A stretch of DNA of 49,236 nt, from the NCBI GenBank assembly GCA_035303785.1, contig DATGRI010000050.1, positions 1 to 49,236 of the forward strand. Reading direction: 5' to 3'. Under the pieces are notes generated by a model, which did not search any database, was not told the DNA's origin, and saw only the letters and a list, made by a program, of their open reading frames with translations. Shown in pieces: positions 1 through 49,236 of the stretch (its first letter is position 1; each line of letters opens with the position of its first letter). The translations under genes and the position numbers were made by a program. Origin of the DNA: Sphingobacteriaceae bacterium. Its GTDB lineage: Bacteria; Bacillota; Sulfobacillia; Thermaerobacterales; RSA17.

Positions 1-1122
1 CTGGACAAGGAGCCGGGCGCCGGCGTGCTGTCGGTGTACCTGGATCCCGAGTCCACCCACCGGCATGAGGCTCCCCGCTGGCAGACGGTGGTCAATTCCG
101 GCCTGCGGACCCTGGGCCAGAAATACCCCGACGACCGGCAACTGCAGGAAGCCATCGAGGTGGCCGGAAAGGAGCTGCTGGGGCTGGATCCTGTCCTGCG
201 CCAGCGCAGCCTCGTTTACATTCGCTCCCTGGACCCCGACTGGCGCTGGATAGAAAACCTGCATGGCTCCGTGGGGAACCGGTTCGGCTGGGGCCGGCGG
301 GCTCACGTCCTGCCCCTCATGACCTACTTCTGGCGCCAGCCCGTAGTGGGCGTGGTCCTCATCTCCCAGGAAGGCTTCGACTCCTACACCTGGCGGCAAG
401 GCCACCTGCAGGAAGGCAGGCAATGGAAGGCCGAATGGGACACCGAGCACTGGCGCCGCTTTGCCGCCGCCGCCTACCCCAACCCATGGCGGGGCCAGCA
501 GACGGTGACCCATACGGAGCATTTCAACCGCCGTTTCCTGGAGAATGTCCGCCGCCACCTGCGGACCCTGCTGCCTGAAGTAGAAAAGGAAGCCCTGGCC
601 CAGGAATGGGATTGGATCATGGTCTTCGGCCCCGTTTGGCTCCGGGACCGCTTCGTGGCCGCCCTGTCGGACCAGTGGCAGGAAGCCGCCATCCCCGTGC
701 CGGCGCGGCACCTGGCCAAGGTCAGCATCCGTGAGTTGGAGCAGGCTGTGGAAGACATCCTGCCCGAGTGGCTGGACACCCTGGAAGAAGAACTGCTCAA
801 CGCCGTCATCGACATCAAGGCGTCGGGCGGCCTGGCCGCCATCGGCGTCCAGGAAGTGCTGGACCTGCTCAACGTCAACCGGGTTCACCGGCTGTACCTT
901 TCCTCCGACCTGGAACTGAACGGCTTCCGCCGGCCCAAGGACGAGATCCTGCGGCTTTACGAGCATCCCACCCGGCAGCGGGAATGGGTGGCCGAGCCCA
1001 ACCTGGTGGAAGAGGCCGTGGCCCGGGCCATGCAGTACAGCGCCGAAGTGGTGCCCTTCTCCGGCCCCGCCGCCAAGCGGCTGCGGGAAATGGGCGGCAT
1101 GGCGGCTCTGTTGCGCTACTGA
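1..1122 (+). CDS. aeRF1-like (VLRF1/baeRF type) release-factor family protein, 5' end outside window
   Basis: The frame is open from base 1, so the gene starts upstream. An internal GTG at 25 opens onto VLSVYLDPE, which resembles the first strand of bacterial archaeo-eukaryotic release-factor-like (baeRF/VLRF1) proteins. About 370 residues are visible, all soluble, with a mixed alpha/beta N-terminal half and a helix-rich C-terminal half. An RGQQ near residue 156 (counted from the GTG) sits where these proteins carry their GGQ-like catalytic loop. That placement is inference from family resemblance. Family members are thought to act on stalled or peptidyl-tRNA-bearing ribosomes, but this protein's role is not shown. 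No hairpin terminator is obvious after the stop, and the glutaredoxin-like gene follows on the same strand. Confidence 0.6.
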   Translation: MDKEPGAGVLSVYLDPESTHRHEAPRWQTVVNSGLRTLGQKYPDDRQLQEAIEVAGKELLGLDPVLRQRSLVYIRSLDPDWRWIENLHGSVGNRFGWGRRAHVLPLMTYFWRQPVVGVVLISQEGFDSYTWRQGHLQEGRQWKAEWDTEHWRRFAAAAYPNPWRGQQTVTHTEHFNRRFLENVRRHLRTLLPEVEKEALAQEWDWIMVFGPVWLRDRFVAALSDQWQEAAIPVPARHLAKVSIRELEQAVEDILPEWLDTLEEELLNAVIDIKASGGLAAIGVQEVLDLLNVNRVHRLYLSSDLELNGFRRPKDEILRLYEHPTRQREWVAEPNLVEEAVARAMQYSAEVVPFSGPAAKRLREMGGMAALLRY

Positions 1123-1205
1123 TCATTGACGACTTTTTAGGGGAACTGATCCTCCAAGGGCGGTGAGCCTTCATCACGGGCAACGACGACGCGGCCCAGG
1201 TTACG

Positions 1206-1565
1206 GTGTACACCGTGCCCAACTGCCTGGACTGCGCGGCGGTGAAAAATCTCCTTGAGGGAGCCGGTGTCCCCTATCGGGAAGTGGACATCAGCCAAGT
1301 CCCGGGGAGCCGGGAAGCCTTGGCCATGCTCTCCGGCCTCCACTCCGTGCCCCAGGTGTACATAGGCTCCCGGTTCATCGGCCAGGTTTTCGAAGTGCGC
1401 ACGCTAATCCAGACCGGCCGGTTCCAGCGGCTCCTGGCAGAGGCCAAAGCCCGCCGGGGGCCGCCTGCGTCCGGCCACTGCGCACCCGGCGACGGGGCAC
1501 CCGGTGACGCAACACCCGCTGACGCAACACCCGGTGAGGACACACCCAGCGATGCCACATCGTAA
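1206..1565 (+). CDS. Glutaredoxin-like protein with repetitive Thr/Pro/Asp tail
   Basis: A small thiol-disulfide oxidoreductase fold. The N-terminal strand runs into CLDC, the CxxC active site at about residues 7-10. SVPQVYIG near residue 48 contains the cis-Pro motif of glutaredoxins. The domain ends near residue 85. A tail of about 30 residues follows, coded by degenerate 15-bp repeats (about 1486-1560) and reading like GDATPADATPGED. The GTG at 1206 is the only standard start before the CxxC but has no Shine-Dalgarno sequence, and the frame is open back to 1167, so the true start could be a rarer codon upstream. The stop lies 8 bp before the preferred start of the next gene, so the two are probably co-transcribed. 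Confidence 0.7.
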   Translation: MYTVPNCLDCAAVKNLLEGAGVPYREVDISQVPGSREALAMLSGLHSVPQVYIGSRFIGQVFEVRTLIQTGRFQRLLAEAKARRGPPASGHCAPGDGAPGDATPADATPGEDTPSDATS

Positions 1566-1572
1566 TGGCCCT

Positions 1573-2043
1573 ATGAACGGACCGGAGCACATACGCCAGG
1601 TTATAGTCGACGCCGACGCCTGCCCCCGCAGCGCCCTGCGCATCCTGCAGCGGCTCCAGCGCGACTACGGCTTCCGCCTCATCACCGTGGCTTCTTTTCA
1701 CCATCAAATTGAGGGAACCGAGCATGTCATGGTGGGCGACGCGCCCGATGAAGCGGACCTGGCCGTGGCCAACCGGGTTCGACGAGGAGACATCGTGGTC
1801 ACCCAGGACTGGGGCTTGGCAGCCCTGGTGCTGGCTAAGGGAGCCGCCTGCCTCTCACCCAACGGCTTCACCTACAGCCCCGACCGGATCGATTTCCTGC
1901 TGGATGAGCGGCATGTCAAGGCCAAGCACCGCCGGGCGGGCGGCCGCACCCGGGGACCCCAAGCCCGTACAGCGAAGGACGATGAGCAGTTCGAAAAAGC
2001 CCTCAGGCGACTCTTGGACGAGCCGGCGGTCTCCGGCGGCTAG
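1573..2043 (+). CDS. YaiI/YqxD family protein (DUF188)
   Basis: About 156 residues. It opens with VDADACPR, the family's acidic N-terminal motif. DEADLAVANR and GDIVVTQDWGLAALVLAKGA follow in the centre, and a basic C-terminal stretch (KAKHRRAGGRTRGP) comes near the end. The family has a PIN-like nuclease fold with conserved acidic residues, but its substrate is unknown. The start was set at ATG 1573, just after the glutaredoxin stop. In-frame starts at 1504 and 1552 would read the upstream repeat tract and look less likely. The TAG stop shares the CTAG at 2040-2043 with the stop of the convergent DUF2207 gene, inside the perfect 14-bp palindrome at 2035-2048. Confidence 0.85.
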   Translation: MNGPEHIRQVIVDADACPRSALRILQRLQRDYGFRLITVASFHHQIEGTEHVMVGDAPDEADLAVANRVRRGDIVVTQDWGLAALVLAKGAACLSPNGFTYSPDRIDFLLDERHVKAKHRRAGGRTRGPQARTAKDDEQFEKALRRLLDEPAVSGG

Positions 2044-3935
2044 CCGCCCCGGCCGCCGCCGCCGCCACCACCGCCGCCGCCCCCGCCGGAAAAGCCCCCA
2101 CCGCCGCCGCTGCCGCTGGAGGAGCGCGTGGCAGCCCGGACCGCCGACCCAAAGGAATGCTGGGCCACAGAAGCCACCTGGCCCATGGCCGCCAGCCGCT
2201 GGCTGGTGAGGGTCCACGTGGCCCGGTCCAGGGCGCTGTGGGCTACGGGGTCGAAGCGGCCCTGTTCCTGCAGTTTGGGCAGCACTTCCTTCATCTGCTT
2301 CAGCACCTGCTCCGCCACGCCCAGGACGGTGGCGAAGACCAAGTAGTGCTCCCATAGGGCCACCGCCGGCACTTCCGCCAGGTCCAGGCGGGAAAAGTGC
2401 AGGAGAAAGCGCTTGAAGGCGTCCCACCGGGCCTTCTGGTCGGCGCCGTACTGGCTGCGTCGCCGGGCCAGCATGGCCATGGCCAGTCCACCCACGGCCA
2501 GGGGCCAGAGCACGAACTCGCTCCAATAGAGACTGTGGCCCAGCCAGAGCAGCAGGAGGATGACCGCCACCGAGACCACCAGCAAGAGCAGGCGGGCCCG
2601 GGTCCACTGCCGTTGCTCGTCAGGGGGAAGCTTCCAAAACCCTAACTCCTCGCTGCGTTGATCCAGAAACTTATGCCATTGCTCCAGGAACTCCCGGGTC
2701 TCGCCTTGATTCCGCTGGAACCAGCGATTCAAAGTGGACAAGCGCAGCTCGGGCTCACCGCCGGCGACTTTGTCCAGGAGGAAGTTCAGCAGCAGGCGCT
2801 CGTGGGGCTGCAGGGAGTCATCCTCCGGTGGCTGGGCCCGGGACAAGGCCAGGTCTTCCCGCTGGAGGCCCAGCCAGCCCGTTGTGGCGACGGGCTGCAG
2901 GTGCACATGGCCCCGGCGCCCCAAATCCAGCAGGGTGGCCGCAATGGCGGGGCCCAATTGATAACTGCGCTCCCGGGAGAGAAGCCGGGTAAGCTCCGCC
3001 GGCCCGTAGTCGCCGGGCAGTTCTCGGTAGTATTCACCGGACCAGTCGGGGCGGGGGTCCATGCCGAACCGCCGCATGTACCTGGTCAGGGCCGCCACGC
3101 CCAGGGGCAGGGCCACCATGGCCGCCAGCAAATCCACCCGGATGATCCAGCGGGTGAAGTTGGCCTCGGCCGCCCACCGGCCTTCCTCGGCCAGGATGTC
3201 GGGCAGGGCCGTCTTCCCGGTGGTGCGGCCGCCCGCAACGGCTACGGGGTCGAAGACCACCCGGCCCTCCACCATGGTGAAGGGGGGCAGTTCCACCACA
3301 TCCCACGTCACCCGGCTGGCTTCGTCGTCTATATCCACTTGGCCGTGGAGGGGCCCGTGGCCCCACGCCCGCACGTCGCCGGCGCCGGCGGGCAAGGTCA
3401 ATTCAACCCTGACGTGGTCCGCCGGGATGTCCCAGTCATCGCCGATGAACTGCCAGTAAAGCTCCGCCGCGTCGTTGTGGACGGCCACGGCGTCCCGCAC
3501 CAGGTACCGCAGGACGAAGGTCCGCTGCTCATCGGCGGCGGCGTAGTGCCAGCGCACCTCGGTGCGGTCCGCCAGGGTGCGCACCAGGTAGGTTCCCGGC
3601 AAGCCGCCCACCGCCACCTGGTACTCCTGCCCCGGCTCGCCCATGCTCAAAATCTCAATCTGATAGCCGTCGCCGTGGGGAATCCACTGCTCCCACCAGG
3701 AATAGGAGCCGCGGAAATGAAAGGTCCGGCGCTCAGTGACCAGCATGCTGCCGTCGGGCTCAACTACGGCTTCGATGTGGATTTCGGGAAAGGTGGCGAA
3801 CTTGAGGGGAAGCCCCAGGGACTCCTTGAACCGGCCCAAGGTGCCGAAGCCGGCAGGGGCCTGCAGCACGGCTACGGCGGCGGCCATGATCAAGGCCAGG
3901 GCGACAAATAGTACCGGCCGCCTGCCCCATCCCAT
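2040..3935 (-). CDS. DUF2207 membrane protein with Gly-rich C-terminal tail
   Basis: A 631-residue membrane protein. A signal/anchor helix (LFVALALIMAAAVAVL) is followed by a large extracytoplasmic beta-rich domain containing VTERRTFHFRGSYSWW, typical of DUF2207. A transmembrane helix lies near residues 260-285 and two more near 450-490. A cytoplasmic region follows, and the protein ends in a run of about 20 glycines with serine. DUF2207 proteins commonly sit beside LemA, as here (2 bp gap). Their biochemical role is unsettled, with proposals around envelope stress. The Gly-rich tail resembles that of the TPM protein in the second LemA module. The upstream lemA start probably drives expression, with no room for a separate promoter. 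Confidence 0.85.
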   Translation of the reverse strand: MGWGRRPVLFVALALIMAAAVAVLQAPAGFGTLGRFKESLGLPLKFATFPEIHIEAVVEPDGSMLVTERRTFHFRGSYSWWEQWIPHGDGYQIEILSMGEPGQEYQVAVGGLPGTYLVRTLADRTEVRWHYAAADEQRTFVLRYLVRDAVAVHNDAAELYWQFIGDDWDIPADHVRVELTLPAGAGDVRAWGHGPLHGQVDIDDEASRVTWDVVELPPFTMVEGRVVFDPVAVAGGRTTGKTALPDILAEEGRWAAEANFTRWIIRVDLLAAMVALPLGVAALTRYMRRFGMDPRPDWSGEYYRELPGDYGPAELTRLLSRERSYQLGPAIAATLLDLGRRGHVHLQPVATTGWLGLQREDLALSRAQPPEDDSLQPHERLLLNFLLDKVAGGEPELRLSTLNRWFQRNQGETREFLEQWHKFLDQRSEELGFWKLPPDEQRQWTRARLLLLVVSVAVILLLLWLGHSLYWSEFVLWPLAVGGLAMAMLARRRSQYGADQKARWDAFKRFLLHFSRLDLAEVPAVALWEHYLVFATVLGVAEQVLKQMKEVLPKLQEQGRFDPVAHSALDRATWTLTSQRLAAMGQVASVAQHSFGSAVRAATRSSSGSGGGGGFSGGGGGGGGGGGGRGG

Positions 3936-3937
3936 GG

Positions 3938-4513
3938 TCAGGTACCCGTCTTGCCCCCGCCCGGCGTCAGGTTCAATTCGGGCATTTCCCGCCGGGCGTC
4001 GTCCTTGACGGTGAAGTATTCCCTGGGCGTGAAGCCCATCATCCTGGCGATGATGCTGGTGGGGAACATGGCAATGCGCGTGTTGAACATCATGACGGTG
4101 TCGTTGTAGAACTGGCGGGCGAAGCCGATCTTGCTCTCGGTGTCGCTCAGTTCCCGCTGTACTTCCATCATGACGGTGTTGCCCTTCAAGTCGGGGTAGG
4201 CTTCGGCCACGGCGAACAATTGGCGCAAGGCCGTGGTCAGGCCTTCCTCGGCCTCGGCCCGGGCCGCCGGGTCGCTCCCCGCCACCGCCACCCGGGTTCG
4301 GGCTTCGGTCAACTGCTTCAACGTCTCATGCTCGTGGGTGAGGTAGGCCGACGCCACTTCCGCCACCTTGGGAATCAAGTCCCAGCGGCGCTGGAGCTGG
4401 ACGTCGATCTGGGCCCAGCCGTTGTCCACCCGATTCCGCAGTTGGATCAGGCCGTTGTAGGTCATGATGGTGTAAAGCACGGCCAGTGCAATTACGATCA
4501 AAACTACAAGCAC
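3938..4513 (-). CDS. lemA: LemA family protein (first copy)
   Basis: A 191-residue membrane-anchored protein with an N-terminal helix (LVVLIVIALAVLYTIMTYN) and then a long helical bundle. LemA hallmarks are visible: NRVDNGWAQIDVQLQRRWDLIPKV, AYPDLKGN, and the C-terminal ARMMGFTPREYF. The start is GTG 4513, preceded by GAAGGGGGG at a good distance. The DUF2207 gene follows 2 bp after the stop, and an HD-domain gene ends 57 bp upstream on the same strand. LemA proteins have no established enzymatic activity and are linked to envelope functions. A paralogue sits at 9571-10149 in a different context. Confidence 0.93.
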   Translation of the reverse strand: MLVVLIVIALAVLYTIMTYNGLIQLRNRVDNGWAQIDVQLQRRWDLIPKVAEVASAYLTHEHETLKQLTEARTRVAVAGSDPAARAEAEEGLTTALRQLFAVAEAYPDLKGNTVMMEVQRELSDTESKIGFARQFYNDTVMMFNTRIAMFPTSIIARMMGFTPREYFTVKDDARREMPELNLTPGGGKTGT

Positions 4514-4570
4514 AAAGCCAGCCCCCCTTCGCTGTCAACTACCACTGTCATGATATCCCATTGCCGGTCG

Positions 4571-5143
4571 TCAGCGACCATCCAACTCCAAATCGGCGGC
4601 CACTTCCTTCAGGGCCGCGATGACATTGGCGATGTGCTCGTCCAGGGGAATGCCCAGTTCCTCCACGCCCTGGTACACGTCGTCCCGGTTGACGCCCCGG
4701 GCGAAGGCCTTGTCCTTCAACTTCTTCTTGACGGAACTGACCTTCACGTCGTGGATGCTCTTGCTCTGCCGGACCAGGGCTACGGCCACCACCAGGCCGC
4801 TGAGTTCGTCTACGGCGAACAAGGTCTTGGCCATCAAGGTGTCCCGGGGGACGCCGGTGTGGTTGCCGTGGCCCAGCACGGCCTGGAGGATGTCCTCGGG
4901 CCAGCCCCGCTCCCGCAGGATGGCCACTCCTTTGAAAGGATGGTCCTCCAGGTCGGGGTACTGCTCGTAGTCGAAGTCGTGGATGAGGCCGGTGATGCCC
5001 CACTTTTCTTCGTCTTCACCGAACTTGCGGGCGTAGTACCGCATGCAGGCCTCCACGGCCAGGGCATGCTTGATCAAGTTGGGCGACTTGGTGTATTCGT
5101 TGAGGATTTCCCATGCTTCTTGTCGGGTCGGCTGCAAGTTCAA
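4571..5143 (-). CDS. HD-domain phosphohydrolase
   Basis: A 190-residue soluble protein of the HD superfamily. The metal-binding pattern is visible: H near residue 26 (LIKHALAVEAC), the doublet HD in GLIHDFDYEQYPD near residue 54, HPFKGVAIL near 68, and H/D residues in LGHGNHTG and AVDELSGL. This is the arrangement of HDIG-type single-domain hydrolases, and the substrate cannot be read from sequence. TTG 5143 overlaps the TGA of the upstream FAD/Fe-S gene. A second TTG at 5137 is better spaced from the AAAGGAGAG ribosome site and may be the real start. Translation is coupled to the large dehydrogenase gene, and LemA-DUF2207 follow downstream. Confidence 0.85.
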   Translation of the reverse strand: MNLQPTRQEAWEILNEYTKSPNLIKHALAVEACMRYYARKFGEDEEKWGITGLIHDFDYEQYPDLEDHPFKGVAILRERGWPEDILQAVLGHGNHTGVPRDTLMAKTLFAVDELSGLVVAVALVRQSKSIHDVKVSSVKKKLKDKAFARGVNRDDVYQGVEELGIPLDEHIANVIAALKEVAADLELDGR

Positions 5144-8100
5144 CTCTCCTTTCGGGAATCTGCCAGCAGACGGGCCAGCACGGCCACCGGATGAAGGGCC
5201 TGTTGCCGGTACAGGTCCTGAAACTGGGTACGGCAGGACATGCCGTCGGCCACCAGCAGGCCCCCCGAGGCGTCGACGGCCTCCTTCACCGGCCGGGCCA
5301 TGCGGGCGGAAAAATCGTAATGCTCTTTCTTGTAGCCGAAGGAGCCGGCCATGCCGCAGCAGCCGCTGTCGATGACGTCCACCGGCAGGCCGGTGAAGGC
5401 TTCCAGCACCCGGGCCGTGGCGTGATGGGCCAGCATGCTCTTTTGGTGGCAGTGGCCGTGGTAGGTGAGGCGGGCCGGCGGCTCATCCCCGGCGGGTGAG
5501 GCTGGGGCTTGGGCCTGATTTAGGACCCGGCCCATGGCGCCGCCTTGGACCCGGGACCGGGCTTCTGCCGCCAGGTCCTCCAGGCTCCCTTCGGCCAGCA
5601 GGCGGTCCAGGTACTCCATGATGCCGAAGGTACGGGCTGAAACCCCCCCGGCACCGGCATGGTCGAAGCCCAGCAGTTCCCGCAGTTCATGGCGGAAGGC
5701 GGAAGTGCAGCTGGGCTCCAGGACCACCACGTCCCAGCCGGCTTCTACATAAGGGAGGAGGGCCGTAACGTTGTCTTCCATCATGGGCCGGGCATCCTCC
5801 AGCATGCCTTCGGAAACGGCAGGCCGGCCGCAGCAGCGGGATGCCGGCGCCAGGCGCACCCGGCAGCCCGCCTCCGCCAGCAGCCGGGCCGCGGCCAGGC
5901 CCAGGGAAGGCTCGTTGTACTCGGTGAAGCAGTCGGCGAACAGGAGTACCCGGCGCGTAGCGGCCGGGCCGGATGATCCGTGGCCGGCGGGCGGACCCAT
6001 TCCCGCCCCGGCCAGGGCGGCGCTGAAAGTAGTTGGAGCGAACTGGGGCAAGGGACGCCGCCGGTCGATGCCCAGCAGCCCCTCGGCCAGGCCCCGGACC
6101 ACCGCGCTCCCGGCCAGCCAGTTGCTCACCGGCGCCGTGGCGCTGCCCCATTTGTAAAGATCCCGCAAATTGGCCATGAGCCGGGACCAGAGGGGCGCTC
6201 CCAGACGCCGGTGCCGCTGGTGCAGGATTTCCGCCTTGATGCGGGTCAGGTCCACCCCGGCGGGGCACTCCACCCGGCAGCCCTTGCAGCCGATGCAGTA
6301 TTCCAGCACCTGCCGCTGGAACTCCTCGCTGAATAAGGCTCCGGCGCCCAGCCGGCCCGCCAGGGCCCCCCGGATCAAGTTGGCCCGGCCCCGGGTGGTC
6401 ATGATTTCTTCGTCCAAGGCCCGGAAGGTAGGGCACATGGTGCCCGTGGGCTTGCGGCAGTGGCCGCAGCCGTTGCACAGCTCCACCGCCTGCTGGAGGG
6501 TGCCCCAGGGGGCAAAGTCCATGGTGGTGGGCTCGTCCCACCGACTGTAGGGCCCGGCGTAGCGCAGGTTTTGGGTCAAGTCGGCCTCTTGGGCGTACAC
6601 CTTGCCGGGGTTCAGGAGGCTGCGGGGGTCGCAGGCCGCCTTGACACGGCCGAAGGCCTCCCAGAGCCGGTCGCCGTAGAGATAGCGGTTCCATTGGGTG
6701 CGGGCCAGGCCGTCCCCGTGCTCGCCGCTCATGACCCCGCCCAGGGACATGACCAGGCGGCAGGCGTCCCGGGCGATGGCCGCCATCCGCTCCACATCGC
6801 CGGGATCCTTCAAGTTCAAAATAGGCCGCAGGTGGAGGCAGCCCACGCTGGCATGGGCGTAGATGACGCTTTCCACTTCATAGCGGCGAAACAGTTCCTG
6901 CAGCCCCCGCACGTACTGGGGCAGCACCGCCGGCGCCACCGCCATGTCCTCGATGAAGGGCACCGGCTTGGGGTCGCCGGGCATGCGGTACAGCAGGGGT
7001 ACCGCCGCCTTGCGCATCTGCCAGACTTCCCCCTGGGCCGCCGGGTCCAGCCGCACTTCATGGAAAATCGCGCCCAGCTCCGACCAGCGGATGGCGGCCA
7101 CGGCCCCGGCCACGGCGGCCTGGTCGTCGTCCTCCACCTCCACCACCAGCAGCCCCTGCACCTCTGGGGGCAGCCCTTCAGCCACCCGGCGATAAGGGGT
7201 CTGCTTGGCCAGGTCCAAGAGGAGACGGTCCACCAGTTCGATGGCGCTGGGCTGGGCCTGCCGCAGGGGCTCCACCGCCTCCATGGCGGTGACCAGATCG
7301 GCGAAGCCCAGCACCACCATGCCCCGGTGGGCGGGTACGGGCTCCAGCTTCAATGTGGCGGCCACCACGATGCCCAAGGTGCCTTCGGAGCCGCAGAAGA
7401 GCCGGGTCAAGTCCACCCGGCCGTCCCGCACCACCTGCTGCAGCTGGTAGCCGCTGACGTTCCGGGGTATCTGGGGGAACCGGGCGGCGATGTCGCCGGC
7501 GTATTCGCTGGTGACGGCCAGGACGGTGCGGTAAATGTGGGCTTCCAAGGTGTCCTGGGCCAGGATGCGGGCCAGTTCCTCGCCCTCCACATCCAGGGGC
7601 CGGGTCTCGATGACCTCGCCGTTGGCCAGGACGACCCGCAGGCCGGCGATGCAGTCGGCCGTCGTGCCGTACCGGATGGACCGGGCGCCCGAGGCGTTGT
7701 TGCCCACCATGCCGCCGATGGTGGCCCGGTTGCTGGTGGACGGATCGGGGGCGAAGCGCAGGCCGTGGCGGGCGGCCAGGGCGTTGACGGCGTCGCACAC
7801 CATCCCCGGTTGCACCACCATGCGCCGCTCCTCAGGGGAAAAGGACAAAACTTCCTTCATGTGCTTGGTGAAGTCCAGCACCAGCGCCCGGCCCACCGTC
7901 TGGCCCGCCAGGGAAGTGGCAGCGCCCCGGGGCAGGAGGGGAATGCCGTGCCGGCGGGCCCAGGCTACGGCCTGCAGCACATCTGCTTCATGGCGGGGGA
8001 AGAAGACGCCCACGGGCTCCACTTCGTACACCGAGCCGTCGGTGCTGTACATGTAGCGGGTGAACCGGTCCGCCCGGACTTCCCCTTGCACCGACCGCTG

Positions 8101-8184
8101 CAGTTCGGCCAGGGCGTCATCCAGGACCTGTGCACCTAGGGCGTTGGGTTGGAGGATGGGCTGGGTCACGGCAAGCCACCCCAC
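5140..8184 (-). CDS. FAD-binding and Fe-S (CCG-domain) dehydrogenase, D-lactate/glycolate oxidase type
   Basis: A 1014-residue fusion. It has an N-terminal FAD-binding domain of the PCMH/GlcD type (LLPRGAATSLAGQ near 85; TIGGMVGNNASGARSIRYG near 150), then the FAD-oxidase C-terminal domain. Two [4Fe-4S] motifs follow (CNGCGHCRKPTGTMCP near 570; CIGCKGCRVECPAGVD near 640). Two cysteine-rich CCG domains close the protein (CCGRPAVSEG and HCHQKS...GCCGMAGSFGY). This is the Dld/YdiJ-type fusion of GlcD- and GlcF-like parts, which oxidises a 2-hydroxyacid and passes electrons to the quinone pool. The exact substrate is inferred only. GTG 8184 and GTG 8169 are both possible starts, and the second has the better ribosome-site spacing. 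The HD gene overlaps its stop. Confidence 0.88.
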   Translation of the reverse strand: MGWLAVTQPILQPNALGAQVLDDALAELQRSVQGEVRADRFTRYMYSTDGSVYEVEPVGVFFPRHEADVLQAVAWARRHGIPLLPRGAATSLAGQTVGRALVLDFTKHMKEVLSFSPEERRMVVQPGMVCDAVNALAARHGLRFAPDPSTSNRATIGGMVGNNASGARSIRYGTTADCIAGLRVVLANGEVIETRPLDVEGEELARILAQDTLEAHIYRTVLAVTSEYAGDIAARFPQIPRNVSGYQLQQVVRDGRVDLTRLFCGSEGTLGIVVAATLKLEPVPAHRGMVVLGFADLVTAMEAVEPLRQAQPSAIELVDRLLLDLAKQTPYRRVAEGLPPEVQGLLVVEVEDDDQAAVAGAVAAIRWSELGAIFHEVRLDPAAQGEVWQMRKAAVPLLYRMPGDPKPVPFIEDMAVAPAVLPQYVRGLQELFRRYEVESVIYAHASVGCLHLRPILNLKDPGDVERMAAIARDACRLVMSLGGVMSGEHGDGLARTQWNRYLYGDRLWEAFGRVKAACDPRSLLNPGKVYAQEADLTQNLRYAGPYSRWDEPTTMDFAPWGTLQQAVELCNGCGHCRKPTGTMCPTFRALDEEIMTTRGRANLIRGALAGRLGAGALFSEEFQRQVLEYCIGCKGCRVECPAGVDLTRIKAEILHQRHRRLGAPLWSRLMANLRDLYKWGSATAPVSNWLAGSAVVRGLAEGLLGIDRRRPLPQFAPTTFSAALAGAGMGPPAGHGSSGPAATRRVLLFADCFTEYNEPSLGLAAARLLAEAGCRVRLAPASRCCGRPAVSEGMLEDARPMMEDNVTALLPYVEAGWDVVVLEPSCTSAFRHELRELLGFDHAGAGGVSARTFGIMEYLDRLLAEGSLEDLAAEARSRVQGGAMGRVLNQAQAPASPAGDEPPARLTYHGHCHQKSMLAHHATARVLEAFTGLPVDVIDSGCCGMAGSFGYKKEHYDFSARMARPVKEAVDASGGLLVADGMSCRTQFQDLYRQQALHPVAVLARLLADSRKES

Positions 8185-8297
8185 CGGCGCGGGTGATAAA
8201 CTGGCGGTGACATCATACCGGAAAGGATGCCGGGCTCATCGGATCCGATGCCCTTCTCATCTCAGAATTCCGCCGGGCGCGGCGGGATCCTGGCCTC

Positions 8298-8993
8298 GTG
8301 GTGCTGGAAGGTTTTCACGCCCTGAAGCACGCCTTGCGCTTCGGGGCCGATATCATGCAAGTGGTGACCGCCGACCCGGACCTGGTGCGGGTCTTGGGCG
8401 GCCGGCTGGCCCCCGACGTGACGGAAGCCATGCTGGCCCGGGCCGTGCCGGTGGCAGCTGAAACATTCGCCCAACTGGCCCCCGTGCCCCCGGACACGGC
8501 CATCATGGCCCTGGCCCGGCGCCCGGCCGTCGATCCGGGGCAGTTGCTGGCCGCGCCCCGGACGGCGCCCCTGGTCTTTCTGGAGTCGCCCACCCACCTG
8601 GGCAACGTGGGGGCCGTCATCCGGGTGGCCGCCGCCGCCGGGGCGGCCGGCGTGGTCACCTCGGGGCCCCATGACCCGTGGCACCCTACGGCGGTGCGGG
8701 GATCGGCGGGGCTCCACTTCGCCCTGCCCGTAGGCCGGGTGGCCGCCCTGGACTACGACAGCCTCCAGGGGCCCCTGCTGACCGTTCACCCGGAAGGAGA
8801 ACCTCTCGCCCCCGGCGCCGTGCCCGGCAACGCCGTCCTGGCCTTCGGCTCGGAACGCCGCGGCCTCAGCGACCAACTGCTGGCCCGGGCCGGCGGCCGC
8901 CTCACCATCCCCATGGAGCCGGGCATTTCCAGCCTGAACCTGGCCACCGCCGTGGCCGTAGTGCTCTACACCTGGCGGCTGGGACACCCATAA
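8298..8993 (+). CDS. SpoU/TrmH-family RNA 2'-O-methyltransferase
   Basis: A 231-residue SPOUT methyltransferase. All three SpoU motifs are visible: NVGAVIRVAAA (motif 1, N for 2'-O specificity), LAFGSERRGLS (motif 2, with the conserved E), and IPMEPGISSLNLATAVAVVLY (motif 3, knot and SAM pocket). The N-terminal segment (VLEGFHALKHALRFGAD) resembles the substrate-binding extension of TrmH/RlmB enzymes. The start is one of two adjacent GTG codons at 8298 and 8301, with no strong ribosome site. It stands alone on this strand between two minus-strand operons. Whether it modifies rRNA or tRNA cannot be told. Confidence 0.9.
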   Translation: MVLEGFHALKHALRFGADIMQVVTADPDLVRVLGGRLAPDVTEAMLARAVPVAAETFAQLAPVPPDTAIMALARRPAVDPGQLLAAPRTAPLVFLESPTHLGNVGAVIRVAAAAGAAGVVTSGPHDPWHPTAVRGSAGLHFALPVGRVAALDYDSLQGPLLTVHPEGEPLAPGAVPGNAVLAFGSERRGLSDQLLARAGGRLTIPMEPGISSLNLATAVAVVLYTWRLGHP

Positions 8994-8996
8994 AGG

Positions 8997-9554
8997 TCAA
9001 TCCCCCGGCCCGAACAGGCCGTACACTTCCTCGGCCAAAACGTCGAAAATGGTGGGGTACACCCCCGCCTCGATTTCCGGCTTCAAGGCCTTGACGATGC
9101 TCTGGTAGTACCAGGCCTGCTCTTCCTTGCCGGCCCTGAAGCGGTCCCAAAGGGCGTCCCCTATTTCGGCGTAGTCGGCCCGCAGTTCCCGCACGTTCTG
9201 CAATTTGTCGGCGGCCACCACCAGCTTCACCGCCAGGGGCTCCCGGGGCAGGCTGTCAACGGTGTGCCGCTTGCGCTCCCACCAGGTGAGCCGTTTGTCC
9301 TCGGTGCAGCTCTTCACGATAGCCAGGACCTGGGGCCCGAACTCCTCCTCGATGTGCTCGGCCCGGACTTCCGTGTCTTCCAAGGTGTCGTGGAGGAGGC
9401 CGGCGATGACCACTTCTTCGGAGCAGCCGGCGGTGGCCAAGGTCAAAGCCACGCTGACGGGATGGGTGATATAGGGCATGTCCTTGCCCTTCCGGCGCTG
9501 GCCCTGGTGGGCTGTGACGGCCAGCTGCACCGCCCTGTCGATGGGAGACAGCAC
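8997..9554 (-). CDS. SpoT/MESH1-like HD hydrolase (possible small alarmone hydrolase)
   Basis: A 185-residue stand-alone HD domain. Motifs match the hydrolase half of RelA/SpoT: HPVSVALTLATAG, the doublet in LLHDTLEDT, and VKLVVAADKLQNVRELRAD. No synthetase or TGS domain is present. Family members hydrolyse (p)ppGpp or related nucleotides, and activity here is inferred. GTG 9554 was chosen because GAGGAGGT lies 7 nt upstream. A longer frame from 9758 would overlap lemA and carries low-complexity shadow sequence. It is the last gene of an operon with lemA (17 bp away) and the TPM protein. Confidence 0.85.
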   Translation of the reverse strand: MLSPIDRAVQLAVTAHQGQRRKGKDMPYITHPVSVALTLATAGCSEEVVIAGLLHDTLEDTEVRAEHIEEEFGPQVLAIVKSCTEDKRLTWWERKRHTVDSLPREPLAVKLVVAADKLQNVRELRADYAEIGDALWDRFRAGKEEQAWYYQSIVKALKPEIEAGVYPTIFDVLAEEVYGLFGPGD

Positions 9555-9570
9555 AGAGGATACCTCCTCG

Positions 9571-10149
9571 TCAGAACTCCACCTGGGGCGCCGTTTCCGC
9601 TCCCGGCGCCGCCTCGAAGTATTCCTTGGGGCCGAAGCCCATGAGACGGGCGATGACGGCCGTGGGCATGCGCCGGATGACGGTGTTGTAGTCCCGGACC
9701 AGCTCGTTGAACCGCTGCCGCTCCACGGCGATGCGGTTTTCGGTGCCGGCCAGCTCATCCATCAATTGGCGGAACTGCTGATCGGCCTTCAAGTCGGGGT
9801 AGTTCTCCACAATCACCAGCAGGCGGCCCAGGGCGCTTTCCACCTGGTTGGCCGCGGCCACCTGCTCCTCGGGGGTGGCGGCTCCTGCCAGTCGGGTGCG
9901 GGCCTCGGCCACGGCCGTGAAGATTTCCTCTTCATGGGCGGCGTAGCCCCGCACCGTCTCCACTAAATTGGGAATCAACTCGTAGCGCCGCTGGAGCTGG
10001 TTTTCCACTTGGGCCCACTGGCCCGTGACCGCCTCATCCATGGCCACCAGCCGGTTGTAGGTGGAAAACAGGGTCACCCCGGCCAGGACCAGGACGATGA
10101 TCAGCAGCAAGGTGCCTGTTCTGCGCAATATACTCCCCCCAATAAGCAA
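9571..10149 (-). CDS. lemA: LemA family protein (second copy)
   Basis: A 192-residue LemA protein with one N-terminal transmembrane helix (LLLIIVLVLAGVTLFSTYN) and a helical body. Family signatures are WAQVENQLQRRYELIPNLVETV, ENYPDLKAD, TENRIAVERQRFNELVRDYN and ARLMGFGPKEYF. It is clearly a paralogue of the copy at 3938-4513, with the same layout but many substitutions. It lies 11 bp after the TPM-domain gene and 17 bp before the SpoT-like HD gene, so the three form an operon. TPM-LemA pairing is common in bacteria. The function of LemA remains unclear. Confidence 0.93.
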   Translation of the reverse strand: MLIGGSILRRTGTLLLIIVLVLAGVTLFSTYNRLVAMDEAVTGQWAQVENQLQRRYELIPNLVETVRGYAAHEEEIFTAVAEARTRLAGAATPEEQVAAANQVESALGRLLVIVENYPDLKADQQFRQLMDELAGTENRIAVERQRFNELVRDYNTVIRRMPTAVIARLMGFGPKEYFEAAPGAETAPQVEF

Positions 10150-10160
10150 ATCAGCAAAAT

Positions 10161-11165
10161 CTAAAACCCTCGGCCCGCGCCGCCGCCGCCGCTGCGGCCG
10201 CCACCGAAGCCGCCGAAGCCGCCCCCGCCGCCGAAGCCGCCGCTACGGCCGCTGCCGCTCCAGCCCCCGGCCCCGGGAACCCATCCGGCCCCACCCGCCA
10301 CGCCGGCTGGGATGATGAAGTTTTCTTCCCGGGTGTAGCCGCACCGGCGGCATCTATATGTGCGCAGGCCCTTGCCCCGGTTGAAGGCGGTGGGATTTAC
10401 CAGGATTTTATTGGTTACCGTCATGCGGGCGCCGCAGCGGGGACAGCGCCGCCGCCGCACGGCTGCGATAACGCCGATCACGCCTGCCACGGGCACCCCC
10501 ACCATGAGGGCGAGGATCACCCAGGCCCAGAAGGGCGTGTTCTCCGACGCTTCGGGCTCCGCTTCCGGGAGCAGGCCGCCGGGATCCTGGGCGGCAGTGC
10601 GGATGCGCTCGGCATAGGCTTCCACGCCGGCCAGGAGGCCCTGGCCCCAGCGTCCTGCCCGCAGGTGGGGCACCACATGGTCGTCCAAAATGCGGCCCAC
10701 CATGCCGTCGGGCAGGATGGGCTCCAGCCCGTAGCCCACCTCCACTTGAATCTGCCGTTCCTCCAAGGCCAGGAGGATCAAGAGGCCGTTGTCCTGGCCC
10801 GCCTTGCCGATGCCCCACGCTTCGAACAGGTCGACGGCGTACCCCTTGGGGGTGTTCCCCTCCACCCGGCGCATGGTGACCACGGCGATCTCGGCCCCGG
10901 TCTCCCGCTCCAGCCGCTGGATCACTTCGGTCATGGCCTGGATCTCCGCCTCGGTAAGCAGGCCGGCGAAATCGTTGACGAAGCCTGTGGGTCGAGGAAA
11001 TTCATCGGCGGCAAGGCTGACAGGAGATGCGACAGGAGATGCCAAGGATAGAGCAATGACGAGCAACGCCAAGAGAAGCACCGAAAACAGAACTCTGCCG
11101 GTGAGGGAACGGCCGGGGTGGGCTGGCAGCCGGCCAATGGGGTTGCCAAGATGGGAAAGTCTCAT
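10161..11165 (-). CDS. TPM-domain (YgcG-type) membrane protein with zinc-ribbon-like motif and Gly-rich tail
   Basis: 334 residues. A signal peptide/anchor near residues 22-50 (VLFSVLLLALLVIALSLA) precedes the TPM domain. That domain shows FVNDFAGLLTEAEIQAM, TGAEIAVVTMRRVEG, AWGIGKAGQDNGLLILLAL and VEVGYGLEPILPDG. A transmembrane helix follows near 225-245. Two CxxC pairs then form a ribbon-like motif (CPRCG and CRRCG, about 27 residues apart). The protein ends in a Gly/Phe/Ser-rich tail (GGGGGFGGFGGG). The start is ATG 11165 with GAGGAC close upstream. It is the first gene of the TPM-LemA-HD operon. The tail resembles that of the DUF2207 protein, the partner of the other LemA. Confidence 0.88.
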   Translation of the reverse strand: MRLSHLGNPIGRLPAHPGRSLTGRVLFSVLLLALLVIALSLASPVASPVSLAADEFPRPTGFVNDFAGLLTEAEIQAMTEVIQRLERETGAEIAVVTMRRVEGNTPKGYAVDLFEAWGIGKAGQDNGLLILLALEERQIQVEVGYGLEPILPDGMVGRILDDHVVPHLRAGRWGQGLLAGVEAYAERIRTAAQDPGGLLPEAEPEASENTPFWAWVILALMVGVPVAGVIGVIAAVRRRRCPRCGARMTVTNKILVNPTAFNRGKGLRTYRCRRCGYTREENFIIPAGVAGGAGWVPGAGGWSGSGRSGGFGGGGGFGGFGGGRSGGGGAGRGF

Positions 11166-11265
11166 GTCCTCAGCCTATCGAAGCCATGCCCGACTTGGCA
11201 ACTGGTCGGGCAGCCGGCGCCCCGGACAATGCTGGTTTCAACAGTCAGCGCTAACACTGCCTTCT

Positions 11266-11295
11266 TTGACAGGGAACGAGCACAAGGTTTACAAT
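11266..11295 (+). promoter_or_regulatory. Sigma-A-type promoter for the hairpin RNA
   Basis: A perfect -35 box TTGACA (11266-11271), an 18-bp spacer and TACAAT (11290-11295). Transcription would begin near 11302. It lies just inside the left inverted repeat and points at three hairpins and a T-run, not at a gene. A second TATAAT at 11317-11322 lacks a good -35. Confidence 0.65.
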
Positions 11296-11301
11296 GCATA
11301 T

Positions 11302-11422
11302 ACAGTACATCCTGCGTATAATATGATGACCCAGCGGTGGTGGAGACCGCTGGATCGCGGGAGGAGCTTAAAGCTCCTTTTGCCTGGGAGAGCGGCTCCG
11401 CTGGGGCCGCTCCCTCGTTTTT
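11302..11422 (+). ncRNA. Putative small structured RNA of about 120 nt
   Basis: Downstream of the promoter are three stem-loops. The first is an 8-bp perfect stem CCAGCGGT/ACCGCTGG (11331-11353) with loop GGTGGAG. The second is AGGAGC/GCTCCT (11362-11378) followed by TTTT. The third is GAGCGGC/GCCGCTC (11390-11412) followed within 6 bases by TTTTT at 11418-11422. The two T-run hairpins look like successive intrinsic terminators. No known RNA family was recognised. GGA triplets lie in or beside the hairpins, but a CsrA-type role is only a guess. No reading frame of note follows, apart from a five-codon ATG frame at 11473. Confidence 0.5.
11386..11422 (+). terminator. Intrinsic terminator of the small RNA
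   Basis: Stem GAGCGGC (11390-11396) pairs with GCCGCTC (11406-11412) around a 9-base loop. CCTCG and then TTTTT at 11418-11422 follow. It ends the transcript predicted from 11266-11295. Confidence 0.65.
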
Positions 11423-11515
11423 GCTGGGTGGGTCAACAGATCGCGCACCAGCTTCAACATAAGGAGGGCCTTATGCAGAGCAGCTAGAACCTTAAGCAAA
11501 AGGTCCACCTTAGCT

Positions 11516-11689
11516 TCAAAGCATGTCGGGTTCTTCCAGGTGGGCCAATAGCACGTGCACTTGGGGGTGCCGGCGCGATAAATCGATCTTGAGCCAGGGC
11601 ACTCTTGGCGGGTCTATAAAAGCCATCAAGATGGCGGCCGAGATTACAGCGCTTAACGCGATATACCACGGGACGAGCCACCACCACAC
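11516..11689 (-). CDS. Small single-span membrane protein, 57 residues, unrecognised
   Basis: GTG 11689 opens a 57-codon frame preceded by AAGGGG about 9 nt upstream. The product starts with tryptophans and a hydrophobic helix (LVPWYIALSAVISAAILMAF). A polar tail follows with IDPPRVPWLKIDLSRRHPQ and ends in EEPDML. Composition and layout look protein-like, and the other frames here do not. It lies wholly inside the 666-bp inverted-repeat element. An extended -10 (TGGTATAAT, 11710-11718) is present on this strand but leaves almost no leader, so the promoter or the start is uncertain. Function unknown. Confidence 0.45.
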   Translation of the reverse strand: MWWWLVPWYIALSAVISAAILMAFIDPPRVPWLKIDLSRRHPQVHVLLAHLEEPDML

Positions 11690-11858
11690 AAATAAGCACC
11701 CCTTGGTTAATTATACCATCCTCACCTGCAATTGTTTATAACTTTCCGCACTCCCTTTTCCCTACGCCTCGTGCTCATCAGAGGCGCTGGGACCTGCTTA
11801 TGTAGCAGAAACAGCCTCGCCGATAATGCTCAAAATGGCAATGATGAAAGGCAATGTC

Positions 11859-11911
11859 AGCGAAGATTGCTGCAACCAGCATTGTCCGCTGGCGCGCCAA
11901 CAATCTTCGCT
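11859..11911. repeat. Perfect 11-bp inverted repeat with inner hairpin
   Basis: AGCGAAGATTG (11859-11869) and CAATCTTCGCT (11901-11911) are exact reverse complements. Between them CCAGC/GCTGG forms an inner stem. It overlaps the right end of the 666-bp element and lies 17 bp downstream of the CHRD gene stop. There is no T-run on either side, so a plain intrinsic terminator is not shown. Confidence 0.6.
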
Positions 11912-11927
11912 AACAATACCTATGCCA

Positions 11928-12515
11928 TCATGCGGGCACTATCTGGCCGCGGATCTCACCGTCGGGGAACTGTTCCGTGTGGACGTTTACATATGCCAGG
12001 CCCCGGCGGATGATGTCCAGGACGCCGGCCAAGTCGCCCGCCGCCACGCCTTGGCCGGGCACGGCCACCACGTCATCGGCGGTGATGGTGCCGGTGACGG
12101 TGCCGCCCCGGCCGGGGCAGTCGGGCTTGCCCCCGCCGCCGCACAAGAACACCATGATGCCGCCGTTGTCGGTGGGATGACCGAAATGGATGTGGGATAC
12201 TACCGCCCGTGTGGTCAAGTTGCTGAAGCTCAGTTCGTACTGGGCCGACATGCCGTCGCCGGCCACCTGCAGGCGAAAGGTGCCCTTTCCGGGACTGAGG
12301 ATGGGCGGCACCTGGTTGAAGCCCGATAGATCCGCCCGGAACACCCCGTCGCTCCTGTTGGCATCGCCGGCCTGGCGGCCGGCCCGGCCCCTGGCGCCAG
12401 CGGCCCGCAAACCCCGGGACAGCACCCGCCTGGCCTTGGCGCCCACCTGGCCCACGATGGCCCGGCCCGCGCCAAGGCGCCCGCCGGTTACGGCTTTCCG
12501 CACGTTGAAAGCCAC
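11928..12515 (-). CDS. CHRD-domain protein
   Basis: 195 residues. About 55 N-terminal residues are rich in Arg, Ala and Gly with no clear signal peptide. A CHRD domain follows, showing FRADLSGFNQVPP, LSFSNLTTRAVVSHIHFG, GGIMVFLCGG, and at the end AYVNVHTEQFPDGEIRGQI, which is very typical of the family. CHRD domains occur in secreted or surface proteins, and their molecular role in bacteria is unknown. The start is GTG 12515 with GAGAGGGGTGG just upstream. It lies downstream of ychF on the same strand with a 58-bp gap. No other export signal was seen. Confidence 0.85.
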   Translation of the reverse strand: MAFNVRKAVTGGRLGAGRAIVGQVGAKARRVLSRGLRAAGARGRAGRQAGDANRSDGVFRADLSGFNQVPPILSPGKGTFRLQVAGDGMSAQYELSFSNLTTRAVVSHIHFGHPTDNGGIMVFLCGGGGKPDCPGRGGTVTGTITADDVVAVPGQGVAAGDLAGVLDIIRRGLAYVNVHTEQFPDGEIRGQIVPA

Positions 12516-12573
12516 ACAACCACCCCTCTCCGGCCCTTGCTGCCAGTACCCTATTCCGGGCCGGAGCCGGTGG

Positions 12574-13686
12574 TTAAACGTTAAACCTGAAATGACAGAG
12601 GTCGCCGTCCTGGATGACGTAGTCCCGGCCTTCCAGGCGCATGAGCCCTTGCTCCCGGGCCGCCTTTTCCGAGCCGGCGGACACCAGATCCTCGTAGGAG
12701 ATGACTTCGGCCCGGATGAAGCCCCGTTCGAAGTCGGTGTGGATGACCCCGGCGGCCTGGGGCGCCTTGGTGCCCTGCCGGATGGTCCAGGCCCGCACTT
12801 CCCTTTCCCCTGCTGTGAAGAAAGTGATAAGGCCCAGGAGCCGGAAACCGGTGCGGATGACCCGCTCCAGGCCCGACTCCTCCACCCCCAGCTCCCGGAG
12901 GAAGGCCTCCCGCTCCTCGGGAGCCAGAGCCATGAGTTCTTCCTCGATGCGGGCCGAAACGACGGTGACGGGCGCCCCTTCCGCCTCGGCGATTTCCACC
13001 ACCTTCCCCACGTAGGCGTGGCCGCGGGGATCGGCCATGGCTCCGGCCAGTTCGTCCTCGGCCACGTTGGCCACGTACATGACGGGCTTGGCGGTCAGCA
13101 AGTGGAGGTGGCGCAATATGGCCTGCTCTTCCTCGGTATAGGACAGCATCCGGGCGGGCCGGCCCTGGGCGAAGGCTTCTTGGAGCCGCTGGTACAACTG
13201 GGCTTCCTGGGCCGCCTTGGCGTCCCCCAGGCGGCCCACCTTCTTGGCCCGCTCCAGACGGCGCTCCACCGTTTCCATGTCGGCCAGGATCAATTCCAAT
13301 TCGATGGTTTCAATGTCCCGGACCGGGTCCACGGACCCGGCCACGTGGGCGATGTCGTCGTCGTCGAAGCAGCGCACCACGTGGGCGACCGCGTCCACTT
13401 CCCGGATGTGGGCCAGAAAGCGGTTGCCCAGGCCCTCCCCCTTGCTGGCGCCCTTGACCAGCCCGGCGATGTCCACGAACTTGACGGTGGCCGGGACGAT
13501 GTTGGGGTTCTTCACGATCTCCGCCACCTTTTCCAGGCGGGGGTCGGGCAGGTCAACGACGCCCACGTTGGGCTCAATGGTGCAGAAGGGGTAGTTGGCC
13601 GCCTCGGCGCCGGCGGCGGTGATGGCGTTGAACAAGGTCGATTTGCCCACATTGGGCAGGCCCACGATGCCGATGGAAAGTCCCAT
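12574..13686 (-). CDS. ychF: YchF/OLA1 ribosome-binding ATPase
   Basis: 370 residues, the normal family length. The P-loop GLPNVGKSTLFN lies near residue 8. The switch/G3 region is VDIAGLVKGASKGEGLGN. The NKxD-equivalent reads NVAEDE, which is typical of YchF and explains its ATP preference. A coiled-coil insertion lies near 130-210, and a C-terminal TGS domain ends in YVIQDGDLCHFRFNV. YchF binds ribosomes and is involved in translation quality and stress response. The start ATG 13686 was chosen because it opens on MGLSIGIVGLPN with GGAGG 5 nt upstream. A longer frame to 13794 carries no family sequence. Confidence 0.97.
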   Translation of the reverse strand: MGLSIGIVGLPNVGKSTLFNAITAAGAEAANYPFCTIEPNVGVVDLPDPRLEKVAEIVKNPNIVPATVKFVDIAGLVKGASKGEGLGNRFLAHIREVDAVAHVVRCFDDDDIAHVAGSVDPVRDIETIELELILADMETVERRLERAKKVGRLGDAKAAQEAQLYQRLQEAFAQGRPARMLSYTEEEQAILRHLHLLTAKPVMYVANVAEDELAGAMADPRGHAYVGKVVEIAEAEGAPVTVVSARIEEELMALAPEEREAFLRELGVEESGLERVIRTGFRLLGLITFFTAGEREVRAWTIRQGTKAPQAAGVIHTDFERGFIRAEVISYEDLVSAGSEKAAREQGLMRLEGRDYVIQDGDLCHFRFNV

Positions 13687-13805
13687 GGAAGCCTCCACAT
13701 CCCGGGAAATTTTGCTGGATGCCGGGGATTTACTTCTACACTTTGCTGCAGGAATACCCCGTTGAGATTGCCATTTTACCCGCCCCCAGGTCAACTCTCC
13801 CCAAG

Positions 13806-13834
13806 TTGACGCTAATACCGCACAAGTTTATGCT
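13806..13834 (+). promoter_or_regulatory. Probable sigma-A promoter for menF-menD
   Basis: TTGACG (13806-13811), a 17-bp spacer and TATGCT (13829-13834), giving a start near 13841. It lies between the divergent ychF and menF genes. It argues against translation starts of menF before about 13845. Confidence 0.55.
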
Positions 13835-13868
13835 GTGTGGGGAACTCGCCGTCGTTGGAAGTCAACGC

Positions 13869-15467
13869 TTGCAGCCCGCCTGGGCCTGCGGCGCAGAAGG
13901 GTGTGCGAAACCGCTGGCCAGTCGACTGTCTATCACCCATGCCCGGCCCGATTTGACCGCCGGGCTGTCGAATCTGCTGGCGCGGGCCGCCGGCCTTGCC
14001 CGGGCGGAACAACGGCCCATCTTGGTCAGCCGGACCACCGCCGCTCCCCAAGTCGATCCCGTAGCCTTCTTCCAAAGGGGGAGTGCCGCCGGGGCCCAAC
14101 TCCACTTCTGGGCCGTGCCCCAGCGGGGATGCTTCCTGGTGGGTGTGGGCGAGGCTTGGTCCTTCACGGCGGAAGGTCCTGAACGCTTCTCCACCATCGA
14201 CACCCAATGGCGACAACTGCTTCAAGACGCCATTTTGGACCCGGCCGACGGCGCGTCCGGCAGCCCCTCCGGAAACCGGCAGCCGGCAACGGCCGGCGCC
14301 TCGGATAACGGCGCCTGGACGGTTACGGATCCCACCCGCGGGCCCCTGCTCATGGGCGGCTTCTCTTTTGATCCCCTGCGCCCGGCCACGGAACGCTGGA
14401 CAGGCTTTCCCGACGGCGCCATGACCGTGCCCCGCTTCCAACTGGCCTTGACGCCCGGGGGCGGGCGGCTGACGGTCAACGTGGTGGTCACGCCCGATGC
14501 CGATATAGATAAGGAATTGGAAAAAGTCCAGCAGGAACTGGCTTCCTTGCTCCCGCCCGTCGCCGGTGACGGGAACCAGGCGGGGAGCGCCGTACCCGCC
14601 TTGGACCGCAAGAACCCTTCCCCAGCCAATCCGGAAGGATTGACGGCAACCGACATCGACGCCGCCGGCTGGCAGGAGGCCGTGGCCGAAGCGGCCCGGT
14701 GGATCCGCCAGGGCAGGCTGGAAAAGGTGGTCCTGGCCCGGGAGGTCATCGTCAAGGCCGACCATCCCTTGGACGGGGTGGCCGCCTTGGCCTTCCTCAT
14801 CGACCGCTACCCCACCTGTTATGTCTTCGCCGTGGCCAGGGGCGACCGGTGCTTCCTGGGTGCCTCGCCGGAGCAGCTGGTGCAGCTTCAGGGCACCCAG
14901 GTGCGGGCCATGGGCCTGGCCGGCACCGCCCGGCGCGACCCCGGGGAAGACCGGGACCGGGAACTGGGCCAGGCGCTCCTCAACAACCCCAAGGAACGGG
15001 AAGAGCACGCGGTGGTGGTGCGCTTCATCAAGGCCATGCTGGAACCCCTTTGCACGGAGTTGGACGTGCCCGGCACCCCCACCCTGCTGCGGGTGCGCAA
15101 TGTGCAGCACCTGTACACGCCCATCACGGGCAAGATCGCCCGGTCCAACACCATTTTCGACTTGGTGGCCCGGCTCCACCCCACCCCGGCGGTGGGCGGC
15201 GCCCCTCGGGATGAAGCCTTGGCCCTCATCCGCCGGCTGGAGTCCTTCGACCGGGGCTGGTACGCGGCGCCCGTGGGCTGGGTGGACAAGGAGGGCAACG
15301 GCGAGTTCGCCGTAGCCATTCGCTCCGCCTTGCTGCGGGGCCGGGAAGCCTCCCTCTTCGCCGGCTGCGGCATTATGGGCGATTCGGATCCCGAGGCGGA
15401 GTTCCAGGAGTCCCGCTACAAACTGCGCCCCATGCTCCGGGCCCTGGCGGCCGGTGATGGAGAATGA
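13869..15467 (+). CDS. menF: Isochorismate synthase MenF
   Basis: A chorismate-utilising enzyme converting chorismate to isochorismate, the first step of menaquinone synthesis. The C-terminal catalytic domain shows KVVLAREV, FLGASPEQLV, GTARRDPGEDRDRELGQALL, VQHLYTPITG, LHPTPAVGGAPRDEAL, GWYAAPVGWVD and FAVAIRSALLRG, in the usual order. The region near PILVSRTT aligns with the MenF N-terminus. The start is uncertain: the frame is open from 13719 with ATG at 13830, but the predicted promoter favours TTG 13869, which is weakly preceded by GGAAG. A poorly conserved linker (about 14240-14330 and 14560-14640) makes it longer than usual. The stop overlaps menD by 4 bp. Confidence 0.93.
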   Translation: MQPAWACGAEGCAKPLASRLSITHARPDLTAGLSNLLARAAGLARAEQRPILVSRTTAAPQVDPVAFFQRGSAAGAQLHFWAVPQRGCFLVGVGEAWSFTAEGPERFSTIDTQWRQLLQDAILDPADGASGSPSGNRQPATAGASDNGAWTVTDPTRGPLLMGGFSFDPLRPATERWTGFPDGAMTVPRFQLALTPGGGRLTVNVVVTPDADIDKELEKVQQELASLLPPVAGDGNQAGSAVPALDRKNPSPANPEGLTATDIDAAGWQEAVAEAARWIRQGRLEKVVLAREVIVKADHPLDGVAALAFLIDRYPTCYVFAVARGDRCFLGASPEQLVQLQGTQVRAMGLAGTARRDPGEDRDRELGQALLNNPKEREEHAVVVRFIKAMLEPLCTELDVPGTPTLLRVRNVQHLYTPITGKIARSNTIFDLVARLHPTPAVGGAPRDEALALIRRLESFDRGWYAAPVGWVDKEGNGEFAVAIRSALLRGREASLFAGCGIMGDSDPEAEFQESRYKLRPMLRALAAGDGE

Positions 15468-17293
15468 CCGGCGGCGATGCCGGCATACAGCACGCCCACG
15501 CCCAGTACGTGGGCGCCTTCATTGATGAATTGGTGAGGGCCGGTGTGCAGCACCTGGTGTACGCTCCCGGCTCCCGCTCCACCCCATTGGTGGTCATGGC
15601 CGACCGCCATCCCGATTTAAAGCTTTGGTCCCATATCGATGAGCGATCGGCGGCCTTTTTCGCCCTGGGCCTGGCCAAGGCCACCGGGCGGCCCGCGGCC
15701 ATCCTGTGCACCTCGGGATCGGCAGCGGCCAACTTCTTCCCCGCCGTGGTGGAAGCCTACCACGCCCGGGTGCCCCTGCTGGTGTTGACGGCCGACCGCC
15801 CCCACGAACTGCGGGACGTGGGCGCCCCCCAGACCATGAAGCAAATCCATTTGTACGGCCAGCAGGTGAAGTGGTTCGTGGAAATGGCGCCGCCCGACGC
15901 GGACCCTGCCATGATCCGGTACAGCCGGGCCACGGCGGCCCGGGCCGTGGCCGTCGCCATGGAGGCGCCTGCAGGACCGGTCCATTTGAACTTTCCTTTT
16001 AGGGAGCCGTTGCTGCCGGCGCCAGCGGGGGAGGGCTTTGCAGGCCCCTGGGCCAGCACTGTGGAGGCCCGCTCCCACGGGGAGCCCTATGTAGCCGTCA
16101 GCCAAGGGCAGCGGCGGTTGCCGGCTGAAGAGACGGAGGCCCTGGCCCGGGAACTGGCGACCGTGGAGCGGGGGCTCATTTTGTGCGGCCCCCAAGAGGA
16201 CCCGGCCCTGGCCCCGGCGGTGGTCCGACTGGCGGCGGCCTTGGGATGGCCGGTGCTGGCCGACCCCTTGTCCCAGGTGCGGTGCGGCCCCCATCATCAT
16301 CCTTTGATCTTGGACTGCTACGATGCCCTGCTGCGGGATGAAGCCTTCGCCGGCGAGCACGCGCCCGCGGTGGTGCTGCGCTTCGGTGCCATGCCCACGG
16401 CCAAATCCATCTTGCTGTATTTGCAGCGCCATGCCCAATGCCGGCAGGTGGTGGTGGACGACGGCGGCTGGCGGGAGCCGACCCATCTGGCGGCCCGGCT
16501 GGTGCAGGCCGAGGCAGTGGGTTTTGCCGGGCAACTGGCGGAGGCGGTGTCGGTGGCCAAGGCTCAGCCGCCGGCAGACGCCGTTGCCTACAGTCAATGG
16601 ACCCGGTCCTGGCTGGCGGCCAACGACGCGGCCAGGGCCGTCATCGGGCGGATGCTGGAGGCCCCTTCTGAAGCGGCCGACTCCGAAGGGCGGGTCTTCT
16701 GGGAACTGGCCCGGCTGCTGCCTCCCAACGCCTGCCTCTTCGCCGGCAGCAGCATGCCCGTCCGGGACTTGGACTCCTTCTTCCCCGCCTCCCCGCGGCC
16801 CCTGCGCATCATGGCCAACCGGGGCCTCAACGGCATCGACGGCGTTGTATCCACGGCTTTGGGCGCCGGCGCCGCCCTGGCCGGCCGGGACGACAGCGGC
16901 CCCCTGGTGCTGGTCATCGGCGACCTGTCCTTCTTCCACGACATGAACGGCCTGCTGGCGGCCAAGCTCCACCAATTGTCCGCCACCATCATCCTGATCA
17001 ACAACGACGGCGGCGGCATCTTCTCTTTCCTGCCCCAAGCACAAGGGGCCGAGAACTTTGAGGCTTTGTTCGGCACGCCCACCGGCCTGGATTTCAGCCC
17101 CGCCGTAGGCATGTACGGCGGCCGCTTCGTGGACGCCGCCACCTGGGAACAGTTCCGGGCAGCGGTGCAGGAGGGCATGGCGGGCCAAGGCCTCACCGTG
17201 GTGCAGGTCCGCACCTCACGGCAGGACAATGTGGCCCAGCACCAAGCCGTCTGGCAAGCCGTCAGCCGGGCCTTGGCTGAGGCCCGGAAGTGA
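15464..17293 (+). CDS. menD: MenD, SEPHCHC synthase
   Basis: 609 residues. A thiamine-diphosphate enzyme that joins 2-oxoglutarate to isochorismate. The N-terminal TPP domain has VYAPGSRSTPLV, HIDERSAAFFALGLAKATGR with the catalytic Glu, and CTSGSAAANFFPAVVEA. The central domain contains GLILCGPQEDP. The C-terminal TPP/Mg motif is VIGDLSFFHDMNGL followed by INNDGGGIFSFL. The length and motif order are standard. ATG 15464 overlaps the menF stop (ATGA), so translation is coupled. The next men genes lie 2.8 kb downstream beyond an antisense pair. Confidence 0.97.
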   Translation: MTGGDAGIQHAHAQYVGAFIDELVRAGVQHLVYAPGSRSTPLVVMADRHPDLKLWSHIDERSAAFFALGLAKATGRPAAILCTSGSAAANFFPAVVEAYHARVPLLVLTADRPHELRDVGAPQTMKQIHLYGQQVKWFVEMAPPDADPAMIRYSRATAARAVAVAMEAPAGPVHLNFPFREPLLPAPAGEGFAGPWASTVEARSHGEPYVAVSQGQRRLPAEETEALARELATVERGLILCGPQEDPALAPAVVRLAAALGWPVLADPLSQVRCGPHHHPLILDCYDALLRDEAFAGEHAPAVVLRFGAMPTAKSILLYLQRHAQCRQVVVDDGGWREPTHLAARLVQAEAVGFAGQLAEAVSVAKAQPPADAVAYSQWTRSWLAANDAARAVIGRMLEAPSEAADSEGRVFWELARLLPPNACLFAGSSMPVRDLDSFFPASPRPLRIMANRGLNGIDGVVSTALGAGAALAGRDDSGPLVLVIGDLSFFHDMNGLLAAKLHQLSATIILINNDGGGIFSFLPQAQGAENFEALFGTPTGLDFSPAVGMYGGRFVDAATWEQFRAAVQEGMAGQGLTVVQVRTSRQDNVAQHQAVWQAVSRALAEARK

Positions 17294-17345
17294 CCAGCCT
17301 ATTTACCGGACTGAGAACAAGCCGGCCATGCTGCAATTTCGCCAG

Positions 17346-18962
17346 TCATGGGAGGCGGCGGGCCTCGGTGCAGCCGATCCCCACCCGCTCCCATTGGCGA
17401 AGCCGGTCCGCCTGCTCCCCCACCAATCGCCGGGCCCGGGCCCGGGAAAGATTCCAATGGAGAAAGCCCTCCCCTTGGTCATCGCCCCATTGTTCCAGCA
17501 ATGTCCTGGCCGCACTGCCCCGAAGCTCAGCGGGCAATAGAGGCAGCACGGGCATTAGTTGGGGTACACCGTCGGCGCTATGGGAACCGATCCTCGCCAT
17601 GTAGGCCCAATCGGGCTCTTCACCCTTCTGGGCCAGGCGGGCGTGGCTCCCCACCACCACGGCGTCGGGGTTGATGGTGTTGAGCACAACCAGCAGCAGC
17701 ATGGCGGCTCCTAAGATGCCGGCGGCAAAGCCCCGATCCCCCCTGCCCCTGGTGATGAAAAACAGAAGCAGCAGGATAAGGGCCAACCCGCCCATGGTGG
17801 CCCCGGCGTACAGCCGGGCCGTGGTCCAGCCGTAGGCTCGAACGTACAGGGACAAGCGATGGCCTGCTGATACGACCATTAGCCCCGTCAAAGCCACCAT
17901 GAGCCAGGCCATCCAGCGGAACAGGCGGTGGGCCGCCCCTTGATCGCCCTGGGGCAGGAGTCCTTGAGCAATGCGCACGATGGGGATGACCCAGGCCGCG
18001 GCCACCACCATTTCGAAAAAGCCCCGCCGGGCGTACTGGGCGTAGGACGACCCTGCCGCCTCCAAACCTTCGACGCCGCCCAGCAGGTAGCGTAGTTGCA
18101 GGACGACGAAAGTGAGGAAAAGGGCGTTGAGGGCAGCCAGGGCAACCCCCGGCTCCAAGCCCTGGAGGGTCGGTGTGGGCACCCGCAGGGACGTCACCAA
18201 GCCGGGCACGGGATTCCGCAGGGCAGTGTAAAGGACACCGGCCGCCATCCAAGCCCAGAAGGCAAACCGGATCAGCCAATGGCCGGCCGGGGCCAGCCAC
18301 CCGTCCCAGGCGGCAAGGCTGTCCAGCAGGCGGCCGAAGGCCGGGTCGGCGGCTGTGAACAGCATCATGAAGAACAGCAACAACGGCACGGCCATGAGCA
18401 GGCCCCGGGTGGCAGCCCCGGCCACCGGCAGCCACCGGCGGGCGGTCTGCTTGCCGTTCATCTCCCTGGCGGTGGCGGTCCAGAGGATGGGGCCTCCCAC
18501 CAAGCCGTAACCCGCGGCCACGGCCAGGCCCGCCAGCCCTTGGACGACGGAAGCCCCGCCCAAGGTCCAAGGCCTGTCCCCTTGCGGATCGCCCTCACCG
18601 GACTCTTCCCTTTCCCCGGACTCTCCACCTTCGTCGTACTGTGCCTCGCGTCCGGGCTCCACACCGAAGAGGAGAAACAGCCCTAGGCAGCCCAGCAGGG
18701 CCAATAGGTTGAGGGCCCGCAGCTGCAGGGCATCCCAAAGGATCAAGCCCGCGGCGGGAACGATGCCTGCGGCCAGGAGGAGGCGCCCCATCCTGCTCAG
18801 GGGGCCCAGGACCAACCGCAGCCCCAGCACCAGGGCGCCGGCGGCCAGGAGGACGTTGAGGCCCGGAGGTCCGCCGAATAAATCCAAGGAGGCCCCCAGG
18901 CCCCCCAAGGCCAGGGAAACCAGTACCGCCCGGACCCGCTGCGACCGCAAGGCTGAGGTCAC
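17346..18962 (-). CDS. DUF4173-type multi-pass membrane protein
   Basis: 538 residues with about a dozen hydrophobic helices, matching the DUF4153/DUF4173 group in which the C-terminal half has repeated pairs of helices. A charged, Gly/Glu-rich loop lies near residues 120-145 (EGGESGEREESGEG). A soluble C-terminal stretch of about 100 residues contains HARLAQKGEEPDWAYMARIG and ends in a basic helix. GTG 18962 overlaps the TGA of the ArsR gene. The longer frame to 19559 is a shadow of arsR. Function unknown. Coupling to an ArsR regulator suggests it is the regulated partner. It converges on menD (52 bp gap). Confidence 0.8.
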   Translation of the reverse strand: MTSALRSQRVRAVLVSLALGGLGASLDLFGGPPGLNVLLAAGALVLGLRLVLGPLSRMGRLLLAAGIVPAAGLILWDALQLRALNLLALLGCLGLFLLFGVEPGREAQYDEGGESGEREESGEGDPQGDRPWTLGGASVVQGLAGLAVAAGYGLVGGPILWTATAREMNGKQTARRWLPVAGAATRGLLMAVPLLLFFMMLFTAADPAFGRLLDSLAAWDGWLAPAGHWLIRFAFWAWMAAGVLYTALRNPVPGLVTSLRVPTPTLQGLEPGVALAALNALFLTFVVLQLRYLLGGVEGLEAAGSSYAQYARRGFFEMVVAAAWVIPIVRIAQGLLPQGDQGAAHRLFRWMAWLMVALTGLMVVSAGHRLSLYVRAYGWTTARLYAGATMGGLALILLLLFFITRGRGDRGFAAGILGAAMLLLVVLNTINPDAVVVGSHARLAQKGEEPDWAYMARIGSHSADGVPQLMPVLPLLPAELRGSAARTLLEQWGDDQGEGFLHWNLSRARARRLVGEQADRLRQWERVGIGCTEARRLP

Positions 18963-19963
18963 CGGGCCATCACTCCCGCAGCAGGGTCGACGGCTCCCCG
19001 TTGGCCGCCCAGGTCGGCCAGGCCGTCGTCGCCCAGGCCACCACCCGTACCGGGCGCCGGCCAGTCGCCGCCGCCGGACAGGTACTGGGCCACCCCCGCT
19101 GCCAGGCCGGCCACTACACCGCCCTGGTAGCGGTAATAGATGAACTTCCCTTCCCGGCGCTCCCGGGCCACCAGGCCTGCTTCCACCAGGAGGCGCAGGT
19201 GCCGGGAAACGGTGGACTCGTTGATCTGCAGGCGCCGGGCCATCTCCTGGGCGGGCAGGGTCTCCCGGGCGATGAGGCGCAGCAGCTTCAGCCGGGTGGC
19301 GTCGGCCAGGGCGCTGAAGCCCAGGAGCAGGCTTTCCGGCGGCTCCTGGGCGGCATTGTCTTCTTGGGGCCTCTGGGCAGGGTAAAAGAAGATTTGCACC
19401 GACCCGACCCGGTAAAACATGAGCCGGCGGGGGCAGAAAACTGAGGGCACCAGGATGATCTGCTCCAAGTCCTGCAGGGGCACCCGCATGCCCTGGCCCC
19501 AGTGGAGCACAATGGCCTCTCCGTCCCCCACCACCCGGATGCGGTCGGAGAAGGTGCACAGGTAGGCGGCGGGATCCATGCCTGCCAGACGGGCCTGCTC
19601 CCGCTGGACGCTGGCGGCCAGGAGCCCCATGCGGCCCGCCAGGTAGGGAGCCAGCGCCTCCCAGTAGGCCGCCAGGGCGGCTCCTCCTTCGGGATGCATT
19701 TGCCGGTAGAGGGTTAAGGCGTCGCTGGTGGAACTATGGGCATTGTCTTCCAACTGGAGGGCCAGGGCGAACAGGTCTGTCTCCTCGGCGTGGCGCCGCA
19801 CCTGTTCCCATGTGTCGCCGGGAAGACGGCTGAGCACGGCATCGGCCCAAGGCTGCCGGCCGAAGCGCTCGGGGTTGTCCAGGATGAGGATGGACAAAGC
19901 CATGTCCAGCAAGGGTGAGCAGCGGAAGCTCATTTTTTCGCCCAGGGATGATGAGTTAATCAC
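18959..19963 (-). CDS. ArsR-family regulator with long N-terminal domain
   Basis: 334 residues. The winged helix lies near 215-290 (counted from GTG 19963): FSALADATRLKLLRLIARE, LPAQEMARRLQINESTVSRHLRLL and GLVARERREGKFIYYRY. This is classic ArsR, but it is preceded by about 210 residues of helical sequence and followed by a Gly-rich tail. Such long ArsR-like proteins differ from the usual metal sensors of about 100 residues, and no CxC metal motif is seen. Start GTG 19963 has AAAGGGGG 9 nt upstream and lies downstream of the predicted transcription start. ATG 19999 lies inside the promoter. It is coupled to the DUF4173 gene. Confidence 0.85.
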   Translation of the reverse strand: MINSSSLGEKMSFRCSPLLDMALSILILDNPERFGRQPWADAVLSRLPGDTWEQVRRHAEETDLFALALQLEDNAHSSTSDALTLYRQMHPEGGAALAAYWEALAPYLAGRMGLLAASVQREQARLAGMDPAAYLCTFSDRIRVVGDGEAIVLHWGQGMRVPLQDLEQIILVPSVFCPRRLMFYRVGSVQIFFYPAQRPQEDNAAQEPPESLLLGFSALADATRLKLLRLIARETLPAQEMARRLQINESTVSRHLRLLVEAGLVARERREGKFIYYRYQGGVVAGLAAGVAQYLSGGGDWPAPGTGGGLGDDGLADLGGQRGAVDPAAGVMAR

Positions 19964-19986
19964 GCAACCAAGCCCCCTTTGAGTTG

Positions 19987-20027
19987 CATGTTTACGCAAT
20001 CATAAATGCCCCGGGCTAATGCGTCAA
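19987..20027 (-). promoter_or_regulatory. Promoter and possible operator of the arsR-DUF4173 pair
   Basis: On the minus strand TTGACG (20027-20022), a 17-bp spacer and TATGAT (20004-19999) form a good promoter. An imperfect dyad, GCATGTTTA and TAAATGC (19987-20009), overlaps the -10. That is where an autoregulatory ArsR protein would bind. A weaker plus-strand candidate (TTTACG, 18-bp spacer, GCTAAT) overlaps it and could serve menH. Confidence 0.55.
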
Positions 20028-20067
20028 GAGGGCCAGCGCAATTCGGCCCCTGCCGAGGAGTGACCCG

Positions 20068-20916
20068 ATGGACCAGGAAGGCGCCTATATCCACGTCAAC
20101 GGTCTGCGCCTCCACTATGTGGAACAAGGCAGGGGGCCGGCGATTTTGCTCCTCCATGGCTTCACCGGGAGCACCGCCAGCTGGTCGCGGATCCTGCCCG
20201 CCCTGGCCGGCGGCTGCCGCGCCGTTGCCGTGGACCTCATCGGCCACGGCCGTTCCGAGGCGCCCCGGCAGTGGGAGCGCTACACAATCGCCCACTGCGT
20301 GACGGATCTGCAGGCCCTCCTGGATCGGCTGGAAATCCAGCAGGCGGTGGTGCTGGGCTATTCCATGGGCGGCCGGGTCGCTCTCAGCCTGGCCGCCGCC
20401 GCGCCCCACCGGATCACAGCCCTCATCTTGGAAAGCACTTCGCCCGGCCTGGCCACCGATGAAGAGCGGGCCCAGCGCCGCCGGGCCGACGGCGATCTGG
20501 CCGGCATGATCGAAGATCAGGGCATCGAGACCTTCGTGGATCATTGGGAGAAGCTGCCCCTCTTTGCCAGCCAGCAGGATCTGCCCTCGGCGGTCCGGGC
20601 CGGCCAGCGGGCCCAGCGTCTGGCCAACCGGCCCTGGGGTCTGGCCAACAGCCTGCGGGGCATGGGCACCGGGAGCATGGCACCCCTCCATCACCAACTC
20701 CCCGCCCTGACCATGCCCGCCTTGGTCATCGCCGGCGGGCTGGACGCCAAGTACTCGTCTACCGCCCAAGACATGGCCGCCGCCATGCCCCGGGCGGAGC
20801 TGGTCATCGTGCCGGGGGCGGGCCACAATGTACACTTGGAGCAGCCTGACCTTTTCCGCTGCCTGGTGTTAAGCTTCTTGCAGAGCCTGAGGGACAAAAA
20901 ACTGACCCATTCATGA
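20068..20916 (+). CDS. menH: MenH-type alpha/beta hydrolase (SHCHC synthase)
   Basis: 282 residues. The alpha/beta hydrolase pattern is clear: oxyanion region LLLHGFTGSTASW near 30, nucleophile elbow GYSMGGRVAL near 96, acid in AGGLDAKYS near 225 and histidine in GAGHNVHLEQP near 255. SHCHC synthases share this arrangement. In the second-last ring-forming step it eliminates pyruvate from SEPHCHC, the MenD product. The start ATG 20068 has GAGGAG 9 nt upstream. The gene directly precedes menB (12 bp gap), which supports the assignment over a generic hydrolase. Confidence 0.88.
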   Translation: MDQEGAYIHVNGLRLHYVEQGRGPAILLLHGFTGSTASWSRILPALAGGCRAVAVDLIGHGRSEAPRQWERYTIAHCVTDLQALLDRLEIQQAVVLGYSMGGRVALSLAAAAPHRITALILESTSPGLATDEERAQRRRADGDLAGMIEDQGIETFVDHWEKLPLFASQQDLPSAVRAGQRAQRLANRPWGLANSLRGMGTGSMAPLHHQLPALTMPALVIAGGLDAKYSSTAQDMAAAMPRAELVIVPGAGHNVHLEQPDLFRCLVLSFLQSLRDKKLTHS

Positions 20917-20928
20917 GAGGTGGTTGGG

Positions 20929-21747
20929 ATGGCCATCCCGTGGCAAAAAGCGGGCGACTACCAGGACATCATCTATGAAACCTACGAAGGCATCGCCAAG
21001 ATCACCATCAACCGGCCCGAGGTGCGCAACGCCTTCCGGCCCCAGACGGTCATTGAGTTGATGGATGCCTTCAACCGGGTCCGGGAAGACCCGGCCATCG
21101 GCGTCGCCATCTTGACCGGCGCGGGCACCAAGGCCTTCTGCTCCGGCGGCGACCAGAAGGTGCGGGGCGACGGTGGCTACGTGGGCGACGACGGGGTGCC
21201 CCGGCTCAACGTGCTGGACCTGCAGAAGCAGATCCGCTACCTGCCCAAGCCGGTCATCGCCATGGTGGCGGGCTACGCCATCGGCGGCGGCCACGTGCTG
21301 CACCTGGTGTGCGATTTGACCATTGCCGCCGACAACGCCGTCTTCGGCCAGACGGGGCCGCGGGTGGGCAGCTTCGACGCCGGCTACGGGGCCACCCTTC
21401 TGGCCCGGATCGTGGGCCACAAGAAGGCCCGGGAAATCTGGTACCTGTGCCGCCAGTACTCGGCCCAGGAAGCCCTGGAGATGGGCCTGGTCAACACCGT
21501 GGTGCCCCTGGAGCGGCTGGAAGAGGAAACGGTCCAGTGGGCCAAGGAGATCCTGCAGCACAGCCCCCTGGCCCTGCGGTTCCTGAAGGCGGCCTTCAAC
21601 GCCGACACCGACGGCCTGGCCGGCCTGCAGCAGCTGGCGGGGGACGCCACCCTGCTGTATTACCTGACCGACGAGGCCAAGGAAGGCCGCGACGCCTTCG
21701 TGGAAAAGCGGAAGCCCGATTTCTCCAAGTTTCCCCGCTTCCCCTGA
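20929..21747 (+). CDS. menB: 1,4-dihydroxy-2-naphthoyl-CoA synthase MenB
   Basis: 272 residues of the crotonase fold. It closes the second ring of the naphthoquinone from o-succinylbenzoyl-CoA. Visible motifs include [28 protein letters not shown] (MenB-specific flexible loop), [19 protein letters not shown] (oxyanion hole) and [13 protein letters not shown]. The C-terminal ending [14 protein letters not shown] is characteristic of MenB. ATG 20929 was chosen over GTG 20920 because GAGAGGTGG is correctly spaced. It lies between menH and menE in one operon. Confidence 0.97.
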
Positions 21748-21772
21748 TGGTGCCGGGTGAGGGAGCCGGGCT

Positions 21773-23413
21773 ATGACTATCGAACCGGGGTTTACGGCCG
21801 ACCGCTTCATGCCCGACTGGCTCCGGCGCCGGGCGGGAGGCTTGCCGGAGCAAATGGCCTTGATGGCTCCCCAAGGGCGCTGGACCTTTGCCCAACTGGA
21901 CCGGCAGGTGGATCTCGCTGCCCGCCGGCTCCAAGCCTTGGGGGTGGAACCCGGCCAGCGGGTGGCCTTCCTGCTGCGGAACGGGGCTCCTTTCGTCATT
22001 TTGCTCCACGCCGTGGGCCGGGTGGGGGCCGTGGTGGTGCCCCTCAACACCCGGCTCACTCCCGCGGAACTGGCCTGGCAGTTGGGCGATGGGGCGGTCC
22101 ATTTTCTCATCACCGACGAGGAATTCCACGGCACGGCCGTTGAGGCGGCCCGCCAGACGGCGGCAGCCCGCCAGGCGGCGGCACGACAGGCGGCGGCACG
22201 CCAGACGGTGGCAGCCCGCCCTTCCTTGACTCTGTTGACAGTGGATGACGAGGGGCTGCCGGTCACGCCCGCCGGGGCTGACACCGGCACCCCCGAAGAA
22301 GCGGCCCCCTCGACCGCTCCCCTGCGGGAACGCATCGACCTGGCCGCCGTGCACTCCATCCTTTACACCTCGGGCACCACCGGCCGCCCCAAAGGAGCCC
22401 AGTTGACCTACGGCAACCACTGGTGGAGCGCCGTGGCCTCCGCCTTGAACCTGGGCCTCCGCCACGATGACCGCTGGCTGGCCTGCCTGCCCTTGTTTCA
22501 CGTGGCCGGCCTGTCCATCTTGCTGCGGAGCGTCATCTACGGCATCCCGGCGGTGGTGCATCCCCGGTTCGACCCGGCGGCGGTGAACCAGGCCATCGAG
22601 CGGGACGGCGTGACCATGGTCTCGGTGGTGGCCGCCATGCTCCAGGCCATGCTGGAGGAGCAGGGCGACAGGCCGTACCCCGACCACTTGCGCTGCATTT
22701 TGGTGGGCGGCGGCCCCGTGCCCCGGCCCCTGCTGGAAGAATGCGCCCGCCGTGGCCTGCCGGTGGTTCAAACCTACGGCCTCACCGAGACGGCCTCCCA
22801 GGTGGCCACCTTGTCGCCGGCTCACGCTCTGGACAAGCTGGGCTCCGCCGGCCGGCCCCTCCTCCCCAACGAAATCATCATCGCCGGGGATGAAGCGGCT
22901 CCTGCTCCTGAAATGCCGAGCCTCCCACCTTACCAGGTGGGTGAGATCTGGGTGCGGGGCCCCACGGTGACGCCGGGCTATTTCCGGCGCCCCCAGGACA
23001 CGGCCAGGGCCATCCAGAGCGGCTGGCTCCGCACCGGTGACTTGGGCTACTTTGACGAAGACGGCTTCCTATACGTGGTGGATCGCCGGGACGACCTCAT
23101 CATCTCCGGCGGCGAGAACGTCTACCCGGCCGAAGTGGAGGCGGTCCTCGCCGCCCATCCCGCCGTTGCCCAGGCCGGGGTGGCGGGGATTCCCCACCCG
23201 CGCTGGGGGCAGGTGCCTGCCGCCGCCGTCGTCCTGCGCCCCGGCACCCAGGCCGCCGCCGGCGAGCTAAAGGACTTTTGCGCCCAGCGCCTGGCCCGCT
23301 ACAAAATCCCGGCCCATATCATCTTTGTGGATGAACTGCCCCGAAACGCCGCCGGCAAACTGGTCCGGCACCAGCTGGCCCGGCTCTTGTCCCAAGGGCA
23401 GCCCGGCGCCTGA
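21773..23413 (+). CDS. menE: o-Succinylbenzoate-CoA ligase MenE
   Basis: 546 residues, an ANL-family adenylating enzyme making the MenB substrate. The P-loop-like A3 motif is YTSGTTGRPKGAQLTY near 200. QTYGLTETASQ near 330, WLRTGDLGYFDEDGFLYVVDRRDDLI near 420 and a C-terminal PRNAAGKLVRH lysine complete the set. An insertion near residues 124-145, reading like QAAARQAAARQ, comes from 15-bp repeats at about 22143-22220 and probably forms a surface helix. The length is somewhat above usual for that reason. It ends the menH-menB-menE group. A repeat-rich intergenic region follows. Confidence 0.94.
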   Translation: MTIEPGFTADRFMPDWLRRRAGGLPEQMALMAPQGRWTFAQLDRQVDLAARRLQALGVEPGQRVAFLLRNGAPFVILLHAVGRVGAVVVPLNTRLTPAELAWQLGDGAVHFLITDEEFHGTAVEAARQTAAARQAAARQAAARQTVAARPSLTLLTVDDEGLPVTPAGADTGTPEEAAPSTAPLRERIDLAAVHSILYTSGTTGRPKGAQLTYGNHWWSAVASALNLGLRHDDRWLACLPLFHVAGLSILLRSVIYGIPAVVHPRFDPAAVNQAIERDGVTMVSVVAAMLQAMLEEQGDRPYPDHLRCILVGGGPVPRPLLEECARRGLPVVQTYGLTETASQVATLSPAHALDKLGSAGRPLLPNEIIIAGDEAAPAPEMPSLPPYQVGEIWVRGPTVTPGYFRRPQDTARAIQSGWLRTGDLGYFDEDGFLYVVDRRDDLIISGGENVYPAEVEAVLAAHPAVAQAGVAGIPHPRWGQVPAAAVVLRPGTQAAAGELKDFCAQRLARYKIPAHIIFVDELPRNAAGKLVRHQLARLLSQGQPGA

Positions 23414-23459
23414 CACATCCTGAAATCTGCCCAAGGCCATTAAACCCGTATCAAGACCT

Positions 23460-23653
23460 TAAGCCCACCCGCTGGGTTTATTCCTTGGCCGTGCAGCCTG
23501 ATCAGCCACCTGAAGCCCTGCAGGCGTGCTTATTCCGACGCCTTCATCCGGAAAAACGGCCCTCCGGCAGAAAATAAGCTTCATGCATGGGCTTGACACC
23601 TTCTCAGCCAAGGCCGGCAGTGGAAATAGGCACAGTGGCAGGGCTTATACCAC
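23460..23653 (+). repeat. Quasi-palindromic element, copy A1
   Basis: About 194 nt. It contains AAGCCCA-5-TGGGTTT followed by ATTCC at 23461, then a second half-hairpin ending in GCTTATTCC near 23527. An AAATAAGC and ATGGGCTT segment near 23572-23594 is followed by a closing AATAGGC...GGGCTTA near 23625-23647. The first and last parts, and the two inner parts, are reverse complements of each other. Copy A2 begins 228 bp later with the same order. No reading frame fits. Confidence 0.7.
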
Positions 23654-23686
23654 GCCGAGCTTAACCCCGGCGATGAAGCCAGACCC

Positions 23687-23876
23687 TCAAGCCCACCCGT
23701 TGGGCTTATTCCTTGGCCGTGAAGCCCCATCAGCCACCTGAAGCCCAGCGGGTGTGCTTATTCCCAGGCGGTCACCCGGAAAATCGGCTCTCCCCCCGGA
23801 AATAAGCTTCCTACATGGGCTTAGCGCCCTCTAAGACGTGAGAACCGGAGGAAATATGCCCAGTGGCTGGGCTTAT
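23687..23876 (+). repeat. Quasi-palindromic element, copy A2
   Basis: This is the best-formed copy. Hairpin 1 is AAGCCCA (23689-23695) with TGGGCTT (23701-23707), then ATTCC. Hairpin 2 is AAGCCCA (23741-23747) with TGTGCTT (23753-23759), then ATTCC. Segment 3 is GGAAATAAGC with GGGCTTA near 23798-23822. Segment 4 is GGAAATATGCCCA with TGGGCTTA near 23850-23875. GCTTATTCC of 1 and 2 can pair with GGAAATAAGC-like sequence of 3 and 4, closing a four-armed fold. The flanks to 23956 hold nothing else recognised. Confidence 0.7.
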
Positions 23877-23956
23877 GCCGCAAGAACCAGCACGCGAAGG
23901 CCGGAAATGCCCCGCGAGGCCGAATAGCCGAGCCGGGCAACACCTAACAAACCGCC

Positions 23957-24535
23957 TCACAATTTGAGGAAAATTCCCACCGCCGCCGCCGCGGCCAGGA
24001 TGAAGACTGGGTGGGCTTTACGGCGCAGATACACAAACAGAGCCGCCAGAAAGAGGACGGCTCCCGGCAGGTTGATGGCTTCCCAGAAGGGTGCGCCGGC
24101 TTCTAGGGGCGGGGTACCGGCCCGGTTCCCGTTGATCAGGTCGTAGCGCCCCAGCTCCAAGGCCACGGCGCCGATGAGCCCCGCCACCGCGGGCCGGATG
24201 CCGTAAAAGGCCCCTTGGGCGATGGGATGCTCCTTGACTTTCTTCAGGCTGTTGGCCACCAGCAGGATGATGATGACCGAAGGCGCTGCCGTCGCCAGGG
24301 TGGCTATGATGCCGCCGAAAACCCCGGCGGTGCGGAAGCCCACGAAGGTGGCCACATTGACGCCGATGGGCCCCGGGGTGGCTTCGGAAATGGCGATCAT
24401 GTCCAGCAGTTGGTCGGCGGTGATCCAGCCGTATTTGGGAATCAAGGCCTGCAGGAAGGGCAGGGCCGCCAACCCGCCGCCGATGGTGAACAGGCCGATT
24501 TTGAAAAACTCGTAAACCAGCAGGAGGTAGATCAT
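23957..24535 (-). CDS. chrA: Chromate transporter (CHR family), second half-size subunit
   Basis: 192 residues, a half-length CHR-family membrane protein. The conserved N-terminal motif of the family is visible: FFKIGLFTIGGGLAALPFLQ, then LDMIAISEATPGPIGVNVATFVGFR. Four or five further hydrophobic helices follow. Full-length ChrA proteins are two fused copies of this unit, while Bacillota often have two half-size genes that work together, as seen here. ATG 24535 overlaps the upstream subunit stop by 4 bp. The transported substrate is chromate or another oxyanion. Chromate export is inferred from the family only. Confidence 0.92.
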   Translation of the reverse strand: MIYLLLVYEFFKIGLFTIGGGLAALPFLQALIPKYGWITADQLLDMIAISEATPGPIGVNVATFVGFRTAGVFGGIIATLATAAPSVIIILLVANSLKKVKEHPIAQGAFYGIRPAVAGLIGAVALELGRYDLINGNRAGTPPLEAGAPFWEAINLPGAVLFLAALFVYLRRKAHPVFILAAAAAVGIFLKL

Positions 24536-25173
24536 GCCTTATCCACCCGGGAACCCTCTGCCTCCGGCACTTCGTCGCGGGACTCATCCGGCTTGGCCGC
24601 CTTGACCTTCAACCACTGCCCGTGCCCGATGCCGATTAGGGCCGCCGCGGCGATCACCAAGATAGGGGAAATTTCCATGAAAAAAATCGCCGCCAGGGCT
24701 GCGGCGAACAGGACAACGCCCAGCCAGTCGTTGACGGCTGTGCGCCACATGTTGACCACAGCCCCGATGATGAGGGCGGTAACGGCGATGCGGACACCGG
24801 CAAAGGCGTGCTGCATGACGGCAAGCTGCTCGAAATGGTGAACAAAGGTGGCGATGAGGGTGATGACGATGATGGACGGGGTGACCATGCCGAATGTAGC
24901 AGCGATGGCTCCTGGTGCGCCCCGCCGGTCGTACCCCAAAAATGTCGCCGTATTGATGGCGATGATGCCGGGCATGGACTGGGCGACGGCATAATAATCT
25001 ATCATTTCTTCATCGGTGGCCCAGCCGTGCTTCTCTACGATTTCCTTCTGCATCATCGGCAAAATGGCGTAGCCGCCGCCGAAGGTAAGGCCACCGATGC
25101 GGAAAAAGGTCCAAAACAACTGCCAGAGTTCCGCCAGGCCGTCCAGCCTCCCCGTGATTGGCTCAATTGACAC
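24532..25173 (-). CDS. chrA: Chromate transporter (CHR family), first half-size subunit
   Basis: 213 residues, the partner of the overlapping downstream gene. The motif FFRIGGLTFGGGYAILPMMQKEI is followed by DYYAVAQSMPGIIAINTATFLGY and several hydrophobic helices. A charged C-terminal tail (AAKPDESRDEVPEAEG) is absent from the partner. The two halves differ clearly in sequence, as expected for heterodimeric CHR pairs with opposite membrane orientation. It is the first gene of the two-gene operon. It diverges from the ytxH-like gene, with only 66 bp between starts. Confidence 0.92.
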   Translation of the reverse strand: MSIEPITGRLDGLAELWQLFWTFFRIGGLTFGGGYAILPMMQKEIVEKHGWATDEEMIDYYAVAQSMPGIIAINTATFLGYDRRGAPGAIAATFGMVTPSIIVITLIATFVHHFEQLAVMQHAFAGVRIAVTALIIGAVVNMWRTAVNDWLGVVLFAAALAAIFFMEISPILVIAAAALIGIGHGQWLKVKAAKPDESRDEVPEAEGSRVDKA

Positions 25174-25239
25174 CTGTGACGCGACGAGTTACGTTAGTAG
25201 GACAATACGTATCCATATTAATATAACGGAGGTGGTATT

Positions 25240-25500
25240 TTGGGCGATAAAGGCGATTTTCTCGCCGGTGTAATCGTAGGCGCCACCGTCGGTGTGGTTC
25301 TGGGTATTTTGTTTGCTCCCCAGTCGGGCGCCGAAACCCGCCAGCGGATCAAGGAGAAGGCCACCCAGGTAGCTGAAGATGCCAGGGAGCGGGCTACAGA
25401 AGTAGGCACCAGGCTCCGTGACACAGTGCAGGAGAGGATCGGCCAACTCCGTCAGCGGGGCGCCGACGCCGACGTTGAGGCTGCGGAGACGGCCCTCTAA
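25240..25500 (+). CDS. YtxH-domain protein
   Basis: 86 residues. The N-terminal Gly-rich hydrophobic segment (FLAGVIVGATVGVVLGILFAPQSG) with the SG-ET-R transition is the YtxH signature. An amphipathic helix (QRIKEKATQVAEDARERATEVGTRL) follows and probably forms a coiled coil. The start is TTG 25240, preceded by GGAGGTGG. In Bacillus, ytxH sits beside the DUF948 gene ytxG in a general-stress operon, and a DUF948-like gene follows here after 8 bp. The molecular function of the family is unknown. Confidence 0.88.
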   Translation: MGDKGDFLAGVIVGATVGVVLGILFAPQSGAETRQRIKEKATQVAEDARERATEVGTRLRDTVQERIGQLRQRGADADVEAAETAL

Positions 25501-25508
25501 CCGCATCC

Positions 25509-25913
25509 ATGTCTGAATCTACGGCTCTGACCATTATCGCCGTCAGCACGCTGGTAATGGCAGTGTGCGTCCTGGCCGTGACCGTAGCCACCTTGGTGCT
25601 GGTGCGGGCCATGAAGGACGTGGCGGCGAGGCTGCAAGAACTGTCGCGCCAACTGCAGAATTCCGCCGTGGCCGCCATCGGTGACCTCCAGGCTTCGGCC
25701 CGGGCAGTGGGCCAGGCGGCGACCGTTGCCGTCCGCCTCACCAGGCCCCTGCTGGCAGCCAGGATGTTCCAGGGAATGCCCACCTGGCTGCGGCGCCTGG
25801 GACTGGTTGCCGGAGCCGTCACCGCGGCCCGGCAAGCGTTTTTCACCGTGTCCAATGTCTTGGCCGACTCCGGCACCCAGGCTGCCCGGCGCGAAGGCCA
25901 ACCCGGGTCCTGA
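25509..25913 (+). CDS. DUF948-like membrane protein (YtxG/YoxC type)
   Basis: 134 residues. One N-terminal transmembrane helix (TIIAVSTLVMAVCVLAVTVATLVLV) leads into an amphipathic helical region (LQELSRQLQNSAVAAIGDLQASARAV). The last part is weakly hydrophobic around LVAGAVTAARQAFF. DUF948 proteins have this layout. The assignment rests as much on the 8-bp spacing from the YtxH gene as on sequence, so it is tentative. No enzymatic motif is visible. Confidence 0.6.
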   Translation: MSESTALTIIAVSTLVMAVCVLAVTVATLVLVRAMKDVAARLQELSRQLQNSAVAAIGDLQASARAVGQAATVAVRLTRPLLAARMFQGMPTWLRRLGLVAGAVTAARQAFFTVSNVLADSGTQAARREGQPGS

Positions 25914-26039
25914 TCCCCAGCGGGACCCTTCCTTCGGCGCCGGGCCGCCGCCGGGTCCGGGCCAAGTCCTTCCCAGCGTCAGCCCAAGCTTAGCCCGATA
26001 ATAAAAACAACTCAGTTTGCCCCGGTTCGGAGGAAGTCC

Positions 26040-27461
26040 ATGCCCGTAGCCAGTCTCGGTCGCCGCCGGGCGATCCTGTTCCTGCTGTGCCTGGCGCAAC
26101 TGATGTGCATTCTGGACATCTCCATCGTCAACATCGCCATCCCGTCCATCCAGAAGGAACTGGGCCTGGCCCCCACCGCCCTCCAATGGGTGATGACGGC
26201 CTACGTCCTTACCTACGGCGGCTTCCTGCTGGTGGGCGGCCGGCTGGGCGACCTGTACGGGCGGCGCCGCATCCTTTATCTCGGTCTGGCGGGCTTCACC
26301 ATCGCCTCGGCCGTAGGCGGCGTGTCCACGGGCGCCGTCAGCCTGTGGGCGGCCCGGGCGGGGCAGGGCCTGGGGGCCGCCGTCATCAGCCCCACGGTGC
26401 TGTCCTTCATCACCAGCCTCTTCCCCGAAGGCCGGGAACGAAACCATGCCGTGAGCACCCTGGCGGCCGTCACGGGGCTGGGCTTCGCCCTGGGCCTGGT
26501 GCTGGGCGGCATTCTCACCACTGCCGTCGGCTGGCGCTGGGTGTTCTTCATCAACGTGCCCATCGGCGTGGCGGTCATCGCCGCCGCCATGATCATGCTG
26601 CCGGAAACGGAGCGGGTGCGGCAGCCCGTGGACATTCCCGGCGCCGTGCTGGCCACGGCGGGCCTGACGGTGACGGCCTACACCTTGTCCTCCCTGGAAG
26701 CGGGAAGCATTTTCTCCCTGAGGACCGCTATTCTGGCGGCCCTGGCGATCATGCTATTCGTCGTACTGGTCCTGGTGGAAAGGAACTCGCCCCATCCCCT
26801 GGTGCCGCCGGGCCTCCTGCGGCACCGGTCCCTGCTCCATGCCGTCATCGGCGCCGGCGTCTTCGGCTCCGTCATCGGACCCACCGGGTTCATGCTCACC
26901 ATCTACCTGCAGGACGTAAGCCGCTTCAGCCCCCTGACCACCGGCCTGTCCTACCTGCCCCAGGAGGCAGCGGTCCTGGCCGCCTCCTACCTGGCCGGGC
27001 GGTGGGTGGGCCGCCGGCTCACCAGCCGGGCCGTCATCGCCCTGGGGGTCGTCGCCTTCGGCAGCGGCGCCTGGTGGCTGGCCCAGCGCCTTCCCGCCGG
27101 CGGCTACTGGGAGACAGTCCTGCCGGGGCTGCTCCTCATGGGCGCGGCCATCGGCCTGGTGGTGGTGGGCGGCTCCATCGCGGCCACCCAAGGCCTCCCC
27201 AACCTCCAGCACGGGGCAGCCGCCGGCATTTTCAACACGTCCCAGCAGATCGGCACTGCCTTCGGCCTGGCCCTGCTGACGGCCATCGCCACCAACGAGA
27301 CATCCCGGCTGCTGGGCGCCGTACCCGGCCTGGCGCCCGACGCCGCCATGGTGGGCGGCTTCAGCACTGCCTTCGCCGCCGCCGTGATCATCGCCCTGGC
27401 GGGCCTGGCGGGCTTGTTCTCGGTGGGCAGGCAGGCCTCCGATCCCCGTACCGAACCCTGA
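26040..27461 (+). CDS. MFS drug exporter, DHA2 (14-helix) type
   Basis: 473 residues with about 14 hydrophobic helices. The first helix has CILDISIVNIAIPSIQKELGL, which is motif D1 of the DHA2/EmrB-QacA family. Motif A reads GGRLGDLYGRRRIL, and motif C-like glycine-rich sequence is GLGFALGLVLGGIL, followed by WRWVFFINVPIG. Members export drugs or other hydrophobic compounds using the proton gradient. The actual substrate is unknown. ATG 26040 has GGAGGAAG upstream. A 204-bp AT-rich stretch separates it from the U32 genes, so co-transcription is not certain. Confidence 0.92.
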   Translation: MPVASLGRRRAILFLLCLAQLMCILDISIVNIAIPSIQKELGLAPTALQWVMTAYVLTYGGFLLVGGRLGDLYGRRRILYLGLAGFTIASAVGGVSTGAVSLWAARAGQGLGAAVISPTVLSFITSLFPEGRERNHAVSTLAAVTGLGFALGLVLGGILTTAVGWRWVFFINVPIGVAVIAAAMIMLPETERVRQPVDIPGAVLATAGLTVTAYTLSSLEAGSIFSLRTAILAALAIMLFVVLVLVERNSPHPLVPPGLLRHRSLLHAVIGAGVFGSVIGPTGFMLTIYLQDVSRFSPLTTGLSYLPQEAAVLAASYLAGRWVGRRLTSRAVIALGVVAFGSGAWWLAQRLPAGGYWETVLPGLLLMGAAIGLVVVGGSIAATQGLPNLQHGAAAGIFNTSQQIGTAFGLALLTAIATNETSRLLGAVPGLAPDAAMVGGFSTAFAAAVIIALAGLAGLFSVGRQASDPRTEP

Positions 27462-27503
27462 CTTTTCCCGAGTCTGTCAACTCGACTCCCGAATCAAAAA
27501 ATA

Positions 27504-27518
27504 ATCGAAACTTTCGAT
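27504..27518. promoter_or_regulatory. Perfect 7+1+7 palindrome, operator-like
   Basis: ATCGAAA-C-TTTCGAT is an exact inverted repeat in an AT-rich gap of 204 bp that otherwise contrasts with the GC-rich surroundings. It lies 148 bp before the first U32 gene. A possible promoter (TTGCCA, 18-bp spacer, TTTTAT) lies further downstream. Binding by a repressor is inference. Confidence 0.5.
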
Positions 27519-27665
27519 ATACGAAGGAAATGGAAAACTTATACTTTACTGGCAGGTATTTGGTATCTTATTGCCAATAAAGGTGCTTGGCCCGTTTTAT
27601 CAGCCGAAATCTGGCGAAACAGGCTTTGAAAAAATCGATCCACGGCATCAAGTTGGAGGTTCGTC

Positions 27666-28604
27666 ATGGCGGCATTTGAGTTGACGGCAGAAATACCGAC
27701 CCTGGACCAACTAAAGGCGACAGATCTCACCCCCTTCGACGGCGTCTACCTGGGCCAGCCTTACTGCCGGCTCTATCGGGACAATCCCATCGCCAACTTC
27801 GACCAGTTGAAGGCCGCCGTCGCCTACCTGAAGGAGAAGGGCAAGAAGGCCTACGTCAGCACCGACGCCGGCCCCCGCAGCGAGACCCTGCCCCAGGTGC
27901 AGGCCATGCTGGAAATATGCGCCGAACTGGAAGTCGACGGCATAGATGTGCAAAGCCTGGGCGTGCTGCGCCTGGCCCACCGGGACTTTCCCCAGCTGCC
28001 CCTCATCGCCGGCGGCTTCATCAACCTGTACACCTTGGAAGGGGCCCGCACTTTGGCCCAGTACGGGGTCAGGGTCCTGCGCCCGTCCTACGAGCTGAAC
28101 CTGGACGAAATCAACCTGATCCGGGATGAGACGGGGCTGGAAGTTGAACTCCTGGTCCACGGCAAGTTCCCCCTGGGCATCACCGACCGGTGCTTCCTCC
28201 TGGACTACCAGGAGCAAACCGGCCTGTCGTGCCCCGACATCTGCCTGGAGGAGTTCTGGATGACCCGGGGATCCTGGACCTTGCGCCACATCGGCACGGC
28301 CCTGCTCAGCGGCAAGCAGATGTGCATGCTGGAGCACCTGCCCCACCTGGTGGGCCTGGGCTACCGGCGCTTCCGCATCGGCACCCTGACCACCCCCGCC
28401 CCCCACCGGGGCGAGATGGGCCGCATCTACCGGGAAGCCCTGGCCCAGGCGGCCGATGCCCAGCACTATCCCCGGGAAACCCTGATGAAGGAATTGGAAA
28501 AATACAGCCGGCACGGTTTTTGCAACGGCTATTACTTCGGCCAATCGGGCCACCTGTACATCAGTCACGCTGAGAAGGCGGCCCAGTCGGCCACGACAAT
28601 TTGA
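27666..28604 (+). CDS. U32-family protein, UbiV-like, with four-cysteine Fe-S set
   Basis: 312 residues. Three U32-family features stand out. The TIM-barrel-like start is FDGVYLGQPYCRL. The centre has GIDVQSLGVLRLAHRDFPQLP, and the signature region is VELLVHGKFPLGITDRCFLL...SCPDICLEEF. Cysteines fall at 34, 176, 189 and 193, the same order and nearly the same spacing as the [4Fe-4S] ligands of E. coli UbiV (39, 176, 193, 197). The length also fits UbiV, without the extra C-terminal domain of U32 proteases. UbiV with UbiU carries out oxygen-independent hydroxylation of ubiquinone precursors. The substrate here is unknown. GGAGG lies 6 nt before the ATG. It leads a three-gene U32 operon. Confidence 0.85.
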   Translation: MAAFELTAEIPTLDQLKATDLTPFDGVYLGQPYCRLYRDNPIANFDQLKAAVAYLKEKGKKAYVSTDAGPRSETLPQVQAMLEICAELEVDGIDVQSLGVLRLAHRDFPQLPLIAGGFINLYTLEGARTLAQYGVRVLRPSYELNLDEINLIRDETGLEVELLVHGKFPLGITDRCFLLDYQEQTGLSCPDICLEEFWMTRGSWTLRHIGTALLSGKQMCMLEHLPHLVGLGYRRFRIGTLTTPAPHRGEMGRIYREALAQAADAQHYPRETLMKELEKYSRHGFCNGYYFGQSGHLYISHAEKAAQSATTI

Positions 28605-28622
28605 GCGGGGAGGCTTGAGAAC

Positions 28623-29576
28623 ATGACGACGGTATTGATGGCGCCCGGCGGCAGCATCGACATGGTGCGCTGCTGTTTCGAGGCCGGCGCCGAGTTCGTT
28701 TATATCGGCCCCCGGGGCTGGAGCCGGCGGCGCTCCGAATACGAGATGGGTGACGACGAAATAAAGGAATGCGCCGAAATCGCCCGGCAGCTGGGCGGCC
28801 AGATCCGGCTGGTGTTCAACTCCAACCCCGAGGCGGGCCATTCCGACGCCATTTTGCGCAAGGTGGGCACCTACATGAACTGGGGCATCAACCAGTTCAC
28901 CGTCAACGACTTCGGGTATATGCGGCAAATCAAGGAGGCATTCCCCGAGGCCTTCCTGTGCGCCAGCGTGGGCGCCCACATCATCAACGCCGAAGACGCC
29001 CGCTTCCTCCAGGACATCGGCGTGGAGCAGGTGGTTTCCGACTGCAAGTGGGACTGGGATGAACTGCAGGCCCTCAAGGACACGGGGATCAGCATGGAAG
29101 TGCTCATCCACGCCAGCACCTGCTACACCTTCATCGGCTCCTGCTGGTGGAGTAGCTACATGGAAATGGACAAGACCTTCGACATCGAGAACAATGTGAA
29201 GTTCCTGGGCAGTCCCAATCGGGGCGGCCTGTGCTGGCGGCCCTGCCTGGAGCCGTGGAACTTTGATCTGGGCGGCCGCCCCATCGCCCGTACCCGCATG
29301 GACAACAAGGCCTTCTTCTTCATCGAGGAGATTCCCCGGCTGGTGGACATGGGCATCGACATGCTGAAAATCCAGGGCCGGGAGTACTCCCTGGATTTGA
29401 TGGGCGAGATCGTGTCCTTTTACCGGGACCTGCTGGACGCCTGCCTCAACAAGGAGGAAATCGACTTTGCCTGGTGGCGGGAGCGGCTGGCCGACATCGA
29501 ACGCCGCCGGGATCTGCAGCGGGCCCGGGCTACCGCCAAGCTGTACTTGGAAAGCGGCCTCCACGCCACCGTCTGA
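28623..29576 (+). CDS. U32-family protein, UbiU-like (first of two paralogues)
   Basis: 317 residues. The start MAPGGSIDMVRCCFEAGAEFVYIG is the U32/UbiU opening. SVGAHIINAEDARFLQDIGVEQVV and IDMLKIQGREYSLDLMGEIV follow. The central signature gives C167, C174, C204 and C208. The C-x6-C pair matches UbiU (169 and 176). The other two cysteines are C-x3-C rather than the widely spaced 193/232. It is therefore expected to hold an Fe-S cluster, but this is inference. It follows the UbiV-like gene after 18 bp and precedes a paralogue after 51 bp. It has no separate protease-type catalytic signature. Confidence 0.85.
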   Translation: MTTVLMAPGGSIDMVRCCFEAGAEFVYIGPRGWSRRRSEYEMGDDEIKECAEIARQLGGQIRLVFNSNPEAGHSDAILRKVGTYMNWGINQFTVNDFGYMRQIKEAFPEAFLCASVGAHIINAEDARFLQDIGVEQVVSDCKWDWDELQALKDTGISMEVLIHASTCYTFIGSCWWSSYMEMDKTFDIENNVKFLGSPNRGGLCWRPCLEPWNFDLGGRPIARTRMDNKAFFFIEEIPRLVDMGIDMLKIQGREYSLDLMGEIVSFYRDLLDACLNKEEIDFAWWRERLADIERRRDLQRARATAKLYLESGLHATV

Positions 29577-29627
29577 TCCGGCCGGGGCGGCCGGCAGGCC
29601 GCCGCGGCACCCTGGGGAGGTGGGACC

Positions 29628-30563
29628 ATGGCCTTGGTCTTAGCCCCCGTGGGCTCCAAGGAAGCACTGCTAACGGCCCTCAGCAGCGGCGCCGACGGCT
29701 TCTACATGGGTGGCCGGGGCTGGAGCCGCTGGGGCCGCACCTCCGAGGTGTCCGAGGAGGAAATGGCCCAGTGCATCCGACTGGGCCTGAGCCGGGGCTG
29801 CCAGATCCAGATCGTCTTCAACCGCATTCCCACCCATGGGGAGGAGGCCCGGTTCCTGGCGGCGGTGGAGGCCAGCATCCGGCAGGGCGCCCACGAGGTC
29901 ATTCTGAACGACCTGGGGGCTATCTCCCTGGTCAGGCAGCACCTGCCGGAAGTCAACGTGGGCGTCAGCATCGGCTGCTCCATCCGCAACCTGGAGGACG
30001 CCCGGTTCTACGCCGACCTGGGCGTGTCCACCCTGGTGCTGCCGTGGACCATGTCCGCCGAAGATGTCTACCGGTTGAAGGAAGAGTACCCCCACCTGCG
30101 GCTGGAGATCTTCCTGTACGTGGAAGCCCATCCCTACGTGCTGGGCCTGTGCACCTTCGGCAGCTACACCCATATGAAGCAGGTGGAGACGGAACCCGGT
30201 GTCGTCCGCTATCTGGGCAGCGCCAAGCGGTGCGGCAACTGCAGCCGGCCCTGCACCCGCCCATGGGAGACCCAGGTGTTGGGCCGGACCATCCACGAGG
30301 GCCCCATGCCCCGGCGCCACATCGTGGTGCTGGATACCCTGGCGGAAATGATCGTCGCCGGGGTGGACCTGCTCAAGGTGCAGGGGCGCAACATACCCCC
30401 CGAGAAGGTGGGCGGGCTCATCGGTGCCCTCAAGACCTTCGTCGTCCAGGCCAAGGAGACAGTCGAAGGCCGGCCGGAACTCCCCGGCGACCTGCTGCTG
30501 GACTGGGATGCCGGCCAGATGGAGGTGCTGACGGAACTGCTGCCCCAGGCGGAATTCATCTAG
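29628..30563 (+). CDS. U32-family protein, UbiU-like (second paralogue)
   Basis: 311 residues, clearly related to the preceding gene: LAPVGSKEALLTALSSGADGFYMGGRGW parallels its start, and VDLLKVQGRNIPPEKVG parallels its end. The Fe-S region differs. The first cysteine is replaced by His168, C175 remains, and C205 and C209 match the C-x3-C pair. An extra C202 could supply a fourth ligand. This suggests a different cluster environment or a specialised partner role. ATG 29628 is preceded by GGGGAGGTGG. It ends the three-gene run. A GC hairpin (30581-30610) lies shortly after the stop. Confidence 0.85.
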   Translation: MALVLAPVGSKEALLTALSSGADGFYMGGRGWSRWGRTSEVSEEEMAQCIRLGLSRGCQIQIVFNRIPTHGEEARFLAAVEASIRQGAHEVILNDLGAISLVRQHLPEVNVGVSIGCSIRNLEDARFYADLGVSTLVLPWTMSAEDVYRLKEEYPHLRLEIFLYVEAHPYVLGLCTFGSYTHMKQVETEPGVVRYLGSAKRCGNCSRPCTRPWETQVLGRTIHEGPMPRRHIVVLDTLAEMIVAGVDLLKVQGRNIPPEKVGGLIGALKTFVVQAKETVEGRPELPGDLLLDWDAGQMEVLTELLPQAEFI

Positions 30564-30967
30564 TAAACCCTGCGGCCCGGCGCCCGGTGCCTGGCTGGTT
30601 GCGCCGGGCGTCGAGGCCATCGTGTTGCCCCCAGCCCTTGCGTCCATAGCCCTGGTGCCCGTAACCCTGGTGCCCGCGCAATTTGGCCGTTGATCCGTCA
30701 GTTGTTGGTGATCCGCAAGCAATCACCCAATGAAAATTGGCCTGATATGTACAAAATCTGCGATTTTGGTCATTTTGCCCGGCCCCAAAGGGGGATAATT
30801 TCCAAAATAATCAGGCATTTTGTCAACTAGCCCCCCAGCAGGCCTTCCGGCAGGCGCAAATTTTGACCGGGTAAGGCACAAAACCTCAAAATTCCGCCCT
30901 ATAGGCTCAAACTATATCTATAAAAATTCTGCGGAATCTCCCCGGCCCGGCCCCGGCCCGGCCGCAC
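30564..30967. other. Intergenic region of 404 bp between convergent genes
   Basis: No gene is seen. It holds a GC hairpin CGCCCGG/CCGGGCG (30581-30610), possibly the end of the U32 transcript. A tandem 15-bp repeat (CCCTGGTGCCCGTAA type) lies near 30650-30678. A perfect 7-bp hairpin CAAAATC-TGC-GATTTTG lies at 30752-30768. Several AT-rich inverted motifs (CCTGAT/ATCAGG) follow. A GC-repeat GGCCC tract sits beside the monooxygenase stop. The AT-rich centre stands out from the flanking genes. Confidence 0.6.
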
Positions 30968-32023
30968 CTACTCCCCTTGCCCGTCCTTCTGCCCCCGCAT
31001 CTTGGCCACTTCCCGGCGCACCACCGGGGCCACCTGGGTGCCGAACAGCTCGATGCAGCGCAGCACCTTGTCATGGGGCAGGCTGCCCACGGTGAACTGG
31101 AGCAAGAACCGCTCGTGGCCAAAAATCTCGTACTGGAACAGGATCTTCTCGATGATCTCCTGGGGGCTGCCCACAAAGTTGGCACCCCGCAGGGTGCAGG
31201 AGGCGTCGAACTGCTCTCGGGTCATGGGAGGCCAGCCCCGCTCCTGGCCCAGCTTGTTCATGGTGTGGACGAAGGCGGGAAAGGCGATGTCCCGGGCCTC
31301 CTGGGAGGTCTCGGCGATGAAGCCGTGGGAGTTGATGCTGATGGCGGGCGGTTCGTGGCCCGCCTGCAGCGCCGCGTTGCGGTGAATTTCTCCCAGGATG
31401 GAGAATCGCTCGGGCAGTCCGCCGATGATGGCGATGGCCATGGGCAAACCCAGTCGACCGGCCCGCATGGCCGATTGCATGGTGCCGCCCACCGCAATCC
31501 ACACCGGCAGGGGGTTCTGGATGGGCCGGGGATACACGCCCAGATTATCCAGGGCCGGCCGGTGCAGCCCCGACCAGGTGACCTTCTCCTGCTCCCGGAT
31601 CTTCAGCAGCAGGTCCAGTTTCTCGGCGAACAGTTCGTCGTAGTCGCTCAAGTCGTAGCCGAACAAGGGAAAGGATTCGATGAAGGAGCCGCGGCCCGCC
31701 ATGATTTCGGCCCGGCCGCCCGACAGCAGGTCCAAGGTGGCAAAGGACTGGAACACCCGGACAGGATCGTCGGAACTGAGCACCGTCACGGCGCTGGTGA
31801 GGCGAAGCCGCTTGGTGCGGGCGGCGGCGGCGGCCAGGATGACCGCCGGGGCCGAAGACACGTACTCGGGCCGGTGATGCTCACCGATGCCGAAGACGTC
31901 CAGGCCCACCTGGTCCGCCAGTTCGATTTCTTCCATCAGGTTTTGCATGCGTTGAGCAGGCGACAGGACCCGCCCCTCCGGGTCCGGCGTGTTCTCCACA
32001 AAAGTGTAAATGCCCAGTTCCAC
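30968..32023 (-). CDS. LLM-class flavin-dependent oxidoreductase
   Basis: 351 residues, a bacterial-luciferase-like TIM barrel. Typical motifs are [15 protein letters not shown] near 40, [34 protein letters not shown] near 75-108, GRGSF, and [11 protein letters not shown] near 170. The class uses reduced FMN or F420. The F420 or FMN choice cannot be settled here, and the substrate is unknown. GTG 32023 has AGGTG about 11 nt upstream. It is convergent with the U32 operon and downstream of the copper-protein gene on the same strand, separated by a strong hairpin. Confidence 0.9.
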
Positions 32024-32056
32024 GGATCCATCACCTCGCTTCCCATCATAATGGAA

Positions 32057-32080
32057 CCAGGGAGCGCAAGCGCTCCCTGG
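32057..32080. terminator. Strong 10-bp hairpin between the copper protein and LLM genes
   Basis: CCAGGGAGCG (32057-32066), loop CAAG, CGCTCCCTGG (32071-32080), a perfect stem. It lies 67 bp after the cupredoxin stop and upstream of the LLM start. Neither side has a long T-run, so it may be a terminator or a processing/stability hairpin. Confidence 0.55.
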
Positions 32081-32147
32081 CCTTTAATTCTGATTCGAAA
32101 AGATCTTAATTCTCACAATTAGGTTGGGCTGCTCAGGATACCAGCGG

Positions 32148-32861
32148 CTACTCAGCCGGTGCTTGGGACTGCTTGGACTCATCCGCGATGTCGCTCCAGG
32201 ACACGGCTCCCTGTTCGATAATGTTTTCCGGATCCAGGGCGGGATCGCTCAGCACCTGCCCGGCCACACCGAAGGTGCCCTCGGGACCGAAGTCGGAGGG
32301 CGGCTCGGCGCCGGGGCCGCTGGCTTCACCCACCACTATGCGCATAGCCATGCCGTAGGATTCATGGGGCCCGCACCACATGTCGTACACGCCCGGGACC
32401 TCAAAGGTGTATTCCCAGGTCTCACCGATGGGCAGCACCGGCGAGGAGAAGGGCTCCACCCCGTCAGGCACCCGCTGCTCCTTGCCCTGGAGCGGATGGT
32501 AAGCGGTTACGGTGTGGTGAGGAGTGTCGGCGATGAACCGGACGGTGTCACCAGGCTCGATGAAGAGGCCGGCCGGCTCGAAGTAGAACTGGGGAATGGG
32601 CTGGCCCTCCACCGGCGTAATCAGCAAGTGCACTTCGTGGACCGTACCTTCACCGGCGGCTTCATCACCTTCGGCTTCATCGCCTTCGGCTTCATCGCCG
32701 TCACCGGTGGGCTCGTCTCCTTCAGGGGCTGCATCGCCTTCATCTTCATCTTGCTGCTGGCCGGTGCCGCCGCCGCCGCAGGCAGCCACAAAGACCATAG
32801 CAACCAGCAGGAGGAGCACCAGCAAGAGCCGCTGTGTTCCGTTGATGCGCAACAGGCTCAT
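32148..32861 (-). CDS. Cupredoxin-domain lipoprotein (blue copper)
   Basis: 237 residues. A lipoprotein signal (LLLVLLLLVAMVFVAAC) places it on the outside of the membrane. An acidic linker with EGDEA repeats follows (15-bp DNA repeats near 32655-32720). The copper site is legible: HHTVTAYHP near 120 and YDMWCGPHESYGM near 170 give the His, Cys, His and Met ligands of a type I copper centre. ATG 32861 has AAAGGAGGTGA upstream. A weak TTGACA promoter and a Fur-like box precede it. It may carry electrons in the respiratory chain. The NDH-2 gene lies upstream on the same strand. Confidence 0.88.
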   Translation of the reverse strand: MSLLRINGTQRLLLVLLLLVAMVFVAACGGGGTGQQQDEDEGDAAPEGDEPTGDGDEAEGDEAEGDEAAGEGTVHEVHLLITPVEGQPIPQFYFEPAGLFIEPGDTVRFIADTPHHTVTAYHPLQGKEQRVPDGVEPFSSPVLPIGETWEYTFEVPGVYDMWCGPHESYGMAMRIVVGEASGPGAEPPSDFGPEGTFGVAGQVLSDPALDPENIIEQGAVSWSDIADESKQSQAPAE

Positions 32862-32903
32862 GGCGTCACCTCCTTTCTTGGAATGCAAAGCCCAACAAGA
32901 ACA

Positions 32904-32932
32904 CTTAATCACTGCATGCCGTCCCATGTCAA
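32904..32932 (-). promoter_or_regulatory. Promoter of the cupredoxin gene
   Basis: On the minus strand a perfect TTGACA (32932-32927), a 17-bp spacer and ATTAAG (32909-32904). The -10 is poor, which would suit an activated or regulated promoter. Confidence 0.45.
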
Positions 32933-32940
32933 CAATTTGT

Positions 32941-32959
32941 AATATTGAAAATCGTTATC
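32941..32959. promoter_or_regulatory. Fur-like box upstream of the cupredoxin promoter
   Basis: AATATTGAAAATCGTTATC matches the 19-bp Fur consensus (GATAATGATAATCATTATC) at 15 positions. It lies 8 bp upstream of the -35. Fur, Zur and PerR boxes resemble one another, so the metal is not fixed by this. Confidence 0.45.
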
Positions 32960-32965
32960 ATAAAC

Positions 32966-32978
32966 GGGCGAAACGCCC
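32966..32978. terminator. Small hairpin after the NDH-2 gene
   Basis: GGGCG-AAA-CGCCC stem (5 bp), 27 bp after the NDH-2 stop on the minus strand, followed there by GTTTATG. A weak intrinsic terminator candidate. Confidence 0.4.
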
Positions 32979-33004
32979 AAAATCAATGTTTGCATGCCTT
33001 TGCC

Positions 33005-34255
<1,251 letters not shown>

Positions 34256-34339
34256 CCGGGGCCTGGCCGCTGCGCTGATCCTATCCCACCCCTCGCCTGA
34301 TCCGTGCCCCTAACCAGCCCTAGTTTCCCCTGCCGGGCT

Positions 34340-35062
34340 CTATCTTGCCCGGCGTCGGGGCACTTCCAGGTCTTCCAGATCGGGAATGGTCCAGTCGATA
34401 GGTTCCCTGCCGGCCGACCGCAAAAATGCATTGGCCCGGGAAAAGGGCCGGCTGCCGAAGAACCCGTAGTGGGCCGAATAGGGACTGGGGTGGGACGATT
34501 CGATGATGCAGTGGCGGGTGGTGTCGATCATCGCCTTCTTGGCCTGGGCGTTGCGCCCCCACAAGATGAAAACCAAGGGCTGGAGGCTCTCGTTCAACAC
34601 CTCGATGACCCGGTCGGTGAACTGCTCCCAGCCCTTGCCCCGGTGGGAGTTGGCCTGGCCCCGGCGCACGGTGAGCACCGTGTTGAGGAGCAGCACCCCT
34701 TGCCGGGCCCAGGGAATCAAGCAGCCGTGGTTGGGGATGGGGCAGCCCAGGTCGCTCTGGAGTTCCTTGAAGATGTTCACCAAAGACGGGGGCGGCGGCA
34801 CCCCCGGCAGCACGGAGAAGCTCAAGCCGTGGGCCTGGCCCGGCCCGTGGTACGGGTCCTGGCCCAGGATGACCACCTTGGTCTCCGCGTAAGGCGTGTA
34901 ATGCAAGGCGTTGAAGATGTCGTACATGTCGGGGTAGATGGTGCGGGTCCGGTACTCCTCGATCAGGAACTGCCGCAACTGCAGGTAGTAGGGCTTGGAA
35001 AATTCGTCATTTAGTTTTTCCGCCCAGTCGTTTTTCAATATGCGCGACGCCGAGACAGTCAC
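34340..35062 (-). CDS. ung: Uracil-DNA glycosylase, family 1
   Basis: About 240 residues. Conserved blocks: [20 protein letters not shown] (catalytic Asp water-activating loop), [35 protein letters not shown], and the minor-groove loop [21 protein letters not shown]. These are all strong Ung signatures. It removes uracil from DNA. The start is uncertain: GTG 35062 or TTG 35038, both close to the normal N-terminus ([11 protein letters not shown]). The open frame continues to 35299 but that part has no family similarity. It is unlikely to be co-transcribed with its neighbours. Confidence 0.95.
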
Positions 35063-35355
35063 CGAATCACCCGAGGGAATTGATTCCGCGGAGCGGACCG
35101 GTACCCTGCCGCCGGCCGGCAACCTTTGCCCTTTTGCCCTTCCTCCGGCCGGCGCTGGTTCGTCTTCACGCCAGCATTTGCCCTCACTGCCGGCCTTTCC
35201 CTGGGATTCCATAAAGGAAGCACAGCACCAGGGGCCAACCCCTATAGTCAGGATTTTGTGGGATTCCCAGAACAAGTGGCAGAAGTTGTGGGTGCGCACC
35301 CCCCAAGGTTCCGGAGCCGGCCCGAATCCAGCACGGTTACCGAGGGGGAAGTTTC

Positions 35356-36225
35356 ATGTTTAAGGTCCGGCGAGTATTAGCCTTTGCCCTGCTGGGCGCT
35401 TTCCTTTTAACCGTATCGCGAGGCATTGCAGCGGCGGAGGTGAGGCGGCACACCCTGCTTTCGGGGACCCGCTTCGCCACCGAATTGGTTGAGATCGACA
35501 GCGGCAACCCCGGTCCTACGGTGTGGGTCAGCGGCGGCGTCCACGGCTCGGAACTGGCCGGCTGGCAGGCGGCCGAGCAGATCGCGCGGTGGCGCATTTC
35601 CCGGGGTCGGCTGGTGGTAGTGCCCCATGCCAACAAGCCGGCGGTGCAGCAGCAGCTGCGCTCGGCCAAGGGAGACCCCGACCTGAACCGGCAGTTTCCC
35701 AAGGCGGCGGGGCAGAAGCCCAAGGGCACCCTGGCCACCGGGTTGTGGGACGCGCTGCAGCGGTTCCAGCCCGACTGGGTGTTCGACCTGCACGAGGCGC
35801 TGGGCAACCGGAATTTGAGCAAGGACTCCGTGGGGCAGACCATCATAGTCCATCCCAGGGGCGATATGCCGTCCCTGGCGGCCCAGGTGGTCCGGCGGGT
35901 CAATGAGACCCTCACCGGCAACCGGTCTTTCCAGGTCATACGGAACCCGGTGCACGGCAGCCTGGCCCATGGCGCCGGGCAGGTTTTGGGCAAGAACGCG
36001 GCCATCGTGGAGACTTCCCGCATGTATGCGTTGAAGGATCGGGTGCAGTGGCATCTGATGATCATGCGCTACGTGTTGGAGGCCTTGGGCATGGGGCCGC
36101 AAACGGCTTCGTCGGGCGGGTTCCAGGCCGGCCCGCAGGTCGCTGGCCCGGAGGTCGTCGCGCGGCTCGCCGCCCCGCGGGTCGCCGTGCGGCAGTTCGG
36201 CGCCCCCGTGGCGACGGCAGCGTGA
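35356..36225 (+). CDS. Exported aspartoacylase/succinylglutamate-desuccinylase-like zinc peptidase
   Basis: 289 residues. A signal peptide (VLAFALLGAFLLTVSRGIAAA) marks export. The zinc ligands of the AstE/AspA carboxypeptidase-like fold are visible: H and E in SGGVHGSELAGW near 63-66 and H in VFDLHEALGN near 150. DPDLNRQFP near 115 matches the conserved Arg region. These are family identifications; the substrate is not known. About 45 C-terminal residues are of low complexity (GGFQAGPQVAGPEVVAR...). ATG 35356 follows GAGGGGGAAG. It converges on ogt with no gap (stop 36225, ogt stop 36226). Confidence 0.8.
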   Translation: MFKVRRVLAFALLGAFLLTVSRGIAAAEVRRHTLLSGTRFATELVEIDSGNPGPTVWVSGGVHGSELAGWQAAEQIARWRISRGRLVVVPHANKPAVQQQLRSAKGDPDLNRQFPKAAGQKPKGTLATGLWDALQRFQPDWVFDLHEALGNRNLSKDSVGQTIIVHPRGDMPSLAAQVVRRVNETLTGNRSFQVIRNPVHGSLAHGAGQVLGKNAAIVETSRMYALKDRVQWHLMIMRYVLEALGMGPQTASSGGFQAGPQVAGPEVVARLAAPRVAVRQFGAPVATAA

Positions 36226-36732
36226 TTAAGTGGCGGCCTGGCCTGACTCCATGGCCAGGAGCGCCAACTTCCGCTGGATGCCCCAACGAAAACCGGAGAT
36301 GCTGCCGTCGGTCCGCACCACCCGGTGGCACGGCACCACGACGGCCACGGGGTTGGCGGCGCATGCCCGGGCAACGGCCCGGGCCGCCCCGGGCTTGCCG
36401 ACGGCAGCAGCCACTTCCTTATAGGTACGGGTGGCTCCCCGGGGAATGCGGGCTACTTCCCGCCACACCCGCTGCTGGAAGGGTGTAGCCGTCACGGCCA
36501 AGGGGATGTCCAAGTCCTGCATTTGCCCCCTGAGGTATTCCTGCAGGGGCTCGGCCCACCGCTGCACCGCATCGGCGTCTTGCTCCAAGCCTTCATCAGC
36601 GAACCGGGCCGACAACTCCTGTTCCAGCTGCCGGTCATCATCCCCCAGGCTGATGAAGCAGACGCCCTCGTCGTTGGCGGCCACCAAGATCCTCCCCAAG
36701 GTGCAGGGGAAGACGCCGTATTTGATGGTCAT
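36226..36732 (-). CDS. ogt: Methylated-DNA-protein-cysteine methyltransferase (Ogt-type)
   Basis: 168 residues. The active site is PCHRVVRTDGSISGFRWG near 135-150, with the alkyl-acceptor Cys. FQQRVWREVARIPRGATRTYKEVA precedes it, giving the helix-turn-helix and the family's minor-groove Arg. It repairs O6-alkylguanine by irreversible transfer to the cysteine. The N-terminal half follows the usual Ogt layout. ATG 36732 has GGGGAGTGG upstream. The repeated elements B1 and B2 lie just upstream of it, between it and the divergent surface-protein gene. Confidence 0.95.
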   Translation of the reverse strand: MTIKYGVFPCTLGRILVAANDEGVCFISLGDDDRQLEQELSARFADEGLEQDADAVQRWAEPLQEYLRGQMQDLDIPLAVTATPFQQRVWREVARIPRGATRTYKEVAAAVGKPGAARAVARACAANPVAVVVPCHRVVRTDGSISGFRWGIQRKLALLAMESGQAAT

Positions 36733-36772
36733 GCTTCCACTCCCCTACGTCCCCTACATGATCGATTGGCCC

Positions 36773-36966
36773 TTAAGCCCAGCCACTGTGCCTATCTCTT
36801 CCGCCAACCCCGTTTCGACAGGGCTCAAGCCCACGCACGAAGCTTATTCCGAGGTGAAGTGCCCGTTTCCCGGCCCAGTTCCCCGGAATAAGCCCACCGC
36901 CTGGGCTTCACCTGCTCACCCGGCCTCCAATGACCGGGAATAAGCACAGCTGGTGGGCCTCTGGGC
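36773..36966 (-). repeat. Quasi-palindromic element, copy B1 (inverse of A)
   Basis: The order of segments matches the reverse complement of A: TTAAGCCCA near 36773, AAGCCCACGCACGAAGCTTATTCC near 36827-36850, GGAATAAGCCCACC...TGGGCTTCACCTGC near 36884-36914 (compare CACCTGAAGCCCA in A2), and GGGAATAAGCACA near 36936. Repeat B2 begins 250 bp later. No protein-coding frame fits. Confidence 0.65.
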
Positions 36967-37022
36967 AGGGCCGTACCGGCGCCGGGGCAAGGCCACCTCT
37001 CCGGCCAAGGGTCCAGCGGGGC

Positions 37023-37210
37023 TTAAGCCCAGCCTCTGGGCCTATCAACCCCTCCAACCCCGGTTCGGCAGGGGTTTAGCCCACGCACGAAGCTTATTCC
37101 GAGGTTCAGCAGCCCGTAGGAGGCTGATCGCTTCGGAATAAGCACAAGCCCTGGGCTTCAGCTGCCTCCCCAACCTGTCATGTGGTGAAATAAGCCCAGC
37201 AGGTGTGCTT
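37023..37210 (-). repeat. Quasi-palindromic element, copy B2 (inverse of A)
   Basis: TTAAGCCCAGCCTCTGGGCCTAT at 37023, then AGCCCACGCACGAAGCTTATTCC near 37078-37100, and TTCGGAATAAGCACAAGCCCTGGGCTTCAG near 37131-37160. It closes with GAAATAAGCCCAGCAGGTGTGCTT near 37187-37210. A shared stretch of over 20 bases with B1 begins at ACGCACGAAGC. The remaining 197 bp to the surface-protein start hold no other feature recognised. Confidence 0.65.
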
Positions 37211-37407
37211 GCGCTTCCCGTACTCTTCGGCAACTGGGCCAACCCGCCTGCAAAGGAGCGAGGATTGTAGGAAATGGAGAGTGACACAGGGCCGAGATAC
37301 ATCAGAGCCTTTAAAAAGTGAAGCAACTTCACGATACCTGGCATTACACGGAAGCGCTCTGGGCAATTTCTCCTCGACCGCACGATGTCGGTGCCTTGGG
37401 GGTGTTC

Positions 37408-39588
37408 ATGAGACCTATCCGAAGTAGGCGTTTTAATTATTTCCTCACTGGAATGCTTCTTGCCATCGTCCTTTTCTCGTCTCCCTCACCCATCACAGCC
37501 CAAGAAGAATTCCAAAATTGGAGCGGGTCCGCCGAAGCCGGGTCCGGACTAAGCCTAAATTTGTTGGGTCCAGGTCTGGTCAACGGACTTATCGCGGTAA
37601 CCGAAGCTGAGGCCGACAATGTTAGCCACCCGCGCAGCCGCGCCCGGGGAAGCCAGTTGGGCGGCGGACTCTTTGGGCTAAGCATCAACTTTGCCGAATC
37701 GATCCAGACAACGCCGCCAAACAACCCCAATCCGGTTTCGGACCAGTTGCTGACTTTGGAGCTCCCTCTGATCGGGGGCCTTGGGGTCACGGAAACTGAG
37801 GCTCATGCCCGCTGGCCGGATGAAGTAGCAGACGCAATATGTACCACTGGCGAAATCGTCCTGAGTCGAGCATCGGTGCTAACGGCCGACGCTCAACTAG
37901 GCAGTATCCGTGTCGATCTGATTCCTCCATTGGTGTCGGTCGACTACGATGTACTTTCTTATGAGGACGGTATCAGTAACGAATCCGTTGTGATCTTAAA
38001 GGAAGCTGCGGGCGACGTGAGCCAGCAGCGGGCGATTATCGCTGAATCCACCAGCACCCTAGGCGACATTAGTTTGCTTAACGATCTGGTTACTATCGAA
38101 GTAAACGGTGCAGCACATATAATTGCCACGGCAACCGGCGAACCCGGCGGTGCCAGCATTGAGTATACACCCCCCGATTTGGTACGAGTCGATGCCGATC
38201 TTCCGGGCTTCCCGAGGGACTTGATCCCAGGTCAATCAGTTGAGCTTAGCCTACTTGGACTGTTTTCAGTAACGGTGGGCTTGGGAGAACCAACAAGCGT
38301 CGTTGAAGAAGCGGACGGCACCGAAGCCGGTGCTAGAGTACCTGTGCTGACTGCTCAGGTGGAGCTATTAGGAGCCCCAGTGCTTGATGCGGTTCTCAGT
38401 GAACTAAGCGTGAATGCCTCTGTACCAGAGGGCGGGATAGCATGTGCCGCGGATCCGGCCGAACCGGTCATCACCGGGCTCTCACCCTCCGAGGGGCCGG
38501 TGAGCGGTGGCACCACGGTAACCGTTTTCGGTGATCACTTCATAGCCGGCGAGACGTCGGTAACCATCGGCGGCGTTACCATCCCCGCGGTCGAGGTGAG
38601 TGTGGGCAGTCCAACTGAACTGACCTTCGTAACACCAGGCGCTGCGGCTCCGGGGCCTGTGCAGGTTACGGTGACTACGCCGGGCGGCACTTCCGATCCA
38701 TTGGACTTCACCTACACCGCCGTCAGCCCGGTGGTCACCGACCTCAACCCAGATCATGGCCCCGTGACCGGCGGTACTGCCGTAACCGTAACCGGTGACT
38801 ATTTCATAGACGGCGAGACGTTTGTAACCATTGGCGCAGTGACGATTCCCGCAGAGCAGGTGACGGTAAATAGTTCAACGGAACTAACATTTGAGACGCC
38901 CGCCGTTCCCCTGCCGGGGACGGTGCAGGTCACTGTCACCACCCCAGGCGGGACTTCCGACCCCTTGAATTTCACTTACACGGCCGTCGCACCAATAGCC
39001 GATAACCTTGACCCCAATGAAGGGCCTGTGACCGGCGGCAACACGGTGACCGTTACAGGTGCGCACTTCATCCCCGGAGATACATCGGTTACCATCGGCG
39101 GCATCACCATCCCCGCGGCCGAGGTGACTGTCATCAGCCCGGATGAACTGACCTTCGTTACGCCGGCGGCTGCCGCACCAGGGCCGGTGGAGGTTACCGT
39201 CACAACGCCCGGCGGCACTTCCGATCCGCTTACCTTTACTTACACCGGCAGCATCAGCGGCGACGGGGGCAACGGGTCGGCGGGTACGGTAAGGCGCTCC
39301 GAAGGCTTCACCCTGCGCATCGTTCCGAACGTCAGCTCCATCCCGGCTGGGGGCGAGTACAGCTACACGTCCATCTACACCAACCGCAACCAAACCGCGG
39401 CAGACAATGTAGTGCTGAGTTTCACCCTTCCGGGCCTGCTGCAGGGCATCACCAATGGCGATGGCAACGATGATGGCCCGGCAACGAACGCCACAACCGA
39501 CTACCACTATGACCAAACGGCCAACCAGGTGATGTTCCAATTGCAGAAGGTCGAACCGGGCCACGGGGGCACGTTTCCTTCCCGGTGA
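37408..39588 (+). CDS. Surface protein with three IPT/TIG repeats, N-terminal part of a frameshifted gene
   Basis: About 726 residues. A signal peptide (YFLTGMLLAIVLFSSPSPITA) opens it. An N-terminal region of about 320 residues is beta-rich and unrecognised. Three IPT/TIG domains of 88 residues follow at about 38461-39250 (264-bp DNA repeats, each with a VTTPGGTSDPL ending). The start of a beta domain of the DUF11 kind then runs into VEPGHGGTF, where the frame stops. The next frame continues it, so this was or is one protein of about 985 residues. ATG 37408 has GGGGGTG just upstream. Base composition is lower here: line 37921-37980 has 27 G+C of 60. Confidence 0.75.
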   Translation: MRPIRSRRFNYFLTGMLLAIVLFSSPSPITAQEEFQNWSGSAEAGSGLSLNLLGPGLVNGLIAVTEAEADNVSHPRSRARGSQLGGGLFGLSINFAESIQTTPPNNPNPVSDQLLTLELPLIGGLGVTETEAHARWPDEVADAICTTGEIVLSRASVLTADAQLGSIRVDLIPPLVSVDYDVLSYEDGISNESVVILKEAAGDVSQQRAIIAESTSTLGDISLLNDLVTIEVNGAAHIIATATGEPGGASIEYTPPDLVRVDADLPGFPRDLIPGQSVELSLLGLFSVTVGLGEPTSVVEEADGTEAGARVPVLTAQVELLGAPVLDAVLSELSVNASVPEGGIACAADPAEPVITGLSPSEGPVSGGTTVTVFGDHFIAGETSVTIGGVTIPAVEVSVGSPTELTFVTPGAAAPGPVQVTVTTPGGTSDPLDFTYTAVSPVVTDLNPDHGPVTGGTAVTVTGDYFIDGETFVTIGAVTIPAEQVTVNSSTELTFETPAVPLPGTVQVTVTTPGGTSDPLNFTYTAVAPIADNLDPNEGPVTGGNTVTVTGAHFIPGDTSVTIGGITIPAAEVTVISPDELTFVTPAAAAPGPVEVTVTTPGGTSDPLTFTYTGSISGDGGNGSAGTVRRSEGFTLRIVPNVSSIPAGGEYSYTSIYTNRNQTAADNVVLSFTLPGLLQGITNGDGNDDGPATNATTDYHYDQTANQVMFQLQKVEPGHGGTFPSR
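38461..39252 (+). repeat. Three tandem 264-bp IPT/TIG repeats
   Basis: Three in-frame copies begin near 38461, 38725 and 38989, exactly 264 bp apart. Each encodes GLSPSEGPVSGGT-like to TSDPL-FTYT sequence. Copies differ at many positions, so duplication is not recent. Confidence 0.8.
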
Positions 39589-40373
39589 GAGTCGATGTGG
39601 CTGCCCGGGACGGCGATGTCCTCATCATCCAAGGGCGCCTGGATGGCGGGGCCGGCAACCGGGGCCAGAGCATCACCGCCCAGTCCGACCCGGTCTACGT
39701 GGCGAACCACATCTACCCGTCGTATTTTCAAGGCTATCCCGACGGCACGTTCGGGCCGGAGCGACCGCTAACCCGGGCCGAGGCGGCGGCCGTCACAGCC
39801 AGATTCCTGGGCTTGAAGGCTGCGCCGCGCAGCATCTTCCCCGATGTGCCGGTGGACCATCGGGCGGCGGGCTACATCACCGCCGTGTACGATGCATCCA
39901 TCATGAAAGGCGATGATCTGGGCAATTTCAACCCGGAGTCCCCCATCACCCGGTCGGAAATGACGGCCACTGTCCTCCGGGTGATGGTGGATGAGGAGAA
40001 CATCATCCGCTACTCCCAGTTCGACCCGGCACCCGGTGCATACCAGGACGTGGCGGCCAGCCACTGGTTCTACGATTACCTCCGGCTGGGCAGCCAACTG
40101 AACATCACCCATCCAGCAGCCGGCCACCCCGCAGCCGGGAGCCTTTACCTCCCCGATGAGGCCATCGGCCGGGCCGATGCGGCGGTGCTCATCGCTATGA
40201 GCCTCCGGCGCGGGGAACTTATCGACGGCGACACCCCGGTGCGGCAGGTTTTTGCCGATGTGGACCGCAACCATTGGGGCTTCGGCTGGGTTGCCCAAGT
40301 GGCACGGCCCGATCACCGGGGTGTCAACATCGATCAGCGGACTATGCTCCTTATTGAGTACCTGAGCGACTGA
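39585..40373 (+). pseudogene. C-terminal SLH-domain part of the frameshifted surface protein
   Basis: 262 residues in the -1 frame relative to the upstream part. It begins GTG 39585 (VRVDVAARDGDVLIIQGRLDGG) with no ribosome site, and that reads as the missing half of the upstream DUF11-like domain. Three SLH units follow: FQGYPDGTFGPERPLTRAEAA, IFPDVP...FNPESPITRSEM, and a degenerate YLPDEAIGRADAAV with HWGFGWV. SLH domains bind cell-wall pyruvylated polymer, anchoring the protein at the surface. Adding one T at the TTT run near 39569-39571 would fuse the two frames as GTFSFPVRVDV. It could be sequencing error, true mutation or frameshifting. The 3' end overlaps the convergent sigma gene by 23 bp. 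Confidence 0.7.
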
Positions 40374-41280
40374 ACCGGCGCCGGCTGTACCGGTGGCGGG
40401 TCCCCGGAGGCTTGGGCGGAGGCGGCGGCTCCGGATTCAGCAGGCGGGCTTTGCGCGAGCGGCGCATCCGCTGCAGGGTGCGGGCCTGAATTTGCCGCAC
40501 CCGCTCCCGGGTTATGCCCAACTCCTTGCCCACTTCGGCCAGAGTTCTTGGCGGCCCGTCGAAGCCCAACCGCCGCCGGATGATGAACCGCTCCCGCTCG
40601 GTCAACGGGAAGTTGTCCAGCCAGTGGCGAACCTGCTCCCGGTAGATTCCTTCAATGCAGGCCTCCTCGGCTCCCGGCGCCAGCAGGCCCTCCTCATACC
40701 ACAGCAGGTCGCCGGGCAACGGTTTCTCCGCCGGATCGTCCACCTGCTCCCAGAAGCTCTTGCCGTGAAATTTGCTCAGATCCGAGTTCAACGATACCGG
40801 CGGCAGGAAGGCTGCCAGCTGGTCTTCCTCTTGGTATTCCGCCGGCAGGTCCGGCACCGGCGGCGCCTTCTCCCGCTCCCTGGCCTTCTTGAAGCTCCGC
40901 AGGCGCTCGCATATATAGACGGGAATGCGCACCGGGGTCCCCCGACTGGCCCTGTAGCGATTCAACCTGCTCCAAATCCAAAAGGATGCGTAGTTCTGCA
41001 AGGTTGACCGGTCGGGATCCCAGTTTATGATGCTGCGGGCCAGCCCCAGGAACCCTTCCTGGACCAAGTCCAGAAACTCGTCCTCGTACTCCATGAACTG
41101 GGCTGCCGCCGACACTACCCAGGGGAGGCCGGTGATCAGCAGCTGGTGGAAGGCTTCCCTGTCACCCTGGTCAACAAGCTGCTTGGCCCGCCGTTGCTGG
41201 CGGGCAGTCAATCTTCGGATATGACGCAGTTCCGCCAAGAATAATCGAACGGTAGGATGATTGCGCAATCCGGCAGGCAA
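40351..41280 (-). CDS. Sigma-70 family RNA polymerase sigma factor
   Basis: 309 residues. Region 2 is seen from LITGLPWVVSAAAQF through DLVQEGFLGLARSIINWDPDRSTLQNYASFWIWSRLNRYRASRG to about residue 120. A variable stretch follows (120-215). Region 4 is near 220-275, with LTERERFIIRRRLG and TLAEVGKELGITRERVRQIQ. A Pro/Arg-rich tail ends the protein. It lacks a conserved region 1.1 and a clear region 3. The TTG start at 41280 is doubtful. The frame upstream is open for about 27 codons, coding-like, to a strong AGGAGGG whose GTG (41363) is out of frame by one base. See findings. Confidence 0.85.
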   Translation of the reverse strand: MPAGLRNHPTVRLFLAELRHIRRLTARQQRRAKQLVDQGDREAFHQLLITGLPWVVSAAAQFMEYEDEFLDLVQEGFLGLARSIINWDPDRSTLQNYASFWIWSRLNRYRASRGTPVRIPVYICERLRSFKKAREREKAPPVPDLPAEYQEEDQLAAFLPPVSLNSDLSKFHGKSFWEQVDDPAEKPLPGDLLWYEEGLLAPGAEEACIEGIYREQVRHWLDNFPLTERERFIIRRRLGFDGPPRTLAEVGKELGITRERVRQIQARTLQRMRRSRKARLLNPEPPPPPKPPGTRHRYSRRRFSRSGTQ

Positions 41281-41386
41281 CGCGGACAGGTAAGAAGGCT
41301 CTTTCTCGTCATGCCCCTGAAGCAGGGGATCTTCGGCAGTGCTGTTCCCTATATTCTTTTCACTCCCTCCTGTGACTGCGGGGACC

Positions 41387-41421
41387 GGTCCGACTTGATG
41401 GGCCCGACATCATGCCGGACC
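41387..41421. promoter_or_regulatory. Stem-loop upstream of the sigma-factor gene
   Basis: GGTCCG (41387-41392) and CGGACC (41416-41421) enclose GATG/CATC, giving an interrupted stem in the gap between DUF151 and the sigma gene. A 10-bp palindrome GGACCGGTCC overlaps its left arm. It may be a terminator for the DUF151 gene or a leader element. No T-run was seen. Confidence 0.4.
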
Positions 41422-41514
41422 CGCATTAAAGACTTACCACAGGCCCTCCGTCACAGGCGGTCGGAAACAGCAGTTCGCCCCCAACAAAATTTAATTCGTT
41501 CTGCCGGGTGCAGG

Positions 41515-41955
41515 CTACTCGATCCAGTCGTCGTCTTCTTCTATGCCGGGGAGTTCATGCCAGTCCACCCCGGCCCGCTCCAGCACCCCTTCGGCGGCGT
41601 AGATGGGCGCCTTGAGCCGGACCGCCAGGGCAACGGCGTCGCTGGGGCGGCAGTCGATCTCCTGGATGCCCCGGGACGTCTCCAAGTCCAGCACGGCGAT
41701 GAAGGCGTGGTCTTTCATGTCGTGGATGACCACCCGCTTCACCTTCACCTCGAAGCGCTGGAAGATGTCCACGATCAAATCATGGGTCAGGGGCCGCTCG
41801 GTTTTCACCCGGCCTGCCCCGATGGCGATGGAGGCGGCCTCGGCGGGCCCGATGCCCATGACCAAAGTACGCCGCCCTTCGATTTCCCGCAGTCCCATGA
41901 GCCGTTCGCCCGAGCCCGGCACTACTCCCACGAAAGCCAGCGCGACTTCCTTCAT
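41515..41955 (-). CDS. Bifunctional nuclease family protein (DUF151)
   Basis: 146 residues. Motifs include LVMGIGPAEAASIAIGAGR, RPLTHDLIVDIFQRFEVKVKRVVIHDMKDHAFIAVLDL and RPSDAVALAVRLKAPIYAAE, all standard for the DUF151 family. Plant and bacterial members have been reported with nuclease activity. Its target here is unknown. The acidic C-terminus (GIEEDDDWIE) is short. ATG 41955 has GAAGGAGGAGA upstream. It is transcribed toward the sigma gene. Confidence 0.92.
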   Translation of the reverse strand: MKEVALAFVGVVPGSGERLMGLREIEGRRTLVMGIGPAEAASIAIGAGRVKTERPLTHDLIVDIFQRFEVKVKRVVIHDMKDHAFIAVLDLETSRGIQEIDCRPSDAVALAVRLKAPIYAAEGVLERAGVDWHELPGIEEDDDWIE

Positions 41956-42103
41956 GGGGCGCTCTCCTCCTTCACAGGGGGTTACCCTCTGTTAGGGGTA
42001 CCTATAGCATAAGCCAGAAAGGGGCGCTGTGTTTGCCCGTTTCCTCCCATCTCCCCGGCAGCGGCCGCGCCTTGCACCGCCTCCGGGCCGCCTCCCGGCA
42101 CCG

Positions 42104-42721
42104 TCAAATCCAGGCCCGCAGGCGCCGCTCACCCCACTGCAAGAGGAAGTTGACCGTGAAGGACAGCAGGGCCACCGACACGGTGCCGATGACTATTTTT
42201 GCCTGGTGGTACTGGTACAAGCCTTCGAAAAGGAGGACGCCCAGGCCGCCGGCGTTGATCCAGGCAGCCAGGGTGCCGATGGCGATGACGGAAACGGCCG
42301 CCACCCGGAGGCCCGCCAGCATGACGGGCAGGGCTAGGGGCAGGCGCACCCGCCAGAACACCTGCCACGGGTTCATGCCCATCCCCACGGCCGCCTCCAG
42401 CACGGCAGGGTCGACCCCCTGCAGGCCCACCACCACGTTCCGCACCAGGATGACCTGGCTGTAGGCCGTCAGGGCCGTCACCGCCGGCTTGGCGCCCAGG
42501 CCCAGGAAGGGGATCAACATGGCGAACAAGGCCATGCTGGGGATGGTGTAGATGATGCCCAGCAAGCCCATGACGGGCGTGGCCAGGGCTTGGAACCGGG
42601 CCAGGAGGATGCCCAAGGGCAAGGCGATGGCCAGGGCGATGACCAGGACCGTCACCGTCAACTGGACATGCTGGAGGAACAACTCCAAAACCCGGTCCCA
42701 GTAACGGATGAGGTAGTTCAC
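42104..42721 (-). CDS. Osmoprotectant ABC transporter permease (OpuCB/OpuCD type)
   Basis: 205 residues with five or six hydrophobic helices. The EAA-like loop typical of ABC permeases is AAVGMGMNPWQVFWRVRLPLALPVMLAGLRVA near 115-145. LLGIIYTIPSMALFAMLIPFLG near 50 is characteristic of the QAT-type (quaternary amine) permeases. It pairs with a second permease at 44806-45453. The start overlaps the ATPase stop by 4 bp (42718-42721). This places it last in a four-gene operon. Confidence 0.92.
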   Translation of the reverse strand: MNYLIRYWDRVLELFLQHVQLTVTVLVIALAIALPLGILLARFQALATPVMGLLGIIYTIPSMALFAMLIPFLGLGAKPAVTALTAYSQVILVRNVVVGLQGVDPAVLEAAVGMGMNPWQVFWRVRLPLALPVMLAGLRVAAVSVIAIGTLAAWINAGGLGVLLFEGLYQYHQAKIVIGTVSVALLSFTVNFLLQWGERRLRAWI

Positions 42722-43815
42722 GCGCTGCCGGTCCTTTCTTGGATGCCGGTTCCTTCTGCAACTGCCGGCCCCTGGGCTACCCCTTTAAGCTGCTCCCAGC
42801 CGATCCAGCCCACCATGCGCTCCTGCCGGTCGACGACGGCCACCGGCCGGCCGCCGGATCGCAGCACCGCCGCCAGGGCTTCCTGCAGGCTGGCATGGAG
42901 GGGAACGGATTCCGCAGCCCGCAGCCCGTCGGGGATGCCGGCCGCCCCGTTCACCATGAAGTCCGCCACGGGGCGCAGCTTCAACTGCTGCAGCACATCG
43001 TCGGCCCGGATGAGCCGCGCCACAAAGTCGTCGGCGGGATGGTTCAACAGCCGCAAGGGCGTGTCGCACTGGACGATGCGCCCTTCGTGCATTACGGCGA
43101 TGCGGTCCGCCAGCCGGAAGGCTTCATCCACGTCGTGGGTTACAAAAATGACGACCTTCTGGAATCGTTGCTGGAGGTGGAGCAGTTCCTCCTGCAGGGA
43201 CGCCCGGGTAATGGCGTCCAGGGAGCCGAAGGGCTCGTCCATCAGCAGGATGGGCGGATCGGCGGCCAAGGCCCGGGCGATGCCCACCCGCTGCTGCTGG
43301 CCGCCCGACAATTGCCGGGGCCTGCGGTTGCGGTACTGCTCGGGCGGCAACTGCATCAAATCCAGGAGGAAATCCACCCGCCGGTCGATGCGCTGCCGGT
43401 CCCAGCCCAAAATGCGGGGCACTGTGGCGATGTTCTGGGCCACCGTCTGGTGGGGAAACAGGCCCACCTCCTGGATTACGTAGCCGATGCGGCGGCGCAG
43501 TTCGGTGACGGGGACGGAGCGCACATCCACCCCGTCCACCAGGATGCGCCCCGAGGACATGTCGTGGATGCGGTTGATCATCTTCAGCAGCGTCGTCTTG
43601 CCGCTGCCCGAGGAACCCAGGATCACGAGGAACTCGCCCGGCGCCACCTGCAGGTTGACGCCGGCCACCGCGGGGCGGCGGGCCCGGGGGAAGGTTTTCC
43701 AAACATCTTCTATTTCTATGGCCCATGGGCCGGCGGCGCCGGCGCCCTCCTCGGCACCGGCGACACCGTCCACACCGGCGGAGCCACCCGCCGGGCCCAC
43801 CGTCTCCAAGGGCAT
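42718..43815 (-). CDS. opuCA: Osmoprotectant ABC transporter ATP-binding protein with CBS region
   Basis: About 365 residues. Walker A is LGSSGSGKTTLLKMINRI, the Q-loop is IGYVIQEVGLFPHQTVAQNIATVP, the signature is LSGGQQQRVGIARALAADP, and Walker B is ILLMDEPFGSLD. THDVDEAF completes the site. A C-terminal region of about 100 residues ends the protein with a CBS-like motif (GRPVAVVDRQERMVGWIGWEQL), as in OpuCA-type proteins, where it senses ionic strength. A poorly conserved 30-residue Gly/Ala-rich leader precedes the first strand. ATG 43815 follows GGAG. TTG 43821 is also possible. Confidence 0.93.
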   Translation of the reverse strand: MPLETVGPAGGSAGVDGVAGAEEGAGAAGPWAIEIEDVWKTFPRARRPAVAGVNLQVAPGEFLVILGSSGSGKTTLLKMINRIHDMSSGRILVDGVDVRSVPVTELRRRIGYVIQEVGLFPHQTVAQNIATVPRILGWDRQRIDRRVDFLLDLMQLPPEQYRNRRPRQLSGGQQQRVGIARALAADPPILLMDEPFGSLDAITRASLQEELLHLQQRFQKVVIFVTHDVDEAFRLADRIAVMHEGRIVQCDTPLRLLNHPADDFVARLIRADDVLQQLKLRPVADFMVNGAAGIPDGLRAAESVPLHASLQEALAAVLRSGGRPVAVVDRQERMVGWIGWEQLKGVAQGPAVAEGTGIQERTGSA

Positions 43816-43837
43816 CCGCAACCACTCCAGGTTGTCG

Positions 43838-44761
43838 TCAGTCGATCAAGCCCTGTTCCCGCAGGAACTCCTCGGCTACTTCGGCGTACTCCCGCTGGTT
43901 GCCGTCCACTTCCCAGTTGAGGGCCTGCATGGTGTCGTCGGTCAACAGGCCCTGCACCCGGTTAAGGATATCGGCCACCTCGGGGGCCTGGTCCAGCAGG
44001 TCCTGGCGAACCACGGGCGCAACCTGGTAGGGCGGCCACAGCCCCTTGTCATCTTCCAGGACGACCAGGCCGTAGCCGGCGATCTCGCCGTCGGTGCCGA
44101 AGGCCACCGTCACGTCGGCGTCACCGTTGATGAGGGCCCGGTACTTGATGCCGTAGTCCACCAGCTTTATCTCCTTGAACTCGAAGCCGCCGTAGACTTC
44201 CTGCAGGCCCGGGAGCCCGTCGGGCCGCTCGGTGAACTCGGGCACGGCGGCCATCACCAGTTCGGGGGCCACTTCCGACATGACGGACAAGGTGTACATG
44301 TCATACTTTTCGGCCGTTTCCGCCGTCACGGCGATGGCCTGGGTGTTGTTCATGGGCGCGGGATCCAGCCAGACCAGGTCCCACTGCTCCTGGTAGCCTT
44401 CCTTGACAGCGGCGTAGACCTCCTGGTGATCCTTCATGACTTCCAGGTTCAGCATGTTAAGCAGGCCGGTGCCGGTGTACTCGGGGTACAGGTCGATCTC
44501 GCCGGCCACCAAGGCTTCGTGGGCCACCAAGGTGCCGCCCAGGTTGAGGCTGCGGTTGACCGGGAAGCCTTCCTCCTCCAAGAGCAGGGCGTACATCTCG
44601 CCGATGAGCAGCTGCTCGGTGAAGTTCTTGGAGCCGATGGTAATGGTGGGCTTGCCGCCGGCTTCGTCGTCCGTTTGTGACGCCGGGCCGCCGCAGGCCG
44701 CCAGCACCAGCACCGCCGTCAAGAGGAGTACCGGCAAAATTCGGTTCAACCGTGAAAACAT
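43838..44761 (-). CDS. opuCC: Osmoprotectant-binding lipoprotein (OpuCC-type)
   Basis: 307 residues. A lipoprotein signal (ILPVLLLTAVLVLAAC) is followed by an acidic linker. The substrate-binding domain opens with ITIGSKNFTEQLLIGEMYALLLEE and includes LVAGEIDLYPEYTGTGLLNML, diagnostic of the glycine betaine/choline-type binding proteins. Aromatic-box and ligand residues cannot be verified by eye. ATG 44761 has AGGAGGT ideally spaced. It lies between the permease and ATPase genes in the operon. Confidence 0.94.
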   Translation of the reverse strand: MFSRLNRILPVLLLTAVLVLAACGGPASQTDDEAGGKPTITIGSKNFTEQLLIGEMYALLLEEEGFPVNRSLNLGGTLVAHEALVAGEIDLYPEYTGTGLLNMLNLEVMKDHQEVYAAVKEGYQEQWDLVWLDPAPMNNTQAIAVTAETAEKYDMYTLSVMSEVAPELVMAAVPEFTERPDGLPGLQEVYGGFEFKEIKLVDYGIKYRALINGDADVTVAFGTDGEIAGYGLVVLEDDKGLWPPYQVAPVVRQDLLDQAPEVADILNRVQGLLTDDTMQALNWEVDGNQREYAEVAEEFLREQGLID

Positions 44762-44805
44762 ACAGCTACCTCCTGTGTTAAGGCCGGGGCGCACAGCCGG
44801 CGCGG

Positions 44806-45453
44806 CTACTGGGCCGCCAGGCGCAGCACCCGCTCTGTCAAGGCAAAGAGCCCTTCCACCAGCAAAGCCAGCAAGGCTACGGGGACCGCGCCCACCAGCA
44901 GGGAGCGCATATCATTGAGCCCCAGCCCGTTGATGATGAACTCGCCCAAACCTCCTCCCCCGATGAAGGCAGCCAGGGTGGCACTGGCCACCACTTCCAC
45001 GGCTGCTGTACGCAGGCCCGCCACTACCACCGGAAGAGCCAGGGGCGACTCGATCCACCACAACACCTGGGCCGGGGTCATGCCCATGCCGTAGGCGGCT
45101 TCCACCACGGCCGGGTCCACGTCCCGGAAGCCCGTATAGGTGTTGATGAGGATGGGCGGGCAGGCCAGGATGGTCAAGGCTGCAAGGGCAGGAGTGAAGC
45201 CAAGGCCTAGATAGGGCAGCATCACTACGAGAATGGCCAAGCTGGGCAGAACCCGCAGGGCGCTGACCAGGTTGATGGTCACCGTCGAAATCCGCCGGGA
45301 GCGGGCCGACCAGATGCCCAGGGGTATGCAGATGACGATGGCGATGAGGAGGGCCAGGACGCTCAAGGACACGTGAATGGTCAAGGCGTCGATGAACCGG
45401 TCCCACCGGGCCAGCAAGTACAAATACGATTCATGCAGGATGCCGGACTGCAC
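44806..45453 (-). CDS. Osmoprotectant ABC transporter permease (first gene of the operon)
   Basis: 215 residues. Hydrophobic helices and loops parallel to the permease at 42104: LVSALRVLPSLAILVVMLPYLGLGF near 65-90, AAYGMGMTPAQVLWWIESPLALPVVVAGLRTA near 125-155, and ATLAAFIGGGGLGEFIINGL near 165. It is the first of the four genes. GTG 45453 has AGGGGTGA upstream. The next gene, the binding protein, starts 45 bp after its stop. Element C and a low-complexity stretch lie upstream. Confidence 0.92.
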   Translation of the reverse strand: MQSGILHESYLYLLARWDRFIDALTIHVSLSVLALLIAIVICIPLGIWSARSRRISTVTINLVSALRVLPSLAILVVMLPYLGLGFTPALAALTILACPPILINTYTGFRDVDPAVVEAAYGMGMTPAQVLWWIESPLALPVVVAGLRTAAVEVVASATLAAFIGGGGLGEFIINGLGLNDMRSLLVGAVPVALLALLVEGLFALTERVLRLAAQ

Positions 45454-45601
45454 AGTTCACCCCTAAACCCTCTATTTTTTAATAACCTTCGGAAACTAAG
45501 GCCGATGCCCTGCATGAAAATGAAGGCGGGGACCGTGGAAGTGGCCCTCGCCCCTGTCTGTTCGGCAAGGGTCCCGGGGGCGGCCACGATGGTCGACAGC
45601 C

Positions 45602-45791
45602 ATAAGCCCAGGCGCTGGGCTTATGGCGGGCCATTGGAGGTTAAACGGGCGCCTCAAGCCCAGGAGGTGTGCTTATTCCGGAGCGGTTGGCCGGAAAACA
45701 GGCATTTCACCGTGGAATAAGCTTCGTCCGTGGGCTAAACCCCCGCCGAGCCCGTGTTGGCCGGGGCAATAGGCCCAGTGGTTGGGCTTAG
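45602..45791 (+). repeat. Quasi-palindromic element, copy C
   Basis: The single copy of this locus in the same orientation as A. It begins ATAAGCCCAGGCGCTGGGCTTAT at 45602, with an 8-bp perfect stem. CTCAAGCCCAGGAGGTGTGCTTATTCCGG follows near 45653-45680, and GTGGAATAAGCTTCGTCCGTGGGCTAAA near 45712-45739. It ends in GCAATAGGCCCAGTGGTTGGGCTTAGG near 45766-45793. Order, spacing and orientation match A2 closely, so this is the same element 22 kb away. Confidence 0.7.
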
Positions 45792-45839
45792 GCCCTAGGC
45801 GAAAGGGGTCACCCCTCTGGCCCAGCCGTAATTGCCAGG

Positions 45840-46160
45840 GTGTTGGCGGGCATCAAGGGGCTCATCTGGTTTTTCCTGCTGATCCACGGCGGCTGGGGAT
45901 TGGTATTGGGGCCCCTTGCTCTAGTCGTGGCCATGGCGATGCTGTGGATACCGTTGGCAAAGCGGGAAGGCCTGCTGCCTCCCATGTCCGTGGATTCATC
46001 ACCGGCAACCCTCGATGCCGGTCCGTGGCGATGGCTCAACATATCCCCGGACTTTGGGCTCACACGGGAAATGGCCAAGGAGCACGTCCTTCGGGGAGCA
46101 GACCTTTGGCATTTAGCAGCGACCAAAAGCTTACAACAGGAATTTCTTCAATTCAAATAG
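45840..46160 (+). pseudogene. Hydrophobic N-terminus joined to a truncated PIN-domain (VapC-like) remnant
   Basis: 106 codons. The first 45 residues are hydrophobic (LIWFFLLIHGGWGLVLGPLALVVAMAML). From about residue 68 the sequence becomes LTREMAKEHVLRGADLWHLAATKSLQQEF, which resembles the C-terminal part of PIN-domain toxins (the D-x2-HLA motif). The reading frame stops at TAG 46158. In-frame codons after it (HMLDKHQGE) look like the next PIN strand, so an inactivating stop is possible. The N-terminal PIN motifs and an antitoxin gene are absent. Remnant status is inference. Confidence 0.4.
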
Positions 46161-46189
46161 AAGTGCCATATGCTCGACAAGCACCAAGG

Positions 46190-46212
46190 GGAGCCGGAAC
46201 TTATCCGGCTCC
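46190..46212 (+). terminator. 8-bp perfect hairpin
   Basis: GGAGCCGG-AACTTAT-CCGGCTCC. It follows the PIN remnant by 29 bp. The T-run is missing, so it is a terminator candidate only. A direct repeat TCTTTGCGTAGT at 46229-46240 and 46242-46253 lies next to it. Confidence 0.5.
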
Positions 46213-46299
46213 TAATGGTGTTCACCTATCTTTGCGTAGTTTCTTTGCGTAGTCGACCAGCTTATCAGCCGGCCGCCTGATGGTCTCCGGCCACCTCCC

Positions 46300-46887
46300 C
46301 TATTCCCTCAGAAACCCGAAGGGCGCCATTACCCGGTCGGGCACGGAATCCGGGGCGGCCACCACCTTGACGGCCCGGTGCTGGCTCATGCTCACCTCAA
46401 AGCGGCCGGTGTTAAGGTGGGCGGTGATGCTGGTGCCGCCGGGATCCACCTTGACGCCGGTGAGGGTGGAGGCGGGCAGCGGGCTGCTGAGGGCGCAGAC
46501 GGAGCCTTTGCCCAGTTCCGCCGCGTAGGACGTATCCACCTGGCAGGTGACGAAGTTGTTGTCCGACAGCTGCAGGAAGAAGGCCGAGCGTACTACCAGG
46601 GTGAAGCGGCCTTCGGTGCCGTAGGAGCTTAGGGGGAAGGCCTTCTGCCCCAGCACGGCGGTGATGGTGACGCCCCGCGGCATGGGCGGCATGAAGCTGA
46701 TCAAAGTGCGGGGCGGCTCAAAGGTAAAGCGGCGAAAAATGTTGACGGAGCAAAGCTGGATCACATCGACGGCTTCGCCTACGGACACCCCTGAAGCGAC
46801 AAAGTCCGATTCGGCGGCCGGCGCCAGGTCCACCGTCATTTCCTCTACGTAATCCTGGACCACCCCTCCATCGGCAACCAAACCCAT
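46300..46887 (-). CDS. Unrecognised protein, third gene of a tandem set
   Basis: 195 residues, no transmembrane helix or signal peptide. It is rich in Val, Thr, Ser and Phe and predicted beta-rich (RFTFEPPRTLISFMPPMPRGVTITAVLG, RFTLVVRSAFFLQLSDNNFV). Cysteines at four places (QLCSV, TCQVD, VCALS) do not form a known motif. The segment TLTGVKVDPGGTSITAHL resembles TLSDLHVDPQDARRIQGLL in the preceding gene, suggesting a shared fold. ATG 46887 has GGGAGGAGGAG upstream. The set of three on this strand has no recognisable partner. Function unknown. Confidence 0.65.
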   Translation of the reverse strand: MGLVADGGVVQDYVEEMTVDLAPAAESDFVASGVSVGEAVDVIQLCSVNIFRRFTFEPPRTLISFMPPMPRGVTITAVLGQKAFPLSSYGTEGRFTLVVRSAFFLQLSDNNFVTCQVDTSYAAELGKGSVCALSSPLPASTLTGVKVDPGGTSITAHLNTGRFEVSMSQHRAVKVVAAPDSVPDRVMAPFGFLRE

Positions 46888-46939
46888 CTCCTCCTCCCAA
46901 CGACATCAAGGCTCTAATGCCCGTCCATACAGTATGTGG

Positions 46940-47479
46940 CTAAGGCTGGGGTTGTGACGGAGGCGGGTCCTGCCGACCGATGGTCAAGCGGGCAGGTACG
47001 GTGACGGTGCATGACCAGGGGGACACGGTCAGGAGACCCTGAATCCGGCGGGCATCCTGGGGATCGACATGCAAATCAGACAAGGTGACGGCGGGGTCGC
47101 CGCACTCTATGGCCAGGGCGGGCCCCACGGCCCCCCGCAAGACGATGTCTTCCACTATAAAAAAGGGCCGGGCATCACCGTCGCCGCCCGCGGCCAAGCC
47201 TGCCAGCAGCAGTTTGACGGTCAACGCCAAAAGGCCGGCATCGGGCTGCCAGGCAACGGGCAGTTGGGCTACAGCCTGGCCGTTTACCAGGCGCACTATT
47301 GGGTTTGGGTGGGTATAGGTGAAGGTGAATCGCTGGGACGGCACATCGTAGGTCAGACGGATCGGGACGGGAACGGCAATTTCCGCCGGCGCCAGGGCGG
47401 TCAAGCCTGGAGCGGCGTCAGGGCTGCCGGGCGTCAACGGCAGGGGCATGCCGCCCTGCCACCGCACCTCCAGGGACAT
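46940..47479 (-). CDS. Unrecognised protein, second gene of a tandem set
   Basis: 179 residues, soluble, apparently beta-rich. Stretches such as IRLTYDVPSQRFTFTYTHPNPIVRL alternate in a strand-like pattern, followed by FFIVEDIVLRGAVGPALAIEC and PWSCTVTVPARLTIGRQ. It is preceded by a Gly/Pro-rich N-terminus and ends in a Pro/Gln tail. The start overlaps the stop of the upstream gene (TAATG), so translation is coupled. The weak similarity of its last third to the next gene (see there) hints at relatedness. No family was recognised. Confidence 0.65.
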   Translation of the reverse strand: MSLEVRWQGGMPLPLTPGSPDAAPGLTALAPAEIAVPVPIRLTYDVPSQRFTFTYTHPNPIVRLVNGQAVAQLPVAWQPDAGLLALTVKLLLAGLAAGGDGDARPFFIVEDIVLRGAVGPALAIECGDPAVTLSDLHVDPQDARRIQGLLTVSPWSCTVTVPARLTIGRQDPPPSQPQP

Positions 47480-48030
47480 TAGGAGCTGCCGGCCGCCACC
47501 TGGCCGGCTTCCCCGGTGTCGGGGCCGTTGCCGGGCTCCTTCGAACCGGCAGCCTCGCCGGTCAAGGCGCCGCCGGCCCCCGCCCGGCCATCGCCGGCCC
47601 CTTCGTCATCAGGCGAATCCTCGGCAGCGGGAGGGCTCCAAGGCGCCACGGTCAGCCAGCAGTGGACCAACTCCCCCTGGGGCAGGGGGAAACCCCATTC
47701 CCCCGGCTGCTGGGGCGTGACCCCGGTCACAACCATGGCTCCGGCCGGCTCCCCGGCGCCGGTCGTCGAGCCGGGCGCCGCGGATGTCCAACCCGGCATC
47801 AATGTCCAACCGGGCATTAAATGAATGGGAAACCGGCGCCGCACCTGCCGCCGCCCTTTCGACCCATCAACGGTAAAAACCAACTCCACCATGCCGTGGA
47901 GGAAGCGGCCGCCGCCGGGCCGGGGCCGCAGCAACGTCTCGCCGCCCGCCCAGGCCACATCCACCAGCCTTTCGCCGGCGGCCAAGCCTACATCGCCCAG
48001 GGAGAAACCCGCCAGCAAGCGCAGAACCAT
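47479..48030 (-). CDS. Unrecognised protein, first gene of a tandem set
   Basis: 183 residues. The first third is a compact domain (LAGFSLGDVGLAAGERLVDVAWAGG and MVELVFTVDG). PIHLMPGWTLMPGWT contains an 18-bp duplicated codon stretch near 47800-47825. The remainder is Pro/Gly/Ala/Glu-rich and probably disordered, ending in TGEAGQVAAGSS. ATG 48030 has GGGGAAGGG upstream. A longer frame to 48099 has no support. No domain is recognised, and no export signal is seen. Confidence 0.6.
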   Translation of the reverse strand: MVLRLLAGFSLGDVGLAAGERLVDVAWAGGETLLRPRPGGGRFLHGMVELVFTVDGSKGRRQVRRRFPIHLMPGWTLMPGWTSAAPGSTTGAGEPAGAMVVTGVTPQQPGEWGFPLPQGELVHCWLTVAPWSPPAAEDSPDDEGAGDGRAGAGGALTGEAAGSKEPGNGPDTGEAGQVAAGSS

Positions 48031-48256
48031 CACTGCCCTTCCCCTGCTGTTTCGTTTCACACCACTGTACGCACCCGGGGCTTCCCTGGTGCAGGGCACG
48101 CATTAAACCCACGACAGGCCAGGCGGGCACCCTGGGTGCAGAGCCGGCACAAAACCCAGGCCTGGGCCGGCGGGCATGGACCGGGCTATGATGGACGAAA
48201 AGGCCCGGCGACGGGCGCCCATCAACAGGCATCACCGCGCAATTCCCGAGGAGGCG

Positions 48257-48709
48257 ATGTCGGTGGCAAAACGCACCTACGATGCCAATGTGATCTGGAC
48301 CGGCAATAAAGTGCAGTCGGTGGCCATCGTAAAGAACCACCGGATCATCATCGACGAGCCCATCGCCCTGGGCGGCGACGACGAAGGTCCCAATCCCGTG
48401 CAGCTGCTCCTGGCCTCGGTGGGCGGCTGCATCAACATCATGATCAACATGCTGGCCCCCCGCTACCAGGTGGAGCTGGAAGAAGTGGAAACCTACGTGG
48501 AAGGCGACCTGGACCCCGACGGCTACCGAGAGAAGGCGCCGGTGCGGCCGGGCCTGTTGGAAATCCGGTTCGCCGTCAAGGTGGTGTCGCCGTCCCCCCA
48601 GGAGCAGGTGGACGCCCTCATCGCCCACGCCCACCGGGTGTGCCCCGTCAAGGACACCCTGGCGGGCGTGCCCGTAGTGCAGATGCCCTGGCCGGAGCCG
48701 TCGGATTGA
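48257..48709 (+). CDS. OsmC family protein
   Basis: 150 residues. The OsmC/Ohr fold is indicated by DEPIALGGDDEGPNPVQLLLASVGGCINIMI, with the first Cys near residue 59, and by HRVCPVKDTLAG, with the second Cys near 134. These are the two redox Cys of the family, which reduces organic hydroperoxides. The N-terminal part is a beta-rich RTYDANVIWTGNKVQSVAI. ATG 48257 is only 2 nt from GAGGAGG, whereas GTG 48263 has a better-spaced site. AzlC follows. Confidence 0.92.
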   Translation: MSVAKRTYDANVIWTGNKVQSVAIVKNHRIIIDEPIALGGDDEGPNPVQLLLASVGGCINIMINMLAPRYQVELEEVETYVEGDLDPDGYREKAPVRPGLLEIRFAVKVVSPSPQEQVDALIAHAHRVCPVKDTLAGVPVVQMPWPEPSD

Positions 48710-48751
48710 GGCGGCGGGAGGAGCCCGCAGGCCAGGCTAGAATGAGGGGCT

Positions 48752-49236
48752 ATGCCTACCGAGACCACCCACGAAATCACCCATAAACAAGCGGAAATCG
48801 CCCAACAGCCCCAGGCCGGCGAGATTGTCGCCGACGAGGGGGACAGCCTGCGGATTGCCTTCCGGGACGTGCTGCCCATGCTGCTGGGGGTGTTTCCCTT
48901 CGGCATGGTCACCGGCGCCGTGGCCACCCAGGCCGGGCTGAACCCCTTGGAGGCCATGGGGCTGTCGGTCATCGTGTACGCCGGCGCCTCCCAGTTGGCG
49001 GCCCTGCAACTGCTGGCGGCCGGCGCCCCCCTCTGGCTGGTGGTGGTCACGGCCGCCGTGGTCAACATGCGCTTTTTGATGTACAGCGCCGCCACGGCCC
49101 CCTTGTTCAAACACCTTTCCTGGCTGCGCAAGACGGCCTACGCCTACTTGTTGACGGACCAGGGCGCCCTCTTCTCCCTGGCCCATTACCGGGACGGACG
49201 GCCGGTGGGCCAAGGACGCTACTACATGTGGGCAGC
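48752..49236 (+). CDS. azlC: AzlC-family branched-chain amino acid permease, 3' end outside window
   Basis: The first 161 codons are visible. After a hydrophilic N-terminus of about 33 residues (HEITHKQAEIAQQPQAGEIV), hydrophobic helices follow with VLPMLLGVFPFGMVTGAVATQAG and VIVYAGASQLAALQLLAAGAP. NMRFLMYSAATAPLF and LTDQGALF are characteristic AzlC motifs. AzlC with AzlD exports branched-chain amino acids. The AzlD partner would lie beyond the window. ATG 48752 has GAGGGG 4 nt upstream. The gene runs off the end of the window. Confidence 0.9.
   Translation, partial: MPTETTHEITHKQAEIAQQPQAGEIVADEGDSLRIAFRDVLPMLLGVFPFGMVTGAVATQAGLNPLEAMGLSVIVYAGASQLAALQLLAAGAPLWLVVVTAAVVNMRFLMYSAATAPLFKHLSWLRKTAYAYLLTDQGALFSLAHYRDGRPVGQGRYYMWA

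Follow-up and report, generated by a model that had tools for sequence, protein, structure and literature searches.

A trio of U32 proteins related to UbiU and UbiV in genomes without a detected ubiquinone pathway

What do three adjoining U32 genes do in a genome where no pathway for ubiquinone is detected? To our knowledge, the established targets of U32 hydroxylases are ubiquinone precursors and two RNA positions only, and a trio found outside these settings raises the question of which enzyme it encodes and on what that enzyme acts. We examined a window of 49,236 nucleotides (contig DATGRI010000050.1 of assembly GCA_035303785.1) from a genome of 1.64 Mb that is 97.9% complete, together with its relatives and with other genomes that carry similar genes. 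An earlier note on this DNA had read the locus as an operon of three UbiV/UbiU-like Fe-S proteins beside a menaquinone pathway, an interpretation that our analysis partly supports.

The three U32 reading frames described in the earlier note are present, on one strand (Table 1), and all match Pfam Peptidase_U32 (PF01136, gathering score 22.4), with scores of 114.5, 109.6 and 79.8 bits and E-values of 6e-33, 2e-31 and 2e-22 for V, U and W, respectively. U and W are 28% identical. The gaps between the genes are tight (V-U 18 bp, U-W 51 bp) and each ATG is preceded by a purine-rich Shine-Dalgarno-like sequence; thus V, U and W likely form one operon. No further U32 genes were found in the source genome. 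The MFS gene upstream is not conserved next to other trio loci. The luciferase-like gene that adjoins the trio recalls yhbW, a luciferase-like gene that we take to adjoin ubiV in E. coli, but this is perhaps a coincidence because such a gene is absent beside the other trio loci. Neither the MFS gene nor the luciferase-like gene was therefore kept as a functional partner of the trio.

Table 1. Trio genes and neighbouring features in the window
Feature	Position	Strand	Remarks
V (proposed subunit), U32 protein, 312 aa	27666..28604	+	Sister clade of UbiV (strong support); putative [4Fe-4S] ligands C34, C176, C189, C193
U (proposed subunit), U32 protein, 317 aa	28623..29576	+	In clade sister to UbiU (strong support); E159 at the position of the Glu that TrhP requires
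W (proposed subunit), U paralogue, 311 aa	29628..30563	+	C175, C205, C209 kept; position 168 non-Cys
DHA2-type MFS efflux transporter	26040..27461	+	204 bp upstream of V; putative operon member only
menH, menB, menE	20068..23413	+	Menaquinone genes near the trio
MenE	21773-23413	+	Low-complexity Ala-Arg-repeat-rich insert (ARQTAAARQAAARQAAARQTVAARP), unusual for the family
Two adjoining chromate-transporter-like genes	23957-25173	-	Separate the men genes from the trio; named by eye from sequence
Luciferase-like monooxygenase gene	30968-32023	-	Adjoins the trio

The relationships of the trio were examined in a tree of 94 U32 domains and in a more careful one of 64, whose references were E. coli UbiU, UbiV, TrhP and RlhA and plasmid-borne UbiUV. 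V grouped with UbiV at a support of 99/99 (UbiV by itself 100/100), and U, W and X, the last being extra UbiU-like paralogues of some NC10 genomes, grouped with UbiU at 99/95. These groupings were retained when eight Cys-rich columns were removed (99/98 and 99/97, respectively). The UbiV branch is long (2.7), and the arrangement of cysteines independently agrees with the tree. V did not fall inside the UbiV clade, being its sister, and none of V, U or W fell inside the TrhP or RlhA clades in any tree. Each of the three is monophyletic and their clades have similar membership, as expected if all three evolve together. Against the NCBIfam models, V scored 82.5 for UbiV (NF047965, equivalog cut-off 275), while U and W scored 79.3 and 80.3 for UbiU (NF047963, equivalog cut-off 440). 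Scores so far under these cut-offs, taken with the trees, indicate that the trio proteins are sisters of UbiUV and not members: the placement of V as sister of UbiV, and of U and W within the sister clade of UbiU, has strong support in these sequence comparisons. The trees thus show the combination that the earlier note had found unfamiliar, one UbiV-like protein together with two UbiU-like paralogues. They also place the trio outside the characterized U32 subfamilies, while UbiG was over cut-off in none of the 16 trio genomes and SCP2, the UbiT domain, was not found in the window genome; membership of such a subfamily or a ubiquinone pathway in the same genome were the findings that the note had named as fatal to the proposed novelty.

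Predicted models of U and V have a beta-alpha barrel order, and the best fold match for both is the U32 structure 5D88, although the Cys (cluster) region is modelled with low confidence. This match came from a fold search; a sequence search of the PDB returned no significant U32 match.

The ligands of the Fe-S clusters in E. coli are C39, C180, C193 and C197 for UbiV and C169, C176, C193 and C232 for UbiU (PMC6747719); the earlier note had misplaced the second UbiV ligand at 176 in giving the set as 39, 176, 193 and 197. It had correctly read C34, C176, C189 and C193 of V as following the UbiV order. These four cysteines are present in 25 of 25 homologues with the UbiV spacing C-x12-C-x3-C, so that V carries the UbiV-type pattern CxnCx12Cx3C; C220 is also kept in 25/25 and C286 in 24/25. 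The pattern of UbiU ligands, CX6CX16CX38C, was not found in U or W. U has CX6CX29CX3C, formed by the C167-x6-C174 and C204-x3-C208 pairs already described in the note, and C167, C174 and C208 are present in all 23 homologues, with position 204 being Asp in 19 and Cys in four, the window protein among them. W lacks the first Cys and has H168, C175, C205 and C209 in the window protein, the three cysteines being present in 24/24 homologues. The His reported at position 168 is there, but is confined to the window protein, the family norm being Glu (22/24, with Gln in one). Similarly, the extra C202 exists but is found in the window protein only (1/15), and its candidacy as a substitute ligand was dropped for lack of conservation. 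The Glu equivalent to E162 of TrhP, which is essential for that enzyme (PMC6599085), is present in 25/25 V, 23/23 U and 24/24 W proteins. Conservation of the trio cysteines is beyond chance and spans several phyla. Judged from these alignments, W, and U in most lineages, appear to offer three Cys plus a carboxylate or His. In other enzymes, site-differentiated Fe-S clusters of this kind frequently take part in catalysis, and they may do so here. Alternatively, the three-Cys sites might mean that a cluster has been lost.

The trio has a patchy distribution, which suggests horizontal transfer. Among 60 relatives, a similar trio occurs only in G040 (Bacillota bacterium DBS2-4.bin160), where the order is W-V-U. 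V is present in two of the 154 genomes of the class and missing from 152, and most class members are without any U32 gene. Ordinary U32 genes are common in a phylum sample of 399 genomes, and a V-like score was obtained for the window genome only (620 bits, next best 140). A scan of named contigs turned up trios in Methylomirabilota (NC10) and Rokubacteria, and also in one Acidobacteriota, in one Thermoplasmata MAG and in G040. For 11 of 14 named-contig genomes the number of U32 genes is exactly three, the trio being the entire complement. Trio-type V was found in 21 of 95 NC10/Rokubacteria genomes, with six more having only a sister type, V2. In the archaeal Thermoplasmata MAG (loci L059 and L076), the closest partner of V in the tree is an NC10 protein, and this trio could be the result of transfer or of misbinning. 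None was found in the viral sequences scanned, and plasmids yielded only distant U32 relatives, with at most about 26% identity among the full-length matches listed.

Gene neighbourhoods in NC10 provide suggestive hints at the substrate, the NC10 genomes being mutually related. An AMP-forming acyl/aryl-CoA ligase lies upstream on the same strand in 12 NC10 loci, at distances of 123 bp to 8.1 kb, often in clusters with class III CoA-transferases, IclR regulators and two small proteins. Two of the small neighbour proteins had no Pfam match and so gave no functional clue. A PrmA-like methyltransferase is encoded 5' of W in three NC10 loci. In nine (L071, L072, L073, L074, L047, L082, L153, L155 and L160), U is directly followed, within 116 bp, by the gene for a conserved protein of ~81-118 aa with two CxxC motifs; this is weakly similar to the rubredoxin-like domain of rubrerythrin, and might carry electrons to or from the U32 complex. 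The two Bacillota trio loci have no neighbours in common with NC10 or with each other. A sister operon of one V2 and three X U32 genes was observed in L147, L148, L149, L157, L159 and L162 (e.g. L147:3295-12882), and one V2/X cluster lies in a 2,752,854-bp single-contig NC10 genome. X has Gly at the first Cys position in 23/23 and V2 has lost the conserved Glu. Besides the U32 proteins, the V2/X clusters encode a HisC-type transaminase and an SsuA-like protein of solute-binding type, joined in several cases by a PEP-synthase/RPH/PigC-like enzyme; this gene content again points to small-molecule metabolism.

We propose that V, U and W may assemble into a single heteromeric U32 enzyme, a relative of UbiU-UbiV, in which every subunit is TIM-barrel-like with its Cys set near the barrel end. 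V would hold an ordinary four-Cys [4Fe-4S] cluster, whereas W and, in the majority of lineages, U would bind a cluster through three Cys with Glu, Asp or His as the fourth ligand, making the three-Cys cluster a candidate for the catalytic iron or for the site that receives the substrate. If it works like UbiUV, TrhP and RlhA, the complex would carry out an O2-independent hydroxylation with prephenate as the oxygen donor. Prephenate dehydratase is encoded in 15 of the 16 trio genomes, that of the window included, and hence nearly all of them should have a supply of prephenate. The substrate would most likely be small and probably aromatic, and would be neither ubiquinone nor linked to the Men pathway. 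We consider the chances about even that the trio is an Fe-S hydroxylase of three subunits that acts on a small molecule, needs no O2 and probably depends on prephenate. A more specific reading, which we offer tentatively as a possibility, is that it represents a third type of U32 hydroxylase, with three subunits and site-differentiated Fe-S clusters, for the O2-free hydroxylation of an aromatic or CoA-linked metabolite.

The substrate could instead be menaquinone, demethylmenaquinone or another quinone. UbiU and UbiV, the nearest relatives of known function, act on quinone precursors; the Men pathway is present in the window genome, and the Bacillota relative encodes an MqnP-like prenyltransferase. 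The PrmA-like methyltransferase of the three NC10 loci would also be in keeping with a quinone. We nevertheless regard this as rather unlikely. MenB is over cut-off in only two of the 16 trio genomes (the window genome and one other) and under it in 14, and therefore the Men genes of the window are a poor clue to the substrate; conversely, V is missing from nearly all genomes of the class, and the window genome yielded no SCP2/UbiT-like protein. Its strong UbiA-family match is heme O synthase. The men genes lie outside the trio operon, cut off from it by the two opposite-strand chromate-transporter-like genes and the MFS gene, and no men genes adjoin any other trio locus read. Gene order and MenB distribution thus rule out a menaquinone operon, and the menaquinone link drawn in the earlier note is not supported; we judge this neighbourhood of the trio to be incidental.

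Another chemistry altogether, such as a dehydration or reductive step in acyl-CoA/aryl-CoA catabolism, seems to us unlikely. Hydro-lyases typically have three-Cys sites with an open iron, and a set of three Cys with Glu/His in W, or with Asp in most U, would suit such an Fe-S complex, as would the genes for a CoA ligase and CoA-transferases near the NC10 trios. However, two TrhP Cys columns are retained in the trio, as is the Glu that TrhP cannot do without, and all characterized U32 enzymes of this type that we know of are linked to hydroxylation.

Hydroxylation of RNA, at tRNA U34 or in 23S rRNA, is quite improbable, although the earlier suggestion of an RNA target is kept as a reading. The trio would then stand in for a missing TrhP or RlhA, since most trio genomes are without any other U32 protein, and a paralogous U32 pair, TrhP1/TrhP2 of Bacillus subtilis, modifies tRNA (PMC6599085). 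Yet V, U and W group with the quinone-acting UbiU/UbiV and with neither TrhP nor RlhA, the function is dispensable in that most class members lack a U32 gene, and the NC10 neighbours hint at small molecules. The methyltransferase family that includes TrmR gave a weak match in the window genome (69 residues, 23.6 bits) and none in G040.

To read the trio as a genuine UbiU-UbiV system that serves ubiquinone synthesis is scarcely tenable: the top NCBIfam match is indeed UbiV for V and UbiU for W, but such a UbiUVT identity is ruled out by scores of 82 against 275 and ~80 against 440, the sister position in the tree, UbiG under cut-off in 16/16 genomes and the SCP2 search of the window genome.

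Returning to the preferred reading of a small-molecule hydroxylase, the presence of the trio in organisms without a detected coenzyme Q pathway means that the enzyme family probably has a new target, and a self-contained trio in this setting offers a new substrate to find. If a third type of U32 hydroxylase does exist, hydroxylation with an organic donor reaches beyond ubiquinone and RNA. The division of ligands, with four Cys in V and, in W and U, three Cys joined by Glu, Asp or His, also predicts which subunit would hold the catalytic iron.

In comparison with known systems, the trio appears from its sequences to be a distinct relative of UbiUV that is neither UbiU/UbiV, TrhP nor RlhA. PepU32#6 of Kimura et al., for which we know of no assigned function, has a reference (D5MIQ1) that we take to be from Methylomirabilis; it possibly belongs to the same wider group as the NC10 V2/X cluster. 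RlhA, which hydroxylates C2501 of 23S rRNA, shares the U32 domain, the Glu and a Cx6C motif, but is long (650-850 aa) and forms a separate clade. TrhP (YegQ) and TrhP1/TrhP2, which hydroxylate tRNA U34, share the U32 barrel and Cx6C and Cx3C pairs resembling those of U, and the TrhP paralogues are encoded together in Bacillus; they differ in their separate clades, in a C-terminal extension that the trio lacks, and in a spacer of ~15 residues where C174-C204 of U has ~29. UbiU-UbiV, which with UbiT performs O2-independent ubiquinone hydroxylation in Pseudomonadota, has two subunits as against three and occurs in other phyla than the trio, whose genomes are without UbiG over cut-off or, in that of the window, a detected UbiT; the CX3C of U replaces C232 of UbiU, U mostly lacks the third Cys and W lacks the first. 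This system is also the closest likeness in the trees, where V, with its CxnCx12Cx3C, groups with UbiV and U and W with UbiU, the genes in both systems being adjacent and the catalytic-type Glu retained.
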